Assembly: GCF_038443385.1 (NCBI RefSeq) | Contig: NZ_CP151726.1 | Coordinates: forward strand, 3,472,001 to 3,536,000 | DNA: 64,000 bases | From: Stieleria varia | GTDB taxonomy: Bacteria; Planctomycetota; Planctomycetia; Pirellulales; Pirellulaceae | Direction: 5' to 3' | Shown here: positions 1 to 64,000 of the stretch, piece by piece | Layout of the letters: the number at the start of each line of letters is the position of its first letter | Position numbering within the stretch: the stretch's first letter is position 1 | Translations under genes and position numbers: made by a program | The notes under the pieces: generated by a model | Seen by the model: only the letters and a program-made list of their open reading frames with translations | What the model was told of the DNA's origin: nothing | The model's database searches: none

Positions 1-86
1 CCCTCCCCGCGTGGCGTCCCTAGCTCCATGCGTGTCGACATCCGTCTGTCGGCTGCTGTGCCGGTCGATGCATCACGAGCGTGACT

Positions 87-1400
87 ATGTCTAACAGCGA
101 ATTCGATCTCGATGTGGATCGCGGCAACACCGCGTTGAACTTCTTGCCCTGGATCCGGCAAGCGCAGCAGTCAGGGAAGGGACTCGGCGGCATGGTGATG
201 GAGATCATGCGTCTACGTCGTGGGCAAGGAAAGTTGCAGCCCGATGAATACTTCATGTACGGAATGTACGACGACGCTCGCTTCACGGCCGAGTCGCGGA
301 AAACGTTCCTGGGACAAGACAACTTGTTGGTACCCTCGCCATGGGCAAAGATCGCCGGTGACAAACCCACCCTGACGACTCTGTTGACCGGGATGGGATT
401 GCCTGTTCCAGAAACGCAAGCCATCGTGCATCCGTTTCGCACATTCGCCAATGCGTTTGCCCTGCGAAATCCTGCCGACGTGGCGAACTTCCTCCGCAAG
501 GATGCCCGTTACCCGATCTTTGGCAAGCCCTTTGACTCGGTGTGTAGCATGGGGACGGCAAAGATCGATCGTTACGATGCCGAGCACGATGCGGTGATCG
601 TCAGCGGGGATAAAGTCGTCCCCGTGGATGCGTTTGCCAAAAAGATCAATGAACTCGGGCTGGCGTATCTGTTTCAAACACTGATGCTGCCGCATCCCGA
701 GATCGCCAAGTTGATCGGTCCCTGCGTCAGTTCCGTGCGGATGTTTGTGATTTCCGATCGTGACGGTGCTGCATTGTTCCGCGCTGCATGGAAGATCCCC
801 GCCAGCGTGAATCACGCGGACAATTTCTGGCGTGTCGGTAACATCCTGGCGGGTGTGGACATCGAAACCGGCAAGATCCTGCGGACAGTTGTGCGTACCG
901 AAGATGGAACTGAACCGATTGCCGCTCACCCGATCACGGATGCGGTGTTTGACGGCATGGTGTTCCCCGAATGGGACGCGATGAAGCATCTGGTCATGCA
1001 GGCCGCGATCAACCTGCCCCACTGTCATTTCCAAGGCTGGGACGTTGCGTTGACGGATCGGGGACCGATCCTGGTGGAACTGGAGGGCGATGGTGGCAAC
1101 CCGATCATGGAGCAACTGTGTTTCGATACGGGGTTGCTGCAAGGTCGATACCTGAAGGTCGTCGAGGAGTACAACGAACGCGAAAAGCAGTCGCAGAAAC
1201 GCAATCGTTCGCGTGACGCCGCGGCTTTGCGGAAAAGTGTCGCTGCGTTGGCCGTTCCCTTTGAGACGCGTCGAACGAATGTTGACTCCAACGAGGATGC
1301 ATCGAGCGAGTTGGACGATTCAACGGTGAAGACGACCTCCGCTCCCATCGTCATCCCGACAGGGACATCCATTCCGACCGACTCGAATGTAACGGTCTGA
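87..1400 (+). CDS. ATP-grasp family ligase (sugar-transferase-associated type)
   Basis: About 437 residues. The N-terminal half is basic and helical. The middle has an ATP-grasp-like nucleotide-binding segment (YPIFGKPFDSVCSMG, with the Lys expected to contact ATP), and the C-terminal part has LVELEGDGGNPIMEQL, whose acidic and Asn residues fit the metal-binding end of the fold. These features match the ATP-grasp family often seen beside sugar transferases and annotated as alpha-L-glutamate-ligase related. Such enzymes join a carboxylate to an amine through an acyl-phosphate. The last 60 residues are low-complexity Ser/Thr/Asp. GTG at 81 and ATG at 87 are both possible starts; ATG is preferred. 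The next gene starts 8 bases downstream, so the two are probably co-transcribed. The substrate is unknown. Confidence 0.7.
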   Translation: MSNSEFDLDVDRGNTALNFLPWIRQAQQSGKGLGGMVMEIMRLRRGQGKLQPDEYFMYGMYDDARFTAESRKTFLGQDNLLVPSPWAKIAGDKPTLTTLLTGMGLPVPETQAIVHPFRTFANAFALRNPADVANFLRKDARYPIFGKPFDSVCSMGTAKIDRYDAEHDAVIVSGDKVVPVDAFAKKINELGLAYLFQTLMLPHPEIAKLIGPCVSSVRMFVISDRDGAALFRAAWKIPASVNHADNFWRVGNILAGVDIETGKILRTVVRTEDGTEPIAAHPITDAVFDGMVFPEWDAMKHLVMQAAINLPHCHFQGWDVALTDRGPILVELEGDGGNPIMEQLCFDTGLLQGRYLKVVEEYNEREKQSQKRNRSRDAAALRKSVAALAVPFETRRTNVDSNEDASSELDDSTVKTTSAPIVIPTGTSIPTDSNVTV

Positions 1401-1407
1401 TTGCCCC

Positions 1408-2955
1408 GTGATTTCCCCACACGAAATCGGACAGCCCTACGAGAGCTTGATCTCGTCGGGTTGCGATAGCCGTTTGATCCTCAATCCATCGGGTTTGAAT
1501 CCGTATGGATGTGGAGTGATCAGCCGTGACGTGATCGCGTTGGGGTCGTGCAGCGCCTCCACACCATCGGCTCGCGGAGAACAGGCAGCTCGGGCGATCC
1601 GCCAAAGCTTGATCGAAGCGAGCGACCTGCGGACCGCGACGGAACATCAATTTCAGAGTGTCCGCGAAGCCCTGCATGCATGCTGGAACTTGACTCCTGA
1701 GACCGATATCGCATTCACGCCATCTGGAACCGACGTGGAACTGCTGGCGCTTTCGTTGGCCGACGGAGTTGCATACGGATCTGCGGCGCGACCGATCGTG
1801 AACATCGTGATCGGCCCGGCGGAAGTAGGGCGAGGGACGGTGCGTTCGGCAAGTTTTCAGCACCACGACCGTGTCGATCCGTGTGGCCATGAGGTCGCTC
1901 TGGCAAGTCCAGTCGACGAGGCGATGGAGCGTCGTGTGACCGTTCAGACGATCGACATTCGACACGCCAACGGCCAGCCGATGTCCTGCGCCGAAATCGA
2001 CTTGGCTGTCCAGCAAGCTGTCATCGCTGCCGCCGACCAAGGATCACGTGTGCTGCTGCACGCTGTGGCGCATAGCAAAACCGGGATCTTTGCGCCCCGA
2101 TTGACCACGCTCAGTCGGATCGCAACGACGATGACCGACGACGTGGTGATCGTCGTCGATGCCGCCCAAGCGAGACTTGGTCCGACATTCGGAACCATCG
2201 ACTATTCCCAACTGATTCGACACGGATTTCTGGTTTCTGTCACCGGTTCCAAGTTCTTTGGCGGACCACCTTTCTGTGGCGCCCTACTGGTTCCGCCCCG
2301 GTACCAGCGTCCTCGTTCGCTTCCCTCCGGACTGTCTCGCTACGTGTTTCGCAATCAGCTGCCGCTTTCATGGAGCGATGCAAGAAACTGTCTACGTGAC
2401 GACTGCAATGTCTCCTTGCTGATGCGATGGAACGCAGCAGTCGCCGAGATGCGAGCGTTTTATGCTTTGCCCGAGCGTACACGTGGCCGGATCGCGTCAG
2501 CGTTCGTTCAGTCCGTCCGCAGGCACTTCGCAGCAGAAGAATCCATCGAGTTGATGCCAAGCTTTGACATGGAGGATTCCGATTGGATCGATCAGCATGG
2601 CACTCCGACACCGACCGTGATTTCGTTTGGCATACACAGCGGTGGTCAACGGTTCGGTGAAAGAGAACTACGCAGTCTGCATCAACAGCTCAATGAGCCC
2701 GCTGGTGAGGGCGGTGAGCTCGCATTTCATCTCGGGCAGCCGGTACGTATCGGCAACCAGCTTTGGGTTTTGCGGATCGCCCTGGGGGCTCCGTTGGTGA
2801 CCGAGATTGCATCCAACTCGATCCGTGGAGAGACGCTGTCCGCTCGTCTATCGTGGCTGGATCATCGGTTGAGTGACTTGGCGCACCGGATCACAGATCT
2901 CGCCAACGCGATCGCCGTCAGCGAACCCAGCAGATCGTTGACGACCGTCAGGTAG
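1408..2955 (+). CDS. PLP-dependent enzyme, fold type I (aminotransferase class V-like)
   Basis: 515 residues from a GTG start just after the ATP-grasp stop. The fold-type I signature is visible: FTPSGTDVELLAL for the cofactor phosphate-binding turn, VVIVVDAAQARLG with the Asp that pairs with the PLP ring nitrogen, then SVTGSKFFGGPPF with the probable Schiff-base Lys. This resembles class V aminotransferases, cysteine desulfurases and related decarboxylases, but the protein is about 100 residues longer than a typical class V enzyme and I do not recognise a subfamily. It sits between an ATP-grasp ligase and a second PLP enzyme with gaps of 7 and 10 bases, so it probably acts on the same amino-acid-like substrate. 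The reaction is unassigned. Confidence 0.7.
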   Translation: MISPHEIGQPYESLISSGCDSRLILNPSGLNPYGCGVISRDVIALGSCSASTPSARGEQAARAIRQSLIEASDLRTATEHQFQSVREALHACWNLTPETDIAFTPSGTDVELLALSLADGVAYGSAARPIVNIVIGPAEVGRGTVRSASFQHHDRVDPCGHEVALASPVDEAMERRVTVQTIDIRHANGQPMSCAEIDLAVQQAVIAAADQGSRVLLHAVAHSKTGIFAPRLTTLSRIATTMTDDVVIVVDAAQARLGPTFGTIDYSQLIRHGFLVSVTGSKFFGGPPFCGALLVPPRYQRPRSLPSGLSRYVFRNQLPLSWSDARNCLRDDCNVSLLMRWNAAVAEMRAFYALPERTRGRIASAFVQSVRRHFAAEESIELMPSFDMEDSDWIDQHGTPTPTVISFGIHSGGQRFGERELRSLHQQLNEPAGEGGELAFHLGQPVRIGNQLWVLRIALGAPLVTEIASNSIRGETLSARLSWLDHRLSDLAHRITDLANAIAVSEPSRSLTTVR

Positions 2956-2965
2956 CGGATCAACC

Positions 2966-4273
2966 ATGTTCCATCAACGAATTTCAACCGATCTGGCCGC
3001 CGAGATTTGGTCCACGGTAAAACGGTCAGGATGTCTGGCCGAAGACGTGAAATCATTCGTTGTGCATGATCTGGGGCGGATGCGCGATCGGCTTCAGAAT
3101 CTGCAATCCGTGTTTCCACGGCAATCGCGGCACACTCTGGCGATCAAAGCGAATCCGCTTGTCGAAATCTTACGCGTCGCCGTTGGGTGTGGCGTGGGAT
3201 TGGAAGCCGCAAGTATCGAAGAAGTTGAGTTGGCGGTGGCGGCCGGATGTCCCGCCGAGCAGATCATTTTTGATTCACCGGCCAAAACACGCGATGAAAT
3301 CCAGCATTGCTTGAAGTTGGGCGTCCATTTGAATGTCGACAATTTCGATGAGCTGGAACGAATCGGATCGCTTTACCAAACCGTGGCGTCTGCCTCGACG
3401 GTCGGCTTGCGAATCAATCCCGAAGTCGGCGTGGGAACGATCGCGATCACCAGCGTGGGTGGAACGGGATCAAAATTCGGTGTCTCGGTTTCGAAAGACC
3501 ATGATCGAATTCTGGATGCGTTTGTCAAATACGATTGGCTTGTCGGTTTACACGCTCACGTCGGATCGCAAGGGTGTGCGTTGGATTTGTTGTGCCGCTC
3601 CGCCGCGCGGCTTCAGCAATTGCGACGCGAAATCGTAGAGCATACGGGACGCCGTATCCCTCTGGTCAACATCGGAGGTGGGCTGCCCGCGGCGTATGAT
3701 GACGCCATCGAACCCCCGTCGCCGAGTCTGTACGCGGAGCAACTCGCGATACATGCGCCTGACTTGATGGGCGACGAGGTAACGTTAATGACGGAGTTCG
3801 GGCGAGCGGTGCAAGCCGGATGTGGTGTGGCGTTCAGCCGTGTCGAGTATGTTCGCAGACAAAGCCAACGCGTGGTGGGCGACTTAACGGATAGCGATCA
3901 CAGCATGGCAGTGATTCATTTGGGTGCCGATATGTTTCTGCGTCCGGTGTATCGGCCTGACGATTGGAAACACGAGTACGCTTTGTTGGACGCATCGGGT
4001 CTGCTGAAAACACAAGACTCGCGACAAACGACGATCGCCGGTCCGCTTTGTTTTGCGGGCGACATTTTGACTCGCGAAGCCTTGATGCCAGAACCTCGAG
4101 TGGGCGATTGGATCGTGATCCGTGATTGCGGAGCCTACACGTTGAGCATGTGGTCAAGACACTGCAGTCGTGGATTGCCTCCGGTCGTCGGGTACGACGC
4201 GAGCAACCAGTCGGTGTCGCTCTTGCACCGCGGTGAAACCCCTGAGGATGTTGTGCGGTTTTGGAGCCGTTGA
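2966..4273 (+). CDS. PLP-dependent decarboxylase, fold type III (diaminopimelate/ornithine decarboxylase family)
   Basis: 435 residues, the usual length for LysA-like enzymes. HTLAIKANP near residue 55 holds the PLP Lys, VNIGGGLP is the phosphate-binding glycine loop, TEFGRAVQAG replaces the common EPGR motif, and IRDCGAYTLSMWS near the C-terminus supplies the catalytic Cys and the Tyr reaching the partner subunit. These enzymes decarboxylate D- or L-amino-acid centres (diaminopimelate, ornithine, arginine, carboxynorspermidine, or siderophore intermediates). The altered EFGR motif and the gene context argue against a plain lysine-biosynthesis lysA. ATG start, 10 bases after the previous stop; third and last gene of the cassette. 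Confidence 0.8.
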   Translation: MFHQRISTDLAAEIWSTVKRSGCLAEDVKSFVVHDLGRMRDRLQNLQSVFPRQSRHTLAIKANPLVEILRVAVGCGVGLEAASIEEVELAVAAGCPAEQIIFDSPAKTRDEIQHCLKLGVHLNVDNFDELERIGSLYQTVASASTVGLRINPEVGVGTIAITSVGGTGSKFGVSVSKDHDRILDAFVKYDWLVGLHAHVGSQGCALDLLCRSAARLQQLRREIVEHTGRRIPLVNIGGGLPAAYDDAIEPPSPSLYAEQLAIHAPDLMGDEVTLMTEFGRAVQAGCGVAFSRVEYVRRQSQRVVGDLTDSDHSMAVIHLGADMFLRPVYRPDDWKHEYALLDASGLLKTQDSRQTTIAGPLCFAGDILTREALMPEPRVGDWIVIRDCGAYTLSMWSRHCSRGLPPVVGYDASNQSVSLLHRGETPEDVVRFWSR

Positions 4274-4500
4274 TGGGGAGTTTGGTCACTCAATAGTCGC
4301 TCGACGTTCCACGTCGATAGCGTACGAGACCGTTTGGATGCCCATCGTCAGTCGCGTTTCCGCCAGACTGATCAGGCAGACGTTGTAGCCGGTCCGTCGA
4401 TTCACCACCGGCACAACCGAGCTGTTGATATAATGAGCCGTCAGGCGATAGCGTTCCGCTTAGAAAGTTGATCGCACAGCCATTTTTCTCGTCTTTACCT

Positions 4501-4563
4501 GCACGACGCGCAAGCGAGTGAATTGTCTTTTTGTCCTGCTATTCACTCGCTTGCGCGTCGTGC
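4501..4563. repeat. Perfect 23-bp inverted repeat (REP-like hairpin)
   Basis: The left arm 4501-4523 and right arm 4541-4563 are exact reverse complements separated by 17 bases. No T-tract follows, so this is more likely a REP-like palindrome than a rho-independent terminator, although it lies 228 bases after the cassette and could still block 3' exonucleases. Confidence 0.85.
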
Positions 4564-4635
4564 TGGTATTTTGCTTGAAATTCAACGTGAAACCATGCGT
4601 TCTAGGCGGGACGCTCTCTATCGCGCTGCGGCTGA

Positions 4636-4694
4636 TGAATAATCCGGGCTAGCCGCGGGCCTACCGCACTGCCCGGTGCCTTACGGCCCGCGGC
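4636..4694. repeat. Palindrome preceded by the dispersed motif TGAATAATCCGGGCTA
   Basis: The motif at 4636-4651 is the reverse complement of TAGCCCGGATTATTCA, which recurs near 11048, 17276, 53408 and 61610. It runs into an inverted repeat (AGCCGCGGGCC against GGCCCGCGGCT) closing near 4694. Confidence 0.7.
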
Positions 4695-4893
4695 TCACTT
4701 TTGTGTTCCCAATTTCGACTCAATGGACCGCCTGCAAGGGCGGACGGAGTCTGATGGGAATGTTCTGTGAAACTCACTGCACCACAAACTCGTCCCTGTC
4801 GCCAATGCACCGATTGGAATGCTTCGGATACAATGTCGACTCCGTGTCACCCAATCTCGCCCCAATGACCTTCCTTTCCCCGTAGTTGGCATC

Positions 4894-6075
4894 ATGTGCA
4901 AAACACTCCTGTCTCTGTCAGTTACGATCGCCGTGTACGGCGTCTGCTGTTTGCCATTTCCGGCTCAGGCCATCGACCCGTCGGCTTATTCCTGGCGACC
5001 GGAGACGATCGACCAAATCGAGATCGGCTACGGCGTTCAACTCGCTGACGTCGACGGCGACGGCAAGACGGATATCGTCTTGGCTGACAAGAGCACCATT
5101 CAGTGGTATCAGAGCCCGTCCTGGACGAAACACATCATCGCCAAGGATCTGACCGAGCGTGACAACGTCTGTGTTACCGCTCGCGACATTGACGGAGACG
5201 GTAAGTGTGAGATCGCCGTGGGTGGACAATGGAACTTTCGCGAGAGCGTCAAAGACGGCGCGGTTTTTTACTTGGACGCACCCGAAGACCGTACCCAGAT
5301 GTGGAAACCGATCAAACTACATCACGAACCCAGCACGCACCGCATGCACTGGGTGAAAGGTGTCGGGGACCAATATCACTTGGTCGTCAAACCTCTGCGA
5401 GGAAAAGGCAGCGTGGAGGGTGTCGGTCCAGGACTGAAAGTACTTGCCTACCAACGTCCTGAGAAACATGACGCTCAGTGGCCGTATCATGTGGTCAGCG
5501 ATTCACTCCACCTTTCACATAATTTTCACCCGGTCAATTGGGATGATGATGCCGAAGAAGAGTTGATCATCGCGGCCAAGGAAGGTGTTTGGCATTTTGA
5601 CCCGAAGGGTGAGCAGTGGTCGTCCACTCAGTTGACCGATGCGTGGGCGGGCGAAGTGCGTGACGGACGGTTGCCCGGCGGAAAGCGTTTCATCGCGACG
5701 GTGGAGCCCATGCACGGGTCGGCTTCGGCGGTCTATGTGCAATCCGATTCACCTGACAGCCAGTGGACGCGAGCGAAGGTCTTGGACGAGGCTTTGAAGG
5801 ACGGACACGCGCTTGCCTGTGCTGATTTCCTGGGCAACGGCAGCGACCAAGTCGTCGTCGGTTGGCGAGCGATGAACGATCCAGGAGTGCCGGGCATCAA
5901 GCTTTTCACTCCGCTCGATGCCGAGGGATCTCAGTGGCATGAGCTGCCGCTTTCACAAGGGACCGTCGCGGTGGAAGACATCAAGGTCGGCGACCTCAAC
6001 GGTGACGGGAAAGTAGACATCGTTGCCGCGGCGCGACAGACCAAAAACCTGGTGATCTTTTGGAACGAGAGGTAG
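4894..6075 (+). CDS. Secreted FG-GAP / VCBS repeat protein
   Basis: 393 residues from ATG 4894, chosen because it starts directly with a signal peptide (a short basic start, then hydrophobic LLSLSVTIAVYGVCC, and a cleavage-like AQA at about residue 23). An in-frame ATG 75 bases upstream would bury the signal. At least three calcium-binding FG-GAP type motifs are visible: DVDGDGKTDIV, DIDGDGKCEIA and DLNGDGKVDIV, at the start, middle and very end. The protein is probably a periplasmic or extracellular beta-propeller. Such proteins are abundant in planctomycetes; ligand and role are unknown. It stands alone between repeat-rich spacers. Confidence 0.8.
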   Translation: MCKTLLSLSVTIAVYGVCCLPFPAQAIDPSAYSWRPETIDQIEIGYGVQLADVDGDGKTDIVLADKSTIQWYQSPSWTKHIIAKDLTERDNVCVTARDIDGDGKCEIAVGGQWNFRESVKDGAVFYLDAPEDRTQMWKPIKLHHEPSTHRMHWVKGVGDQYHLVVKPLRGKGSVEGVGPGLKVLAYQRPEKHDAQWPYHVVSDSLHLSHNFHPVNWDDDAEEELIIAAKEGVWHFDPKGEQWSSTQLTDAWAGEVRDGRLPGGKRFIATVEPMHGSASAVYVQSDSPDSQWTRAKVLDEALKDGHALACADFLGNGSDQVVVGWRAMNDPGVPGIKLFTPLDAEGSQWHELPLSQGTVAVEDIKVGDLNGDGKVDIVAAARQTKNLVIFWNER

Positions 6076-6111
6076 AGGCTATCGCGTGGCGGCTGATATG
6101 CGCAGCCTGTC

Positions 6112-6540
6112 GTGTACGGTTTCCGTTTGACCCGTAGCCAACGGCGTAGGGGGAAGCGGCGTTTGACTGTGCGGTGCAATGCGTTTGGTAGTGTCTCCTG
6201 CGCCTTCGGCTGCGGGTCAAACGTAGGGAAAGGCGCTAACGCTGGGCTGTTCATGCACGGTTTCCGTTTGACCCGTAGCCAACGGCGCAGGGGGAAGCGT
6301 CGTATGACTGTGCGGTGCAATGCGTTTGGTAGTGTCTCCTGCGCCTTCGGCTGCGGGTCAAACGTAGGGAAAGGCGCTAACGCTGGGCTGTTCATGCACG
6401 GTTTCCGTTTGACCCGTAGCCAACGGCGCAGGGGGAAGCGTCGTATGACTGTGCGGTGCAATGCGTTTGGTAGCGTCTCCTACGCCTTCGGCTGCGGGTC
6501 AAACATAGGGAAAGGCCCCGCGTTAGCCGCGGTTCTCGCG
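6112..6540. repeat. Tandem repeat, 141-bp period, about three copies
   Basis: The word GTTTCCGTTTGACCCGTAGCC begins at 6119, 6260 and 6401, giving an exact 141-bp period with only a few substitutions between copies. Each unit also holds the inverse word (GGCTGCGGGTCAAAC), so each unit can fold. Because 141 is a multiple of three, long open frames appear on both strands (6112-6555 plus, 5931-6461 minus). They are repeat artefacts with no homologue I recognise. Confidence 0.9.
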
Positions 6541-6567
6541 CACAACCGTGGCTAACGCCAAAACGGC
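6522..6567. repeat. Inverted repeat abutting the stop codon of the next gene
   Basis: CGTTAGCCGCGGTT and AACCGTGGCTAACG form a 14-bp stem with one mismatch. The right arm continues as GCCAAAACGGCTCA into the stop codon of the minus-strand gene at 6568. The same right arm recurs at 53580-53604. Confidence 0.7.
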
Positions 6568-7491
6568 TCAGCAGTCCTCTGGAACATACGACTTCAGGAA
6601 GCGGAAGCTCTGTTTGAGCGCCGCGTTTCGAGATTCCACCGAACCCTCGTAGGCTCGGTCCTCGACCTCCACACACACCGGTCCTTGGTAGCCGGTGTCC
6701 GTGAGCACCGAAAAGAAATCGCCCCAGTTCACGTGCCCCATCCCGGGGAGCTTTGGCGTGTGGTACTCGTTCGGGTTGGCCAAGATACCCACGTCGTTGA
6801 GCCGATCGTGGTCGACTCGGACGTCTTTGGCGTGGATGTGAAAGAGTTTGTCTGCGAATTCTTTCATCGGGGCCAAGTAGTCCATTTGCTGAAAGACCAT
6901 GTGTGATGGATCGTAATTCAATCCGAAGTGGTCGCTCGGGATGTCATTGAACATCCGTCGCCAAATCGCAGGGCTGTGAGCCAAGTTTTTTCCTCCGGGC
7001 CATTCATCGTTGGTAAAAAACATCGGGCAGTTTTCGATCCCCACTCGAACGTCGTGTTCTTCCGCGTGTCGGATGATCGGTTTCCATGTTTCCAGGAACC
7101 GCGGCCAATTCGCATCCACAGATTGCGTCCAATCGCGACCGATGAACGTGTTCATGCGACCGATGCCCAATGTTGCGGCCGCTGTGATCACCGACTTGAT
7201 TTGCTCCACGGCGGCATCCGCCTCGGCTTTGTCAGGGGACAGTGCGTTGGGATAGTAGCCCAGGCCACTGATAGCCACAAAATGCTTGTCAATGCATTCC
7301 TGAACATTTGCAATCGCCGACTCGTCCAAAGTCGCCACGTCGATGTGAGTGATTCCCGCGTATCGTCGCGTCGATTTGCCCACCGGCCAGCACATCACTT
7401 CGACACAGTCGTAACCGATCTCGTTTGCCGTCTGGAAGACTTGGTCGAGATTCAAATCGGGCAAGATCGCGCTGACAAAACCTAATTGCAT
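6568..7491 (-). CDS. Sugar phosphate isomerase/epimerase (xylose-isomerase-like TIM barrel)
   Basis: 307 residues starting [13 protein letters not shown]. The pattern is that of the AP-endonuclease-2 / IolE-like TIM barrel: a short first strand, [11 protein letters not shown], then metal-ligand style segments [18 protein letters not shown] and FHIHAKDV, and a late [12 protein letters not shown]. These match the Glu, Asp, His and Glu metal ligands of the family, which isomerises or epimerises sugars and inositol derivatives. The start at 7491 is chosen over 7548 because the longer form would overlap the upstream gene and because an AAAGG sequence precedes it. It lies 22 bases after the upstream hypothetical gene, probably in one transcript. 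Substrate unknown. Confidence 0.8.
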
Positions 7492-7513
7492 GGTGGGATC
7501 AACCTTTCTACTG

Positions 7514-8005
7514 TCATTCTGCGGGGAGGGAGTCGAGTGTTTCACCACTGCCGTCCCAACGTGGGCGGGGATGCAGGGTGTTTCCTTCTCGCACTTTTAC
7601 CTTTTCGCTCAAGACGCGAAACTCGGATCGTGCATAAAGCCTTGGCACGACCTGTTGGCCGCGTCGCAAGCGGTACAGGATACAGCCTTTCCGGCGGACG
7701 AAGTACATCCCCCAGATTTCCGCGACGAATAACTCGCGATCCAATCCGGAACCCACCGTCTCGATTCGGTCCCCCACATCGGCACCTTCGTATCGGACGG
7801 GTAGCCACATGCAGGGGCGCAAACGGAATCGAATGTTGCCGTAGCGAAAATGGTAGTACGTGTCATCGAAGGATACGCGACGCATCACGCGATTGCTGGG
7901 CAGCACGCGGGTGGCGATGGCGACATCGTCTGGATGGATGAATCCTTGGCCGTTCTCTGGCCAGCGAAGAAAACATCCGTAGTCTGGGAGTGTGGGCCAG
8001 CGCAT
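7514..8005 (-). CDS. Conserved-looking hypothetical protein
   Basis: 163 residues, no signal peptide and no membrane segment. The sequence is rich in aromatic and basic residues ([32 protein letters not shown]), which suggests a compact beta-rich domain, but I recognise no family. GTG 8008 and ATG 8005 are adjacent starts. It is the first gene of a two-gene minus-strand unit with the isomerase-like gene. Its end at 7514 leaves 22 bases before that gene, which is the main support for both being real. Confidence 0.55.
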
Positions 8006-8183
8006 CACAGTCGAAAAAAACGAGAGCTAAAGAAGAACGTATGGTGAACATTGTAACCGATCGAGCACCCGGTTTGCGTCGCTGCGACGCAGATCATGCT
8101 TAGAGTCGCTGCTACCCAAGACCTATTTGGAGTAGAATCTCCATTCCAAGTGCACCATCGCTTTTTCGCAAGTCAGACTCGTT

Positions 8184-11024
8184 ATGGATGATCCCAGCAA
8201 CTCACGTTTTGTCGTCGGCATTGACCTCGGTACCACCAATTGTGCGATGGCCTTTGTTGATACCCACGCCGAATCCGGGGCTGGAGACGGACGTCACTCC
8301 GTGCAGACCTTTGCGATCCCCCAGTGGGTGGATTTGGGGCAACGAGAAAACCGCGAAACCCTGCCGTCGTTTCACTACGAGTTCACTTCCGACGAAGCGG
8401 CGGTCGGCCACCGATTGCCTTGGCAAGACCAACCGGCCAAGCATTGCGTCGGCGTGCTGGCCCGCGACGCGGGGCACCGGCATCCGGGCAGACGTGCTGC
8501 GTCGGCCAAGAGCTGGTTGTCTCACGATGGCGTCGACCGAACGGCCGACCTGTTGCCTTGGCACGGTGACACCGATGTAGCGAAGCTGTCGCCGGTGGAC
8601 GCCTCCGCGCGATACCTTTCTCACCTGAGGGGAGCCTGGGATGCGGCGCATCCCGATCATCCGCTTGCCGACCAAGACGTTGTGATCACACTGCCGGCGT
8701 CGTTCGACGAGGTCGCGCGCGAGCTAACGGTATCGGCTGCAAAAAAAGCCGGGTTGCCTCGCGTGTACTTGATCGAAGAACCCCAGGCTGCCTTTTACGC
8801 TTGGATCGATCGTCAAGGCGATCAGTGGGAGAGCAAAGTCCAGCCGGGCCAATTGATCTTGGTTTGTGACATCGGCGGTGGTACCACGGACTTGACCCTG
8901 ATTCGTGTCCGCACGGCCGGTGCCGATGGAGGACAAGTTCAATTTCACCGGGTCGCTGTCGGTTCCCATTTGATTCTCGGTGGTGACAACTTGGACTTGG
9001 CCGTCGCCAAGCTGGCCGAGTCAAAGATCCTGAGTGAAACGGGCAAGTCCCTGTCGGCAACGCAGTGGGATCGTTTGGTCGGCGTTGCACGTTCGGTCAA
9101 GGAAACGATGTTGTCAGATGATCGTCCTGATCAGTACACGATTCACTTGCCCGGCGAAGGTTCCGAGTTGATCGGCGGTGGTCTGCTGTTGACCGTCACG
9201 GCACAAGAGATCGATGAGATTTTGCTCGATGGATTCTTTCCCGATGTCGAGTTGAGCGATCGACCAGCCGCGGGTGAAAGTGGATTTCAGGAATTCGGTT
9301 TGCCTTACGCAGCGGACGCGGCCATCACGCGGCACCTCGCCGATTTCCTTCGCACGCACCGCCACACGGGGATACAAACCTCCGGCGACGACGATTCTGC
9401 GATGACCTCCGGCGCTGATCGTCCCGACCTCGTTCTGTTCAACGGCGGTGTGATGACCGCGTCGGCGATCGGCAAGCGCATCGTTGGTTCGTTGTCACGC
9501 TGGTTTCGCAGGGGTGATGAAAGCAGTTGGTCTCCTCAAGTGTTGGAGTCCCCACGCTTGGACTTGGCGGTCGCACGCGGAGCGGCCTACTACGGCGTGG
9601 TCCGACGCGGTGAAGGAGTCCGGATTGCCGCCAATCTCGGGCACTCGTATTACATGCAAGTTTCCGAAGAACCGCCGCAAGCGATTTGCTTGATCCCGGG
9701 CAGTGCCGAAGCGGGCCAGCGATTCAGTGCTGAACAGCATCCGCTGCAAATGCGAATCGGCGCGCCGGTGCAGTTCCCACTGTGGGTCAGCAGCACACGG
9801 CTGGCCGACACCGTCGGAGAGCTGATCGGGATCGATCGAGCGGAACTGTCGCCGCTGCCGCCGATTTGCACCGCGTTGGTTCTAGGTCGACGCAAACAAG
9901 ACGAAACCATCCGCGTTGTGATCGAAGCCGAATTGAGCGAGATCGGCACCGTCGGGCTGTTTTGCGTCGACGCGGACTCGGGCAAGCGTTGGCGACTGGA
10001 GTTCGACATCCGCAGCACGTTAGAGACGGATCGCGAAGCCCATAGCGGGGAAGGCGAAACGGCGGGGATCATCGACGCGGAGACGGTGGCCGGTTGTGAA
10101 AGTGCGATCGCCGAGGTGTTTGATGCGGACGAACGGGACAAGTCGCAAAAGCCCGGCAAGCTTGTTCGCCAATTGCAATCGATCACCGAAATGCATCGCA
10201 ATCAGTGGCCGCCATCGCTGTTGCGTGAGCAATGGCAGTTCCTGTTCGATCACCACGAGGGACGTCGAAAATCCGAGCAGCATGAATCACGCTGGCTGAA
10301 TTTGGTCGGATTTTGTTTACGACCCGGTTATGGTGTCGCCGTGGATGATTGGCGAGTGTCCAGTGTTTGGAAAACGATCCACGGCAAACTTGCTTTCGCA
10401 TCCGCCGCCTCACGAACCGAATCGATGATCATGTGGCGGCGCATCGCCGGAGGGCTGACGACCGGACAGCAATCACAGTTAGCGGCACCTTGGGTCAACG
10501 CGTTGACCAACAAAACGATGAGAATGGAACCGCACGAAGCCGCAGAGGTTTGGCGGCTGATCGGTTCGCTGGAACGGTTGCCGGTGAATGACAAAGTCAA
10601 CCTTGGCGACGCGGCCCTCCAAGCGCTGTCGGTCAAGAAGAATGAAAAGATCCGCGACGCACTGCTGTGGTCCATCGGACGAATCGGCAGTCGGCAACCC
10701 GTTTATGGACCGCTCAATGCGGCGGTCCCCGCCAAGCAAGCCGAACGCTGGTGCGAAAAACTGCTGGACTTTCTGGACCGTGATTGTAGTGACGAGTTGG
10801 TTTCGATCGCCCGCCTGGCATTGGTTCAGATGGGGCGACTGACGGGCGACCGATTTCGCGATCTGTCTGTCGATCAACGGGAACGCATCGCCGCCGCGTT
10901 TCGTGTCCGTGAGTCTCCGCAACACTTCGTCGATCTACTGCTCGTCGGTGGCAAACTGGCCAGTGAAGAACAAGCAGCCGTGTTTGGTGACGCATTGCCA
11001 CTGGGGATTCGATTGGTGCGATGA
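8184..11024 (+). CDS. Large Hsp70/DnaK-like protein
   Basis: 946 residues against about 640 for DnaK. The ATPase signatures are clear: VGIDLGTTNCAMAF at the N-terminus, VCDIGGGTTDLTLIRV near residue 226, and LFNGGVMTASAIGKRI near 415. After a shortened beta domain, the last 350 residues have no DnaK lid; they are helical and rich in Trp and Leu (for example VWRLIGSLERLPVNDK and LLWSIGRIGSRQPVYG), reminiscent of HEAT-like helical repeats. The protein is probably cytosolic and ATP-dependent, with a client- or partner-binding role different from DnaK. Related long Hsp70 paralogues are known in planctomycetes. No DnaJ or GrpE gene is adjacent. Confidence 0.85.
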   Translation: MDDPSNSRFVVGIDLGTTNCAMAFVDTHAESGAGDGRHSVQTFAIPQWVDLGQRENRETLPSFHYEFTSDEAAVGHRLPWQDQPAKHCVGVLARDAGHRHPGRRAASAKSWLSHDGVDRTADLLPWHGDTDVAKLSPVDASARYLSHLRGAWDAAHPDHPLADQDVVITLPASFDEVARELTVSAAKKAGLPRVYLIEEPQAAFYAWIDRQGDQWESKVQPGQLILVCDIGGGTTDLTLIRVRTAGADGGQVQFHRVAVGSHLILGGDNLDLAVAKLAESKILSETGKSLSATQWDRLVGVARSVKETMLSDDRPDQYTIHLPGEGSELIGGGLLLTVTAQEIDEILLDGFFPDVELSDRPAAGESGFQEFGLPYAADAAITRHLADFLRTHRHTGIQTSGDDDSAMTSGADRPDLVLFNGGVMTASAIGKRIVGSLSRWFRRGDESSWSPQVLESPRLDLAVARGAAYYGVVRRGEGVRIAANLGHSYYMQVSEEPPQAICLIPGSAEAGQRFSAEQHPLQMRIGAPVQFPLWVSSTRLADTVGELIGIDRAELSPLPPICTALVLGRRKQDETIRVVIEAELSEIGTVGLFCVDADSGKRWRLEFDIRSTLETDREAHSGEGETAGIIDAETVAGCESAIAEVFDADERDKSQKPGKLVRQLQSITEMHRNQWPPSLLREQWQFLFDHHEGRRKSEQHESRWLNLVGFCLRPGYGVAVDDWRVSSVWKTIHGKLAFASAASRTESMIMWRRIAGGLTTGQQSQLAAPWVNALTNKTMRMEPHEAAEVWRLIGSLERLPVNDKVNLGDAALQALSVKKNEKIRDALLWSIGRIGSRQPVYGPLNAAVPAKQAERWCEKLLDFLDRDCSDELVSIARLALVQMGRLTGDRFRDLSVDQRERIAAAFRVRESPQHFVDLLLVGGKLASEEQAAVFGDALPLGIRLVR

Positions 11025-11047
11025 GATTTGCAAGTTGCGATCGACCT

Positions 11048-11125
11048 TAACCCGGATGATTCATCAGCCGGCACGCGATAGCGTCCGGTTTTCACGCCTA
11101 TCATCGGGAACCGGACGCTATTGAG
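11048..11125. repeat. REP-like palindrome (GATAGCGTCCGGTT family)
   Basis: Begins with TAACCCGGATGATTCA (a variant of the dispersed 16-base motif) and continues with CAGCCGGCACGCGATAGCG, closing on AACCGGACGCTAT. A longer, better preserved copy lies at 17112-17210. Confidence 0.75.
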
Positions 11126-11311
11126 AGCGTCCCGCTTAGCATGGTTGTGCTATGAAACGCTCTTTGGTGTCATACGCCCTGAGCCGCTGGCCGTCAGGCC
11201 ACGAGTCTTACGCACTGAAATGGATATTGAGTTCGTGTAAGACCCGGCCGCTGACGCGTCGCGGCTCACGGCGTTTGATAGCGTCATCCGCTTCCATATG
11301 TCGAGCTGTTT
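11126..11311. other. Intergenic, degraded palindromes only
   Basis: No gene seen. The stretch holds GAGCCGCTGGCC and similar GC-rich half-palindromes plus CTTACGCACTG / TTCGTGTAAG pairing, and looks like layered repeat debris. Confidence 0.4.
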
Positions 11312-12142
11312 GGGCTAAGGGTGGGCTGTTCAAAATTTGGTGTTGGCATTGTTTTTTCAGTCCATGCTTTTGTCCCATGTATCGCAATCAATGTGAGCCT
11401 CAGGCGCTAGCCGTGGGCCGGCACCACAATCCGCTTCAGGCCCACGGCTAGCGCCTGAGGCTCACTGGGGGCCACTAGCTGCGCTGGGAGAGTGCCACGC
11501 CCCTAATTTTGAACAGCCCGGGCTAAGGGTGGGCTGTTCAAAATTTGGTGTTGGCATTGTTTTTTCAGTCCATGCTTTTGTCCCATGCATCGCAATCAAT
11601 GTGAGCCTCAGGCGCTAGCCGTGGGCCGGCACCACAATCCGCCTCAGGCCCACGGCTAGCGCCTGAGGCTCACTGGGGGCCACCAGCTGCGCTGGGAGAG
11701 TGCCACGCCCCTAATTTTGAACAGCCCGGGCTAAGGGTGGGCTGTTCAAAATTTGGTGTTGGCATTGTTTTTTCAGTCCATGTTTTTGTCCCATGCATCG
11801 CAATCAATGTGAGCCTCAGGCGCTAGCCGTGGGCCGGCACCACAATCCGCTTCAGGCCCACGGCTAGCGCCTGAGGCTCACTGGGGGCCACTAGCTGCGC
11901 TGGGAGAGTGCCACGCCCTAATTTTGAACAGCCCGGGCTAAGGGTGGGCTGTTCAAAATTTGGTGTTGGCATTGTTTTTTCAGTCCATGTTTTTGTCCCA
12001 TGCATCGCAATCAATGTGAGCCTCAGGCGCTAGCCGTGGGCCGGCACCACAATCCGCCTCAGGCCCACGGCTAGCGCCTGAGGCTCACTGGGGGCCACCA
12101 GGTGCGCTGGGAGAGTGCCACGCCCCTAATTCTGAACAGTCC
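11312..12142. mobile_element. Tandem array of four MITE-like elements
   Basis: Four nearly identical units at 11323-11519, 11531-11727, 11739-11934 and 11946-12142 (196-197 bp each). Each starts GGGCTGTTCAAAATT and ends AATTTTGAACAGCCC, a 15-bp terminal inverted repeat; the last copy has two changes at its end. The units are separated by an identical 11-base spacer (GGGCTAAGGGT) that also precedes the first. Each unit carries an internal long palindrome built from GAGCCTCAGGCGCTAGCC and its complement around a 19-base loop. There is no coding capacity. Small size, terminal inverted repeats and no transposase fit a non-autonomous element moved in trans, later amplified in tandem. Confidence 0.85.
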
Positions 12143-12274
12143 GGGCTAATGGCAACGCGGGCGGCTTTGTGAGCATTCCATGGGCAGCCATCCGCCGTCA
12201 TGTTGGGCGATATCCTTAATCGGTTCGATCTCGGCCTCTTTCGTATTCTGCGGGTAGAATATTGTGACGCAAAT

Positions 12275-12299
12275 GTCAGCCTAGAAAGGCTGACGTACG
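12275..12299. repeat. REP-like palindrome GTCAGCCTAGAAAGGCTGACG
   Basis: Short hairpin (TCAGCCT / AGGCTGA) followed by TACG. The same sequence occurs at 14670-14694 and, with inverted polarity, three times at 54810-54916. Confidence 0.75.
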
Positions 12300-12356
12300 A
12301 ACAGTGGTGGGCGGCGATGGATACTGTGGGGCAATCGAACAATTTTTACCGCTTTG

Positions 12357-13871
12357 ATGGTTGATATGAGTGAAAGAAAGAGCGGCGTGTTGCTGCACGT
12401 CACATCGTTGCCCGGTCGCTTCGGTATCGGCGACTTCGGTCCGGAAGCCTTTCGGTTTGTGGACTTCTTGAACGCCGCGTCTCAGTCTGTTTGGCAGATC
12501 TTGCCGTTGACTGTGACCAGTTCCTTCACGGGCAACTCGCCGTACAGCAGCCTTTCTGCTTTCGCGCTCAATCCGTTGCTCGTCAGTCCAGAGATTTTGT
12601 TGAGAGAAGGACTGACGACACAAGAAAACGTGGAGTGCATCTATGCCCGCGAAAGTGGCCCGGCGCACTTTCGACGCGTCAGGATGCTCAAAGAAGCGAT
12701 CTTGCAAGAATCCTTTCAGCAGTTTCAGAAAACCTCGCAGTTCACGGAAGAATTCGATGCTTTTCTGAAGGATTCCTCGCAGTGGTTGGAAGATTACGTG
12801 CAGTTTGTTGTGCTCAAGGAGGTGTTTGGGGGACAGGTCTGGTGGGAATGGCCGACTCCGTTTCGCGACCGCGACGAAGACGAGTTGTTGAGGTTCACGC
12901 GGCTGTACAGGCAACAGCTACAGTACCACCGATTTGTGCAGTTCATTCTGTGGAAGCAATGGAGTGCGGTGCGGAGTTATTGTCATGAAAAGGGTGTGCA
13001 GGTCATGGGTGATTTGCCCATCTATGTCGAAACCGACAGTGCCGACGTTTGGGCGCATCCTGAATGTTTCAAATTGGATGACGATCATCGTCCCGAATGG
13101 GTTGCCGGGGTTCCGCCGGACTACTTTAGCGCGACGGGCCAACTGTGGGGAAATCCCGTTTACCGCTGGGACGTCTTGCAAGAACAGCGGTATCAGTGGT
13201 GGATCGAGCGATTTCGGCACAACATCAAACTTTATGACTTGATTCGAATCGATCACTTCCGAGGCTTGGTGCAGTACTGGGAGGTGTCCGCTGGAGAGGA
13301 AACGGCGATCGATGGACAGTGGGCCGATGTTCCGACCCGCGATTTTCTCGACACGGCATTCAGCCATGTGGACGCCAGTCATTTTATCGCCGAAGACTTG
13401 GGGACGATTACCGATGACGTCCACGAGATCATGGATCACTATCAACTCGCGGGAATGAAGGTTCTGCTATTTGCCTTCGGCGATGACCTCGTTGAGCATC
13501 CGTATTTGCCGCACAACTACGTCGAGAATTGCGTCGCCTACACGGGAACACACGACAACAATACGGTCGTCGGATGGTTCCATCATGAGATGATGGCTGC
13601 CGAAGAAGAAAATCTCCGCGAGTATCTCGGGCGAGACGTCAGCGCGGACACCATCGCGTGTGAGATGATTCAATTGATTTGGGAGTCCAAGGCCAAGCTT
13701 TGTATCGCTCCGCTGCAGGATCTGTTGGGGCTCGACGAGACGTCACGTATGAATGTCCCTGGAGTAGGGGCGGATTGCTGGCGGTGGCGATGTCCTTATT
13801 TGTCGTTCAACGATGAGTTGGCGGCGCGGCTGAAAGCATTGACGGTGGCGACTGGGCGCGGCCCGAATTGA
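12357..13871 (+). CDS. malQ: 4-alpha-glucanotransferase (amylomaltase, GH77)
   Basis: About 504 residues, the normal size for bacterial MalQ. The N-terminus SGVLLHVTSLPGRFGIGDFG is a hallmark of the family, followed by WQILPLTVT and NSPYSSLSAFALNP. The catalytic regions of family GH77 are visible: LIRIDHFRGL with the nucleophile Asp, FIAEDLGTI with the acid/base Glu, and YTGTHDNNTVVGW with the transition-state Asp. It transfers maltooligosaccharide segments in glycogen or maltodextrin metabolism and is cytosolic. ATG 12357 and 12366 are both possible; no clear ribosome-binding site separates them. No other glycogen gene is adjacent, and the gene is bracketed by copies of the MITE-like element. 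Confidence 0.95.
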   Translation: MVDMSERKSGVLLHVTSLPGRFGIGDFGPEAFRFVDFLNAASQSVWQILPLTVTSSFTGNSPYSSLSAFALNPLLVSPEILLREGLTTQENVECIYARESGPAHFRRVRMLKEAILQESFQQFQKTSQFTEEFDAFLKDSSQWLEDYVQFVVLKEVFGGQVWWEWPTPFRDRDEDELLRFTRLYRQQLQYHRFVQFILWKQWSAVRSYCHEKGVQVMGDLPIYVETDSADVWAHPECFKLDDDHRPEWVAGVPPDYFSATGQLWGNPVYRWDVLQEQRYQWWIERFRHNIKLYDLIRIDHFRGLVQYWEVSAGEETAIDGQWADVPTRDFLDTAFSHVDASHFIAEDLGTITDDVHEIMDHYQLAGMKVLLFAFGDDLVEHPYLPHNYVENCVAYTGTHDNNTVVGWFHHEMMAAEEENLREYLGRDVSADTIACEMIQLIWESKAKLCIAPLQDLLGLDETSRMNVPGVGADCWRWRCPYLSFNDELAARLKALTVATGRGPN

Positions 13872-13886
13872 CGGATGCCAAGTCAT

Positions 13887-14085
13887 GGGCTGTTCAAAAT
13901 TGGGGTTGTGGCACTACGGCTCCCGGCGCAGCTGGTGGCCCCCAGTGAGCCTCAGGCGCTAGCCGTGGGCCTGAGGCGGATTGTGGTGCCGGCCCACGGC
14001 TAGCGCCTGAGGCTCACTCTGATTGCGATGCATGGGACAAAAACATGGACTGAAAAGACAATGTCAACACCAAATTTTGAACAGC
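13887..14085 (-). mobile_element. Single MITE-like element, inverted copy
   Basis: 199 bp matching the array at 11312-12142 in the opposite orientation. It keeps the ends GGGCTGTTCAAAATT and AATTTTGAACAGC and the internal palindrome, with a slightly divergent left part. Together with the array it brackets malQ. Adjacent sequence to 14129 holds nothing else. Confidence 0.85.
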
Positions 14086-14129
14086 ACGGCTTAGCAAATT
14101 CGATTCCGCGTCCGTTCGTACGTTTGATT

Positions 14130-14588
14130 TCACTCCACTGTCACGTATTGGTTCTTGCCCAGCGCAACGGTTTCCGTTTCACCGCTTTCCGTTTGAAAGC
14201 GGACTTCGCCGGCTGACTCGATTGCCATGGCTTCGGATTCCGTCAACTCGGTGGTGTGATACCGGCGGACCAGCTCGTCGTCCAAGTATTCCACGGCAAG
14301 TTTGGTTGCCATGCTGGTGAAGATCAATGCGACGCCGAGAATGCGAACGCCGGGCGACGGCAGAAAGATGACGCGAGTGCCCGCCATGTAGGAAACGATG
14401 GCAAAACCGCGTAGCAGCAGCTTGCCGTTTTCCAGCGTTTGGGTATCGAGCGATTCAACCGTTTCACGCGTCAACTCGGCTGCACCCTTTTCACCGCATC
14501 CGGTCGCCAGCCCCAAGCCGCCGAGACCGCCGGCGATGAGCAGCAGTTTTCGGCGACTGTATCGCTTATTTGGTTCCATCGGTCGCAT
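14130..14588 (-). CDS. Small putative lipoprotein
   Basis: 152 residues. The N-terminus has a twin-arginine-like YSRRKLLLIAGG, a hydrophobic glycine-rich stretch and a lipobox ending LATGC at about residue 31, so export and lipid modification are likely. A second hydrophobic segment (VRILGVALIFTSMATKLAV, about residues 80-98) may enter the membrane. The C-terminal 40 residues are polar and acidic. An AGGAG lies 8 bases before the ATG at 14588, supporting that start. Family not recognised. It ends 45 bases from the inverted MITE-like copy. Confidence 0.6.
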   Translation of the reverse strand: MRPMEPNKRYSRRKLLLIAGGLGGLGLATGCGEKGAAELTRETVESLDTQTLENGKLLLRGFAIVSYMAGTRVIFLPSPGVRILGVALIFTSMATKLAVEYLDDELVRRYHTTELTESEAMAIESAGEVRFQTESGETETVALGKNQYVTVE

Positions 14589-14669
14589 CTCATTGGCTCC
14601 TGAGTGACATCGGCAGCTTGGCCCGATGGATCAGGCTCAGATGGTCGGGCGATGGGGCGCGGATTGTAT

Positions 14670-14694
14670 GTCAGCCTGGAAAGGCTGACGTACG
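14670..14694. repeat. REP-like palindrome GTCAGCCTGGAAAGGCTGACG
   Basis: Second copy of the hairpin found at 12275-12299, one base different in the loop, again followed by TACG. It lies just past the stop codon of the phosphofructokinase gene. Confidence 0.75.
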
Positions 14695-14713
14695 TTTGCT
14701 GACGTACTTTGGC

Positions 14714-15997
14714 TCAGGTGTCGACACAGGTTTCCAGGAACCGGGCCAGGCGATGGAAGTCGCAACCCGGGTCGATGAAGCGGACTTTGGTGACCAACGT
14801 TACCGGATCGACCAATTGCTCGAACGGGACGTAATGCAGATCGAGCTGACCGGAGACGCTGACCATGACGCCATTGAGTTTTTCTTCGACCAAGGCACGG
14901 TAGGCACCGACGCCGAGTTGAGAGCCGAGCATCACGTCGTAGGCGTGTGGTGGTGCGCAACGGGCTTCGTAACCCAACTGCAGCCCGTTGATTTTGCGAG
15001 ATTTGCCTGTGCGTTCGGTGTATCGGTCGCCGATGAGCTTGGACATCAGGGCAGCCAAGTTGATCGACGAGATGTTGATGTGACCGTGGTCGTCGCGATT
15101 AACGCCTTCGAGATATTGAGCGGGCAAGTACTCCGCCATGCCTTCTGCGATCACGATGGTTCCGTATTCGCGTCCGTCGCGTTCGCGAGCCATCATCATG
15201 TCGACCATGCGATCGATGACGCGGTCCAAGGCCATGATCTTGCGTGTTTCGCCCGTTTCTTGACTAACGACTTCTTCGGTCGCCAGCGCGCCTCGGATGT
15301 CTTCCACGCTCAACACCATGCTCGCTTCGCCTGCGATCGCCGCGCCGTAAGCCAACCATCCGGCGCTGCGTCCCATGGCTTCGCAGAGGAAGTACGCGCG
15401 GCCGGCGGCGGCATCGAAGTTCAGGTTACGGATTTCTTCGGCGAGTGTTTCCACGGCGGTGAAGAATCCGAACGTAAAGTCGATTCCGCTGTAGTCATTG
15501 TCGATCGTCTTGGGCAAGTGAACAACGGGGAAGCGACGTGCATCGGCTGGCAAGTTGTCCTGGAACATCTTCAGTTTGTTCGCCGTTTTCAGCGTGTCGT
15601 CGCCGCCGATCGAAATCAACGCGTCGACTTCCAGTGAACACAGGCCTTCGTAAACACGTCGCAGAGGGGCAACCAGTTCTGGATCCTTCAGGTGATCTGG
15701 GCTGCTGACATGTTTGCCCGGGTTGGTTCGCGCGGTCCCGATCATGATGCCACGGCTGCTGCGGGCATTGGTGAGCGAATCTTGCGTGAATCGGATGTAA
15801 TCGGTGCCTTCTTGCAGCGGGCCGGCTGCGGTGTATTCCGCTAGGCGACTGTAACCGTGCTTGATCCCGAACACCTGGGCGCCTTCTTCCAAGAACGAGA
15901 AAGCTGCGGTCGAAATGACGGCATTGGCAGCAGGCGCGGGGCCTCCGGCAAAAAGAATGGCAACGCGTTTGATGTCGAGGGCGTGGTGATCGGGCAT
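14714..15997 (-). CDS. 6-phosphofructokinase, pyrophosphate-dependent type
   Basis: 427 residues from ATG 15997 (a GTG at 16006 is also open). Phosphofructokinase motifs: VAILFAGGPAPAANAVI at the nucleotide/phosphate site, SIGGDDTLK near residue 131, and LPKTIDNDY near 162. In ATP-dependent enzymes the corresponding positions are Gly in GGDG and Gly in PGTIDND; here they are Asp and Lys, the pair known to favour pyrophosphate over ATP. The expected reaction is therefore reversible phosphorylation of fructose 6-phosphate with PPi, in cytosolic glycolysis/gluconeogenesis. The gene is monocistronic and divergent from the hypothetical gene at 16335. Confidence 0.9.
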   Translation of the reverse strand: MPDHHALDIKRVAILFAGGPAPAANAVISTAAFSFLEEGAQVFGIKHGYSRLAEYTAAGPLQEGTDYIRFTQDSLTNARSSRGIMIGTARTNPGKHVSSPDHLKDPELVAPLRRVYEGLCSLEVDALISIGGDDTLKTANKLKMFQDNLPADARRFPVVHLPKTIDNDYSGIDFTFGFFTAVETLAEEIRNLNFDAAAGRAYFLCEAMGRSAGWLAYGAAIAGEASMVLSVEDIRGALATEEVVSQETGETRKIMALDRVIDRMVDMMMARERDGREYGTIVIAEGMAEYLPAQYLEGVNRDDHGHINISSINLAALMSKLIGDRYTERTGKSRKINGLQLGYEARCAPPHAYDVMLGSQLGVGAYRALVEEKLNGVMVSVSGQLDLHYVPFEQLVDPVTLVTKVRFIDPGCDFHRLARFLETCVDT

Positions 15998-16334
15998 TTC
16001 GGACACGGTTGAATGAGGCTATGGGGAAAGTGGCAAGGAGTTTATTTTGACGCCGTGGAAGGCGTTGATTTTAGGCATGTCGGTGTGCTCGCCAAGGAGG
16101 TGAGGGGGCGGAAAGGCGAAGCTGCGTTCTGGAAAGCCCTTTCATTCGGTACGAGCGGTCGAAGGGATGATTCTACGCCAAAGTCGGGTCACGCGGGTTA
16201 TTTGGTTGATCTCGGCAGCCGAACCGATCAAGATCTGCTCCGGCAGGTCCAATCGGGGGACCGTTTTTACGGACTGGGGGGGCTATGCCGCTTATCAAAT
16301 CCTTCTGCGCACGGAATTGTTGGTGGAACCACAA
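15998..16334. other. Divergent intergenic region between pfp-type gene and hypothetical gene
   Basis: 337 bases that should hold the promoters for both directions. I see no repeat and no convincing promoter. Two open frames cross it on the plus strand (from 16013 and 16167), but the upstream part has poor codon character, so the gene start is placed at 16335. Confidence 0.4.
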
Positions 16335-17045
16335 ATGACTTGGCAAACTCCCAGTGGAAACCGCACCCTGTCGGGGCACGAATCAGAGCTGGTGCGTCAC
16401 AGCATCGCAAACATGGTTGAGGAATTGGCCAGTTGTCGAGAGACCGACGATTCGCCCTGTATCTGCGGCATCGCTTTATTCGATGAGCTGACTTGGACTC
16501 AGCAATTGGCCATCCTGGAACGCTTGGCAAATTACTTGTTGCAACGAACCCACGAGACGCTGGAGTTGACCGGGGTTCATGAAGCCGCGGTGGCCGCGAT
16601 CTATCGAAACATTCTGCAGCAGATCGAAATCGAGATCGAGTTGGATGACGTGTCGCCCACGCAGTTCCGGCACCAATGGCGCGAACTGGTTGTCGCTGCA
16701 AACGAAGAAGCCCGAGACGCGGTAATGGATTCGACCATCGTGTCCGGCGCGGACGCATCGTTGTCGCTCGACGACTCCGACGATCACGTCATCTCGGCAG
16801 ACTCGACGGACATCGAAAAATGGGAATGGATTGTCGAGTCGTTGGCCGATCAAGTCCTGTGGGATCGCGATTTCGAAATGGCAGGCGACATGATCGATGC
16901 GCCGCCCGAACAGGCCGCAGCGCTACGCGCGATGCTGGGGATCAATTCGGAGTACTACACCGCGATCGCACCGGACCCGACAGATAGCCAAGTCGATCAA
17001 CTGTTTGACTCGGTGCACGATCTGACGCGACGCAAACCGCGATAG
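16335..17045 (+). CDS. Hypothetical acidic protein
   Basis: 236 residues from ATG 16335, chosen because composition becomes protein-like there (MTWQTPSGNRTLSGHE). It is strongly acidic, mostly helical, and has no signal peptide or membrane segment. A central region carries many Asp/Glu (LQQIEIEIELDDVSP; SLDDSDDHVISAD), followed by a Trp-rich helix and DMIDAPPEQAAALRAMLGI. I recognise no domain. The gene stands alone between a divergent promoter region and repeats. Confidence 0.6.
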   Translation: MTWQTPSGNRTLSGHESELVRHSIANMVEELASCRETDDSPCICGIALFDELTWTQQLAILERLANYLLQRTHETLELTGVHEAAVAAIYRNILQQIEIEIELDDVSPTQFRHQWRELVVAANEEARDAVMDSTIVSGADASLSLDDSDDHVISADSTDIEKWEWIVESLADQVLWDRDFEMAGDMIDAPPEQAAALRAMLGINSEYYTAIAPDPTDSQVDQLFDSVHDLTRRKPR

Positions 17046-17111
17046 TGGCGGACTTGTGTTGCTGTCCGGCAGTTCGTCCCTCATTCGTCCGCAACACGTC
17101 CGCGATGCACT

Positions 17112-17210
17112 ATCCCAGATTATTTATCAGCCGGCACGCGATAGCGTCCGGTTCCTGAGTATAGGTGCAAGAACCGGACGCTATCGCGTGGCGGCTGATG
17201 TGCGCAGTCT
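17112..17210. repeat. REP-like palindrome with 26-base arms
   Basis: CAGCCGGCACGCGATAGCG... and its near-perfect inverse ending CGCGTGGCGGCTG form a long hairpin. It is preceded by a degenerate form of the dispersed TAGCCCGGATTATTCA motif. Half copies occur at 4430-4460, 6079-6105 and 11060-11125. Confidence 0.85.
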
Positions 17211-17289
17211 GCTTTCGTGCAAATCTGCGCAAGCCGTTTCACGCAAACGTATTGCGAAGACGGTCGGGAGCCGCGTGAATAAACCGGGC

Positions 17290-17422
17290 TAGTGGTCCGT
17301 TACTACTTAATGTTCGGGTCGAGGCCGTCGCGAAAGTCGTCAAGACTTTCGGTGATTTACAACTACTGCCGAAACTCTTGACGAGTTTCGCTATCCTATT
17401 CATTAGCTGTAACGGACCGCTA
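17290..17422. mobile_element. 133-bp MITE-like element with nested inverted repeats
   Basis: The ends TAGTGGTCCGTTAC (17290-17303) and GTAACGGACCGCTA (17409-17422) are inverted repeats with one mismatch. An inner imperfect pair lies at 17331-17352 and 17369-17391 (CGAAAGTCGTCAAGACTTTC against GAAACTCTTGACGAGTTTCG). It directly follows another copy of the TGAATAA-CCGGGCTA motif and has no coding capacity. Confidence 0.7.
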
Positions 17423-17435
17423 GAGACCACATTCA

Positions 17436-18050
17436 CTACGACGTTTTACGCATCAGACGCATTTCGTTGGGGCCGATGAACATCAGCATCAGCGCTCCTC
17501 GCGCGCCTCGTTGGTCGAATACCAGTTCGTGAAAGAGATCTTCTTGCGGCCACGGATAGGAGTAGACCAGGGCAAAGTCATCCAGCTCCAGGCCCATCGC
17601 CTCGTAGCCGCACGGCACGGCATGCCCAAGGCTCGGCAAAGTCGGGTCGTCCGCCAAACGTTCGGTCCCTCGTGGCAGAAAATCACCGTGCACGATTTGA
17701 AACGGGTGCTCACACTGCTCCAACGTCTTGCGGGCCTGTGGAATCAAATCCTCGTGGGCTTCGATTCCAAACACCGCCAAACCCAACGCACTGGCCAAGG
17801 AACTGGTGATCGCAAATCCACATCCCCATTCCAGAAAGCGCTTGCCGATCAGAGGCTGGTATTCCAGGATCCATGTCAGCGTCTGATAGACCATCGTGTA
17901 GTCGGCTGCCACGAATTGCTCGATGAACGATTCGTCCCAACGGTCTTGAAACGCTTCGATCCGTTGACGCGAGGCGGCCAGATAGTCGGAGATCTCGTCC
18001 GGGATCGGAATTTGATCGATGGACGAAGGTAGTTCTATTTCGGTCAACAC
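17436..18050 (-). CDS. Class I SAM-dependent methyltransferase-like protein
   Basis: 204 residues from GTG 18050. RFLEWGCGFAITSSLAS (residues 71-87) is motif I of Rossmann-fold methyltransferases (ExGxG), followed by GLAVFGIEAHEDLIPQAR, whose acidic residue should bind the ribose, and later FQIVHGDFLP. It acts in the cytosol on an unknown acceptor. The protein lacks a clear C-terminal substrate lid. It follows the zinc-ribbon gene by only 6 bases on the same strand, so the two are surely co-transcribed and probably act together. Confidence 0.75.
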   Translation of the reverse strand: MLTEIELPSSIDQIPIPDEISDYLAASRQRIEAFQDRWDESFIEQFVAADYTMVYQTLTWILEYQPLIGKRFLEWGCGFAITSSLASALGLAVFGIEAHEDLIPQARKTLEQCEHPFQIVHGDFLPRGTERLADDPTLPSLGHAVPCGYEAMGLELDDFALVYSYPWPQEDLFHELVFDQRGARGALMLMFIGPNEMRLMRKTS

Positions 18051-18056
18051 GTTTGG

Positions 18057-18443
18057 CTATGCCATTCCTTCGCCCGTGCGATAACCTTGATCCGGTTTTT
18101 CCGCAGGGACATCCAGAGAACGGTCGATCGCATCGGACCAGCCGAGCAACTTGAGATCCTTTTCGTCGGCCCAGCGGCTTTGTTCTCCCCAAAGACTTTC
18201 GCTGCAAATCGGACAACGTGAGTCGATCGGATCGGCGTACAAATGATCCGACTGCAAATCCGGCTCCAGCCAAATCGCTTCGCATTCATCGCAAATCACC
18301 AAGCCGTGAGGAGGCAGCCTGACGGAGGAGTCTTGTTCGGAGTACGCGGCTAGATGATCCGGGGAATCCACTCCACAGATCCGAACGCCACACAAACCGC
18401 CGCCACAAACGGGGCAGAAATCAATCGAGTGATGAGGGGGCAC
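18057..18443 (-). CDS. Small zinc-ribbon protein
   Basis: 128 residues from GTG 18443; an upstream TTG at 18491 is possible but adds an untypical Cys/Val-rich leader. Three CxxC pairs, CPVC (10-13), CDEC (51-54) and CPIC (77-80), suggest one or two zinc-binding knuckles. There is no signal peptide. Such proteins often bind nucleic acid or a protein partner. The coupled methyltransferase 6 bases downstream is the likely partner. Specific family unknown. Confidence 0.6.
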   Translation of the reverse strand: MPPHHSIDFCPVCGGGLCGVRICGVDSPDHLAAYSEQDSSVRLPPHGLVICDECEAIWLEPDLQSDHLYADPIDSRCPICSESLWGEQSRWADEKDLKLLGWSDAIDRSLDVPAEKPDQGYRTGEGMA

Positions 18444-18629
18444 GACGGCGCAAACTCCGGATCGAAAAACAGAAAAACAAACAAAGGACAATCAATGCAA
18501 ACTTCATCCAACAGCCCGCTAAGGAACGTTACCTCAATCAATGCCGTAATGGATTTCGCCAGAAATCCCATGCGAGAGGAATTCTGGCGAATCCCACTAC
18601 CAAGTGCGGCCGTAAATGTATCGTTGTTC

Positions 18630-19553
18630 CTAAAGAGGGTATGCCGTGATCACGAGGTTTCCCTCTAGCACCAGTTTCACCCGCCGGGCCATCGGTTTTC
18701 TTCGCCGATTTCCTTCGCGACCACCTTGGTACCCGATTCGCCCACCCATATCGACGGTGTAGATCGTTCGCGAACCGTCTTTTTCCACCGTCGTTCTTGT
18801 TCCCTCTTTGGCTTTCACGTACGCGCGATCGATCGTCTTGACCGCACCCTCCATTCCGCCATCAAAGACGCCGTGGATCGTCCGCGATGGATCGTCGACC
18901 GTGTGTCGTTTGACATGCTCCAGCCGGTGACCTTCCGCGCTGCCCGGAGTGTATTGAAGCCCCGCCGGTGAGAGAAAGTACTTTGGGCGTACTTCACGCA
19001 GTAGACCGTAGGTCAGTTCAGCGTCGTCCGTCTCAGAGGACCGCTTCGCAGATCCCTTTTCATCTTGCTCGGGGTCGGCAGTCGCTTTTTGTACACCAGC
19101 CGATTTGCTGGAGCTTGATCCGGTACCGCCGTTGGGACGCATGCGATCGGCCAGCGGTCCTCGTTTCGCTCCGGGATTTTTTTTCTCGCTTGTCGTGGCC
19201 GAGGAGTCCGAAGCGGTCGCCTCGCTGGGGGAACCATTCGTGCTGCCGTTTTTGGAGTTTTGGCTGGTGGTTTGAGTGGACGGTGCAAACTTGCTGTCGG
19301 TATCGGCGGTGTTCGTTGTGGATCGCTGCTTGGTCGAGGCAGCTTGGTTCGCGTTGGTTTGGTCGGCATTGGCAGAATCACTGCTTGCCTGTGTCAGGGC
19401 GGGCAGGTTCAATCCGAAGCGCTGATTGATCGTTGGTCTCGCCAACGCGTAGACACTGACCAGTCCGACCAACAGCAAGGACCCGATGGATTTTTTGCCA
19501 AATTTGGGTGACTGTCGATCGGCGGTGTCGGACGGTGATAGCGGTTGATTCAT
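18630..19553 (-). CDS. Membrane-anchored protein with putative BECR/EndoU-like C-terminal domain
   Basis: 307 residues. A short cytoplasmic head is followed by one membrane segment (SIGSLLLVGLVSVYALA, about residues 22-39). Residues 50-180 are a low-complexity Ser/Thr/Asn/Gln linker. The last 110 residues form a compact domain: HRLEHVKRHT, then HGVFDGGMEGAVKTIDRAY, DGSRTIYTVDMGG, IGYQGG, and a final VITAYP. Spaced histidines, a Lys-rich strand and a terminal TAYP-like strand are typical of BECR-fold RNase/toxin domains (EndoU, colicin D/E5 type). This assignment is by pattern only. No immunity-like gene is adjacent. ATG 19553 is preferred over TTG 19559. Confidence 0.65.
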   Translation of the reverse strand: MNQPLSPSDTADRQSPKFGKKSIGSLLLVGLVSVYALARPTINQRFGLNLPALTQASSDSANADQTNANQAASTKQRSTTNTADTDSKFAPSTQTTSQNSKNGSTNGSPSEATASDSSATTSEKKNPGAKRGPLADRMRPNGGTGSSSSKSAGVQKATADPEQDEKGSAKRSSETDDAELTYGLLREVRPKYFLSPAGLQYTPGSAEGHRLEHVKRHTVDDPSRTIHGVFDGGMEGAVKTIDRAYVKAKEGTRTTVEKDGSRTIYTVDMGGRIGYQGGREGNRRRKPMARRVKLVLEGNLVITAYPL

Positions 19554-19820
19554 TTGCAATCTTGTGAAATTCAGAAATCGACGCCTCTGAGGGTCGTTGA
19601 GTCCCCATAAGGCGGCGGAAACGCTATTTTAGATTTTTGCTTTGAATGGTCGGCGTCCGCTTGCGGCATTGAAAAATCCATGATTTTTTGTGCCGATGAT
19701 GCCCCCAAACCAGGGTGGCTTATTCCCACTCAAATCGATCGGGTTAATATCAGTGCTCGGATTCTACGGGCTACGATTGCCAATTGCCCAGCAGTGTTCC
19801 CTCGTTCGGCTCAAATCATC

Positions 19821-20168
19821 ATGAGAAATGCCATTTTCCTTGCCATTTCGGCCGCCTCTGCCCTCCTGGCTCTCTTCGTCGACGCTCCCCATTGTGACGC
19901 GCATTCGCCAATGGCGAGTCGCCAGTCCGGTCGATTGCCGATCATTGCGACCGGTGACCTGCGTCATGCGATCAAATCGATGCCGATTGAGTGTCGGCCG
20001 AGCCGTCCGTTGCATTTTTACGGCAACACGGTCCGGCGTCGATACTATCGTTCGGAGGGCGTGTCACTCCGTAGTGTCAAGCAGTTTCATTCCACGGTGA
20101 CCGTGCCTTCGTTGTTGCAGTTGCACAGCAGCTCATCAGGATATCGGGCTTCCGTCTCTGGATACTGA
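19821..20168 (+). CDS. Small secreted hypothetical protein
   Basis: 115 residues from ATG 19821, where a clean signal peptide begins (MRNAIFLAISAASALLALFVDA). The mature part is basic, with many Arg, Ser and His and two Cys (HCDAH and PIECRPS). I recognise no family. The open frame extends upstream to 19680, but that part has no protein character. It lies 68 bases before the acyl-AMP ligase gene on the same strand. Confidence 0.45.
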   Translation: MRNAIFLAISAASALLALFVDAPHCDAHSPMASRQSGRLPIIATGDLRHAIKSMPIECRPSRPLHFYGNTVRRRYYRSEGVSLRSVKQFHSTVTVPSLLQLHSSSSGYRASVSGY

Positions 20169-20236
20169 TATCCTGTCAGCGTCGCATTCATCCGCCTCTG
20201 GCTTTCACGTACTGATTCAGAAGAGTCCTTTCGGCA

Positions 20237-22393
20237 ATGTCGGCAACCGGCCCCCACAAATCGATGACACTGCCTGAGTGGATCGGTTTGCGCAGTCAGC
20301 GACATCCAGATCGACCGGCGGTCACCTACATTGACGATTCGGGCTCAAGAGAGACGTGGACTTATCGGCAGCTCTGGTTGTTTGCGAGTGAGTTGGCGCG
20401 GCGGATGCCAGCCAGCCAATCGGCTGAACTTTCCAACGGAGCCAAGAAACTCGCACCCAGGGCGGCGTTGCTCTTTCCACAGGGACTTGAGTTCCTGGCC
20501 GGTTTTCTGGGATGCCAATTGGCGGGATGGACGCCCGTTCCGACTTGTTTTCCCAAGCCCAATCGGGAGATGCCTCGGCTGAACTCGGTGATGATCGATT
20601 GTTCTCCCGACGCGATCGTCACCACAGCAGAGGTTCACACGACTCTGGCGGTGGACAAGCTGCCTGAGTTGTCACACCAGGTTGCGATCATTGATACCGA
20701 TCGCCCCGGTGACGAGGTGGCTGGCGATGGACTGGATCCCGAGTCGCTTCCGATTTCACTCGATGATCTCGCGTTTTTGCAGTACACCAGCGGCAGCACC
20801 AGCGAGCCCAAGGGCGTGATGGTGCATCAAAGCAACGTGATGGCGAACTTGGAAGCCATCCGAGATGGATTTCAAATCCAGTGGCAAGACGACGATGCAA
20901 CCGATGTCGCGACAGGCGTTTTTTGGTTGCCTTATTATCACGACATGGGATTGATCGGTGGGATCCTGGAAGCCTTGTACATCGGCGGTCACACGGTACT
21001 GCTCAGTCCCCGCGCGTTCCTGCAGCGACCTTTGCGTTGGTTGCAAGCGATCAGTGAGTTTGGTGCCAGCATCAGCGGTGCGCCGAACTTCGCCTACCAA
21101 CTCTGCGTCGATCGCATTCCGCCGGACCAATCAGACGGCGTCGATTTGAGCCGTTGGAAACTGGCGTTCAGCGGGGCGGAGCCGGTTTTGCCGCGAACCC
21201 TCAAGGACTTTGCACATCGCTTTGAATCGTGCGGATTTTCAAAAAACGCATTCTATCCCTGCTACGGATTAGCCGAATCGACTTTGCTGGCGGCCGGCGG
21301 AGATGGCCCCTCTGCACCTACGGTCTTGTCGGTCAGCCGAGCGTCGGTCGAACAAGGCAAACCGACCATCGTCGACCCCAACACTGCGGACCGAGCCTCC
21401 AAACGGAGTCAGCAAAAAATTGTCAGTTGCGGTACACCCCGACTGAACACGGAAATTATCTTGGTCGACCCCTCAACACGTCAACAAGTGGATGAAGGCA
21501 CGATCGGCGAGGTCTGGATGCGTGGGCCAAGCGTTACGTCGGGTTATTGGGGGCGAGAGCAAGCCACCGATGAGCAATTCAAAGCCGCTCTTGCAGACGA
21601 TCCTGATGGCAACCAGTATTTGCGTTCCGGTGATCTTGGTTTTCAACACGACGGCGAGCTTTACCTGACCGGCCGACACAAAGATGTAATCATCATCCGA
21701 GGACGAAACCTGTTTCCCCAGGACATCGAGGTGACGGTGAGTGAAGTCGTCGGTTCGGACTTTGGAAACTCGGCCGCGCTCGCGGTTCGCAGCACCGGAA
21801 ATGATGACTTGGCAATCGTCGCCGAGCTGCCCAGGCACTGCGATGAGTCGGAGTACCCGCGAATCGTCCGCGATATTCGTAGGGCTGTGATCGAGGTGCA
21901 CGAAGTCGACCCGCAGCACATTTGGCTGGTGCGTCCCGCGACAATTCCTTTGACCACCAGTGGCAAGGTGCAGAGAAGCCTTTGCAGGGAACGTTTTGAA
22001 GCCGGCGAGATTGCCACCCGACACCGATACGATCGATCATCCATTTCAGAACAAGTCCCAATCGCATTTCCCGAAATCGCCCAACCGATTTCTGAAAATC
22101 AACGTGAGGGAATCACGCTGTTGGTTGAGGATTGGATGACTCAGTGGTTGGTCAGTCGCGCCGGAGTCGATCCAAATGACATCGCCCCCGAACGCTCATT
22201 CGAACAGTACGGACTGGATTCCATGACCGCTGTGGAACTGAGCGGAGAAACCCAGGACTGGTCGGGCGTCGAGCTGACACCCGTCGTCGCTTGGACCCAC
22301 CCGACGATCACCGGCTTGAGTGCTTACATCGTCAACGAAATGATCAACGCTCCGCTTCCCACTGCTTCTCCCAGTCCCGAAAACGCAGGCTGA
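20237..22393 (+). CDS. Fatty acyl-AMP ligase fused to an acyl carrier protein
   Basis: 718 residues. The adenylation domain has YTSGSTSEPKG (183-193), LPYYHDMGLIGG, YGLAESTLLAAGG, RSGDLGF and GRHKDVIIIRGRN, in the order of ANL enzymes. The HDMGLIGG and PNFAYQLC segments point to the fatty acyl-AMP ligase branch. After about residue 630 comes a carrier domain, with FEQYGLDSMTAVEL carrying the phosphopantetheine Ser at about 662. Such proteins activate a fatty acid and load it onto their own carrier for a polyketide, peptide or lipid product. No polyketide synthase, NRPS or phosphopantetheinyl transferase is adjacent, so the downstream partner is unknown. Confidence 0.9.
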   Translation: MSATGPHKSMTLPEWIGLRSQRHPDRPAVTYIDDSGSRETWTYRQLWLFASELARRMPASQSAELSNGAKKLAPRAALLFPQGLEFLAGFLGCQLAGWTPVPTCFPKPNREMPRLNSVMIDCSPDAIVTTAEVHTTLAVDKLPELSHQVAIIDTDRPGDEVAGDGLDPESLPISLDDLAFLQYTSGSTSEPKGVMVHQSNVMANLEAIRDGFQIQWQDDDATDVATGVFWLPYYHDMGLIGGILEALYIGGHTVLLSPRAFLQRPLRWLQAISEFGASISGAPNFAYQLCVDRIPPDQSDGVDLSRWKLAFSGAEPVLPRTLKDFAHRFESCGFSKNAFYPCYGLAESTLLAAGGDGPSAPTVLSVSRASVEQGKPTIVDPNTADRASKRSQQKIVSCGTPRLNTEIILVDPSTRQQVDEGTIGEVWMRGPSVTSGYWGREQATDEQFKAALADDPDGNQYLRSGDLGFQHDGELYLTGRHKDVIIIRGRNLFPQDIEVTVSEVVGSDFGNSAALAVRSTGNDDLAIVAELPRHCDESEYPRIVRDIRRAVIEVHEVDPQHIWLVRPATIPLTTSGKVQRSLCRERFEAGEIATRHRYDRSSISEQVPIAFPEIAQPISENQREGITLLVEDWMTQWLVSRAGVDPNDIAPERSFEQYGLDSMTAVELSGETQDWSGVELTPVVAWTHPTITGLSAYIVNEMINAPLPTASPSPENAG

Positions 22394-22737
22394 TGAACAA
22401 CGCTTGCCTACTCTGGGCAGTCAAGAAATCGGCATAGCCACGGTTTCTCGTCCCTTGGGCTTGAATCCGATACAGATAGAGATAGGCTCCCGACCGCAAC
22501 GTGGTCAAACACCAAAGCCCAGGGTCGCACAGCGCACCCTGGGAGAAGAATTTCCACACTGTCATTCAACCCCAGCGGGGTTGGACTACGTTTCCCAGGC
22601 GTCCTGCGTTTGTTCTTACATTTTGTCGAACCCCGTTGGGGTTCACGGACGTCCGGTTGCTTTTCCTGGGGTGCGTTACGCGACCCCAGGCTTTGCTGTT
22701 AAACCCCCTTGGGGTTGGCAGCCTACCAACCAGTTCA
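22394..22737. repeat. Repeat region with three CCCC-GGGG mini-hairpins
   Basis: The gap carries AACCCCAGCGGGGTT (22568-22582), AACCCCGTTGGGGTT (22629-22643) and a third related hairpin ending near 22716, spaced about 60-75 bases apart. Open frames across it are repeat artefacts. The array lies between the convergent ends of the ligase and TolC genes. Confidence 0.7.
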
Positions 22738-24711
22738 TCATTCGAACGTCATCTGCATCAATGTTCCATTGGCATGTCTCAGGTTGATCAGCGACAGGCT
22801 GTAGGTCAGTAGTGCCGTGGACACCTCGTGTTCCGCTTCTGTCACTCGGCTCTGTGCCGAGATCAATGATTCAAACAGCTGACTGGCGTTGTTGTCTCGT
22901 CCACCGAGAGTCCGCCAGCGAGCTTCCAGTGTTTCCGCTTCGACGATCGCCGCTTGGCGAGCGCGATCCTTTGCCGCCAGTTCGCGGTAACTGGTGACAA
23001 CCTCGCGTACCGCGACCTCCACTTCTGCTTTGACCAGCTCCAAGGTCGATCGATACTTTTCGCTCAGTTGGATGCTTTCCAATTGGCGTCGGCGTAGGTT
23101 GGCAGAAGCGGCGCGCCGCCCCACGGCGACTTCCCATTCCAATCCGATCGTGTAACTGGGCGCACCGACGCGGAATTGGTCCAGCCATGCATCACCGACC
23201 TGCGAATTGCCCTGCAAGCCGGAAACGTAGGTTTCGGTCACCAGGTCCAGCACTGGCAACATTTCATGCTTGGCCATCTTGGTTCGCACGCATGCCGCCT
23301 GGATCTCTTTAATCGCAGCTTGGATTTCCGGTCGATTTTGGATCGCGGTCGAAAACTCGGAGGTCAAGTCGGGCGAGAAACTTTCCAGCGTGGGAACGTC
23401 CAGCGGAATGATCTCACTGTTTTCGTCCAAACCCGGTGCATTGATCAGGGCACGTAGCTTTGTTTCCGCGTTTTGTACCGCTGCCCGCGCTCGGATCAAG
23501 TCACTCTTGCGACTCTCCACAGCCGCAGTCGCTTGCACCAATTGCGAACGTTGTGCATCGATCGCCTGGCGTTCTCTCAGTTGCTGTTCGTTCTGCAGGG
23601 ATTTCAGGTACAAGCTGACCTTTTGAGTCAGCGTCGAGCGTTCCAGATAGAGTGTCCAATAGGCTCTGGCGATCTCCAGCAAATGTTGTTGCAACTGACG
23701 TTGATACTCATCGGTTGCCCGCTGTGCATCGATGGATGCCAGAACGATGAGGCTGCGGTTGTACGTCGTTCCTCGCCCACGCATCAGGGGTTGGGTGTAG
23801 CCAAGCGTCAAGCGTGCCGTGCCTTGATCGTTCGGAATGAAGAATCGAGAGTTGGTGTTTTGATGGCCGAAGCGTTGGTTGACTTCTAATTCACCGCCGT
23901 GCTCGTTCCGTCGTCGCACCCCAATGTTGGACTGGATGTTGTTGTCCAGGAACCGTGTCCCGTTTCCGCCCACCGTCAAAGTGCTGCCGACCGGATCGGA
24001 GATGTCTTGCCATTTTGAATCCAGGAACTGGGTCCAATCAAATGCCGAGTAGGCTTCCGCGACTGCGGTGTGCCGAATCTGGGGCGTCTTTTCGTAGACA
24101 CGGATCTGCGCGGAATTTTCGAGAGCCATTTGAATCAGTTGATCCAAGCTGATCTGCATCGGTTGTCGTCGGTTGTCGATCAACTCGCTCTGATGCTGAC
24201 GCCACCACGGAGTTTCCAACTGTAGCGTCGTTTCGCCCGGTGTCGCGTCTGCACTCAGATGGCTGAGCACATCCCCGACATGAAAGCTTGGGTCTTTTGA
24301 CTGCCCGCTGTCTGGAGTCCAACCGTTCTGATCTGCCGGATGAACGAACGATGAGGCCAAACGCGCCGGCACGCTTTCACCGCTGCGCCAACGCTGCGGT
24401 TGAGGGGACGAAGTCGGTTTGGGGTCCGGCAGTCTTGTCACGATCGGGTTGGGCCGATCTGATGAGTCAAGCGTCGGTGGCTCCACGTAGAGCGGCTTGG
24501 TTTGCCACGCAAATTGATCGCTCTCCAACATCCCCGAATCGTCATCGAGTCGGAGATCACTCAGCGGGGGCGAGTCTGCAAATAGCGGCGCAGCGACAAA
24601 CGTGATCAGTATCATCTGAATCCACGTGTTGAGCGATCTGCTGTGGTTCCAAGCAGTCGTCAGCCAGTCCTGTGCCCGTCCTTGGGTACCGATCATAGCA
24701 AGCCGAATCAT
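22738..24711 (-). CDS. TolC-family outer membrane efflux protein
   Basis: 657 residues if started at ATG 24711; ATG 24696 and 24615 are alternatives. The start cannot reach the open-frame limit at 24915 without running into the PilZ-like gene. A hydrophobic export segment (MILITFVAAPLFA) precedes an unstructured region of about 130 residues. The OEP domain then follows: two long helical hairpins with heptad character (AVESRKSDLIRARAAVQNAETKL; KAEVEVAVREVVTSYREL) and strands such as LTLGYTQPLMRGRG. TolC proteins form trimeric channels for efflux or type I secretion. The expected inner-membrane pump and adaptor are not in this window. The extended N-terminal region is unusual. Confidence 0.85.
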   Translation of the reverse strand: MIRLAMIGTQGRAQDWLTTAWNHSRSLNTWIQMILITFVAAPLFADSPPLSDLRLDDDSGMLESDQFAWQTKPLYVEPPTLDSSDRPNPIVTRLPDPKPTSSPQPQRWRSGESVPARLASSFVHPADQNGWTPDSGQSKDPSFHVGDVLSHLSADATPGETTLQLETPWWRQHQSELIDNRRQPMQISLDQLIQMALENSAQIRVYEKTPQIRHTAVAEAYSAFDWTQFLDSKWQDISDPVGSTLTVGGNGTRFLDNNIQSNIGVRRRNEHGGELEVNQRFGHQNTNSRFFIPNDQGTARLTLGYTQPLMRGRGTTYNRSLIVLASIDAQRATDEYQRQLQQHLLEIARAYWTLYLERSTLTQKVSLYLKSLQNEQQLRERQAIDAQRSQLVQATAAVESRKSDLIRARAAVQNAETKLRALINAPGLDENSEIIPLDVPTLESFSPDLTSEFSTAIQNRPEIQAAIKEIQAACVRTKMAKHEMLPVLDLVTETYVSGLQGNSQVGDAWLDQFRVGAPSYTIGLEWEVAVGRRAASANLRRRQLESIQLSEKYRSTLELVKAEVEVAVREVVTSYRELAAKDRARQAAIVEAETLEARWRTLGGRDNNASQLFESLISAQSRVTEAEHEVSTALLTYSLSLINLRHANGTLMQMTFE

Positions 24712-24880
24712 CCCATCCTGGGTTCCGATCCATCCATAGTTGCCCTCGGTTGCTATCGTCGCAACGTGAATCAATCTGGTGAGGACTGTCCCCCGCGTGC
24801 AAAACACGGGCATTCCGCACGACCGGTACCGGTTGCTAGGCAGGTCCCATCGTTGTGCAAAAAATGATTCAGGTGCCGCG

Positions 24881-25291
24881 TTACTGCCAGTCCACAACGA
24901 CCGCGCCGCCACCAAGATACAGCGGGCCCGACTGAAGCTGGTGCGCCACCCGAACGATCACACAACGGGACTCGTGGGTGTCGGGAAACAGGTCGATGCT
25001 CAGATACTGGTCGCTAACTGGTACTGTCGAAATCCAACCGATACCTGAAATGGTGACGTCACGACTCAATGCCTGGATCGGTTCTCCGGCAGGCTGCAAA
25101 TCATCGGCGAGCGGTTGCAACATGATGGGCTTGAACACGTAAGTCCGTTCCGTGATCCGACGCTCGTCGTGGTGAGAATCAATCTGATCACTCGTTGACG
25201 AACATTGCAGGGCTTGCAAAAGCTCGAAGGTTGCTTCTGGTGAAGGAACAATCCCCAGAGGATGCGCGGCGGTGGAAATTGGCTGAATCAA
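24881..25291 (-). CDS. PilZ-like (c-di-GMP binding) domain protein
   Basis: 136 residues from TTG 25291, 169 bases upstream of tolC. RRITERTYVF holds an RxxxR motif, and about 40 residues later SRDVTISGIGW fits DxSxxG with Thr for Ser. These are the two c-di-GMP contact motifs of PilZ domains. The remaining strands (VIVRVAHQLQSG, YLGGGAVVVDW) fit the PilZ beta barrel. It would act as a cytosolic sensor. The Thr substitution and weak start make this a moderate call. Same strand as tolC and the sulfatase. Confidence 0.6.
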   Translation of the reverse strand: MIQPISTAAHPLGIVPSPEATFELLQALQCSSTSDQIDSHHDERRITERTYVFKPIMLQPLADDLQPAGEPIQALSRDVTISGIGWISTVPVSDQYLSIDLFPDTHESRCVIVRVAHQLQSGPLYLGGGAVVVDWQ

Positions 25292-25430
25292 CTTGCTGAC
25301 CCATGAGACTGGTGGAAATCGACTTCCAAAATCTACAACGATTCCCTACCGATTGCTCCATGAAACATGGCCATTACGCCTGGGGGATTTCCGTCATCGA
25401 TGACGCTTGGGAGGACTTTGACGACACAGA

Positions 25431-26894
25431 TCACTTCGCAGCCTGCTTGGGCCGTGTTCCGTTCTTTGCTCCGTTGCGATTGGCTTTGGGTTTTTGTTTT
25501 TTGTGATGGTTGGCTACCATCTCGGTTGCGATTCCTTTGTCGCCCTGTCCTAGCATCCATTGTTCCAGGATCTCTCGCAATTCGCTGATTCGCTCTTGCT
25601 GATTTGGATCGCCGGCCAGGTTTTTCATTTCCAGTGGATCGTTTTGGATGTCATAAAGCTCGATCTCGGGACGATGCTGGTATCGTTCCACCGCATGCTG
25701 GGATGCCTTGTCTCCTTGGTCGGCGGCGTTGACCATGGACAAAAACTCGGGGGACTTGGTGCACGCGTTCGTGAACGCTTGATCGCTCTGCAAGTTCATC
25801 ACCAGCTTGTGTGTCCGTGTCCGAACGGATCGGATCGGATAGCAGTCGTTGCCGTTGATGATTCCACGCGTGGTCATCAAGCCGAACACGTGGTCTTTGT
25901 GGTGATCGGTTTTTCCAAGCAACACGTCTGCAAAGCTTTTTCCGTCCAGCTCGCTTGCCAATTCTCCGCCCGCCAGATCCACAAACGTCGGTGTGACATC
26001 CACGTATTCGACCATCGCATCACTGACGCGACCAGGTTGGATTCTGCCGGGCCAGCGTGCAATCATGGCGCTTTGCAAGCCGCTGTCATAGCAGGTCCAC
26101 TTGGCAAACGGCATCGAGTTTCCTTGCTCAGACACGACCATCAGGACGGTGTCTTTGGCCAGTCCATGCTTGTCGATCAAGTCAGCGATTTGACCGACTT
26201 GAGAGTCGAAATAAGTGATCTCAGCGAGGTACCGACTGTATCCCTCGCGAACCACGGGCGTATCGGGGATGTACTCGGGCAGCCGGATCTTTTCCGGCGG
26301 ATAGGCTGATGCGTCTCCTTTGTTCCATGGCGTGTGAGGCTCGTTACTGCACGCGAACAAACACAGCGGGGTGGAGTTCTTGATCGATTCGGCCATCAAC
26401 TGATCGATCGCCTGCATGTCCGGATTGTTTTGGCCGCTGTATTCAAAATCAAAGACGGATCGCGGGCCGATATGCGTTTTTCCAGACAACGCGACGCGGT
26501 AACCGAGCGGCTTGAGGTACTGAACAATGCTGTTGATGTGATCGTAGGCGACGGTGTGATTGGGGTACGCACCTGTCTTGACCGGATACTGTCCGGTGTA
26601 AATGTTGTGGCGCGTCGGCGAGCACATCGGCGCGCACTGAAAACAATGCGTCATTCGCAAACCTTGCGATGCCAGCTTGTCGATGTTTGGCGTGAGTGCT
26701 TGACCGCCGTAGCAACCGATGTCTCGAAAAGTGCAATCATCGGCGATGATGAAGACAAAATTTGGTTTCGAGGTTTCTCTCTCCTGGGCCTGTGCGTGGG
26801 TCGACGTCAAAATCACAAAGCATGTCGCCAAGCACAATGACAACAGCAATGATGTCAACAACATTGAGGTCAACGTTGCGAGAGTGTGTTTCAT
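25431..26894 (-). CDS. Secreted sulfatase (type I, formylglycine-dependent)
   Basis: 487 residues from ATG 26894, which begins at a signal peptide (MKHTLATLTSMLLTSLLLSL, cleaved after AQA). NFVFIIADDCTFRDIGCYGG gives the metal-binding Asp pair, and CSPTR at residue 91 is the CxPxR motif converted to formylglycine. TVLMVVSEQGN and RYPGRIQPG-like segments follow, as in the arylsulfatase family. It probably hydrolyses sulfate esters of marine polysaccharides in the periplasm. The C-terminal 30 residues are very basic (KKQKPKANRNGAKNG). It lies 57 bases downstream of the KaiC-like gene on the same strand. The anaerobic or FGE-type maturase is not in the window. Confidence 0.9.
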   Translation of the reverse strand: MKHTLATLTSMLLTSLLLSLCLATCFVILTSTHAQAQERETSKPNFVFIIADDCTFRDIGCYGGQALTPNIDKLASQGLRMTHCFQCAPMCSPTRHNIYTGQYPVKTGAYPNHTVAYDHINSIVQYLKPLGYRVALSGKTHIGPRSVFDFEYSGQNNPDMQAIDQLMAESIKNSTPLCLFACSNEPHTPWNKGDASAYPPEKIRLPEYIPDTPVVREGYSRYLAEITYFDSQVGQIADLIDKHGLAKDTVLMVVSEQGNSMPFAKWTCYDSGLQSAMIARWPGRIQPGRVSDAMVEYVDVTPTFVDLAGGELASELDGKSFADVLLGKTDHHKDHVFGLMTTRGIINGNDCYPIRSVRTRTHKLVMNLQSDQAFTNACTKSPEFLSMVNAADQGDKASQHAVERYQHRPEIELYDIQNDPLEMKNLAGDPNQQERISELREILEQWMLGQGDKGIATEMVANHHKKQKPKANRNGAKNGTRPKQAAK

Positions 26895-26951
26895 GGGATG
26901 TCGCACCAGGGAGGGAAAGATTGAAATGGGATGGGGCACCGTCAACGGTGC

Positions 26952-27827
26952 TCAGATGAATCGCAATCCACCGTCGGTGATCTCAAACGGGCGAATCGCG
27001 TCGTCACATGCGCTGCCGCGGTGCTTGGCGACATGCAGAGCACGCCCCAAGCGATCCGACTGGCGGACTCTGCCCATCAGTATAATCGTGTTGGCATTGG
27101 ATAACACGTCACCACTCTGCAACGGTCGCACGATCAAGTCGTCCAACATGACCTCGTGCGACGTCGCCAGCAGCAAACAGGCGATGTCTCGATGATCGTA
27201 GGCTTGTGTCATGATCACGTCGCTATGCTCGCGAAAAGCCACTCGAAACAGATCTCGTGCCACCCAATCGTGTTCTTTTCGCAGGATTTGGTGGTAGATG
27301 TATTCGAACATCTCGAACTGAATCGAATCGGATGCCTTGTCCGTCGGTTCGATTCCGTCGATGACGCAACGGCGGACTCCTCGAACGAAGTGGCCGTAAA
27401 AGAAGGCGATGGTTCGATCGAGCTGCTTGGCTTGCTCGTATTTCCACTCACGCCACTGGTCGGGTGTCATGTCGCTCTCTGTCACACGCCGTCCTGAATG
27501 TGAGAACTGGTGCATGTGCTGGGGGATCGCAACATTCAGGTCCATCAGATCGGGCAAAGACGGTGCTCCCTGCGGCGAGTGACTCGACAGATTCCAGCCG
27601 CACAAGCTGCGTGCGTAGTCCAAGTGGTTCTGTGAATCACCTCGCGATGTCATGTCAAAGATGACCCCGGCATGACCGTCTTGCTGAAGTCCATGGTGGG
27701 CAAACCGGGTCCCTAATTGTGTCTTGCCGATGCCTGAAGCCCCGAGGACGACCGTCATCGTGCCGGGCAAGAGTCCCCCGCCGAGCATCTCATCCAAATC
27801 CGGCCATCCGGTGGAAGTTCTTGCCAT
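26952..27827 (-). CDS. KaiC-like RecA-superfamily ATPase, single domain
   Basis: 291 residues from ATG 27827. TGWPDLDEMLGGGLLPGTMTVVLGASGIGKTQL shows the KaiC/RadA lead-in and a Walker A loop (GASGIGKT); DGIEPTD in the middle is near the Walker B region, and TSHEVMLDDLIVRPLQSG resembles the KaiC-like end of the domain. Only one RecA domain is present, against two in clock KaiC, and no KaiA/KaiB is nearby. A likely role is ATP-dependent signalling or assembly, unknown in detail. It lies between a terminator (upstream side) and the sulfatase gene, and is probably the first gene of the kaiC-sulfatase unit. Confidence 0.8.
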   Translation of the reverse strand: MARTSTGWPDLDEMLGGGLLPGTMTVVLGASGIGKTQLGTRFAHHGLQQDGHAGVIFDMTSRGDSQNHLDYARSLCGWNLSSHSPQGAPSLPDLMDLNVAIPQHMHQFSHSGRRVTESDMTPDQWREWKYEQAKQLDRTIAFFYGHFVRGVRRCVIDGIEPTDKASDSIQFEMFEYIYHQILRKEHDWVARDLFRVAFREHSDVIMTQAYDHRDIACLLLATSHEVMLDDLIVRPLQSGDVLSNANTIILMGRVRQSDRLGRALHVAKHRGSACDDAIRPFEITDGGLRFI

Positions 27828-27869
27828 GATTTCTGCTTGATTTGTGGAGCGAACGAAATACGTCGAATG

Positions 27870-27903
27870 AAAAACCCCGGTCCGCAAGGCTGCGAACCGG
27901 GGC
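27870..27903 (-). terminator. Rho-independent terminator of the DUF1559 gene
   Basis: Reading the minus strand, CCCCGGTTCGC and GCGGACCGGGG form a GC-rich stem around AGCCTT, followed at once by a T-tract. It starts 32 bases after the DUF1559 stop and separates that gene from the KaiC-like gene. Confidence 0.85.
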
Positions 27904-27934
27904 ATCAGATTCTGTCATTGATCCAGTGTCTTGA

Positions 27935-29179
27935 CTACTGGTTCAACTGCTCCTCGACGACCTCGCTGCTGGCGCGAGTTCCCAATGCGCCCCACAAGCC
28001 GTAGGGGCTGATGGAGCCGACGGTGGCCCCTCCAGTACCATTGAGCCAAACCGTGGGAGCGCGACTGTCGCCGGCTTCGATCGAATCGCTCATGAAGATC
28101 ACCGCGCCGTCGCCCATCAGAATATGGACGCCGCCCTGGTGACGGCTGCTTGGAGGAGCGATCCCCGGGGCACCGACGCCACCGTTGGAACCACCGCCCA
28201 AGCAAAGCTCTGAGTTCGGAGGCAAGATCATGTTGACCTCGGTAAAGACCGTCAGTGAATCCGCCCATCGGTAGCCACGTCCCTGCGAATTGCCAGCCAA
28301 GACAGCGGGGGCCGTCCCGCCGTCACCACCGTTGGACCAAAAGCGAGGTCGAGTCGGGCTGATGTAGGCTAGGACCTCACAGGTCTTGGGATTGTCACGA
28401 ACAGCCGGGGTGCCGTTTTGGATCGACGCCTTGGTTCGCTTGTCACGGTCACCGATGTCAGTCGCGATCTCACCCGCAAAGACTGTGTTGGAAAGTCCGT
28501 CCAGCACGTCGCGAAACTTGCTCTCTCGTCGCGGCATGAACGCACCGCGGCATGCTGCGTTGGCCCGGTTTTGGGTCCACGTCCGAGGCGGGTTGTTGAT
28601 CGATCCGTTCTGAATGTCAACAAAACCGGTGTTCATGAAATCGACCGTGTCTCCCATAGAAGCTCCGTAATTGGTTCGCCCCATTGCTGGTGGCCCAAAC
28701 CCAGGATCGCTTGGGCAACGAAGTGTCGGAACCTCGGTCATCCAAGGCACATAGCGGTTGTAATGAGGCGCAGGACCCATCGCCGGCCAATTCGACGCAC
28801 CGCTGGGCAGGTTGATCGTCAGATTTCCCACCGTGGCTTGGCTGGGGTTGGAGCAGGATTCCCACAGAGCCTGTTGTTCCATGAAAGGCATCAAGCCGAC
28901 GAGATACGACAGCCGATGGCGATTGTTTTCATTTTGGGGATTGTTGTTGTTCACCCACGTCCCGCCGGCTTGCATCGGCATGTTCTTGTACGTGGAGTGA
29001 TAGTTCTGAATCGCAAGACCGATCTGTTTGAAGTTATTGCTGCAGCTCATTCGTCGAGCCGCTTCTCGCGCCGCCTGAACCGCTGGCAACAACAAACCGA
29101 CCAAAATTCCAATGATGGCAATCACCACCAACAATTCCACCAACGTAAAACCACGCCGGCATGTACTTCGCTTTCGCAT
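27935..29179 (-). CDS. DUF1559 protein with type IV prepilin-like N-terminus
   Basis: 414 residues. The start [36 protein letters not shown] is a class III signal: basic leader, GFTLVE processing site and a hydrophobic helix; I name the site by GFTLVELL only. The DUF1559 body follows, with [34 protein letters not shown] and the closing [21 protein letters not shown]-type segment. This family is hugely expanded in planctomycetes and thought to form surface pseudopilin-like structures. The start is fixed by AGGAGG 7 bases upstream. It is monocistronic, ending in a clear terminator. Confidence 0.95.
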
Positions 29180-29186
29180 GTGTCAG

Positions 29187-29192
29187 CCTCCT
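29187..29192 (-). promoter_or_regulatory. Strong ribosome-binding site of the DUF1559 gene
   Basis: The minus strand reads AGGAGG, 7 bases before the ATG at 29179. It is one of the few perfect Shine-Dalgarno sequences in the window, suggesting high expression. Confidence 0.85.
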
Positions 29193-29224
29193 GAATAGAA
29201 AAAATTACGCTTGCCACCACGCCA

Positions 29225-29240
29225 CCGGTCAAATGACCGG
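29225..29240. promoter_or_regulatory. Palindrome CCGGTCAAATGACCGG in the leader of the DUF1559 gene
   Basis: Seven-base arms around two bases, 45 bases upstream of the start codon. It could be an operator or a small leader hairpin. Purely inferential. Confidence 0.3.
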
Positions 29241-29409
29241 GTTGGCTTGGCCGCAAAGTAGCTTCCTTGGAGTATTGCAAAGATGACGCAGCGAATGTGG
29301 CGATCGAAGCAACTTTTTTTGGATTTAATGCGAAACCTTTTGCCGCTAAGTGTGTTATCCGCGCGACGAAAGCCCCTTATCGATGATCGTCCTCTCATCC
29401 GAGGGGTGC

Positions 29410-31296
29410 TTACTTGCGGTCCAGCGAGATCGCTTCTGCGTAGGCCAATTCACCTGTCTTGCCATCGAAGTACTGGAAGATCACTTGGGGGTGCGGGTAT
29501 GCCACCAGACGCTTTCCATCCAATTGGGGTGGCATGTTGAAGACGTTGTTGATCTGCACCACACAGAAATGTGGATACAGACGTTCCAGCCTCGGCAGAT
29601 CCGGCAGCACGTAGCTGCTCCAGCGGATGTCACACTCTCGCGGCCCGAACTTGAATTTCCCGGTCGCCGGTCGATCACTTTCGTCCAACACTGGAACATG
29701 ATTGACGCTGTTGTGTGGACCACAGCAGAATTCCCAGATATCGTCAGTGACGCGGATGGCGAAACTGTTGTGCAGGTCTCCCGTCATGACAAAGACCTTT
29801 TTGTCCAGTTTCTCCCACTCGGAAATCAACTGTTCTCGCTCGTCAAAGAATCCCGTCCACGCTTCTTCCTTGTTCGCCGCATCGGACTCGACGCCTCCTG
29901 CCCCGCTGTGTGGGATCATAAAAGGAACGGTGGAGATCACAAAAAAGAAATCCGCATCGCTCTGTTGCATGCCCCTCAGTAACCACTCCCGCTGTGCGCG
30001 GCCGAGCATGGAAACGCCGGGTTTATCTCGTTGCCGGACATCGTGCATGTCTCGATCTCCGCGGGTATCGAGCAAGTAAAACTCACAATTGGAAACGCGA
30101 AATTTTCCATAGCTTCGTCTGCCGATCGAGTAGCTGATCTCCGAGTCGCTGACTCTGGCGGGCATGTGCAACTGCAGCGTATGCGCGTCGACGACTTTGA
30201 CGATGTCATACACGTACGAATTGGGGTGTCCATCATCGTTGTCAAGCTCGATGTCGTTGACACCCGCGTCGGGTGTTCCCCAGTGCACATGCAGGTTCGT
30301 CATCTCTGAAAGTGGCAACTTGGTAAAGTCGGTGGATGTATCGACCAACAAGTCGCTGCCTGCCGTCATTTTGGCTTTGCCGAAATGAAGCGGATGGTTG
30401 TGTTCCATCGGATTGGCCCAGCCGAGATAGTCAAACCAAGCCTGTGTGCCGATATCGCGGAACACGGTTCGGCGATGCCGTTTGCCGGTCTCCGCGGAAC
30501 CCCAGATGTCGTTGATCAACTCGTGGTCGTCGAAGGTAAACAGGCTTGGCACGTGACGATGCCAACGTGCTAGTTCGACACCGCGATTGAGATACAGCTT
30601 GTAGTTTTCCCAAACGCCAACAATCGTTGGCATCACCGTCACGACATTAGGCAGGGTGGTGGCGCCTTGGATCAACTGCCACGCGGCTGGCGGATAGTCA
30701 CGCAGCTCTTCGTAGAGCCAGTCGCCGTTCATGATGTGGAAGTGAACCTTGTCCGCCCAATCACGGTTCAGATACTCGTACGTTGTCGCACGATGCCCAG
30801 CGCCGTGCAACGGATTCTGGTTTGCGCACGATCCGATCTGAAAACGAAAGTTGAACAGGCCCGACGGGTTGTATTCCGCATTGCGAGACGACTCGGCATC
30901 GGGCAACGTCAGGAAACTGCCGGGCAATCCGTGCGGGCGCTGGTTGACATAGATCTGATAGTGATACCGCGTATCGGGTTTCAGATCGGTCAGTTCGACT
31001 GTACCTGTGTTGTCGTGTTCCAAAGTCGTCGTCGCTGGCCCGCTGATGAGATCCAGACGATTGGGTTCGACGCCATATCGAACCTCGAACTGTCCCGGGT
31101 CCGACGTCCGCCCCCAAACAGTGACGCGTCCGTCCACCGGGCGTCCAAGCATCGGGCCGTGCGTCAAACGAATCGGATCGCGTTGGACAGTGACGCTTTT
31201 CTGCGAATCGGAATCCGACTGCGCGAGCACGATGGAACAGTTGGCCAAGAGACAACAACAAACGCAGGCCAATGGGCCAAGTCGGAAGCGGTGCAT
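29410..31296 (-). CDS. PhoD-like alkaline phosphatase
   Basis: 628 residues from ATG 31296, where a signal peptide starts (MHRFRLGPLACVCCCLLANC, ending near VLAQ). An N-terminal fibronectin-like domain (GRVTVWGRTSDPGQFEVRYG; ELTDLKPDTRYHYQIYVNQ) precedes the metallophosphoesterase part: QIGSCANQNP, FHIMNGDWLYE, FTFDDHELINDIWG, REWLLRGMQQSDADFFFVIS and VMTGDLHNSFA. These fit the PhoD family, which binds Ca and Fe and hydrolyses phosphomono- or diesters outside the cytoplasm. Export by Sec is likely because the twin-arginine motif typical of PhoD is absent (HRFRLG). It stands between the DUF1559 gene and the giant surface protein. Confidence 0.85.
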   Translation of the reverse strand: MHRFRLGPLACVCCCLLANCSIVLAQSDSDSQKSVTVQRDPIRLTHGPMLGRPVDGRVTVWGRTSDPGQFEVRYGVEPNRLDLISGPATTTLEHDNTGTVELTDLKPDTRYHYQIYVNQRPHGLPGSFLTLPDAESSRNAEYNPSGLFNFRFQIGSCANQNPLHGAGHRATTYEYLNRDWADKVHFHIMNGDWLYEELRDYPPAAWQLIQGATTLPNVVTVMPTIVGVWENYKLYLNRGVELARWHRHVPSLFTFDDHELINDIWGSAETGKRHRRTVFRDIGTQAWFDYLGWANPMEHNHPLHFGKAKMTAGSDLLVDTSTDFTKLPLSEMTNLHVHWGTPDAGVNDIELDNDDGHPNSYVYDIVKVVDAHTLQLHMPARVSDSEISYSIGRRSYGKFRVSNCEFYLLDTRGDRDMHDVRQRDKPGVSMLGRAQREWLLRGMQQSDADFFFVISTVPFMIPHSGAGGVESDAANKEEAWTGFFDEREQLISEWEKLDKKVFVMTGDLHNSFAIRVTDDIWEFCCGPHNSVNHVPVLDESDRPATGKFKFGPRECDIRWSSYVLPDLPRLERLYPHFCVVQINNVFNMPPQLDGKRLVAYPHPQVIFQYFDGKTGELAYAEAISLDRK

Positions 31297-31424
31297 GATG
31301 CTCGTTCTGGTTTCAGTTTCTGGGGAAAGAATGCTGCGACGACGTCTCGCCGCAATCCGGCGGCTTGCCAAATCCGCGACTCAGAATACTTTGCAGCGAC
31401 GTTGCCCGTGTGGTCAGGGCGATA

Positions 31425-34400
31425 CTACACACCGATGATATCTGCCAAACTGCCCCAAGAATGTTTGTGGCAGAGCGTCCCCGAGACTTTGAGGGTAAAC
31501 GTGGTCAAGTCGAACGATAATTCGTCGAGCATCGCTGTGCCGACGTTCCCAAACGTGATTCGATCAAAGAACTCAGCGAGCCGAATTCCGGCCGGTGTTC
31601 CGCGAAGATCCAGTTTGTAGCCTTCCAAATTCTGCAACCGGAATTGATCCAGTTCAGTACGGATGAAATCAAAGTCAAAATCCAGACGTCCGGCAATCTG
31701 ACCGGCAACGACGGCTTCGATCTGCTTTTCGCCGATGATCACCTTTGCCAGTTCGCCCAAGATCTGACCGGTCACCTCCGGTAACCCTTGTGTCTTTAGC
31801 TCCGCGATTGTCAGATCGATCAATTCACCGGTGATCGACAGACCCGAGAAATCGTCGAAGTCAAAGTCTTGTAGATTGGCATCGATCTCGGCATTGATTT
31901 CTTCCAGTGTTGGAGGATCAATGCCCTCGGGGATCTTCCAGACCAGTGTGAACGCTGCATGAGGCGAGTCGACGTTGAGATTCAATCCATCGATCAGTGA
32001 TTTGACGTAATCCGACTCCAGCAGTTGATCGGTAGCCAATTGTTGCAGCGGATTGAGTTTTGCCAGTTTGCCGCCCGCATCGCTGAAATCCAATTCATAG
32101 CGATACGTCACCGGGGTCCACCGCAATTCGAGGTGCGGTGATTCAAACGGGGTTTGGGTGATCAGCGCTTTGAACAATCCGGGCACGATCGAGTCAAATT
32201 GTTCTTGCCCTTTCAGTTCCAGCCAACTGAATAAATCGTTGAACTCCAGTCGCAGTTGATTAGCAAGGTCGGTGATGGCGTCCTTCGCCGCGCTGCCACC
32301 TGTGGCAACGATCTCGACCGCATCGCCGAGCAGGGTTTCGCCTCCGAAATACTCGACGAATCGTTCGCTGGAGAAATAGACGTTGGTTGCACCGAACTCC
32401 GCGTACTGCGAGTCACGAATTGTGTCGTAGTTGTTGTGGATCACCAGTTCGACACCCAGCAGATTGGTGATGACTTCGATCGGATCCAGATCGGGGAACG
32501 AGATGTTGCCTTGGAGCAAGTCAAAGAATTTTCGACTGTCGTAATCGATGCCCGGCGCGATGTTCGCATCGATAAAGATGGAACCGTTGCCGAGGTTGAG
32601 CGTCATGTCAAACCCGGTTTCAACTTTGTAGGCGACGATTTCCTCATTGAACACGGACAGCAAATTGTCTTTGACCTGCTGGGCCACTTCACCACCGGTG
32701 TCCTTTGCCCAGTCGGCGAATTCTCCGCCGGCTTCTTTGATGGCTTGCACCGCGGGCTCAAGCTGCTGCTTGACTTCACCCAGAATCTCGCCTGCAAAGG
32801 TAACGGTCGTTTCGATCGTGCTCGCGATCTCGGCCAAGGTTCCGAACGGATTGATCGTATCGAGTTGCTGCAGGTCATCCTGCAAGGATTGCAGGATTCC
32901 CGCGGGTGAACGGAGGTCATCGATGCGATCCGAGACCGCGTCGAGTCCCTTCTGCAGGACGGGTGCGGCTTTGGCTTCGGTAAATTCGACCAAGTCATCT
33001 TTGGCAGCCGCGATATCCGTCTTCGCCTTTTCCCATTCCGCTTCCGCTTTGTCGGCTAGCTTTTTCCGTTTAGCTTCGGCGTTCGCGACCGTTTCGTCAT
33101 ACTTTTCTTTGATTTTTCTTTTCTGCTCGACAATCGTGGCGATCGCTCGGTTGATCTCCGACTGGACGATAGATCCGACGCGGCTGATCTGGTCGTTGAG
33201 GTCTGCGATCCTCGCGTCCAGTTGATTCTTTGCCTTGACGTACAAGCCTTGGTAATGCTCGCTCAAGCCCTGAAAGAAAGTCTTCGTTTCTTCAGCGACT
33301 TGTTCACCGCAGGCGACGAGATCGCCGACGCAGTCCTGAGCGTTCTTGCCCTTCTCGACGACGTAGTCGATGGCGCCAGACCAGGAAAGTGAGAACGAAG
33401 TGCTGTCAAGCTTCTGGTTAATGCGTTCAATGCTTTCCTCTGAGTCATCCAGTGAGGCGAGATCATTCTCAGCTTCGCTCAAATCTCGGTTCCACTGCGT
33501 CAGCTTTTCGGTCTCACGCTGCGATTTTGAGTTGCGAACGGACTCAATCTTGGCGTCTTTTTCATCCAACAACTGATTGCCACGTTCGGCGGCCTTCTTG
33601 ATCGTCGCGTTCTTTTGCGATTGCGCGGCAGTCGCTTTGGCGTTGCGGGTATCCAGCGCGAGCTGCAGTTGTTCTTCCTCCCACTGGGCGGCTTGAAACT
33701 GCTCGGATTCGAATCGGTCGATGGCACCTTCGACGTCCAACCCGAGTGAGTAAATGCCCTCGCGCATGGTGTACGGTGCACGCGACGCGATCGCTCTGAG
33801 ACCGGCCAAGTACTGATAGCCCAGGAGCTGAAACATGTTGATCGCATCGGGGATCTGATTGCTGTATCCCGCGCCGCCAAAGAGTTGCTGCTGGACAGCG
33901 AGCGGGTCGATGTAGTTCTGTAGTTGATGCAGCGGATCGATTCGCGTCGGCTGATCCGGCGGTTCCAACGCCATGATCGCGTCGAGTTCATCGAGCTTTG
34001 CACCGAGCAATTGGGCAAAGTCCAACTCGATGAATGGCAGAGCCGTGGCCATCTGATCGCCACTGCCGACCACCTGTGTGATGAGCGACAGCTCCGTCGA
34101 TCCTCGACTGTAGAACGGATCGACTTGCGGTGGCAGCGTCAGCGTCTTGTCAAATGATTGTGTTTGGTTACCCGTGATGCCTGAATCGATGGTCATGGAT
34201 CCCAGCAAGCGATCTTGTCCATCGATCATACCGTCGTGGCTCAAATAGTACGCGACGGTGATTGAATCAGAGGATTCGCTGGCGGTGTTTTCGATGGACA
34301 CGCGGACATCAATCTGCGAGCCCGCTTGAGGGACCTGCTGAGACAGCGAAGTGATCTCCGACTCGCTGATCATCAACGCAGGATGCGTCAGCAGTTGAAA

Positions 34401-37400
34401 GCTCTGGCGACGGTAGTATCGCGGTCCAGAGTCGCCGCTACGCGACACATATTCTCGACGGAGCGTGTCGTTGTCGAGAAACTCGACTTGGCGTTGGATG
34501 GATCGACCATTGCTGGGAAAGACCGATACCGGCTCACCCACCAGCCTGCCGTCTGGATCGAAAACCTGTAGCCCCGCGTTGGCCAACACGAACCAGCCGT
34601 CGTCATTGATCGCGGCATCGAATGGATACATTTCGTGCAAAATGACTCGCATCGAATCCGGCTCGGCGACATTTCCGATCGCGGCTTGGTTGGGCCATGC
34701 GATCACGTAATCGCCTGCCTCGTTGATCGCGGAGGAATCCCATTGAGATCCGTCGTGAAAGCCGCCGTGCAGGTCCAGGATCTGTACGTCGTGCAGGTTC
34801 CCACCGGCTTGAGAAAACGTCTGAATGTAGATGGGCTGACTGACGTAGGTTTCTTTCCAAGCGACGAAGCCTTGTCCGCTGGAGTTCATTGCTGAGGTAA
34901 ACGTGAATCCGTCATTGGTTTGCCCGTCCAGTCGAATCGGATCGCCGATCACGTTGTCATCGGGGTCGATGCGAAACAAAAACACACCTGGATCGTTCGT
35001 CCCATCTGGCGTGAAGGAGTCGTAACTGGTGACCAGCAGGATGTTGCCGGCAGCGTCACCGGTGATTTCATACTTCCAAAAACCCGAGGGCGCAACGCGA
35101 ACGGCCGGTCCTTTTGCTGTTCCTGTGCCGTCGATTCCCGAGTTGCTGTAGCGAGTCAGATAGATCCCACCGTCCTGCCCTGCAAAGACACTCGACGCGA
35201 TCACCGAATCCCCGTTGGGATAACGCACGATGTGATCTTCGTGCGGCAAATCTCCGTCTTCATAGCTGTTCAAATTGGTGACCCCGCCATCGGCCGCCAA
35301 TACGCTGGCCTGCAGTCGTGGGACTGCGATCACGTCGGCCTCGACGCTGACGGCCGGACTGACAATCTCGTCAATCGAACTCCAAACCGATCGGGCAAAG
35401 AACTTGACGGAACTCGCTCCGGTACCCGGCAGCGGTGTTCCCGTCCATGTCCAGCCGTCGCTGCCGTCTTCGTCCCGACCCAGGTAGCGATCGATGAACC
35501 GGTTGAAGACACCATTGCCGTCGGCGTCCTGGTAGAACTCGACGCCGAGTCCCGAATACTCCGGATGCCAAGCTCCTCGAGCGGTCAGCGTGACCGGATC
35601 GGTGCCCAAATCCGAGATGGTCTTGGGTGAAACCGTCAGCAGTTCCAAACTTGTTTCATCGGGCGAGACGACAATCGTAAACGTCACTGATGCCTCGGTG
35701 TCTTCGCCGGGACGCCACGAACGCATCGTGAACTGGTTGGAGCCGATGGCTTCTTTGGGGACGTTGTACCAAGTGAACAGGCCTGTCTGTGGGCTCCACG
35801 GCAGGTATCCGTGTTTGGCTTGATCGTAGCCATCCAATGCGTAAAAGAATCCGACTTCGTCGGGATGGATCGCTCGGAAATCCAGTTCAAACGTGTCGCC
35901 CACGCGAACTTGGATGGGTTCGCTATAGTCGATGCCTTGCACAAACAGTGGTGGCGCCGAGTGGGCAGGGTTGTCCGCCAGCATCGAATCGCCGTACTGG
36001 GAAATCGCGGACTCGTAGTTGGTTTTCAGAATAGCGAGTTGTTGATCCACCCATTGTGCCGTCGCCAATTCTCGTTTGGTTTCGGCTTCTTCGATCAGTC
36101 GCCAGTCCTCCGATGCAATCTGCAGTTTGACGGTCTGTTCATAATCGAACAAAACCTGCGTCAACATTTCCGTGAGCTGTGATCTCAGTTCCGGTGCGAA
36201 ACTGTCGAGTTGGCCGGCCACGGACTGCAAGAACTGCGGCGTGTTTTCTAGGGAAAGCTGAGCGGCCGCAGCGATCAGTGAGTCGACGCGATCGAGTTGT
36301 TTCTGTAGTTCTGGACCTGGAGGTGTCAGCTCCAAATCAAAGCGGCTGACCACACCGTCGGTTGCATCCACGACAGAGATATTGATCGTGATCGTTCCGT
36401 ACAGACCTGGATCTGGAATCACAACGACCCAGTCGTCTGTCACCGAAACGGTTGCCGGTGCCAGGATTTCTTGAGCTGCACGGCTGAGCAATTCGGGATC
36501 GGCGTAAATTTCCGGACTGAGTTTGGCGATCAACAGTTCGCTTTGGGTCGCATCTGAATCTTCGCCGAGCCACTGGACCAGATCACCATCGGGCAGCAAC
36601 AAGAACGATGTGCCATCATTGCCAAAGAACCATTTCTCGTTCAGCCCGACCAGATTGAACGCTTCCTCACTGGCAAAGTTCAATCCGTACGTCGAGCGAA
36701 TTTCGTACAAATGGTTGGCGACGGTCGCATAGCCGACGTATTCGAGCGTGGTGTCATCAATGTCGAACAATGACAGCGGCAAACGGATTGAGCCATCATC
36801 GTATCGGATCACTTGATCAGTGATCGGAGAAACTTCGGGCAGATCATTCACGCTTTGGACGTCAATCGTCAGCGTCACCGGACCGCTGGAATCCTGCTCA
36901 TCGCTGACTTCATAGACGATCGTATCGATGCCAAAGAAATTCTCAACTGGCTGATAGAGATACATCCCAGCGTCAATCGTCAGCGTGCCGTGCGCGGGTT
37001 GCTGAGCAATCGTGACTTGGAGCGATGCGGGATCACTATCTGGGTCGTAGATCGCGCCGGTGATGTCAAAGGTGGCTGAGCCGTCTTCCGGGATCGCTGC
37101 TTCGGTCAGCTCGGGACGCGGTGGTGAGACCAGCAATTCGATCTCGATGTCTTGCATTCCAGTCGACGTTCCATCGGGGCTGAATAGGATCTCGAACGAC
37201 CCTGGTCCGACGACATCCGTCAGCATTGCACGGACCTGACGATCGGTGAGCTCAAAGTAGCCCTCCTCATCAACGTTCGGCGTCAGGTCGATCCAGGTCA
37301 ATTGACCATTTTGTTCGATACCGATGAAAACCGTCTTGTCACCATCCCCAAAATTCACGCGTCCTTGGATCGTTAGGTCATAGGTGCGTTCGTCACGCCT

Positions 37401-37787
37401 GCCCATCTGCTCGCGATCGGTGTCGTGGGCTAAGCGAAACGTGATTTCCGCATCACGGCGATACATCGCGTTGATGATCTGCAAGGCATCCAGCGCGGAG
37501 ACTCTGTCGTCGCCCGTCACGTCAACATAGTTGTCGGGAGCTAGTTCGCCTTCGGCAACCTGAACCTGTCCTTCGGCCGCACGGATCCGCGCGATGTCGT
37601 TGATCACGTGCAAAGCATCGAGCGCAGAGATCCTCAGGTCGTTGTTGACATCCAGTGGATTTCCCGGATTGGTCAGATCCGCAGCGAGCATTTCCCGTGG
37701 GCCAAGGCGTTCCAGACGCAGTGGGCGGGTATGGCGGCGTTTTCCGGCAGAAGCGTGTGGCCGACGTCGAGTCTTTCGCGTTGTCAT
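31425..37787 (-). CDS. Giant surface protein with N-terminal dockerin motifs and long coiled coil
   Basis: 2120 residues from ATG 37787 (GTG 37793 also open). A basic head and LERLGPREMLAA match the N-terminal motif of giant planctomycete surface proteins. Two dockerin-type calcium motifs follow (DVNNDLRISALDALHVIN near 48-65 and DVTGDDRVSALDALQIIN near 92-109). Next come Ig/cadherin-like strands (GTLTIDAGMYLYQPVENFFG; YEVSDEQDSSGPVTL), a middle segment that tells ordered data-like beta strands, a CARDB-like domain (QVPQAGSQIDVRVSIENTA), a long Lys/Glu/Ala coiled coil around residues 1380-1680, and a beta-rich C-terminal region. It has no PEP-CTERM tail. It is probably exported and cell-surface bound; function unknown. 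Confidence 0.85.
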   Translation of the reverse strand: MTTRKTRRRPHASAGKRRHTRPLRLERLGPREMLAADLTNPGNPLDVNNDLRISALDALHVINDIARIRAAEGQVQVAEGELAPDNYVDVTGDDRVSALDALQIINAMYRRDAEITFRLAHDTDREQMGRRDERTYDLTIQGRVNFGDGDKTVFIGIEQNGQLTWIDLTPNVDEEGYFELTDRQVRAMLTDVVGPGSFEILFSPDGTSTGMQDIEIELLVSPPRPELTEAAIPEDGSATFDITGAIYDPDSDPASLQVTIAQQPAHGTLTIDAGMYLYQPVENFFGIDTIVYEVSDEQDSSGPVTLTIDVQSVNDLPEVSPITDQVIRYDDGSIRLPLSLFDIDDTTLEYVGYATVANHLYEIRSTYGLNFASEEAFNLVGLNEKWFFGNDGTSFLLLPDGDLVQWLGEDSDATQSELLIAKLSPEIYADPELLSRAAQEILAPATVSVTDDWVVVIPDPGLYGTITINISVVDATDGVVSRFDLELTPPGPELQKQLDRVDSLIAAAAQLSLENTPQFLQSVAGQLDSFAPELRSQLTEMLTQVLFDYEQTVKLQIASEDWRLIEEAETKRELATAQWVDQQLAILKTNYESAISQYGDSMLADNPAHSAPPLFVQGIDYSEPIQVRVGDTFELDFRAIHPDEVGFFYALDGYDQAKHGYLPWSPQTGLFTWYNVPKEAIGSNQFTMRSWRPGEDTEASVTFTIVVSPDETSLELLTVSPKTISDLGTDPVTLTARGAWHPEYSGLGVEFYQDADGNGVFNRFIDRYLGRDEDGSDGWTWTGTPLPGTGASSVKFFARSVWSSIDEIVSPAVSVEADVIAVPRLQASVLAADGGVTNLNSYEDGDLPHEDHIVRYPNGDSVIASSVFAGQDGGIYLTRYSNSGIDGTGTAKGPAVRVAPSGFWKYEITGDAAGNILLVTSYDSFTPDGTNDPGVFLFRIDPDDNVIGDPIRLDGQTNDGFTFTSAMNSSGQGFVAWKETYVSQPIYIQTFSQAGGNLHDVQILDLHGGFHDGSQWDSSAINEAGDYVIAWPNQAAIGNVAEPDSMRVILHEMYPFDAAINDDGWFVLANAGLQVFDPDGRLVGEPVSVFPSNGRSIQRQVEFLDNDTLRREYVSRSGDSGPRYYRRQSFQLLTHPALMISESEITSLSQQVPQAGSQIDVRVSIENTASESSDSITVAYYLSHDGMIDGQDRLLGSMTIDSGITGNQTQSFDKTLTLPPQVDPFYSRGSTELSLITQVVGSGDQMATALPFIELDFAQLLGAKLDELDAIMALEPPDQPTRIDPLHQLQNYIDPLAVQQQLFGGAGYSNQIPDAINMFQLLGYQYLAGLRAIASRAPYTMREGIYSLGLDVEGAIDRFESEQFQAAQWEEEQLQLALDTRNAKATAAQSQKNATIKKAAERGNQLLDEKDAKIESVRNSKSQRETEKLTQWNRDLSEAENDLASLDDSEESIERINQKLDSTSFSLSWSGAIDYVVEKGKNAQDCVGDLVACGEQVAEETKTFFQGLSEHYQGLYVKAKNQLDARIADLNDQISRVGSIVQSEINRAIATIVEQKRKIKEKYDETVANAEAKRKKLADKAEAEWEKAKTDIAAAKDDLVEFTEAKAAPVLQKGLDAVSDRIDDLRSPAGILQSLQDDLQQLDTINPFGTLAEIASTIETTVTFAGEILGEVKQQLEPAVQAIKEAGGEFADWAKDTGGEVAQQVKDNLLSVFNEEIVAYKVETGFDMTLNLGNGSIFIDANIAPGIDYDSRKFFDLLQGNISFPDLDPIEVITNLLGVELVIHNNYDTIRDSQYAEFGATNVYFSSERFVEYFGGETLLGDAVEIVATGGSAAKDAITDLANQLRLEFNDLFSWLELKGQEQFDSIVPGLFKALITQTPFESPHLELRWTPVTYRYELDFSDAGGKLAKLNPLQQLATDQLLESDYVKSLIDGLNLNVDSPHAAFTLVWKIPEGIDPPTLEEINAEIDANLQDFDFDDFSGLSITGELIDLTIAELKTQGLPEVTGQILGELAKVIIGEKQIEAVVAGQIAGRLDFDFDFIRTELDQFRLQNLEGYKLDLRGTPAGIRLAEFFDRITFGNVGTAMLDELSFDLTTFTLKVSGTLCHKHSWGSLADIIGV

Positions 37788-37906
37788 CGTCACGGTGTTT
37801 TCGAGGGATGGCGGGCAGCCCCGAAATGATGCTAACGGACCCCGACGCGGCGTTCAAGTCTGAGGCGTCGACGCAGCGAAATGTTAGGGAGAGAAACGAT
37901 ATCGGC

Positions 37907-38902
37907 TTAAGCAGTGATCAGGCTGCGATAGTAGTCGACGCTGCGACGCAAGCCGTCGGTCATCGAAACGCTGGGGTCGAACTGCAATCGCGTTCTTGCT
38001 TGATTGATGTCGGCCAGCGAATCGCGAACGTCGCCGGCACGAGGTGCCTGATGGATCGGCTCGATGGATTCGCCCAAGATTTCGCTCAGGGTGCTCAGCA
38101 GTTCGAGCAAGGTGGTTCGCTCGCCTCGCCCAATGTTGAATACTCCGCCGTCGATGCCGCCGACGGTAGCGGCCAGCAGATTTGCCCTCGCGACATCTTT
38201 GACGAACACGAAATCTCGAGACTGCTGACCATCGCCAAAGATCACCGGACGCTCGCCGGAGAGAATCATCGACACAAATTTGGGGATCACGGCGCTATAC
38301 TCGCTCTGCGGGTCTTGGCGGGGGCCGAACACATTGAAATACCGCAGCGTGACGGTCTCAATATCAAACCCGCGACTGAAGGCCTGCATGTATTGTTCGG
38401 CTGACAGTTTTGCGGCCGCATAGGGGGACAGTGGCATCGTGGGGTCTGATTCGCGTTTGGAGACGAACGGCGAGTCCCCATAGGCGGCGCTGGTGCTGGC
38501 CAAGACGAATCGTCGAACGCCGGCCCGCGAGCCGGCATCCAGTAAGTTCACCGTGCTGGTGGCACACCATTGGTGGCACAACCCGGGTTCTCGCATGCTG
38601 CGTGGCACGCTGGCCATCGCCGCCAAATGAAAGACCAAGTCGATCCCACGGACGGCGTCGGTTGCCACGTCGGATTGTGAAGCGTCGCCCTCCAGCCATT
38701 CGAGGTTTCCGTTGTCACCGTGATGGTCCAGGTTGGAGCGAAATCCGGTGCTCAGATTATCCAGAACCCGGACCTGGGCTCCCAAATCCAGCAGGGCATC
38801 GACCACATGGGAGCCGATGAATCCGGCACCCCCGGTCACGAGGCAGCGAGCCCCCCGCAGGGCGTCCGTGGTTTCGGTGGGCAGAGAATAGGACTGAGGC
38901 AT
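37907..38902 (-). CDS. NAD-dependent sugar epimerase/dehydratase
   Basis: 331 residues. CLVTGGAGFIGSHVVDALL is the NAD-binding GxxGxxG motif near the N-terminus, LVFHLAAMASV follows, and catalytic SSAAYGDSPF with SPYAAAKL supplies the Ser-Tyr-Lys triad of extended short-chain dehydrogenases. RYFNVFGPRQDP and VFNIGRGERTTLLEL are typical of UDP-glucose/UDP-glucuronate 4-epimerases and 4,6-dehydratases. It should make a nucleotide sugar for the polysaccharide genes that start 563 bases away on the other strand. Exact substrate cannot be read from sequence. Confidence 0.9.
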   Translation of the reverse strand: MPQSYSLPTETTDALRGARCLVTGGAGFIGSHVVDALLDLGAQVRVLDNLSTGFRSNLDHHGDNGNLEWLEGDASQSDVATDAVRGIDLVFHLAAMASVPRSMREPGLCHQWCATSTVNLLDAGSRAGVRRFVLASTSAAYGDSPFVSKRESDPTMPLSPYAAAKLSAEQYMQAFSRGFDIETVTLRYFNVFGPRQDPQSEYSAVIPKFVSMILSGERPVIFGDGQQSRDFVFVKDVARANLLAATVGGIDGGVFNIGRGERTTLLELLSTLSEILGESIEPIHQAPRAGDVRDSLADINQARTRLQFDPSVSMTDGLRRSVDYYRSLITA

Positions 38903-39465
38903 CGTGCGAACGACCCGTGGGCTGGCGGAGACGAAATAGGGTTCAAGTCAGTAATTCTGCATCTTGGGGACGCAGAAGCGGTCTCGGTATGTCAATTTTC
39001 CAATCAATTCACTCCGTATTTGCTAAATCTGCGGCTGCGGAATCGATAAAGTCAAGTACCTTGGTCGAGGGCTATCCTCCAACGCTGAGACGATCGTGAC
39101 GATCGCGGGCCACCGGACCGGCATCATCCGTAGCTTCATCACTGGCCTCGTCATCGGCCTTTCGGCTGCGAGCTGCGGTCTCCATCGTAACGGACCGAGG
39201 GTAAACCTGTGCGGATGGTTTCAGTTGTGCTGACCAGGAAGGTTTTTTGATCGACACCCTGACCGGAAATGCTGTGCACACGCGAGAGTCATCGATAAAC
39301 TGAGCGAGGCGAATTTTCGCCGTCACGGGGACTCTTTTTTCTCGTCGACGGCTCGTCAAACAATGATTCTGGGCCAGATCGATTCTGGGCCGGATCGCCC
39401 CCCAATGAGCGAACTTCACCCGTCCTGTCCTTTCCTCGGACGCGGCACTGACTGATCTCCCCCAA
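38903..39465. other. Divergent intergenic region upstream of the polysaccharide genes
   Basis: 563 bases between the epimerase gene (minus) and the tyrosine autokinase gene (plus). An open frame on the minus strand (39072-39473) is Arg/Ala/Ser-rich without protein character and is rejected. No repeat family seen elsewhere occurs here, so the sequence may be regulatory for both directions. No promoter was convincing. Confidence 0.4.
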
Positions 39466-41997
39466 ATGAACATGATTGCTGAAAGCTCACCTTCGAACTC
39501 TCTCGCTCGTCATCCGGCGTCCAATCGCGAGCGGAGTGCGATCGTCGAAGACACCGGGATCAACTTGCTGGCCGCCTTGTGGCGATACCGCTGGGCAGTG
39601 TTGTTGCCCACGCTGATTCTGGCAGCGGTGGGATTCGGTTTCTATGTCACCATGCAGGAGACGTATCGCAGCACCACACGCTTGATGGTCGAATCAGACC
39701 GACCCGCGTTGATGAACTCCCAGTCAGGAGAACTCATCGGTGGTGTTCCCGACATCGAGATCTTGCAGGCGGAGCTTTTCAGCGATGATCTGGCAAAGAT
39801 GGCCTTTGCAAATACTAACTTGCAACCGTTCCACCGACTCTATGGTGAGACTCCCGGAGAGCAACTGGAACAGTTCATTTCAGACGCACAAGATCAGTTG
39901 ATCCTGGAACCGGAAGTCACGGACCTTCTTTCGGCACAGTCTTTGGTGACCCTGCTGCACTTCGACAGCAGTGACAAAGAACACTGTGTCGCTGCTGTTA
40001 ACGCATACAGCGAAGCGTTGCAGAACTACTACAACGAGAAACACAAAAGCTCTCGAAACGAAGTGATCCGCTACATCGATGTGATGATCAAGCAGTTGAG
40101 TCCCAAGATCACCGATCTGGAACGCCGGTTGACGGAGTTTAAACTCGATGCGCCGCTGGACTGGGATGACGAAGGCAAGGCGATCAATCCACACCGGATG
40201 CAGCAGCAGTATCTGATGAAACGACGCAACGAGTTGCTGGAGTCGTTGAGTGAAAACAATGCGATCTTGACGTCGATGACGGACATCGCGGAGCAGACCA
40301 AGGACCCTCGCGTTGCCTTGAACGTTTTTGCACAGGTCTTGGGCGTCAGAGTCTTCGCCCCGACTCAGGCGAGTCAGGTCAACCAAGCACTCGATGGCGA
40401 CGAAGAACTCGCGTCAATCGATCTGGAAAAGAAACTCGTTCCTCTGTTGATCGAACGTGACAAGAATGCCAGGGAATACGGGATCAATCACCCCTCGGTC
40501 AAAATTTATGATTCGCAGATCGCAACGATGAAAAGCGAGTTGTCTCGCTTGGTGCGCAGCGAAGCCGCCCGGATCACCCAGTTGCGTGAAGAGTCCTCGG
40601 CAGCGTTTGACGATCCGATCCAGCAGGCCAGTGAAACAGTCATCGCGTTGTTGACATCAACGCGCTCGGATGTCAAATCGATCACTCAGCAGATCGCTGA
40701 TCTCGAGGATCAATTGGCGACGGAGAAACGAGAAGCGGTGAAGCTGGCGCGTTATGAGCAAGAACACGAACAGATGGTGCGCGAGTTGGATCAAAATCGC
40801 ACGTTGATGCAGGAACTGAAGGAAACGATCGCGCGTGCCTCGTTGACCGAAGAAGAGAGCGTGACGCGAGTGATCGAGTTGACCAAACCGACGCCGGCAT
40901 ACATCGTCGGTCCCGTGCTGCTGCAAACGGTGGGTGCCGGGACTCTGTTGGGGCTGCTGCTGGGTAGCGGACTGGCCTTGTTGCTGGAAAAGAACGCCAA
41001 TACGTTCCGAGATCAGGAAGAAATCACAGCCATGCTTGGCGTACCGGTCCTTTCGCACATCCCGTTCTTTCGTGGAAAATCGCGCAAGACAAAGAAAGGA
41101 GAGTTGGACCCCTATCAGGACTTGAGCAACGACATGATCGTGGTTCATCAACCCTCGTCCATGGTTTCCGAAGCGATTCGTTCTTTCCGAACCGCCGTGT
41201 TCTTTGACGCCGGGAATGAAAGCCGCGGGCGCGTGATCCAGATCACCAGCCCCTTGCCAGGTGACGGAAAAAGCACGATCGCCAGCAACTTGGCTTGCTC
41301 GATCGCTCAGAGCGGAAAACGTGTGCTGGCGATCGACTGCGATCTTAGGCGTCCGCAGTTGACAGACAATTTTAATAGTGCCGACAAATTGGGGCTCACC
41401 AATGTGCTCAACGGCGAGTGCGATCCGGCGGACGCCGCCCATCCCACGCCGCTGCCCAAGTTGTACGTGATGCCGTGCGGTCCTATTCCGAACAATCCCG
41501 CAGAGGCTCTTTCGTTGCCGGTGATGAACGAACTGCTCGATTTGCTTCGTGAGCAGTATGACTACATCATCTTGGACACGCCTCCGCTGTTGGTCGTGAC
41601 CGACCCGAGTATCGCTGCCAGCATGGCGGACACGGTGGTGCTGACCCTGAGGGTTCGTCGCCGGAGCAAGCCCAATGCCAAGGAAGCAGTCAATATTCTG
41701 TCCGCCGTTGGCGCGAATATTCTCGGGGTCGTCATCAACAATTCGGACGAAACTGGGCAGAGCGACGGTTACCGTGGATACGGCTATTATCGACACGGCA
41801 AATACGCCAGCCGCTATTACTCTCGCGGCTCAGGTCCTGTTGCCAACGGACGCACCAGCGTTGCCGTTTCGGACGGCCCCTCCCTGCGTCGTTCGACCGT
41901 AGTGAGCGGAAAAGCGGTGTCGAGCAAGCCGATCGGAAAGGCGGCACCTGCTAGTTTAGAAGTTGCGGGATCGAGTGGCGATTCCGCAGACAACTGA
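39466..41997 (+). CDS. Wzc-like polysaccharide co-polymerase / tyrosine autokinase
   Basis: 843 residues. A Wzz-type N-terminus has one membrane segment (WAVLLPTLILAAVGFGFYV, about 43-61), a periplasmic coiled-coil region, and a second segment near 480-505 (VGAGTLLGLLLGSGLALLL). The cytosolic BY-kinase domain follows: SPLPGDGKSTIASNLA (Walker A, about 595), VLAIDCDLRRPQL (Walker A'), and YIILDTPPLLVVTDP (Walker B). A Tyr cluster near the C-terminus (GYRGYGYYRHGKYASRYY) fits autophosphorylation. The protein controls chain length and export of extracellular polysaccharide. It is the first gene of the run with the exosortase (45 bases downstream) and TPR genes. Confidence 0.92.
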   Translation: MNMIAESSPSNSLARHPASNRERSAIVEDTGINLLAALWRYRWAVLLPTLILAAVGFGFYVTMQETYRSTTRLMVESDRPALMNSQSGELIGGVPDIEILQAELFSDDLAKMAFANTNLQPFHRLYGETPGEQLEQFISDAQDQLILEPEVTDLLSAQSLVTLLHFDSSDKEHCVAAVNAYSEALQNYYNEKHKSSRNEVIRYIDVMIKQLSPKITDLERRLTEFKLDAPLDWDDEGKAINPHRMQQQYLMKRRNELLESLSENNAILTSMTDIAEQTKDPRVALNVFAQVLGVRVFAPTQASQVNQALDGDEELASIDLEKKLVPLLIERDKNAREYGINHPSVKIYDSQIATMKSELSRLVRSEAARITQLREESSAAFDDPIQQASETVIALLTSTRSDVKSITQQIADLEDQLATEKREAVKLARYEQEHEQMVRELDQNRTLMQELKETIARASLTEEESVTRVIELTKPTPAYIVGPVLLQTVGAGTLLGLLLGSGLALLLEKNANTFRDQEEITAMLGVPVLSHIPFFRGKSRKTKKGELDPYQDLSNDMIVVHQPSSMVSEAIRSFRTAVFFDAGNESRGRVIQITSPLPGDGKSTIASNLACSIAQSGKRVLAIDCDLRRPQLTDNFNSADKLGLTNVLNGECDPADAAHPTPLPKLYVMPCGPIPNNPAEALSLPVMNELLDLLREQYDYIILDTPPLLVVTDPSIAASMADTVVLTLRVRRRSKPNAKEAVNILSAVGANILGVVINNSDETGQSDGYRGYGYYRHGKYASRYYSRGSGPVANGRTSVAVSDGPSLRRSTVVSGKAVSSKPIGKAAPASLEVAGSSGDSADN

Positions 41998-42042
41998 TTT
42001 TTACGCGACTGAGTCAAGTTCCACCAACCCATCGATTCGACC

Positions 42043-43836
42043 ATGGCTACGATTCAGCCGACCATTGAAACGGCTGCCGGCGAAAAAGATTCCGCATCCA
42101 AACGCTGGATGTATTTTTGGGCATTGCTGTTTCTTGCCTCGGTTCCGTTGTTGATTCCGTACATGATCGACATGTGGGCACATGATCGATATCGGTACTT
42201 TCCGTTTGCACTGCTGGCAACCGGTTGGCTGGTTTACAACCGCTTTGACGGTCGATTCTATCCGCCACGATCATGGTTCAGTTGGGGTGTCATTTCGATC
42301 GCTTGTGTGCTGATCGCGGGCTCGGCAGTGATTCAGTTTCCCTGGTTTGCTGCCGTAGGGTTTGTCCTGATCGCGTTGTGTTGTCTGCACGCGATGAGGG
42401 GGCACGAGGACACGTCGCTGCTGGTGTGTGGTTTGCCTCTGCTGACGTTCATTCAGTTGCCCCGTGCCGACGTCTTGCTGACTCAGAAACTGCAGGACAT
42501 CACCACTTGGCTGTCCAGCGTCATGCTCGATGCGTCTGCCGTACCACACACCGTCAGCAATCGCGTGATCCAGCTTGCCGATCGCGAGTTGTTTGTTGCC
42601 GAGGCATGCAGCGGGATCCAGTCTGTGTTCACGCTCGGATTTCTCGCGTGTGTATTGCTCGCGTTCCGCCGACGTCCTGTCTGGCTGTTTCCCGTTTACC
42701 TGTTGATTGCTTGTTTGCTGGCGGTACTGGCCAACGTGATCCGCGTCACGGTCGTTGCTTTGGGGATCGCTTGGTTCCAGATCGACATGACAGCTGGTTG
42801 GTCGCACGACATGATCGGCTATCTAGCGTTGATCATCGCGGGGTTGTTTTTGCTGTCCTTTGACCATCTCTTGGTCACGCTATTGCACATTGTTCAGCCC
42901 GAGAGTGAGTTCAATCCGCTGATCTCTGCCTGGAACTTTTTTGCTGTTCGTACGGATGTCGAGGTGGTCGCAGACCCACAGATCAATCGAGACGCGATCC
43001 AGGATGCGACGCGACGCGATCAGGCGTCTGCGGCATTTCTATGGGCCAACCGTTTGTCCGGCAGTCCGGTGGCAAAGATCGGGTTTGCCTGCTTGATTGG
43101 ACTCATTGCGATCGGCTCGGCCGTTCAGGTGCTTCGTTCCAGCAAGCCCAAGGACATTTTGTTCAGCAATGAGTCGTTGGTCTTTGACCCTGATCCCAAG
43201 ATGCTGGACCCATCGTTGCATGCACTCCGGGTCGTCAGTCACACGCCCAATCGCGGCTACGAAGATCCGCGATTGGGAGCCAACTCGGATGTTTGGGAGT
43301 GTGAAACGGGGGATGTCAAAGCACAGTTCGTGCTCAGCCAGCCTCACAAAGGATGGCATGAACTGTGCGATTGCTATGAACGCTTGGACTGGATGTTGAT
43401 CAATCGAAACATCAAGTCTGCTGGCGAAATGGAATCCTTGGGCGTCTCGTCAAAGAGTCCCCAGGCGATAGAGGTGCCCTACGTGGTTGCGAGGTTCAAA
43501 AAGGATCCGGGGCAGTTCGGGTACCTGTTGTTTGCCGGAATCGGTAGCGACGGTGCTCTGATCCCGGCTCCCTCTAGTCTCTCCGCGTTTACCCATCGCA
43601 TTTGGAATCGGATCGACGGATCGGGCGTTTGGAATCAGGACGAAGTGATCATGCTGCAGATGTGGGTCACCTCGCCTCGCAAGCTGACGGCCAAGAATTT
43701 GCAAGAGTTAGAAGACGACTTTGTCGCCGCCCGAGCGACGTTCGCCGAAGCGATCGCGGCAAACGCGAGCCACTATTCCGGCGATGAAGGCCAAGTGGCC
43801 GCCAGGACTTTGAATCATCTTGGAGAGACCCTCTGA
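42043..43836 (+). CDS. Exosortase with C-terminal EpsI-like domain (probably XrtU type)
   Basis: 597 residues. About eight membrane segments fill residues 22-285. The catalytic triad of the exosortase family is present in order: EACSGIQS (Cys 189), NVIRV (Arg 234) and HDMIGY (His 255). This is a membrane transpeptidase-like enzyme that processes C-terminal sorting signals in bacteria making extracellular polysaccharide. After about residue 340 (one more membrane segment, IGFACLIGLIAIGSAV) a soluble 230-residue domain resembles EpsI (PHKGWHELCDCYERLDW). Planctomycete exosortases of this shape have been called XrtU; I use that name tentatively. No classical PEP-CTERM protein is visible in the window. 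The stop overlaps the next start (ATGA). Confidence 0.88.
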   Translation: MATIQPTIETAAGEKDSASKRWMYFWALLFLASVPLLIPYMIDMWAHDRYRYFPFALLATGWLVYNRFDGRFYPPRSWFSWGVISIACVLIAGSAVIQFPWFAAVGFVLIALCCLHAMRGHEDTSLLVCGLPLLTFIQLPRADVLLTQKLQDITTWLSSVMLDASAVPHTVSNRVIQLADRELFVAEACSGIQSVFTLGFLACVLLAFRRRPVWLFPVYLLIACLLAVLANVIRVTVVALGIAWFQIDMTAGWSHDMIGYLALIIAGLFLLSFDHLLVTLLHIVQPESEFNPLISAWNFFAVRTDVEVVADPQINRDAIQDATRRDQASAAFLWANRLSGSPVAKIGFACLIGLIAIGSAVQVLRSSKPKDILFSNESLVFDPDPKMLDPSLHALRVVSHTPNRGYEDPRLGANSDVWECETGDVKAQFVLSQPHKGWHELCDCYERLDWMLINRNIKSAGEMESLGVSSKSPQAIEVPYVVARFKKDPGQFGYLLFAGIGSDGALIPAPSSLSAFTHRIWNRIDGSGVWNQDEVIMLQMWVTSPRKLTAKNLQELEDDFVAARATFAEAIAANASHYSGDEGQVAARTLNHLGETL

Positions 43837-45344
43837 TGGAATTCGTCAATCCGTTGCAGTGGGCCAGATGGCTTGTTGAGTTTTTTCGCGCATGGCTCTT
43901 GGCTGTCCCGTGGCGTGATGCGCCCAAAGCCATCCCTGCGATCTTGCTGATGCTCGTCATGGCCATCGTGGGCACCATTGCGATGACCGGTGGTGCCGGG
44001 TGGCGAAATCGGCTGCTGAACAATCAGCTCGCCGTCGCTTTTGACATGGACGACTATTCGACCGCGGAAGTGGTCATCCGTAGGCAACTCGACGCCGATC
44101 CCAACAACGGGGACTTGCTGTATCGGCTGGCAGTTGTCCGAGATGCTCAGTCGCATGTGGAGGAAGCGAAGGAGATCTTGCGATATTTGGCGTTAGAACG
44201 TCGGCATCTCGACGCGGCCAAATGGCTCCTTGAGAAAGACTTCATCGGCAAACAGTGGGGCAGCTTGACGTCCGAGCGACGGGAAGAGTTTGGGCAGATC
44301 CTGGAGTTGATCACTCAACAAGAACGTGAAAATCTCAAAGTGTTGCGGTTGTACGCGGAGTACTTGATCGCCAGCGAAAAATTCTCGTCCGCGATTCCGG
44401 TGCTAAAAAAACTTTCTCAGACAGACCCCATGCGCGCCTTGCAGGCTGCGGCGCTCTCTCGAAAACTTGGTGACTTTGACGGCGCGGATGTTCTTGCCGA
44501 GCGTGCGTTGGAAGATGTCAACAAGATGTCGAACGACGATCCGACCAACTCCACGCTGGCTCTGGCGGTTGCGCAGAATCAGCTCTTTCTGAAACGCTAC
44601 GGTGACGCAGTTCGTACGTTGGATTCGGCAATCAAAGTGGCAAAGACTCCGGCGGAAAAGAATCTGCTCAGCCAAGCCATGGGCGACGCCATCGTGGCTT
44701 GGATCGCGTTCATCGAAGAGGCACCCAACGCAACGGTCCAAGAACGCGTGCGAATCTTGAAGATGTTGCGAGCCGCGTTGAACTACGCGCCGAACAACCC
44801 ACGCGTCGTCACGTTGGTTGCTGACCAAGTTCTGGGGACGCTCAACGACGACGAACCTTCGATCGCCGAGATCCGCGACGGACTGCTGGCCTCGCTGGTG
44901 GACGGAAAATCGCCAGGTATCGCGCACTTCATCAAAGGCACCTCCGCATTGATGAGCGATGACATTGCCAACGCGATGCTGCATCTGGATTTGGCAAGAG
45001 AGATGATGCCGCAAAGCAGCGCGGTGCTGAACAACTTGGCCGTCGCCATGGCTTTGCAAAAGGATCCCGACTTAGATAAGGCGCTCAAGCTCTCCAATGC
45101 GGCCATCGAACAGACCCCTCAACCCACGCCGCACTTTTACGAAACACGCGGACAAATTCTTTACCGCATGGGTAGCTTCATGGCGGCGATTCCCGACTTG
45201 GAACGCACCCTGGCGGCACCGTCGCTGGCAACCAAGGCGCACGAAATGCTGGCGGTGTGTTATGATCGAGTCGGAGACAAGGTGCTGGCCAATCAACACC
45301 GCGCTGCTGCCAAGCAAACGCCTCAAGAATCTGACCCTGAGTGA
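43836..45344 (+). CDS. Membrane-anchored TPR protein of the exosortase locus
   Basis: 502 residues. One membrane segment (AIPAILLMLVMAIVGTIAMTGG, about 32-53) is followed by a periplasmic or cytosolic array of tetratricopeptide-like helices, for example NNGDLLYRLAVVRDAQSHVEEAKEIL-type and MLHLDLAREMMPQSSAVLNNLAVAMALQ-type repeats (named by pattern only). TPR proteins of this shape (PrsT/EpsT-like) commonly accompany exosortase loci and probably scaffold polysaccharide export. The ATG shares its A with the exosortase stop, so translation is coupled. The AmmeMemoRadiSam gene follows 39 bases later. Confidence 0.8.
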   Translation: MEFVNPLQWARWLVEFFRAWLLAVPWRDAPKAIPAILLMLVMAIVGTIAMTGGAGWRNRLLNNQLAVAFDMDDYSTAEVVIRRQLDADPNNGDLLYRLAVVRDAQSHVEEAKEILRYLALERRHLDAAKWLLEKDFIGKQWGSLTSERREEFGQILELITQQERENLKVLRLYAEYLIASEKFSSAIPVLKKLSQTDPMRALQAAALSRKLGDFDGADVLAERALEDVNKMSNDDPTNSTLALAVAQNQLFLKRYGDAVRTLDSAIKVAKTPAEKNLLSQAMGDAIVAWIAFIEEAPNATVQERVRILKMLRAALNYAPNNPRVVTLVADQVLGTLNDDEPSIAEIRDGLLASLVDGKSPGIAHFIKGTSALMSDDIANAMLHLDLAREMMPQSSAVLNNLAVAMALQKDPDLDKALKLSNAAIEQTPQPTPHFYETRGQILYRMGSFMAAIPDLERTLAAPSLATKAHEMLAVCYDRVGDKVLANQHRAAAKQTPQESDPE

Positions 45345-45383
45345 TCGCATCTCGACTTGCGGTTGCCCATCCAAGGTTGCCAC

Positions 45384-48300
45384 ATGACGGCCGCTATCAC
45401 GCCCACCAAATGGTACGAAATCGAATCAGACGGTCGGATCGTCTGTCGCCTTTGCCCTCGGGAGTGTCATCTCAAGGACGGTGATCGCGGGTTCTGTTTC
45501 GTTCGACAGAATGTCGATGGAAAGATGGTGCTGGATACCTACGGAAAAAGCACCGGTTTTTGCATCGATCCGATCGAGAAGAAACCACTCAATCATTTTT
45601 TGCCCGGTACCCCCGTGCTGAGTTTCGGCACCGCGGGATGCAATCTCGGTTGCAAGTTTTGCCAAAACTGGGACATCTCCAAGAGCCGTGAAGTCGCCAG
45701 GCTGAGTGACCACGCGATGCCGGACGAGATCGCCCAGACGGCCGCCGATACCGGATGCCGAAGTGTTGCGTTCACGTACAACGATCCGATCATCTGGGCC
45801 GAGTACGCGATCGACACCGCAACTGCGTGCCGAGATCGCGGGATCCATTCGGTCGCAGTCACCGCAGGGTACCTTTCCCAGCAGGCGAGACCTGAGTTCT
45901 TTGCCGCCATGGACGCGGCCAACATCGATCTCAAGGCCTTCAGTGAGTCGTTCTACTACCGCGTGACCGGATCGCACTTGCAGCCAGTCTTGGACACCAT
46001 CGCATACGCGTGCAATGAAACGGATTGCTGGGTCGAGCTGACAAATCTAATCATCCCCAACAACAACGACGATCCGGATGAGTGGCGACGCATGTGCGAT
46101 TGGTTGGTTTCCACGATCGGCACGGATGTACCGATCCACTTCACCGCTTTTCACCCCGACTTTCGCTTACAGAATCAACCTCGAACGTCTCACGAGACAT
46201 TGATCGCCGCTTATGACTTGGCACGTCAGTCGGGGCTGCGATATGTCTACGTCGGCAATGTCCATGACGTGGAGCGACAAAGTACTTATTGTCATGGGTG
46301 CGGCGCTTTGCTGATCCAACGAGACTGGCATCAACTGGGACACTACGCGATGCAAGGCAACCGATGCCAAGCATGCCAATGCGTGATCCCCGGTCGCTTT
46401 GAGGCAACGCCCGGCACCTGGGGGCAGCGTCGCCAGAGAGTCAAGATCCAATCGCGCACACTACCCGTCGTTCCGAATGAAGTTCGCATGAGCCAAACAA
46501 ATCCTACCGACATCATCCACTGGTCAGACGCAGAGCAAGACGCTATCCACGCCGCCGCGTGTCACTTCGTCGCCACGTCGGTCCTCGGCGAAGACTCCGA
46601 TCCGCCTCTGTCCGTCCTGCCAGAGCTTGCCTCTCGCATGATTCATGGCGTGTATGTGACGCTCAAGCGAGGTGAAACGCTGCGTGGTTGCTGCGGAATG
46701 CTGGGCGCAGAAATGTCGCTTGGCGATGCGCTGGCAGACTCTGCGGCCCGAACCACACGTGACCCCAGGATGTCGGCCATCTCCGCTTCCGAACTGCCGT
46801 ACCTGACGCTTTCGGTTTCCATCCTCGGGCCTCCCCGGCCCATCTCTGCTCGTGGTGACGACCGTGTCGACCAAGTCAAGATTGGACAACACGGCTTGAG
46901 GATCCGTATCGGGCAAAACTCAGGCCTGCTGCTGCCGGTCGTTGCGATCGAACAGGGTTGGAATGCCAAGCAGTTTCTGGACGCCGTGTGTCGAAAGGCA
47001 GGTTTGCCGGCGGGGACTTGGCGAAGCGATCAAGCGGAGTTGATGCTGTTTGACGGAATCTATTTCGGAGGACCGTTTCAATTGCCTGAGACGCTTGGCC
47101 AGTCCGCAAGAGACAAGTTGCAATCAGCGGAACGCCAAGCCGTCTCGCCAGCCGCCCTTTCCACAGTGACGCGTTGGATCTCGAATGCTGTCGCGCAAGC
47201 GTCCAAGAGCCCGGATGCGTTAGGATCACCCGCCACAGCACTCGCCGACCGTGTCGATGAAGTGAACGTGAATGGCTACATGTTGCGGATCCGACAAGCC
47301 GAGTCATCCAGCAGTTGGCTGCAGCTGAGTCTTCGTGACACGATTGCCATGCAAGCATCTCTCCAGCAAACACTCCGCGGCGCAAGATCATCTGCAAACG
47401 ATTCGACGTCTCCCGAGGAGTCTGCGGAGGTCGCTCTGGCTGTGTTGACCGGTCCCATCCATCACGGCGATGCGAAAACGGCTGACTTGCGCGGGATCGA
47501 TCCGCAGTGTCGAGCCATCGTCGCGACCGATGGACGACGATGGTCCGTTAGGTTCGACCGGGAATCGCCCCCGGAGCAGACTTTGGCAAAGGTGCTGGCT
47601 GCCGAGCGATTTGATGCAGGAACCACCCAGCTCTACTCGCTTCATTGTGACAGCAACGTCCCCGCACTGGGGACCTCGCTGGGAATCGCTGCGATGTCCC
47701 AGTTCACGGTCCGCCCACCAGCGGTCGCCGATCGTTTCTACAGTGGCGCCGACGCGCAGCGGGACGCCGAAGTCGATGCGTTGATCAGTGGGCTGCCTCC
47801 GGTTGCCAAGCGAACGGTCAATGCAGCGATGGTGCCACACGCGGGATTGCGGTTCAGTGGTGAGATCGCCGCTGATACCTGGCGACGGATTGAATTGCCG
47901 CGAGACGTCTTGATCATCAGCCCCAAGCACACCGGTGATGGGGTCGACTGGGCCGTGGCACCGTACACTCGATGGCAGCTTTCGGGCGACGCGGCGTTGG
48001 AGGGGAACGAGGAAATGGCAACCAGTTTGGCTGCCTGTCATGAGGGATTGGAGTTGGACTCTGCCGCTCACCGCGGCGAGCACGGGATCGAAATCCAATT
48101 GCCGATCCTGTATCGATTGGCGCCACAAACACGCGTTACCGCGATCGCGATGCGAAGTGCCACGTGGGAGCAACTGCAAGATCTCGCGGTGTCGCTAGCG
48201 GCTTGGATGAAGTCGCAGGCTTCGCCGCCGTTGCTGGTCATCAGCAGCGACATGAATCACTACGCGGACGAGATCGAGAATCGAACTCGTGATCGCATGG

Positions 48301-48518
48301 CCCTCGACGCGTTGCGTACGGGAGATGCCAAAGCGTTGTTGGATGTGTGCGAAGCAGAAAACATCAGCATGTGCGGGCAAGTTCCAGCGGCCCTGGTGCT
48401 GTTGACGCTGCGGCATCTGGGAATCACACCGGCGTACGATGAAATCGCCTACGCAACCAGCGCTCAATACGGCGGCGACCCGCAACGCGTCGTCGGCTAC
48501 GCGGGTGTCTTGTTGTAG
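45384..48518 (+). CDS. Single-chain AmmeMemoRadiSam protein (radical SAM + AMMECR1 + Memo)
   Basis: 1044 residues from ATG 45384. Residues 1-345 are the radical SAM member: an N-terminal Cys set (21, 24, 28, 38), CNLGCKFC (86-93) for the 4Fe-4S cluster, NIDLKAFSESFY, and CHGCG plus CQACQC (303-333) for a second metal site. Residues 375-570 are AMMECR1, with the hallmark LRGCCG (433-438), ARDP-like RTTRDPR and LPYLTLSVSIL. Residues 590-770 are an extra domain that looks like a decayed AMMECR1. Residues 777-1044 are Memo, keeping VPHAG (His 819), SPKHT (His 849), SSDMNHY (His 959) and MCGQ (Cys 997). The three parts are normally separate genes. Function is unknown; the association is established, the three-way fusion is what I see here. 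Confidence 0.92.
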   Translation: MTAAITPTKWYEIESDGRIVCRLCPRECHLKDGDRGFCFVRQNVDGKMVLDTYGKSTGFCIDPIEKKPLNHFLPGTPVLSFGTAGCNLGCKFCQNWDISKSREVARLSDHAMPDEIAQTAADTGCRSVAFTYNDPIIWAEYAIDTATACRDRGIHSVAVTAGYLSQQARPEFFAAMDAANIDLKAFSESFYYRVTGSHLQPVLDTIAYACNETDCWVELTNLIIPNNNDDPDEWRRMCDWLVSTIGTDVPIHFTAFHPDFRLQNQPRTSHETLIAAYDLARQSGLRYVYVGNVHDVERQSTYCHGCGALLIQRDWHQLGHYAMQGNRCQACQCVIPGRFEATPGTWGQRRQRVKIQSRTLPVVPNEVRMSQTNPTDIIHWSDAEQDAIHAAACHFVATSVLGEDSDPPLSVLPELASRMIHGVYVTLKRGETLRGCCGMLGAEMSLGDALADSAARTTRDPRMSAISASELPYLTLSVSILGPPRPISARGDDRVDQVKIGQHGLRIRIGQNSGLLLPVVAIEQGWNAKQFLDAVCRKAGLPAGTWRSDQAELMLFDGIYFGGPFQLPETLGQSARDKLQSAERQAVSPAALSTVTRWISNAVAQASKSPDALGSPATALADRVDEVNVNGYMLRIRQAESSSSWLQLSLRDTIAMQASLQQTLRGARSSANDSTSPEESAEVALAVLTGPIHHGDAKTADLRGIDPQCRAIVATDGRRWSVRFDRESPPEQTLAKVLAAERFDAGTTQLYSLHCDSNVPALGTSLGIAAMSQFTVRPPAVADRFYSGADAQRDAEVDALISGLPPVAKRTVNAAMVPHAGLRFSGEIAADTWRRIELPRDVLIISPKHTGDGVDWAVAPYTRWQLSGDAALEGNEEMATSLAACHEGLELDSAAHRGEHGIEIQLPILYRLAPQTRVTAIAMRSATWEQLQDLAVSLAAWMKSQASPPLLVISSDMNHYADEIENRTRDRMALDALRTGDAKALLDVCEAENISMCGQVPAALVLLTLRHLGITPAYDEIAYATSAQYGGDPQRVVGYAGVLL

Positions 48519-48825
48519 GCGGTCCGGTTCGTGGGCGAACACAAATTCGCTGTCACCTCCACCGGCGCAGCCGGGGGAGGTCGGATCGAGCGAAGCAAGA
48601 TCCGAGAGGGGGCCTACGCTGGGCAATACGCATTGATGTGTTCAAGCGGCGCGCGAGCCGTCTCCCTCGCATTCGCCTAAACGGCTCTGCTCGACCTCCC
48701 CCCAAGTTCCTTGGTGGAGGTGACTGATGCGTGGCACCTCCACCGGTGCAGGAGGGTGCTGATGTGCCAAACGGCAGGGGCCTCGCTTGAGTTTGTTGTC
48801 CAAAGTAAAGAGGCACAACCGAAAT
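48519..48825. repeat. Intergenic region with CACCTCCACCGG repeats
   Basis: CACCTCCACCGGCGCAG (48556) recurs as CACCTCCACCGGTGCAG (48738), and inverse forms (GGGGGAGGTC, CTTGGTGGAGGTG, GACCTCCCCCC) pair with them. It separates two convergent genes. No coding sequence seen. Confidence 0.65.
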
Positions 48826-49605
48826 CTAGCGAGCGATGATCGTGTCCATCGCGAAATCCTCGTGTGGATCATAGGCAAAGAAATTCTTTGCGATCTGCTT
48901 CGCCACGATACCCAAGTAGAGCTTGCGGAATTTCACTTCGGTCGTCTCGCTGGTGTATTGACCCGAATTGACCGGGTACGTGAACTCCTCGATGTCGCGT
49001 TCAAACTCGACCTTGCCCGTTTCGGCGTCCAGCACCGTCAGGTGTACGTCACAGCGACCGCGGTAAAGTGTCTTTCCATCGCGTAGTTTCAAGTTCGTCA
49101 GTTCGATCGCAACAACCTTCTCGGCTCCCACGGCTGATCCGATGGATTGAAAATCGATCGCGTCCCATCCGTGCTCATCGCGATACTCCGCGATTTCTTC
49201 TTCACGGACCAATTCAATCTTCTTGACTTTGTCGGTCAACATCATGCTGACGTTGCGACTGAGAATCCGAGCAGAGACATCGTTGGAGTAGGGGCTGCTG
49301 TCCGTCAGCGTGACCACGGCGACTTTACAGCCCTTCAGTCCCTCGTAGGCAGCGGGTGCCATGTCGGCACCTACCGCATGAGCCAGATTGGCGTACATGC
49401 CCAAACATCCCGTCTGGATGATGGCCACGACTCCCAGCATCGCGGACAAGGCAATCAAGATGCCGGTGCGAAAGCCACTTCCAGAGCCGTTGCGTCCAGA
49501 GCCGTTGTGCTGGCGGTGCTCTTGAGTCGGCATGTTCAGTGAATCCCTCAGGGCTTCCCCCAGGCCTTCTCTCAGGGCTGGGTCTACGATTGTTTTAGCA
49601 GCCAT
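48826..49605 (-). CDS. Putative lipoprotein with CsgG/LpoB-like domain
   Basis: 259 residues from ATG 49605. About 45 polar residues precede a hydrophobic segment (GILIALSAMLGVVAIIQTGC), which ends in a Cys in a lipobox-like setting; the long leader makes lipid modification uncertain, and a plain membrane anchor is the alternative. The soluble part (KVAVVTLTDSSPYSNDVSARILSRNV; KKIELVREEEIAEY; VGAEKVVAIELTNLKLRD; DVHLTVLDAETGKVEFERD) follows the order of CsgG/LpoB/TolB-N-like nucleotide-free domains in outer membrane assembly factors. Assignment is by pattern only. It is convergent with the AmmeMemoRadiSam gene. Confidence 0.6.
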   Translation of the reverse strand: MAAKTIVDPALREGLGEALRDSLNMPTQEHRQHNGSGRNGSGSGFRTGILIALSAMLGVVAIIQTGCLGMYANLAHAVGADMAPAAYEGLKGCKVAVVTLTDSSPYSNDVSARILSRNVSMMLTDKVKKIELVREEEIAEYRDEHGWDAIDFQSIGSAVGAEKVVAIELTNLKLRDGKTLYRGRCDVHLTVLDAETGKVEFERDIEEFTYPVNSGQYTSETTEVKFRKLYLGIVAKQIAKNFFAYDPHEDFAMDTIIAR

Positions 49606-49765
49606 CAAATCCGTTTCCTTGCGTCAGCAATTCCGTGACCTTGCGTAAGCGTGATTCCTTCACGGTGGCCGGTGATACGAAACTCCGATCGTGTAGATCC
49701 ACATTGATTCGGCAAAATTTATCGCATGCCCGAAAAAACATTGCTGCGATCCGACCTGCGATGGG

Positions 49766-50125
49766 TCAGTTCAGTTCGTCGTAGACCAACTGATCATTGA
49801 TCCAGATTCGAAACCGCATGATGAGCAGGGCGCGAGAAAAATCGATCTCGATTCGACCTTGGGCTCCGCCAGCAATGATTGGCGGGGGAATCTGAAACTC
49901 GGCGATCGGATGGATCGATTTCCAACTGACTCGCCACCACAGCAGCCGCCCGTCAATTCGGATCGTCTGCGTGAACCACTTTCCGTCGTAAACCAAGTTG
50001 CCCGCAAATGGCTTTGTGAACTGGATTTCGCGATGCAACAAGCCCCCGTGGAGTCGCTCGGCGTGATCGGCGAATACTCCTTGCTGGGGTTCTGTGCTCG
50101 CCGATGGTGCGTAGGGATTATTCAT
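49766..50125 (-). CDS. Hypothetical protein
   Basis: 119 residues from ATG 50125 (MNNPYAPSAST), a common opening of small planctomycete proteins with an Asn-Pro-Tyr lead. No signal peptide or membrane helix. The body is beta-rich with many Trp (IRIDGRLLWWRVSWKSIHP; RIEIDFSRALLIMRFRIWIND). No family recognised. A TTG at 50218 would add 31 residues of poor character and is rejected. Confidence 0.55.
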   Translation of the reverse strand: MNNPYAPSASTEPQQGVFADHAERLHGGLLHREIQFTKPFAGNLVYDGKWFTQTIRIDGRLLWWRVSWKSIHPIAEFQIPPPIIAGGAQGRIEIDFSRALLIMRFRIWINDQLVYDELN

Positions 50126-50471
50126 CAGAAATAGCGACGGCCGGAGCTTGGCGGAGTGAAAACGAGTCCACCAGCGAAAAAATGTACAGCCAGCGTTCGG
50201 GTTCCCCAATCGGCACAAACGATCTCACTGGGGTTCTGCTCATGGGATCGTAGCCGCAAATCGATACTTGATGTGGAGCATCTTTTGAGGGAAAAACCTC
50301 AGAAGTTCTGTCCATTCTGGCTGTTTTCCGCAGAGACATCGGGTGTCCAGATGAGCCCCGATGGACGTGAAAATGCTGCCAGACGGCCCGTTTGGGGTGT
50401 GTCGTGCCCCTGGACGGGTGCTGCTCGAGGGCAGCTTGTCCCGATTTTATTTGTTAGCAAACCAGAAACGC
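50126..50471. other. Intergenic region without recognisable gene
   Basis: An open frame at 50156-50578 runs through here on the plus strand and into the next gene. Its composition (PSPPAKKCTAS-like start, uneven codon use) does not look coding. No repeat family seen elsewhere occurs. A promoter lies at its right end. Confidence 0.4.
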
Positions 50472-50500
50472 TTGCAGCGTGGCGGTTGCGTACCTACTAT
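50472..50500 (+). promoter_or_regulatory. Sigma-70-like promoter
   Basis: TTGCAG (50472-50477), a 17-base spacer and TACTAT (50495-50500). Transcription would begin near 50507, leaving a leader of about 68 bases before the Gly-rich secreted protein gene. Confidence 0.5.
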
Positions 50501-50574
50501 AAGACCACTTCAGATGTTCTTGGCAAGATAATGGGCCTGGGCATTCTAGATCGGTTGTACAGGAAAACACTCCC

Positions 50575-51789
50575 ATGATTCGCACGCTTTGTTGTTTCGG
50601 TTTTGCCCTCGCGATGCTTGTTCCCGCGCAAGCCGCTGACGATGTTCGTCTCAATCAACTGACGGTACGTCAGTGGGTCCAGCGAGATGATTCGGGCACG
50701 GTTCGTGGGAAAATCATCGTTCCTGCGGAAGGCGGCGTCGCCAAGGCCGTTGCGAACGCTCAGGTTGTCATGGTGGGACGAGACGGACAAGTCATTCGCT
50801 CGGTTGCCAAGACGGATGACCAAGGCCAGTTCGAGTTCAAGAACGTGGAAGCCGGTGTTTACGCGTTGACGGCCCGTGCAGATTTCGTTTTCGCATGCTG
50901 TGCGATGCACGTTCTGCCAAGCGACGCACCGAATAGCCTGTCGCTGCCAAACGAAGCACAGATTGCCGCTGCGAACGTGGACTACACTTCGGTCAACAGT
51001 GCGATCATTCGCTACCTGCCTCCGAACGTAAAGACAAACGTCGTTTTTGACACTGCTGACATGGCTGCACTTGCCACCGTCGAGCCATCGGACGACGCAG
51101 ACACGTTCCGTATTGCTCAGACCGACGGTGGTTTGACCGGACGTCTCTATCGTGCCGGTGTCGCACAAGGACGCCTGGACGGTTGTGCTTTGACAAACGT
51201 GTTCATCATCAAAGACGGCGTCGAAATCTTTCGTGCCGTGACTTCACCCTCCGGTGAGTTCCGCATCGATGGTTTGGACGCTGGTAATTACTCGCTGATG
51301 GCAGTCGGACCGGATGGCTTGGGGCTGGTTGGTTTTGAGCTGGTCGACGAATCGGAAATCGAAACAGTGAAGGTTCAGACCGCATCGGGCGAGCGATTGG
51401 TTGCCAAGTTTGGCAAACACTGCTGCTGCAACGCGATTGCCGTTCAAGTTGCCCCATGCCCTCAAATCACGTCTTGTGTTCAAGAAGTGATCATCAGCGA
51501 AGAGATCATTTCTGAAAGCGTTGTCGGCGAAACGATCATGAGCGAAGTACCGCTGGCAGACGTTCCAGTCGGCGATCCAGGTGCTGGTTACGCCCCCGGT
51601 TACGGTGGCTACAGTGGATACGGTGGCGGTGGCGGAGGATACGGCGGCGGCGGCGGTGGCGGATTCGGTGGTGGCGGCGGTTTGCCAGCCCTCGCTGGAT
51701 TGGCTGGCATCGGTGCGGTCATCGCGGCAACGACCTCGGATGACGACGGAGTGATCGTCGCGACGCCTCCAAGCCCGATCGTTCCCTGA
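50575..51789 (+). CDS. Secreted protein with regulatory-like beta domains and Gly-rich C-terminus
   Basis: 404 residues. A signal peptide (MIRTLCCFGFALAMLVPAQAA) is cleaved near residue 20. Two carboxypeptidase-regulatory-like / CnaB-type beta-sandwich units follow: GKIIVPAEGG...NAQVVMVGRDGQ with TDDQGQFEFKNVEAGVYAL (about 45-105), and GCALTNVFIIKDG with SPSGEFRIDGLDAGNYSLMA (about 205-250). A Cys-rich patch (HCCCNAIAVQVAPCPQITSC) is next, then a poly-Gly/Tyr run and a hydrophobic LPALAGLAGIGAVIAATTSDDD end. The tail resembles a membrane anchor, but it lacks the PEP motif and a basic end. The gene has its own promoter and terminator. Confidence 0.75.
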   Translation: MIRTLCCFGFALAMLVPAQAADDVRLNQLTVRQWVQRDDSGTVRGKIIVPAEGGVAKAVANAQVVMVGRDGQVIRSVAKTDDQGQFEFKNVEAGVYALTARADFVFACCAMHVLPSDAPNSLSLPNEAQIAAANVDYTSVNSAIIRYLPPNVKTNVVFDTADMAALATVEPSDDADTFRIAQTDGGLTGRLYRAGVAQGRLDGCALTNVFIIKDGVEIFRAVTSPSGEFRIDGLDAGNYSLMAVGPDGLGLVGFELVDESEIETVKVQTASGERLVAKFGKHCCCNAIAVQVAPCPQITSCVQEVIISEEIISESVVGETIMSEVPLADVPVGDPGAGYAPGYGGYSGYGGGGGGYGGGGGGGFGGGGGLPALAGLAGIGAVIAATTSDDDGVIVATPPSPIVP

Positions 51790-51854
51790 TCACATCGTCC
51801 CGATCATCCTGGATGCGAAACATCCTTTGATTCAAGCGAAATCCTAGTAACGAA

Positions 51855-51886
51855 AGCCCGGTACATTATCGTACTGGGCTTTTTTT
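51855..51886 (+). terminator. Rho-independent terminator of the Gly-rich protein gene
   Basis: AGCCCGGTAC (51855-51864) pairs with GTACTGGGCT (51871-51880) with one G-T pair, followed by seven T. It lies 66 bases after the stop. Confidence 0.9.
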
Positions 51887-51913
51887 ATTCACTCTTCCTT
51901 TCCATCGACCGCT

Positions 51914-53410
51914 ATGAATCGTTCTACCAACAGCTTGCTCCTGACCTCAATCTTGGTGGCGACTTCGATTGCGATGCTGCATCGGACTTCGATCTCTGCC
52001 GCTGAGCCACCCGTCAACTTGTTGATCATTCAAACGGATGAGCACAATTTTCGAACATTGGGGTGCTATCGTGATACGCTGCCCAAGGAGCAGGCATTCG
52101 TGTGGGGTCCAAAGGCGATCGTCGAAACGCCTGCGATCGACTCGATTGCCAAACGCGGGGCGATTTGTACTTCTTTCTATGCCACCAGTCCGGTCTGCAC
52201 GCCCTCACGCGCGTCGTTCTTTACCGGGCACTACCCACAAGACACCAACAGTTGGCAGAACGATCGCCCCATGCGCAGCGATATCAAGACCTTTGCCGCC
52301 ATGCTTACTGACGCGGGTTACAAAACAGGATACGCAGGTAAATGGCACTTGGATGGACCCGGTAAACCTCAATGGGCGCCCGAGCGGCAGTTCGGATTTG
52401 CCGACAATCGATTCATGTTCAACCGCGGACACTGGAAAAAGTTTGAGCTCACCGATGACGGTCCGCGGGTCGGAGGTCGCAGCAAGTCGGGTTCGCCAAA
52501 CTACGACTTGGCCGGCGCGGATAAAAAGACATTCAGCACGGACTGGCTGACCGATCGGGCGATCGATTTTGTACGACAGCACGCACAGCAGCCCTTTTGT
52601 TTTCACTTGAGTTTGCCAGATCCGCACGGTCCCAACACAGTGCGTCCTCCCTACGACACCATGTACCAAGACTTGCCGATTCACCCACCAATGACTTTTG
52701 ATCGGGCGGCAGAGAATCCGAAATGGGCTGATGCATCCGGCCGCAATGCGATCAAGACGTTTCAGACACAGCAGATGGCGCTCTACTTTGGCATGGTCCG
52801 CTGTATCGATGACAATGTCGCTCGACTCTTGGCGACATTGGATGAGCTGGATCTGACCGATCATACGATGGTGGTGTTCACCTCCGACCACGGCGACCTT
52901 TGTTACGAGCACGGGCGTCTCAACAAGGGGAACCCGTACGAGGGCAGTGCCAAGATACCGATGATCATCGCCGCGCCGAAGATCATCCCGGCTGGCACGG
53001 TCGTGGACGAAGCCTTGGGGACCGTCGATTTTTTGCCAACCGTCATGACGCTGATGGGCAAGCCAGCAGGGCAAGGTGTTCAAGGACGTGATGCATCCAA
53101 GCTGCTGACGGGCAAGTCTGTCGACGATTGGCACGACATCACTTTTCTACGAAGCGCGGGGCCTGCTGCAGGCTGGATCGCTGCGGTCAGTGACCGCTAC
53201 AAACTGGTTGTCAGCGTGGCCGACACGCCTTGGCTGTTCGACTTGCAGGATGATCCAGACGAACTGATCAACCAACTGGCGGCGTCACCTCATCATCCCG
53301 CCGCAAAGGAATTCGCCCAAGCCATCCTGCAGTACGCAGAACAATTCAAGGACCCCCACGCAGAGAATCCAAAGATCCGGTCGCAATTGCTGGAGCTCGC
53401 CAAGCACTAG
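51914..53410 (+). CDS. Secreted sulfatase (type I, formylglycine-dependent)
   Basis: 498 residues. Signal peptide MNRSTNSLLLTSILVATSIA. LLIIQTDEHNFRTLGCY gives the metal-binding part, and CTPSR (residue 95) is the CxPxR motif modified to formylglycine. TGYAGKWHLDGP and HTMVVFTSDHGDLCYEHG are the later signature segments, with DDPDELINQLA at the C-terminus, as in the choline-sulfatase/arylsulfatase group. It probably releases sulfate from algal polysaccharides. It differs clearly from the minus-strand sulfatase at 25431 and is not a duplicate. The TAG stop is part of a repeat motif. Confidence 0.9.
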   Translation: MNRSTNSLLLTSILVATSIAMLHRTSISAAEPPVNLLIIQTDEHNFRTLGCYRDTLPKEQAFVWGPKAIVETPAIDSIAKRGAICTSFYATSPVCTPSRASFFTGHYPQDTNSWQNDRPMRSDIKTFAAMLTDAGYKTGYAGKWHLDGPGKPQWAPERQFGFADNRFMFNRGHWKKFELTDDGPRVGGRSKSGSPNYDLAGADKKTFSTDWLTDRAIDFVRQHAQQPFCFHLSLPDPHGPNTVRPPYDTMYQDLPIHPPMTFDRAAENPKWADASGRNAIKTFQTQQMALYFGMVRCIDDNVARLLATLDELDLTDHTMVVFTSDHGDLCYEHGRLNKGNPYEGSAKIPMIIAAPKIIPAGTVVDEALGTVDFLPTVMTLMGKPAGQGVQGRDASKLLTGKSVDDWHDITFLRSAGPAAGWIAAVSDRYKLVVSVADTPWLFDLQDDPDELINQLAASPHHPAAKEFAQAILQYAEQFKDPHAENPKIRSQLLELAKH

Positions 53411-53610
53411 CCCGGATTATTCATAACCCGACGCGTAAGCGAGGGATACTCGGTAAATTCCTTGCTTACGCGTCGGGTTATGAAAAGCAATCTGCATTTC
53501 CCAGAATTTGGGCTAGTGCATCGTCCAGACTTGATTTTGGGGTTAGCCGTTTTGGCGATAGCCACGGTTGAGTCGCGAAAACCGTGGCTAACGCCAAAAC
53601 GGCTCATTGA
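53408..53610. repeat. Two stacked palindromes starting at the sulfatase stop codon
   Basis: TAGCCCGGATTATTCA (53408-53423) overlaps the stop, then ATAACCCGACGCGTAAGCGA pairs with CTTACGCGTCGGGTTAT (to about 53480). A second hairpin follows: AGCCGTTTTGGCG-ATAGCCACGGT (about 53544-53567) with ACCGTGGCTA-ACGCCAAAACGGCT (about 53580-53604). The right arm matches 6545-6567. Sequence from 53611 to 53747 holds nothing recognised. Confidence 0.8.
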
Positions 53611-53747
53611 TCGAACCCGCGTTCTAAGACTGGACGAAGCACTAGGCGCATTGCTGGACTGCCGTCGCAACATCACCCACGCTCGCTGTCCGCCGCGTGT
53701 ATCATGGTGTTCTGACTGACCGGAAAACATCTACAGGCCATCGAGAG

Positions 53748-54809
53748 ATGAACGACAAAAAGACACCGCGTCGACAGTTTACCAAACAGCTCGCGTTGGG
53801 ATCTTTGTTGGTCCCCACCATTTTGTACGCCCAGAACAAATCCGGCAGCGGTGCCGTGATCGTAGGCGATGGAGAGCACACGTATGAGTGTCTCCACGAT
53901 TGGGGGCTGGACTCGTTACCTGCCCAGCATCAATACGGATGGACATCCAATGGTGTGGCACTTGATTCGATGGGGCAACTGTACGTCAGTCATCACGGAG
54001 CTCCCGGCTCGATCTTTGTTTTTGACCAAGCCGGTCGTTTCGTCCGCGAGTTGGCTTCGCAACACCGGGTGAAGGAGGAAGCCGCTGGACACGGCATCGA
54101 CATTCGCACGGAAGATGACGGAGAGTTCCTGTATCTCTCACCTGACCACGCATCGATGGCGTTCACCAAGATGACGTTGGGTGGGGAAATTGTCTGGCAA
54201 AAGGGCAAGTCGGATTTGGAGAAGGACAGCGGTCTGAAGCTCAGCCGATATCGTCCCACGAACAGCAGTTTTCGACCCGATGGTGGCTACTACCTCGGTG
54301 ACGGCTACGGCAGCAGCTACGTCTTTGAGTATGACAAGCACGACAGCTTTGTTCGAGCGATGGGCGGACTTGGCAACCAAGACGGCAAGTTCAATACGCC
54401 GCACGGGCAGTGGTTGGATGACCGTGATGGCACGCCGAAACTGGTGGTGGCGGATCGGGCGAATCAGCGGCTGCAATGGTTTGCGATGGACGGCACGCAC
54501 TTGAAATCCGTTGGCGGCTTTGTCAAGCCCGCGGACATCGACGTGCAAGGTGACTGGTTGATCGTCGCGGACATCGGCGCGAGCGTTACCGTGTTGAACA
54601 AAGACAACGAAATCGTTGCCAAACTGGGGCACGACGACGAATGGGAAAAACGAGTGATGGATCGCAAGCAGAACCTCCGCGGAAAACGCCCAGAGTGGGT
54701 TGCCGGCCTGTTCGTCCATCCACACGATGCGTGTTTCGATCGTGATGGAAACATTTTCGTTAGCGAATACGTGGCAGGCGGCAGAGTCACGAAACTACGC
54801 AAGGTCTAA
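53748..54809 (+). CDS. Exported NHL-repeat / six-bladed beta-propeller protein
   Basis: 353 residues from ATG 53748, where a twin-arginine signal begins (TPRRQFTKQLALGSLLVPTILYA); an in-frame upstream start would displace it. The mature part has NHL-type repeats: GVALDSMGQLYVSHHGAPG-type blade, YGSSYVFEYDKHDSFVRAMG, NQDGKFNTPHGQWLDD, PKLVVADRANQRLQWF and GLFVHPHDACFDRDGNIFVSEY. These form a six-bladed propeller as in peptidylglycine lyase and related planctomycete proteins. It should fold in the cytosol and leave by Tat. Substrate unknown; monocistronic between repeats. Confidence 0.8.
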   Translation: MNDKKTPRRQFTKQLALGSLLVPTILYAQNKSGSGAVIVGDGEHTYECLHDWGLDSLPAQHQYGWTSNGVALDSMGQLYVSHHGAPGSIFVFDQAGRFVRELASQHRVKEEAAGHGIDIRTEDDGEFLYLSPDHASMAFTKMTLGGEIVWQKGKSDLEKDSGLKLSRYRPTNSSFRPDGGYYLGDGYGSSYVFEYDKHDSFVRAMGGLGNQDGKFNTPHGQWLDDRDGTPKLVVADRANQRLQWFAMDGTHLKSVGGFVKPADIDVQGDWLIVADIGASVTVLNKDNEIVAKLGHDDEWEKRVMDRKQNLRGKRPEWVAGLFVHPHDACFDRDGNIFVSEYVAGGRVTKLRKV

Positions 54810-54916
54810 GTACGTCAGGCTTTCCAGCCTGACCTACACGGCACGTACGTCAGGCTTTCTAGCCTGACCTACCCTGGGTAAATCAGGAGCATGTCAGGCT
54901 AGAAAGCCTGACGTAC
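54810..54916. repeat. Three REP-like palindromes (TCAGGCTTTCTAGCCTGA family)
   Basis: Copies at 54810-54837, 54845-54872 and 54892-54916, the last in inverted polarity, spaced by 7-19 bases. They belong to the same family as 12275-12299 and 14670-14694. Confidence 0.85.
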
Positions 54917-54947
54917 GAAAGGCTAGCAACCCGGTTTTGGGATTCGC

Positions 54948-56969
54948 TTGCGATCAGCGGGTGGAATTCGTTATGGAACAGTCGGTCATTCCTCGTCACG
55001 GATCATTGACTTGCGATTGTTTCAGCGGTTCATCAATTTAACGCCGGTCCTCGCGGTTTTCGCGTTGGGCATCGCTCATCTTTTGCCCGGTCGGCTGATC
55101 GCCGCGGAACCGCCCGATGCCAACCCCGTTGCCAGTATCGCTTCCGCTCGCCAATTACTCCAAACGGGCGAAGTCGAAGCGGCGGCTGAGATGTTGATCC
55201 AACTGGATGATGCTTGCGTGGCCGATCCACAAAGCACGGACACGGACCCTTCCCTCGAACTTGCCCTCGCCGCTCGGGCGCTGGAGGCGGCGGGGAAGAT
55301 CGAAGCGGCGGTGGTGTTGCACCAGCGTGCATTGGCCGCTCTGGATCGACCCGCGGCTCAGAATGTCGCGCCACAGAGCATTTCCGTGATCCGAATCGCG
55401 GCAGGCAACGCGGCTTTGAAGACCGGGCAATGGACGACGGCCGCGAACGCCTTTGCACAAATCCTGGAAATGGGGGACTCCGCGCCGCAACAGTTTCGAA
55501 CACTGGCTCGAAAATCGTGCTCCAAAACCGGCTGGGCTGCCTTGTCCAACGGCCAAGCGTCCATCGCGGAATCCGCCTATCGAGCTTTGATCGAATACTC
55601 GACCGACGCTGAGATCCAAACCGACCGCGCAGCCTGCGAACTGGGCCTCGCTTGGTCCGTCGCGATGCAGACCGATCGTTGCGAAGACGCGGCCGAGTTG
55701 CTTGATGCGTTTACCAGCAATCACCCCGATCATGCCGATGTGGCGCAAGCCGTGGCGATGCGTGCACACTGTCTTCGCATGGCTGGCAAGCTGGATTTGG
55801 CCAGCGAAGTCTCATCCGATTTGTTGCGTCGATGGCCCGAGAGTGCTAGCGTCAGCGAGTTGCTCGCTCAAGTTGCTGCCGGAGTGTTCAGCGCGACAGA
55901 CTCCGATCAACGGGTGACCGCGATCCAAGGCGTCGCCGAACCGATTCGGAATTGGTTTCGACAGTCGACGGACAAACAACAGCAGCAACTCGCGCCAGCA
56001 ACGTTGGCGTTGGGCATGTGGTTAATGGGAGAGCAAAGTGACAGCAGCGGCCAGGATTTCGCCGCCGACCAAACCCTCATCGAAACCTTGGGCGCCGAGC
56101 TTGCATCGCGCGAACGAAGTGGACAAGTCGTATCGGATCTGCTGAGTCTGTATCGTGACAGCGATCGCATGGCCGAAGCGGAGCAGTACGCGACGATGGT
56201 GCTGGCGTCCGGTGCCAGCGATCAACCGGCGTCGGCAAACGCCACGGAAGCCGTTTGCCGGTGGTTGGGACGAAACGAACGCTGGATGATCCTGGCTTTG
56301 GCCGCAGAGGATCTTTCGCCGGAAACGGGGCAGGACAGTCGAACGGTGGCGGTGGAACGGTTGTTCGCCGAAGCGTTGATGCAGAGTGGGCGACGAAAGA
56401 TAGCAACCGCTTGGTGGACACACTTGGTTGATCAACGTGACGCCAACGATTTTGCCACCTTGCTCCGTTGTGCCGAAACGACGTCTTCCTTTGGCACCTC
56501 CGCGGAAGCTCAAGCGAGGATCGACGCGGCCCGCCAAGCGGCCCAAGAAGATGAGTCACGCGTGGTTTTGGTCGACATGCTTGACGCCGAATTGGCCATT
56601 CGTCGCGTGGATTTTGACGCCGCACGCGGCCATTTTGAACGCGTTGTACGCAGCGGCCAATCCACAAGCGATTTGAGAGGGCGGGCCCAATGGATGATCG
56701 GCGAGTCCTTTTTGCTGCAACATCGATTCGCCGATGCGATCAGTGCCTACCGACTGGTGGAAGGTATCGATCCGGATGGTCAGTGGATCGCTCCTGCGTT
56801 GGTCCAGGCCGGTCAAGCATTTGAACAATTGGGGCGGACACGCGAAGCCGCGATTTGCTACGGAGATCTTATCGGCAGATTCCCCACGAGCCGACACGCA
56901 GCCATGGGACGCCAGCGGCTGGCATCCATTGCTCCCGACGAAAACGCTAGCAACCGATCTCTTCGATGA
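54948..56969 (+). CDS. Exported TPR-repeat protein, first gene of the TolQR-like operon
   Basis: Up to 673 residues. The frame opens at TTG 54948; TTG 55011 would place a good signal peptide at the very start (INLTPVLAVFALGIAHLLPG) and may be the true one. The rest is almost all paired helices of the tetratricopeptide type (ASARQLLQTGEVEAAAEMLIQL; YRALIEYSTDAEIQT; WMIGESFLLQHRFADAISAYRL; QAFEQLGRTREAAICYGDLIGRFP), similar to the periplasmic YbgF/CpoB partner of Tol systems. The stop overlaps the next gene by four bases. Confidence 0.75.
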   Translation: MRSAGGIRYGTVGHSSSRIIDLRLFQRFINLTPVLAVFALGIAHLLPGRLIAAEPPDANPVASIASARQLLQTGEVEAAAEMLIQLDDACVADPQSTDTDPSLELALAARALEAAGKIEAAVVLHQRALAALDRPAAQNVAPQSISVIRIAAGNAALKTGQWTTAANAFAQILEMGDSAPQQFRTLARKSCSKTGWAALSNGQASIAESAYRALIEYSTDAEIQTDRAACELGLAWSVAMQTDRCEDAAELLDAFTSNHPDHADVAQAVAMRAHCLRMAGKLDLASEVSSDLLRRWPESASVSELLAQVAAGVFSATDSDQRVTAIQGVAEPIRNWFRQSTDKQQQQLAPATLALGMWLMGEQSDSSGQDFAADQTLIETLGAELASRERSGQVVSDLLSLYRDSDRMAEAEQYATMVLASGASDQPASANATEAVCRWLGRNERWMILALAAEDLSPETGQDSRTVAVERLFAEALMQSGRRKIATAWWTHLVDQRDANDFATLLRCAETTSSFGTSAEAQARIDAARQAAQEDESRVVLVDMLDAELAIRRVDFDAARGHFERVVRSGQSTSDLRGRAQWMIGESFLLQHRFADAISAYRLVEGIDPDGQWIAPALVQAGQAFEQLGRTREAAICYGDLIGRFPTSRHAAMGRQRLASIAPDENASNRSLR

Positions 56970-58126
56970 TGATGAACGATCCCACACCGGCGAATCTGAC
57001 ACACGATGCACCGATTTCGTCGCACCGCCGGGGCATGGCAGATGACTGCCGGGGCATGGCAGATGACTGCCGGGGCATGGCAACCGCCCAACGTCGCGCC
57101 TCGGAGCGTCCGCTGCCTGTCGCCGGATGGCGAGGCCTGATGTCCTTTTTGTTGCCACTGGCCGCGCTCGGTCTGGGGATGATTTGGGTGATGATGTCGT
57201 TGCCCGATGCCAATGCGCAGTACCCGCAGCGATTTCCGCAAAACAACGGCGGCTTTCAAAACAACAATTTTCAGAACGGCCAAAACTTTGGCGGGATGCA
57301 GCCTGCGCAGAGTCAGCCCGCGTTTCGCCAAGCCGCACGAGATCAATATCAATCGTCGATTCCCGCAGCACCCACAACCGCGACGGACACCCTGGGTGGC
57401 GAAGCGACCGAGGCAGCAACGACCGATGAAGCTGACGCCGGTGCGAGCTGGATGTCTCGCATGCCGAGCTTTGTGCAAAAGCTGGCCAGCGGCGGTTGGC
57501 TGATGCTGCCTCTGGGAGTCTGTTCGTTGATCGTATTCGCGTTGTCGTTGGAAAGAATGATTTCGCTGCGCAGAGGCCGCGTCATTCCTCGCCCCTTCGT
57601 GCGTCGCTTCACCGAGTGTGTGGAAGACGGCCAGTTGAGCTACGAGGAAGCCACGGAGTTGTGCAAAGAATTTGATTGCCCGGTCTCCGAAGTCTTCCGC
57701 GCGGCGCTTCGTCGCTGGGGACGCCCCATGTTTGAGATCGAGCAAGCGGTGATGGATGCCGGCGATCGTGTTTCGGATAGCCTGAAACGATTCCTGCGAG
57801 TCTTTCATGCGATCAGCAATGTCGCTCCACTGCTGGGGCTGCTCGGTACCGTGATCGGCATGATCCAAGCGTTTGAGGTGATCAGTGACAGCCAATCGCT
57901 CGGTCGTCCCGACATGCTGGCTTCCGGGATCAGCACGGCATTGATGACCACAGCAGGCGGTTTAATGGTCGCGATCCCAGCGTATCTCGCGTACATGTAT
58001 TTCAGCAGCAAGTCAGACCGTTACCTCGGCGAAATCGAAAAGCTCTGTCAGCGAGTTGTCGATTGCATCTCCGCAGAGAGTTTGGAAGACGGCGGCGGCA
58101 AAGCACGCAAGCGCCGGGCTGCTTGA
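56966..58126 (+). CDS. MotA/TolQ/ExbB-family proton channel
   Basis: 386 residues, longer than ExbB (about 240). An added N-terminal part contains a heptapeptide repeated in tandem (GMADDCR), then a hydrophobic signal-like helix (LMSFLLPLAALGLGMIWVMM) and a Gln/Asn-rich exported-looking stretch. The channel domain follows: a membrane segment near 185 (GGWLMLPLGVCSLIVFALSL), then VAPLLGLLGTVIGMIQAF near 290 and MTTAGGLMVAIPAYLAYMYF near 330, the conserved TolQ helices. With ExbD it forms an inner-membrane motor using the proton gradient. The ATG overlaps the previous stop. Confidence 0.85.
   Translation: MMMNDPTPANLTHDAPISSHRRGMADDCRGMADDCRGMATAQRRASERPLPVAGWRGLMSFLLPLAALGLGMIWVMMSLPDANAQYPQRFPQNNGGFQNNNFQNGQNFGGMQPAQSQPAFRQAARDQYQSSIPAAPTTATDTLGGEATEAATTDEADAGASWMSRMPSFVQKLASGGWLMLPLGVCSLIVFALSLERMISLRRGRVIPRPFVRRFTECVEDGQLSYEEATELCKEFDCPVSEVFRAALRRWGRPMFEIEQAVMDAGDRVSDSLKRFLRVFHAISNVAPLLGLLGTVIGMIQAFEVISDSQSLGRPDMLASGISTALMTTAGGLMVAIPAYLAYMYFSSKSDRYLGEIEKLCQRVVDCISAESLEDGGGKARKRRAA
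57027..57081. repeat. 21-bp minisatellite inside the ExbB-like gene
   Basis: Units at 57027-57047 and 57048-57068, plus 13 bases to 57081, identical in sequence (GCCGGGGCATGGCAGATGACT). It encodes the repeated GMADDCR. In-frame copy changes would not disrupt the gene. Confidence 0.9.
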
Positions 58127-58169
58127 TCAAATCGTATCACACCGAAATGGCTAACCCGGCAAACTCAAG

Positions 58170-58598
58170 ATGTCCACACGACACCGCAGCAGCGAAGAAA
58201 TCTCGATCAACCTGACGCCCATGATCGATGTGGTGTTCCTGCTGGTGATCTTTTTCATGGTCGGTACCAAATTCAGTGAATCAGAAAGCCGCATCGATGT
58301 GACAGTGCCGTCGGTGGGACAGATGCAGAGTCTGGCGCGCGAGCCCGATGAGCGAGTGGTCGAAGTCACACGTGAGGGTGAAATCACGCTCGATGGTCAA
58401 CTCGTGACGATGGAGCAACTGGCGGCGACACTGCAACAACAGCACGCCGCCTACCCGGGATTGAAAGTCGCCGTCCGAGGCGACGGAGCCAGTTCTTTTC
58501 AGCAGGTCGCCGAAGTTCTGCACGTGGTGCGAAGTACCGGTGTGGAGAAACTCGGGCTGGCTGCACGTGTTGAGCCGGGCGGAGGAATGCGACGTTGA
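58170..58598 (+). CDS. ExbD/TolR-family protein
   Basis: 142 residues, standard size. INLTPMIDVVFLLVIFFMVGT is the conserved single membrane helix with the proton-carrying Asp (about residue 20), named here by PMIDVVF. The periplasmic domain (VEVTREGEITLDGQLVTMEQL; LKVAVRGDGASSFQQVAEVLHVVRSTG) matches TolR/ExbD. It works with the channel gene upstream (43-base gap). Its TGA overlaps the next TTG start. Confidence 0.92.
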   Translation: MSTRHRSSEEISINLTPMIDVVFLLVIFFMVGTKFSESESRIDVTVPSVGQMQSLAREPDERVVEVTREGEITLDGQLVTMEQLAATLQQQHAAYPGLKVAVRGDGASSFQQVAEVLHVVRSTGVEKLGLAARVEPGGGMRR

Positions 58599-60451
58599 GC
58601 GGTTTGGACCAAATCTGGGCCGATCCTCGTCTGGTATACACCGTCGCTGTGCTGGCGGTGGCGTTGTTGGTTGCCACCATCTGGCTCTTTCGACGACAAG
58701 AACGCTCCGGTCGCGGCGCCGGCGTGATCTGCTTGATCCTATCCATCCTGCTGCACGCAGCCCTGTTGTTTCTGGTGCCCATGCTGTCGGGTGATCAAGG
58801 TGGCTCGGCGTCGGTGGACCCCGAAGGAGACGTGGGAGTGGACGCGGTGTCGTTCTCCGCGTTCGATCCTGAACTGAACGTGGCCGACGTCGCCGGTGAT
58901 GACGCTCAATCGGAGCTCGCCCCTCTGCCCGTGGCTGAACTGACGGACCTGCTGTCCCAAGAAACCGCCGAGTCGCTCACGGAACCTGATTCGCCCGTCG
59001 AAGAAACCCTGACGGACTTGGACACAGTGCCCGACAGCGGGGAAACGCTCGCACAAGATTCCATGCCTGAGAGCTTGCAGCCGACGGACTCAAACGCCGA
59101 GCAGCCGTTGGTGTCACCGGCGTTGGAATCCGAGATCGATCAAGCTCTAGAGGACCTGTTGGCGACGCAGATGGAGCTGGCGGAAAGCGCCGTTGCCTCC
59201 ACGCCGCTGCCTGCGGTCGACCCGGGACAGGACATGCCGCCATCGCCATCGCAGTTCGCCGGCGATCAACCCAAGGACACGATCGAACCGACGAAGCCCA
59301 TCCAACAATCGATCCAGCATCCGGCACCCGCCGCACTCGTTCCCGGTGCACTCGAGTCGGACTTCGCCAATCGTACAGGCGCAGCCAAGAACCTCGCCTT
59401 GCAGTTGACCGGCGGCAGCATGGAGACAGAAGCAGCTGTGAAGGCCGCGCTGCGTTACTTGACCTCCGCTCAGCGGATCGACGGTGCTTGGGATCCAACA
59501 TCCACCGGTGCCGGAGTCGAACGAAAGCCGTTGGGCGAGTCGCGAGCCGGTGCGGGAACGAAATGCGAAACCGGGATCACCGGGTTGGCTTTGTTGGCCT
59601 TGATGGGCGCGGGTCACACGCATCATGACGGCGAGTATGCCGACAATGTGTTTCGTGGATTGGCTTATTTGATCCAGAACCAAAAAGCCGACGGTTCGCT
59701 CAGCGGCAATGCAACGATCTACGCCGGCAGCTATTGCCACTCGATGGCCGCGTTGGCGTTGTGCGAAGCGGCCGCGTTGACGAAAGATCCATCGGCAATC
59801 GAAGCCTCCCGGCGTGCGATCGGCTATTCAATGCGTATGCAGCACCCGACCACGGGCGGATGGCGATACACCGCCGGCGACCCGGGTGACCTCAGTCAGC
59901 TCGGTTGGCAAGCCATGGTGCTGGACGCTGGCGTTCGAGCAGGCATCAGTGTGCGTCCCCAATCGGTCGCGGGGCTGGAACGATTTCTGAAAAGCGTGCA
60001 AGCCGGCCGCGGTGGTCTGGCATCGTATCGTCCCGGAGAGGCGGTCAGTCGCACGATGACGGCGGAAGCTCTGGCGACGCGGTTGATGATCGGGAACCAC
60101 GTCCCTCAAGATCAAGTCGACGAAGCAGAACGGTATTTGTTGCAGGAATTGCCGGGCAAGGGCAGAGACAACTATTACTATTGGTACTATGCCACGCTGG
60201 CGTTGCATCAGCTGCAGGATTCCGCATGGCAACAGTGGAATGCCGCGTTACAGGATCGGCTGCTGGCGACCCAACGACGTGACGGTGACTGGCCGACCAA
60301 CGGCGTGTGGGCAGGCTATGGCGGCAGCATCTATTCGACATCGATGGCCACACTGTGTTTAGAATCTTACTATCGGCACGCCGTGCGAACCAACCAGAAC
60401 CGCATCACTCAGCAACCACGCGATTCACGCACTGATGGACGAATTGAATAG
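58595..60451 (+). CDS. Membrane-anchored protein with alpha/alpha-toroid (prenyltransferase/squalene-cyclase-like) domain
   Basis: 618 residues from TTG 58595, supported by GGAGG nine bases upstream. Two membrane segments (YTVAVLAVALLVATIWLF, 15-32; ICLILSILLHAALLFLVPML, 44-63) are followed by an acidic Pro/Ser/Glu linker of about 190 residues. Then come toroid repeats: AAVKAALRYLTSAQRIDGAW, GVRAGISVRPQSVAGLERFL, and LLATQRRDGDWPTNGVWAGY, of the QxxDGxW type. Linker plus membrane anchor recalls TonB/TolA geometry, with the toroid in place of their C-terminal domain. The catalytic DXDD of squalene cyclases is not visible, so binding is more likely than catalysis. Confidence 0.8.
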   Translation: MSGLDQIWADPRLVYTVAVLAVALLVATIWLFRRQERSGRGAGVICLILSILLHAALLFLVPMLSGDQGGSASVDPEGDVGVDAVSFSAFDPELNVADVAGDDAQSELAPLPVAELTDLLSQETAESLTEPDSPVEETLTDLDTVPDSGETLAQDSMPESLQPTDSNAEQPLVSPALESEIDQALEDLLATQMELAESAVASTPLPAVDPGQDMPPSPSQFAGDQPKDTIEPTKPIQQSIQHPAPAALVPGALESDFANRTGAAKNLALQLTGGSMETEAAVKAALRYLTSAQRIDGAWDPTSTGAGVERKPLGESRAGAGTKCETGITGLALLALMGAGHTHHDGEYADNVFRGLAYLIQNQKADGSLSGNATIYAGSYCHSMAALALCEAAALTKDPSAIEASRRAIGYSMRMQHPTTGGWRYTAGDPGDLSQLGWQAMVLDAGVRAGISVRPQSVAGLERFLKSVQAGRGGLASYRPGEAVSRTMTAEALATRLMIGNHVPQDQVDEAERYLLQELPGKGRDNYYYWYYATLALHQLQDSAWQQWNAALQDRLLATQRRDGDWPTNGVWAGYGGSIYSTSMATLCLESYYRHAVRTNQNRITQQPRDSRTDGRIE

Positions 60452-61472
60452 CGAGATTCGTTCGTTGGCCACGCAGCTCGGTTTCATCGCCACGGGGTTC
60501 GCGCCCGCGGTCCAAAGCACCGGCTTTCACCACCTGACTCAGTGGATCGAAAGCGGTTACGCGGCTGGCATGCAATACTTCGCCGATCGCCTGGATGCCT
60601 ATCATCATCCCGACGGCGTGCTGACGGGAACGAAATCCATCATCGCCCTCGCGTTCCCCTATCCGCCCGACGCGGGCACACCGCCTGAGACACCCCGGCA
60701 AGCAAAGGTGGCGCGCTACAGTTGGCCGGGCTTGGATTACCACGATGTGATCCATCCCAAGCTCAAGCAGATCTGTCGATTGATCGTTGATCGAGTTCCC
60801 CAGTCGATGGCCCGCGGCGTCGTGGACACCGCGCCGTTGATGGAACGCGAAGTAGCACAGTTGGCCGGACTTGGCTGGCGGGGCAAGAACACCCTGTTGC
60901 TCAACAAACAACTGGGCAGTTACTTCTTCCTCGCTTGCGTGTTGACCGATGTGGAATTGCCAACGGACTCGCCGCACCAGTCGTCGCACTGCGGAACCTG
61001 CACCGCTTGCTTGGACGCCTGTCCGACCGACGCGTTTCCGCAGCCCGGAGTCCTGGATGCTTCGCGATGCATCAGCTATCTAACGATCGAGCATCGAGGC
61101 AGCATCCCGATGGAACTGCGATCAGGGATCGGTGACTGGTTGTTCGGATGCGATGTGTGTCAGGAGGTCTGTCCATGGAATCGAAAACCAAGTCGCGTTT
61201 CGACTGATCGCAATGCAATACCGCTTTCGCTGATTGATCCACACGAACTGTTGACGATGAATGAGGAAACATTCCGCCACCGATTCCGCAAGACCCCGTT
61301 TTGGCGAACCCGACGCCGAGGCATGATGCGCAATGCAGCGATCGTTTTGGGCAACCAAGGTGACGCCGCCTCGCTCAGTGCCTTACGGACGGCAGCCGAT
61401 GAACCGGATGAGATCGTCCAAGAAGCCTGCCAGTGGGCGATCGAGCAGATCGTCGCAAACCAGTTCCCGTAG
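60435..61472 (+). CDS. queG: Epoxyqueuosine reductase
   Basis: 345 residues. SHCGTCTACLDACPTDAF and GCDVCQEVCPWN are the two 4Fe-4S motifs (about residues 183-200 and 235-247), and a C-terminal HEAT-like helix pair (RNAAIVLGNQGDAASLSALR) completes the family. QueG reduces epoxyqueuosine to queuosine in tRNA using a cobalamin cofactor, in the cytosol. The start overlaps the previous gene by 17 bases. The functional link to the TolQR-like operon is not evident. No other queuosine gene is in the window. Confidence 0.95.
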   Translation: MDELNSEIRSLATQLGFIATGFAPAVQSTGFHHLTQWIESGYAAGMQYFADRLDAYHHPDGVLTGTKSIIALAFPYPPDAGTPPETPRQAKVARYSWPGLDYHDVIHPKLKQICRLIVDRVPQSMARGVVDTAPLMEREVAQLAGLGWRGKNTLLLNKQLGSYFFLACVLTDVELPTDSPHQSSHCGTCTACLDACPTDAFPQPGVLDASRCISYLTIEHRGSIPMELRSGIGDWLFGCDVCQEVCPWNRKPSRVSTDRNAIPLSLIDPHELLTMNEETFRHRFRKTPFWRTRRRGMMRNAAIVLGNQGDAASLSALRTAADEPDEIVQEACQWAIEQIVANQFP

Positions 61473-61652
61473 GTCATGCTATGCATGACACAATCCGTTC
61501 ATCACAACACGATGACACTTGATGTCAACAATCGCTTCCCTCAATCCTGGCCACCGAGCGTGAAGGCGGGCGTACCGTACTTCTGCGACCGCATCATGCC
61601 GCATGAAAAAGCCCGGATTATTCACGCAACTCACCACTCAGGTTGCTGCGGA
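61473..61652. other. Intergenic region leading into the hairpin element
   Basis: An open frame from 61476 to 61898 crosses it and the hairpin element; it lacks any recognised domain and is treated as an artefact. GCCCGGATTATTCA (61611-61624) is another copy of the dispersed motif. Confidence 0.4.
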
Positions 61653-61747
61653 GGACGTGCGGAAAATAAGTGTCGCAACATCCACGTAGCAATCATCGCT
61701 CCGCGTGATTTGGGCAAAAAGACAGGACACTTATTTTCTGCACGTCC
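61653..61747. mobile_element. 95-bp hairpin element with 22-bp terminal inverted repeats
   Basis: The ends GGACGTGCGGAAAATAAGTG (61653-61672, arm to 61674) and ACTTATTTTCTGCACGTCC (arm 61726-61747) are inverted repeats with one mismatch. A 51-base centre separates them. No coding capacity. Confidence 0.8.
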
Positions 61748-62273
61748 CGAGCAGCGACAGCGAGATGCACGCGGTGTCAACCTCATGCTTGACGGTTCTG
61801 TTCGTGGTCTGTCGCTGTTTGGGACGTGCTATCGGGTCGATCCGCCCAGAGTGATCGTAGAAATTGACCGTGAACAATGGGTCACTTCCGGTCAATGAAG
61901 GACCGACGAAAGCATCCGATCTCAATCCGGTGCCAGAGAACGTGAATCTTGCCTATCCTTCCCAGTTCCAGATCTTGTCATTGCATGCCCCTCGAATCGC
62001 AGATCCAAATGCACAAAACGTCAGTGTTGTCAAAATGAACAGCCTGCCAAGCGGTGTCAGTCCCACCCGAAATTGCATTCAAAACTGCAACTGCCTATAA
62101 TGCCAGGTGTTCTTATTGGTCAATTGCTGTGAAGCCTGAGCAAAATCAGTCAACTGCCAATAAGTCCGGGAGAAATCGAGACGCAACCGCCCATAAGGCG
62201 TCAAATAACCAACCGCCAAGTCCTGATTCACCCTAATTTCAAGTTCTGCTATGGAATCCAGCCATCCAATGAG
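61748..62273. other. Intergenic region, nothing recognised
   Basis: 526 bases without a supported gene or palindrome. Composition is more AT-rich than the neighbours from about 61990 on, which may mark older or foreign DNA leading to the small membrane protein gene. Confidence 0.35.
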
Positions 62274-62612
62274 ATGAACGACGACGATGAATCAATCGAT
62301 TCCCAAACGCCACCTTGGCTGTTTGCACCGAAGATTGGAACCGTCGCTGGCGTACTCATCGGTGTCGGCTATCTCCTGCTTTCAGCGGTAGTTCTCGCTC
62401 TTTCGCGATTGGCAGACGCATGGATATTCGTCATGTACCGTGAACGATTTACATTCATCGGGTTCTACGCGTTCTTCGCGTGGGCTGTTTTGGTGTGTCT
62501 CGGTGAACGTCAACTCAATAAACGGTTTATCATTGCGTTGGGTTTCCTATACTTCGTGGTCGGCGTAGCGATTTGGTTTCTCTTGGCGGAACCATGGCCA
62601 TCGGTGCGGTAG
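62274..62612 (+). CDS. Small three-helix membrane protein
   Basis: 112 residues from ATG 62274. Acidic start (MNDDDESIDSQ), then three membrane segments: GTVAGVLIGVGYLLLSAVVL (about 22-41), FTFIGFYAFFAWAVLVCLG (about 59-77) and FIIALGFLYFVVGVAIWFLL (about 85-104). No family recognised. Isolated on the plus strand. Confidence 0.6.
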   Translation: MNDDDESIDSQTPPWLFAPKIGTVAGVLIGVGYLLLSAVVLALSRLADAWIFVMYRERFTFIGFYAFFAWAVLVCLGERQLNKRFIIALGFLYFVVGVAIWFLLAEPWPSVR

Positions 62613-62805
62613 ATCTGAGGGTGTAGAGTTCGATGGAATGATGGGTCTGTCACTCAACTGTGCTTGGATTCGATTTCACGTAGAATAAGCAGAACCATGA
62701 CATCCACCGAAGGACGCGGGCCGAGCGGTTTGGCAATGGTTGAGTCTTCTGCGCGTCCTCGGTGATGTCCGACGTTCTGTCATCAAGAAACTTCAGGAGC
62801 GCCCC

Positions 62806-63285
62806 ATGGTCGCGATGGATTCCAATGATCCTGAATCAGTCGCACGTGCAAGTGCGATCATACGTCAGCACGCAGACATGCTCGGCGCTTCCGTCCGAAA
62901 CGCGATCTACATTTCATGGCTCCGGTTAAAAGACTTTGATGCCGTCGAATCCAAGTATCGAACATTCCTCGATTCTGCGTTGCACGACTTTCATGCTGAT
63001 CAAGACGAATACATGCTTAGCATCGATATGGGTCGGGCGACTCCAAGCGAACAACCGATTGGAGATTCTGCCAAAGACGATGTATCAGAAGAGCAGCAGA
63101 TTCGAGTCGGCGTCTACGTATTTTGGATCGGACTCGCTCCGGAACGACGAAACCACGAAACACTTGAGGCGGAAATTCGTAAGATCATGGGGGGTCAGCG
63201 GCGTTCGCCGGGGTCAGACTCGGGATTCGGGATTGAGTCCGAGAAACTCTTCGATGCGTCAAACTCGTTGCGGAATTCCCTTTGA
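62806..63285 (+). CDS. Hypothetical protein with a tail read from inserted repeat DNA
   Basis: 159 residues from ATG 62806, supported by AGGAG six bases upstream; a TTG at 62740 is less likely. The body is helical and soluble (SVARASAIIRQHADMLGASVRNA; FDAVESKYRTFLDSALHDFHAD), with VGVYVFWIGLAPERRNHETLEAEIRKIMGG near the end of its own sequence (named by segment). From about residue 133 (RRSPGSDSGFG) the frame runs through the antisense of the duplicated transposase fragment. The true C-terminus was probably lost or replaced. No family recognised. Confidence 0.5.
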   Translation: MVAMDSNDPESVARASAIIRQHADMLGASVRNAIYISWLRLKDFDAVESKYRTFLDSALHDFHADQDEYMLSIDMGRATPSEQPIGDSAKDDVSEEQQIRVGVYVFWIGLAPERRNHETLEAEIRKIMGGQRRSPGSDSGFGIESEKLFDASNSLRNSL

Positions 63286-63779
63286 GCGATCTAGCTGCCG
63301 TTTTCCCCGTTTGATCAAATCCGACTCGCTGTCAGGATGACCGAGACCAAATCTCATGGATAGCTCTTTCAGCGTTGCTGACGTCCAGCGTCGACAAAGC
63401 ATAGCGGCGATGTCTCTTCGTGCCGCACCGCTACGAAATCCAAAGTACTCATCCGCGTCCACCGAAAACTCGGATGCCGTCGCGGGCAGCCGGGACGTTC
63501 GCCGGGGTCAGACTCGGGATTCGGGATTGAGTCCGAGAAGCTCTTCGATGCGTCGAACTCTTTGCGGAATATTCCTTGAGCTATCTAATTGCCGTTTTCC
63601 CCGTTTGATCAAATCCGACGCGCTGTCGGGATGACCGAGACCAAATCTCATGGATAGCTCTTTCAGCGTTGCTGACGTCCAGCGTCGACAAAGCATGGCG
63701 GCGATGTCTCTTCCTGCCGCACCGCTACGAAATCCAAAGTACTCATCCGCGTCCACTGAAAACTCGGATGCCGTCGCGA
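63203..63779. repeat. Tandem duplication of about 283 bp, period 294
   Basis: 63203-63485 and 63497-63779 match closely; the word GTTCGCCGGGGTCAGACTC starts at 63203 and 63497. The copies contain the 3' end of a transposase-like gene (minus strand). Copy 1 has extra bases (GGCAGCCGGGAC) at its right end. Confidence 0.9.
63214..63485 (-). pseudogene. Duplicated 3' fragment of the transposase gene
   Basis: Encodes the same end as the gene at 63508 (DADEYFGFRSGA, DIAAMLCRRWTSATLKELSM, SDLIKRGKRQLD) but without start or upstream part. A CGA-to-TGA change at about 63259-63261 stops the frame 15 codons early compared with the intact copy. It is a decaying remnant created by the tandem duplication. 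Confidence 0.8.
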
Positions 63780-64000
63780 GAATGATTTCATCAATGCTGA
63801 CAGGTTCGATGCGTCGTCGTCGTCGACGGTTGCGTCCTTCGTCTTCGCCCGAAGCCATCGCCAACGCTCGCTTCAAAAACGCCTCACTACCGTAAACCCA
63901 TTCACGTAGTCGCTCTACCGCAACCGATTCCGGTTTCGCCAATCCGGCTTGTACGTACCGACGGTACGCCGAAACAGGATCTTGGCCGCCGTTGAGACCA
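63508..64000 (-). CDS. C-terminal part of a REP-associated (Y1/HUH-type) transposase, cut by window edge
   Basis: The frame is open to base 64000, giving at least 163 residues ending at TGA 63508. Visible order: LNGGQDPVSAYRRYVQAG, then REWVYGSEAFLKRALAMASG, a run of Arg (GRNRRRRRRIEP), and a C-terminal helix-turn-helix like the DnaA C-terminal domain (RDIAAMLCRRWTSATLKELSMRFG). This is how the C-terminal half of planctomycete REP-associated tyrosine transposases looks. The catalytic HUH part should lie beyond the window. Such enzymes act on REP-like palindromes, which are dense here. The family call depends on unseen sequence. Confidence 0.65.
   Translation of the reverse strand, partial: GLNGGQDPVSAYRRYVQAGLAKPESVAVERLREWVYGSEAFLKRALAMASGEDEGRNRRRRRRIEPVSIDEIILATASEFSVDADEYFGFRSGAAGRDIAAMLCRRWTSATLKELSMRFGLGHPDSASDLIKRGKRQLDSSRNIPQRVRRIEELLGLNPESRV

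What the first reader, a model, noticed from the sequence alone, without database searches (positions are those of the whole stretch)
45384..48518. All three AmmeMemoRadiSam components in one polypeptide
The sequence shows one uninterrupted 1044-codon frame with a radical SAM enzyme (CNLGCKFC), AMMECR1 (LRGCCG) and Memo (His 819, His 849, His 959, Cys 997). It is established that these three families co-occur as separate genes in many prokaryotes, with unknown chemistry. A covalent fusion in 1:1:1 ratio is strong evidence that they form one complex and act on one substrate, and it offers a single protein to study.
Basis: partly seen in the sequence, partly recalled or inferred. Interest (0 to 1): 0.85.

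Follow-up and report, generated by a model that had tools for sequence, protein, structure and literature searches.

The report
Fused four-domain AmmeMemoRadiSam protein
One planctomycete gene joins three proteins of unknown chemistry that are usually made separately, two of them relatives of human disease-linked proteins, plus a hidden worn-down copy of one of them, so the unsolved system can be studied as a single protein.

Summary
In detail: window 45384-48518 is one intact 1044-codon gene with radical SAM (TIGR04337), AMMECR1 (TIGR04335) and Memo (TIGR04336), all above curated cut-offs. The picture was incomplete. (1) A fourth domain: residues 563-776, matched by no Pfam or NCBIfam family, are a degenerate second AMMECR1, so the make-up is 1:2:1. 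(2) The fusion is common: of 110 class genomes holding this radical SAM, 70 carry it in a frame of 938 aa or more, and 67 of these 70 hold all four domains unbroken. (3) It is not obligate: some relatives are split, and a congener keeps only the radical SAM part. (4) In one family the same AMMECR1-pseudoAMMECR1-Memo module follows a radical SAM domain of another lineage (AU p 3e-71; module kinship). Catalytic residues of all three are invariant in 80 distinct fusions. Most likely a self-contained multistep redox enzyme; substrate and chemistry are unknown. Domain packing was not resolved (pTM 0.52). New variant of a known kind.

The parts
45384..48518 (+). Whole gene: rSAM - AMMECR1 - degenerate AMMECR1 - Memo, 1044 aa
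45405..46448 (+). AmmeMemoRadiSam radical SAM domain (TIGR04337), residues 8-355
   Evidence: 575 bits; PFL-activating-enzyme folds among the matches
45444..45497 (+). N-terminal four-cysteine motif C21-C24-C28-C38, possible extra metal or Fe-S site (inference)
   Evidence: invariant in 80 of 80 fusions; seen in both rSAM lineages
45639..45662 (+). CNLGCKFC, the CxxxCxxC motif for the SAM-cleaving [4Fe-4S] cluster (residues 86-93)
   Evidence: sequence; the three Cys invariant in 80 of 80
46290..46376 (+). C303-C306...C328-C331, C-terminal CxxC pair, possible zinc or Fe-S site (inference)
   Evidence: invariant in 80 of 80
46638..47060 (+). AMMECR1 domain (TIGR04335 / PF01871), residues 419-559
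   Evidence: Foldseek 1vaj E 1.4e-16
46683..46697 (+). AMMECR1 signature R434-x-C436-x-G438 (within LRGCCG)
   Evidence: R, C and G invariant in 80 of 80; G435 varies (S 33, G 32, A 15)
47070..47711 (+). Cryptic second AMMECR1 domain (degenerate, no RxCxG), residues 563-776; in no Pfam or NCBIfam family
   Evidence: (no family)
47712..48512 (+). Memo domain (TIGR04336 / PF01875), residues 777-1043
   Evidence: Foldseek MEMO1 7l5c E 2.5e-17
47838..47840 (+). His819, inferred metal ligand (taken as human MEMO1 H49)
   Evidence: 80 of 80; ligand role of H49 in PMC11081632; correspondence inferred from motif order
47928..47930 (+). His849, inferred metal ligand (taken as human MEMO1 H81)
   Evidence: 80 of 80; correspondence inferred
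48372..48374 (+). Cys997, inferred metal ligand (taken as human MEMO1 C244)
   Evidence: 79 of 79 rows with a letter; correspondence inferred

Best explanation
A single-chain version of the AmmeMemoRadiSam system. SHOWN: one gene encodes rSAM, AMMECR1, a degenerate AMMECR1 and Memo, with the key residues of the three active-looking domains conserved together. INFERRED: it is a self-contained multistep redox enzyme. The rSAM domain, whose nearest characterised families are glycyl-radical-enzyme activases, cleaves SAM and takes a hydrogen atom from a substrate; the active AMMECR1 (R-x-C-x-G) with its inactive twin forms a two-lobed unit that holds or passes on the substrate; the Memo domain, with an extradiol-dioxygenase-like His/His/Cys iron site, does a second redox step. 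Tethering raises local concentration and passes a reactive intermediate along. The substrate is unknown.
For: Families and folds of all three. Joint retention of key residues in 80 distinct fusions: a merely structural or decaying partner should lose its site, as the second AMMECR1 did. The genome has no other AMMECR1 or Memo match. Of 110 class genomes with this rSAM, 70 carry the long frame and 67 of those hold all four domains unbroken. No neighbour gene is widely shared (46 loci, frames of 90 aa or more; the most shared family is in 8), so the protein looks self-sufficient. Two rSAM lineages stand before the same kind of A-x-B module, as expected if rSAM output feeds that module. MEMO1 binds iron through H49, H81 and C244 in an extradiol-dioxygenase-like site (PMC11081632, passages).
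Against: No activity is known for the parts; the MEMO1 authors detected no dioxygenase activity with the substrates they tried. The parts occur apart: among control genomes Haloferax rings for AMMECR1 but not Memo, Thermus for Memo but not AMMECR1; G638 keeps an rSAM with its cysteines and no AMMECR1 in the genome. Relative placement of the domains is not predicted with confidence (pTM 0.52), and stretches of the rSAM N-terminus are themselves below pLDDT 50, so channelling is untested.
Confidence: 0.4

Rival explanations
1. Stoichiometry device: the three proteins act in one pathway but on separate steps or in separate complexes; fusion only fixes co-expression and dosage, with no channelling.
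For: Repeated separation: R | A-x-B or R | A-B in 12 of 151 loci classified (a few loci are the same gene fetched twice), parts on different contigs in G498, G576 and G684, rSAM without AMMECR1 in G638. A low-confidence linker, residues 357-376, between rSAM and AMMECR1.
Against: The fused frame is the commoner state in the class (70 of 110), and a second rSAM lineage is joined in the same order.
Confidence: 0.3
2. Activase in cis: the rSAM domain does not act on a free substrate but modifies the AMMECR1 domain itself, at or near the invariant R434-x-C436-x-G438 loop, much as PFL activase puts a radical on a glycine loop; the modified AMMECR1 is then the catalyst and Memo supplies or removes an oxidant.
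For: Among characterised families the rSAM scores best with glycyl-radical-enzyme activases (PFLA 1.9e-14, then YjjW, PFLE_PFLC, HPDL activase; fold hits 3cb8, 3c8f, 3can). R, C and G of the AMMECR1 loop are invariant in 80 of 80 fusions. AMMECR1 directly follows rSAM in the chain.
Against: Spacing differs from the glycyl-radical loop (RVxGY, recalled), and the glycine before the cysteine is not conserved (S 33, G 32, A 15). Humans have AMMECR1 and MEMO1 apparently without this rSAM (recalled), and Haloferax rings for AMMECR1 but not for the rSAM.
Confidence: 0.15
3. Peptide- or protein-modifying system: the second AMMECR1-like domain is a recognition module for a peptide substrate, comparable in role to a RiPP recognition element.
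For: An rSAM related to the Memo-AMMECR1 systems occurs in peptide-processing systems (PMC7159879, passage); predicted fusions of recognition elements with Memo-like proteins are reported (PMC12710340, passage).
Against: No widely shared neighbour beside the fusions (only frames of 90 aa or more were compared, so short precursor peptides would be missed).
Confidence: 0.1
4. Artefact: assembly join or missed frameshift.
For: None found.
Against: 19 of 80 named loci and 67 class genomes have the same uninterrupted frame; GC3 shows no break.
Confidence: 0.01

Closest known systems
AmmeMemoRadiSam system (NCBIfam TIGR04335, TIGR04336, TIGR04337) as separate genes
   Same: All three components match above curated cut-offs
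   Different: One polypeptide in the order R-A-x-B, with an extra degenerate AMMECR1 domain
Memo-AMMECR1 (B-A) two-domain fusions beside a separate rSAM
   Same: Same families; 11 of 151 loci classified
   Different: Opposite domain order (B-A against A-x-B), no second AMMECR1 between them, rSAM not fused
AMMECR1-Memo (A-B) proteins, mostly of planctomycete family f2
   Same: Same order; AMMECR1+Memo fall in the same 39-row set as the fusions (100/100); 7 loci
   Different: No middle domain and rSAM separate. They mix with A-x-B proteins in the tree, which suggests loss of the middle domain, not proven
Human MEMO1 (3bcz, 7kq8, 7l5c)
   Same: Memo fold; H49, H81 and C244 ligands taken to correspond to H819, H849 and C997
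   Different: Stand-alone; 18-19% identity in the structural matches
Pyruvate formate-lyase activating enzyme (3c8f, 3cb8)
   Same: rSAM fold and CxxxCxxC
   Different: Extra N- and C-terminal cysteine motifs; scores far below activase cut-offs; a glycyl radical partner was not searched for in the genome

Membership tests
AmmeMemoRadiSam rSAM (TIGR04337) | Score above curated cut-off 220 bits over the full model | tested here: met
   574.8 bits, model 1-349
AmmeMemoRadiSam rSAM (TIGR04337) | CxxxCxxC cluster motif | tested here: met
   C86, C90, C93
AmmeMemoRadiSam protein A / AMMECR1 (TIGR04335, PF01871) | Score above cut-off | tested here: met
   112.6 (cut-off 99) and 125.5 (cut-off 25) bits; the match starts at model position 33 and 28
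AmmeMemoRadiSam protein A / AMMECR1 (TIGR04335, PF01871) | RGC-type signature loop (label recalled) | tested here: met
   LRGCCG 433-438
AmmeMemoRadiSam protein B / Memo (TIGR04336, PF01875) | Score above cut-off and His/His/Cys metal ligands | tested here: met
   204.7 bits (cut-off 26); H819, H849, C997 present; that they are the ligands is inferred from MEMO1
AmmeMemoRadiSam system | Shared reaction of the three components | not testable with these tools
   No activity known
AMMECR1 (for the middle domain, residues 563-776) | Sequence match to PF01871 or TIGR04335 | tested here: not met
   No match there at E up to 1 (Pfam) or 0.1 (NCBIfam)
AMMECR1 (for the middle domain, residues 563-776) | Profile-profile relation above controls | tested here: met
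   P 2e-7 (probability 94) to the AMMECR1 domains of the fusions; P 0.0011 (probability 20) to stand-alone AMMECR1s; 20 shuffled and 2 reversed comparisons reach at best P 0.032; unrelated rSAM profile 0.019, Memo profile 0.19
AMMECR1 (for the middle domain, residues 563-776) | AMMECR1 fold | tested here: met
   Model mean pLDDT 83.9; the only PDB chains at E <= 0.001 are AMMECR1 proteins 1vaj and 1zq7 A and B, E 2.5e-5 to 1.3e-4, but TM only 0.42-0.50 and rmsd about 7
AMMECR1 (for the middle domain, residues 563-776) | RxCxG signature | tested here: not met
   Not seen in the middle-domain columns of the alignments
Glycyl-radical-enzyme activases | Score above a curated activase cut-off | tested here: not met
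   53.6 bits against 231.75 for PFLA; the other activase models listed are also far below their cut-offs

The most novel reading that the evidence does not exclude
AMMECR1 is the in-cis target of its own radical SAM domain: the R-x-C-x-G loop is turned into a peptidyl radical or modified-residue cofactor, the degenerate AMMECR1 twin acts as the clamp that replaces a partner subunit, and the Memo iron site completes the reaction. That would make AMMECR1 a new class of rSAM-activated protein and give human AMMECR1 and MEMO1 a common ancestral chemistry.
Probability: 0.07. Interest if true: 0.9.

Novelty: new variant of a known kind. Interest (0 to 1): 0.55.

Why it matters
AMMECR1 and MEMO1 are widely conserved, linked to human disease, and without known chemistry; their prokaryotic partnership with a radical SAM enzyme is a standing puzzle. 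A natural single-chain version fixes stoichiometry and order, gives one construct to purify, and adds two handles: a hidden pseudo-AMMECR1 domain, suggesting that AMMECR1 may work as a pair, and natural joining of two radical SAM lineages to one kind of module, suggesting which part is replaceable. It makes the question experimentally simpler but does not answer it.

Tried and rejected
Assembly join or frameshift: rejected.

Selenocysteine in related radical SAM genes: many matches are flagged with a stop inside. In the five loci looked at (L196, L198-L201) the stop follows the end of the matched domain and is TGA, TAA or TAG: ordinary termination there. The others were not looked at.

Gene context as a clue to substrate: 45 of 46 loci compared fell in the fusion cluster (L117 did not, because of the ORF-picking rule). 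The next most shared family is in 8 loci; of the eight five-locus families, seven are in the same five loci (a Gimesia-like group), and the eighth, a sugar-nucleotide-dehydratase-like family (named by eye, not scanned), is in five including the window. No clear substrate clue.

A conserved AMHG(T/S)-like motif in the middle domain looked general in a first alignment; a loose pattern found it in 42 of 80, and not in the window protein. Not used.

Aerobic link: 26 of 26 fusion genomes tested have a COX1 match, but so do 9 of 9 class genomes with an unfused rSAM frame, 14 of 14 class genomes without an rSAM match, G638, and 11 of 20 phylum genomes with the more distant rSAM type. Not specific to the fusion.

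Shared cavity: full-length model pTM 0.52 and no coordinates available; not testable.

Nesting of the f115 module inside the planctomycete fusions: I first took this from quick trees. Tested again, it is likely but not proven. In a careful AMMECR1+Memo tree f115 lies inside (95/86), yet a tree with f115 outside the other 35 rows is not rejected (p 0.29), and for Memo alone the best tree found with f115 outside scored 43 units higher than the quick tree (p 0.906). The AU test also forced split relatives apart from fused ones, so I replaced it by the cleaner one. A further AU test printed in the part of the output that was cut; I did not see it.

Prior description: the paper likeliest to discuss fusions (doi 10.1074/jbc.RA119.007595) is not held; nothing read from it. 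Ten paper searches listed nothing whose title or abstract start describes the three-way fusion; that does not show it is undescribed.
Full report
CHECK OF THE OBSERVATION. The frame 45384-48518 (+) is open for 1044 codons. NCBIfam places the three parts in the three AmmeMemoRadiSam families above their curated cut-offs: TIGR04337 at residues 8-355, 575 bits; TIGR04335 at 419-559, 113 bits; TIGR04336 at 777-1043, 205 bits. Pfam gives Radical_SAM, AMMECR1 and Memo. GC3 stays between 0.61 and 0.75 in nine windows. The genome (one 9.72-Mb contig) has a single Memo match and a single AMMECR1 match, both in this frame.

A FOURTH DOMAIN. The stretch between AMMECR1 and Memo, residues 563-776, matches no family in Pfam (E up to 1) or NCBIfam (E up to 0.1), yet it is conserved: in 79 other distinct fusions the gap between the two domains has a median of 209 residues, and 76 of 79 match its profile above 40 bits (about 20 of them helped to build that profile); two more match at 20-23 bits and one protein lacks it (L208). 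Its profile aligns with the AMMECR1 domains of the same proteins at P 2e-7 (probability 94) and with stand-alone AMMECR1 proteins at P 0.0011 (probability only 20). As controls, 20 column-shuffled and 2 reversed comparisons reach at best P 0.032, and the unrelated rSAM and Memo profiles give 0.019 and 0.19. An AlphaFold2 model from 22 sequences has mean pLDDT 83.9. Foldseek against the PDB returns three chains at E <= 0.001, all AMMECR1 proteins (1vaj; 1zq7 A and B), E 2.5e-5 to 1.3e-4; TM-scores are modest, 0.42-0.50, with rmsd about 7, as for a diverged copy. The R-x-C-x-G signature is not there. So it is a cryptic, probably non-catalytic second AMMECR1, and the make-up is 1 rSAM: 2 AMMECR1 folds: 1 Memo.

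HOW COMMON. In 397 genomes of the window's class, 110 have the rSAM above cut-off; in 70 of these the frame that carries it is 938-1242 aa long (counted by hand from the listing). I opened all 70 with my own domain profiles: 67 hold rSAM, AMMECR1, the middle domain and Memo in one frame (the middle domain weakly, 20-23 bits, in G393 and G630); G574 holds the three without the middle domain; in G727 and G668 part of Memo is cut off (another frame; a stop in the same frame). Two further genomes (G675, G610) have rSAM plus all or part of AMMECR1 in a frame that reached the edge of the piece I fetched. Of 80 loci kept from the named genome collection, 19 are fused in one frame: 17 with planctomycete names, one called only 'bacterium', one Verrucomicrobiia; these 80 are the best of at least 596 matches to this very protein, so they are no random sample. 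Elsewhere: Pseudomonadota, 97 of 349 genomes have the rSAM above cut-off, longest frame 630 aa. Verrucomicrobiota, 124 of 268; the only three-way fusion seen is in G749, the genome chosen because it has one (two other long frames opened, no), and the middle domain is found in 1 of 240, again G749. Acidobacteriota, 124 of 199; none of the eight long frames opened is three-way. The listings were cut at the weak end, so low-scoring cases there were not seen.

OTHER ARRANGEMENTS. Among 151 loci classified by script (a few are one gene fetched twice): 34 R-A-x-B, 5 R | A-x-B, 7 R | A-B, 11 R | B-A, 40 with AMMECR1 or Memo nearby otherwise, 54 with neither nearby (many of these fetched with short flanks). 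The PVC-type rSAMs, f115 apart, form one starred set of 53 rows. For AMMECR1+Memo, 39 A-x-B and A-B proteins, f115 included, stand together against 10 others (100/100). So A-x-B looks old in this group, and fusion with rSAM was lost, or gained, more than once. G638, of the window's own genus, has an rSAM frame with its cysteines, but no AMMECR1 in the sequence that follows (about 1 kb to the contig end) and no AMMECR1 match in the genome; three other congeners have neither. Memo was not searched for in G638.

TWO RADICAL SAM LINEAGES, ONE KIND OF MODULE. Four fusions of one family (f115; L114-L117) have the usual A-x-B module but an rSAM domain unlike the others, close to rSAMs L141 and L142 that have no AMMECR1 or Memo nearby. 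Holding the f115 rSAMs together with the 12 PVC rSAMs of a 40-row tree (rows chosen by me) costs 332 log-likelihood units, AU p 3e-71. Their AMMECR1+Memo part lies on the PVC side with 100/100 support, next to the Gimesia-like fusions (95/86); a place outside the other 35 PVC rows is not rejected (p 0.29; for Memo alone also not, p 0.906). So either the rSAM was swapped, or the module was joined twice; the data do not decide.

WHAT IS CONSERVED. In 80 distinct fusions, the window's included, 11 rSAM cysteines (21, 24, 28, 38, 86, 90, 93, 303, 306, 328, 331), AMMECR1 R434, C436, G438 and W546, and Memo H819 and H849 are invariant; H959 and C997 are present in all 79 rows that have a letter. G435 is not conserved, and C60 is C in 75 of 80.

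STRUCTURE. The full-length model (20 sequences) has mean pLDDT 80.2 but pTM 0.52; parts of the rSAM N-terminus (33-57, 92-107) and the linker 357-376 are below 50. The arrangement of the domains is not determined. Foldseek recognises MEMO1 (7l5c, E 2.5e-17), AMMECR1 (1vaj, 1.4e-16) and PFL activase (3cb8, 4.1e-10) in it.

MECHANISM. Shown: anatomy, conservation, separation, and the two rSAM lineages. From literature: human MEMO1 binds iron through H49, H81 and C244 in a site like that of extradiol dioxygenases, with no dioxygenase activity detected (PMC11081632, passages); AMMECR1 ranks as a marker of anaerobes in a genome survey (3.38 against 50.66, which I read as per cent of aerobes and of anaerobes; PMC13386939, table passage); archaeal AMMECR1 is linked to a gene with PIN and zinc-ribbon domains (PMC6393860, table passage). 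Inferred: rSAM starts by hydrogen abstraction, AMMECR1 with its twin handles the substrate, Memo performs a second redox step. I hold this at 0.4, against a pure stoichiometry device at 0.3.

NOVELTY. The families and their partnership are known. The single-chain form is widespread in public genomes of the class. My searches of an open-access library listed no description of it or of the second AMMECR1 domain (listings and a few passages seen), and the most relevant paper is not held. I file it as a new variant of a known kind.

Noticed in passing
L184:2010-4409, L189:6560-8791, L197:1-3006, L200:7184-9799, L250:1021-3477; a sixth relative in L193: In 6 of 22 loci with separate-gene or otherwise different systems, a large protein of one family lies near the rSAM or Memo-AMMECR1 gene; the four scanned match Pfam Spermine_synth, two of them only just above cut-off. 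A possible clue to the substrate of the separate-gene form.
   Followed up: partly
L196:3066-5369 (+), genome G222: One frame with the reverse order Memo - half AMMECR1 - rSAM (768 aa). Relatives L248 and L249 have Memo-AMMECR1 and rSAM in two overlapping frames, so this may be an in-frame deletion or an assembly fault.
   Followed up: partly
L192:4373-6271 (-), genome G1398: AMMECR1-rSAM two-domain fusion (633 aa) with Memo in an overlapping upstream frame: another way of joining the same parts.
   Followed up: no
window 39466-45344 (+): Directly upstream of the fusion, same strand: a polysaccharide tyrosine autokinase, exosortase U (NF033780, 170 bits) and a TPR protein (best match below its cut-off), ending 39 bases before the ATG. 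The fusion may share their transcript here; only one other of 46 loci has relatives of the exosortase and TPR genes.
   Followed up: partly
L195:2322-3728 and 3629-5464 (-), genome G352: rSAM-AMMECR1 in one frame and middle-domain-Memo in an overlapping other frame: a split at an unusual place, real or a sequence error.
   Followed up: no
L119:4418-5932 (+), genome G576: rSAM frame that ends with about half of the middle domain, while A-x-B lies on another contig (L174): a rearranged remnant.
   Followed up: no
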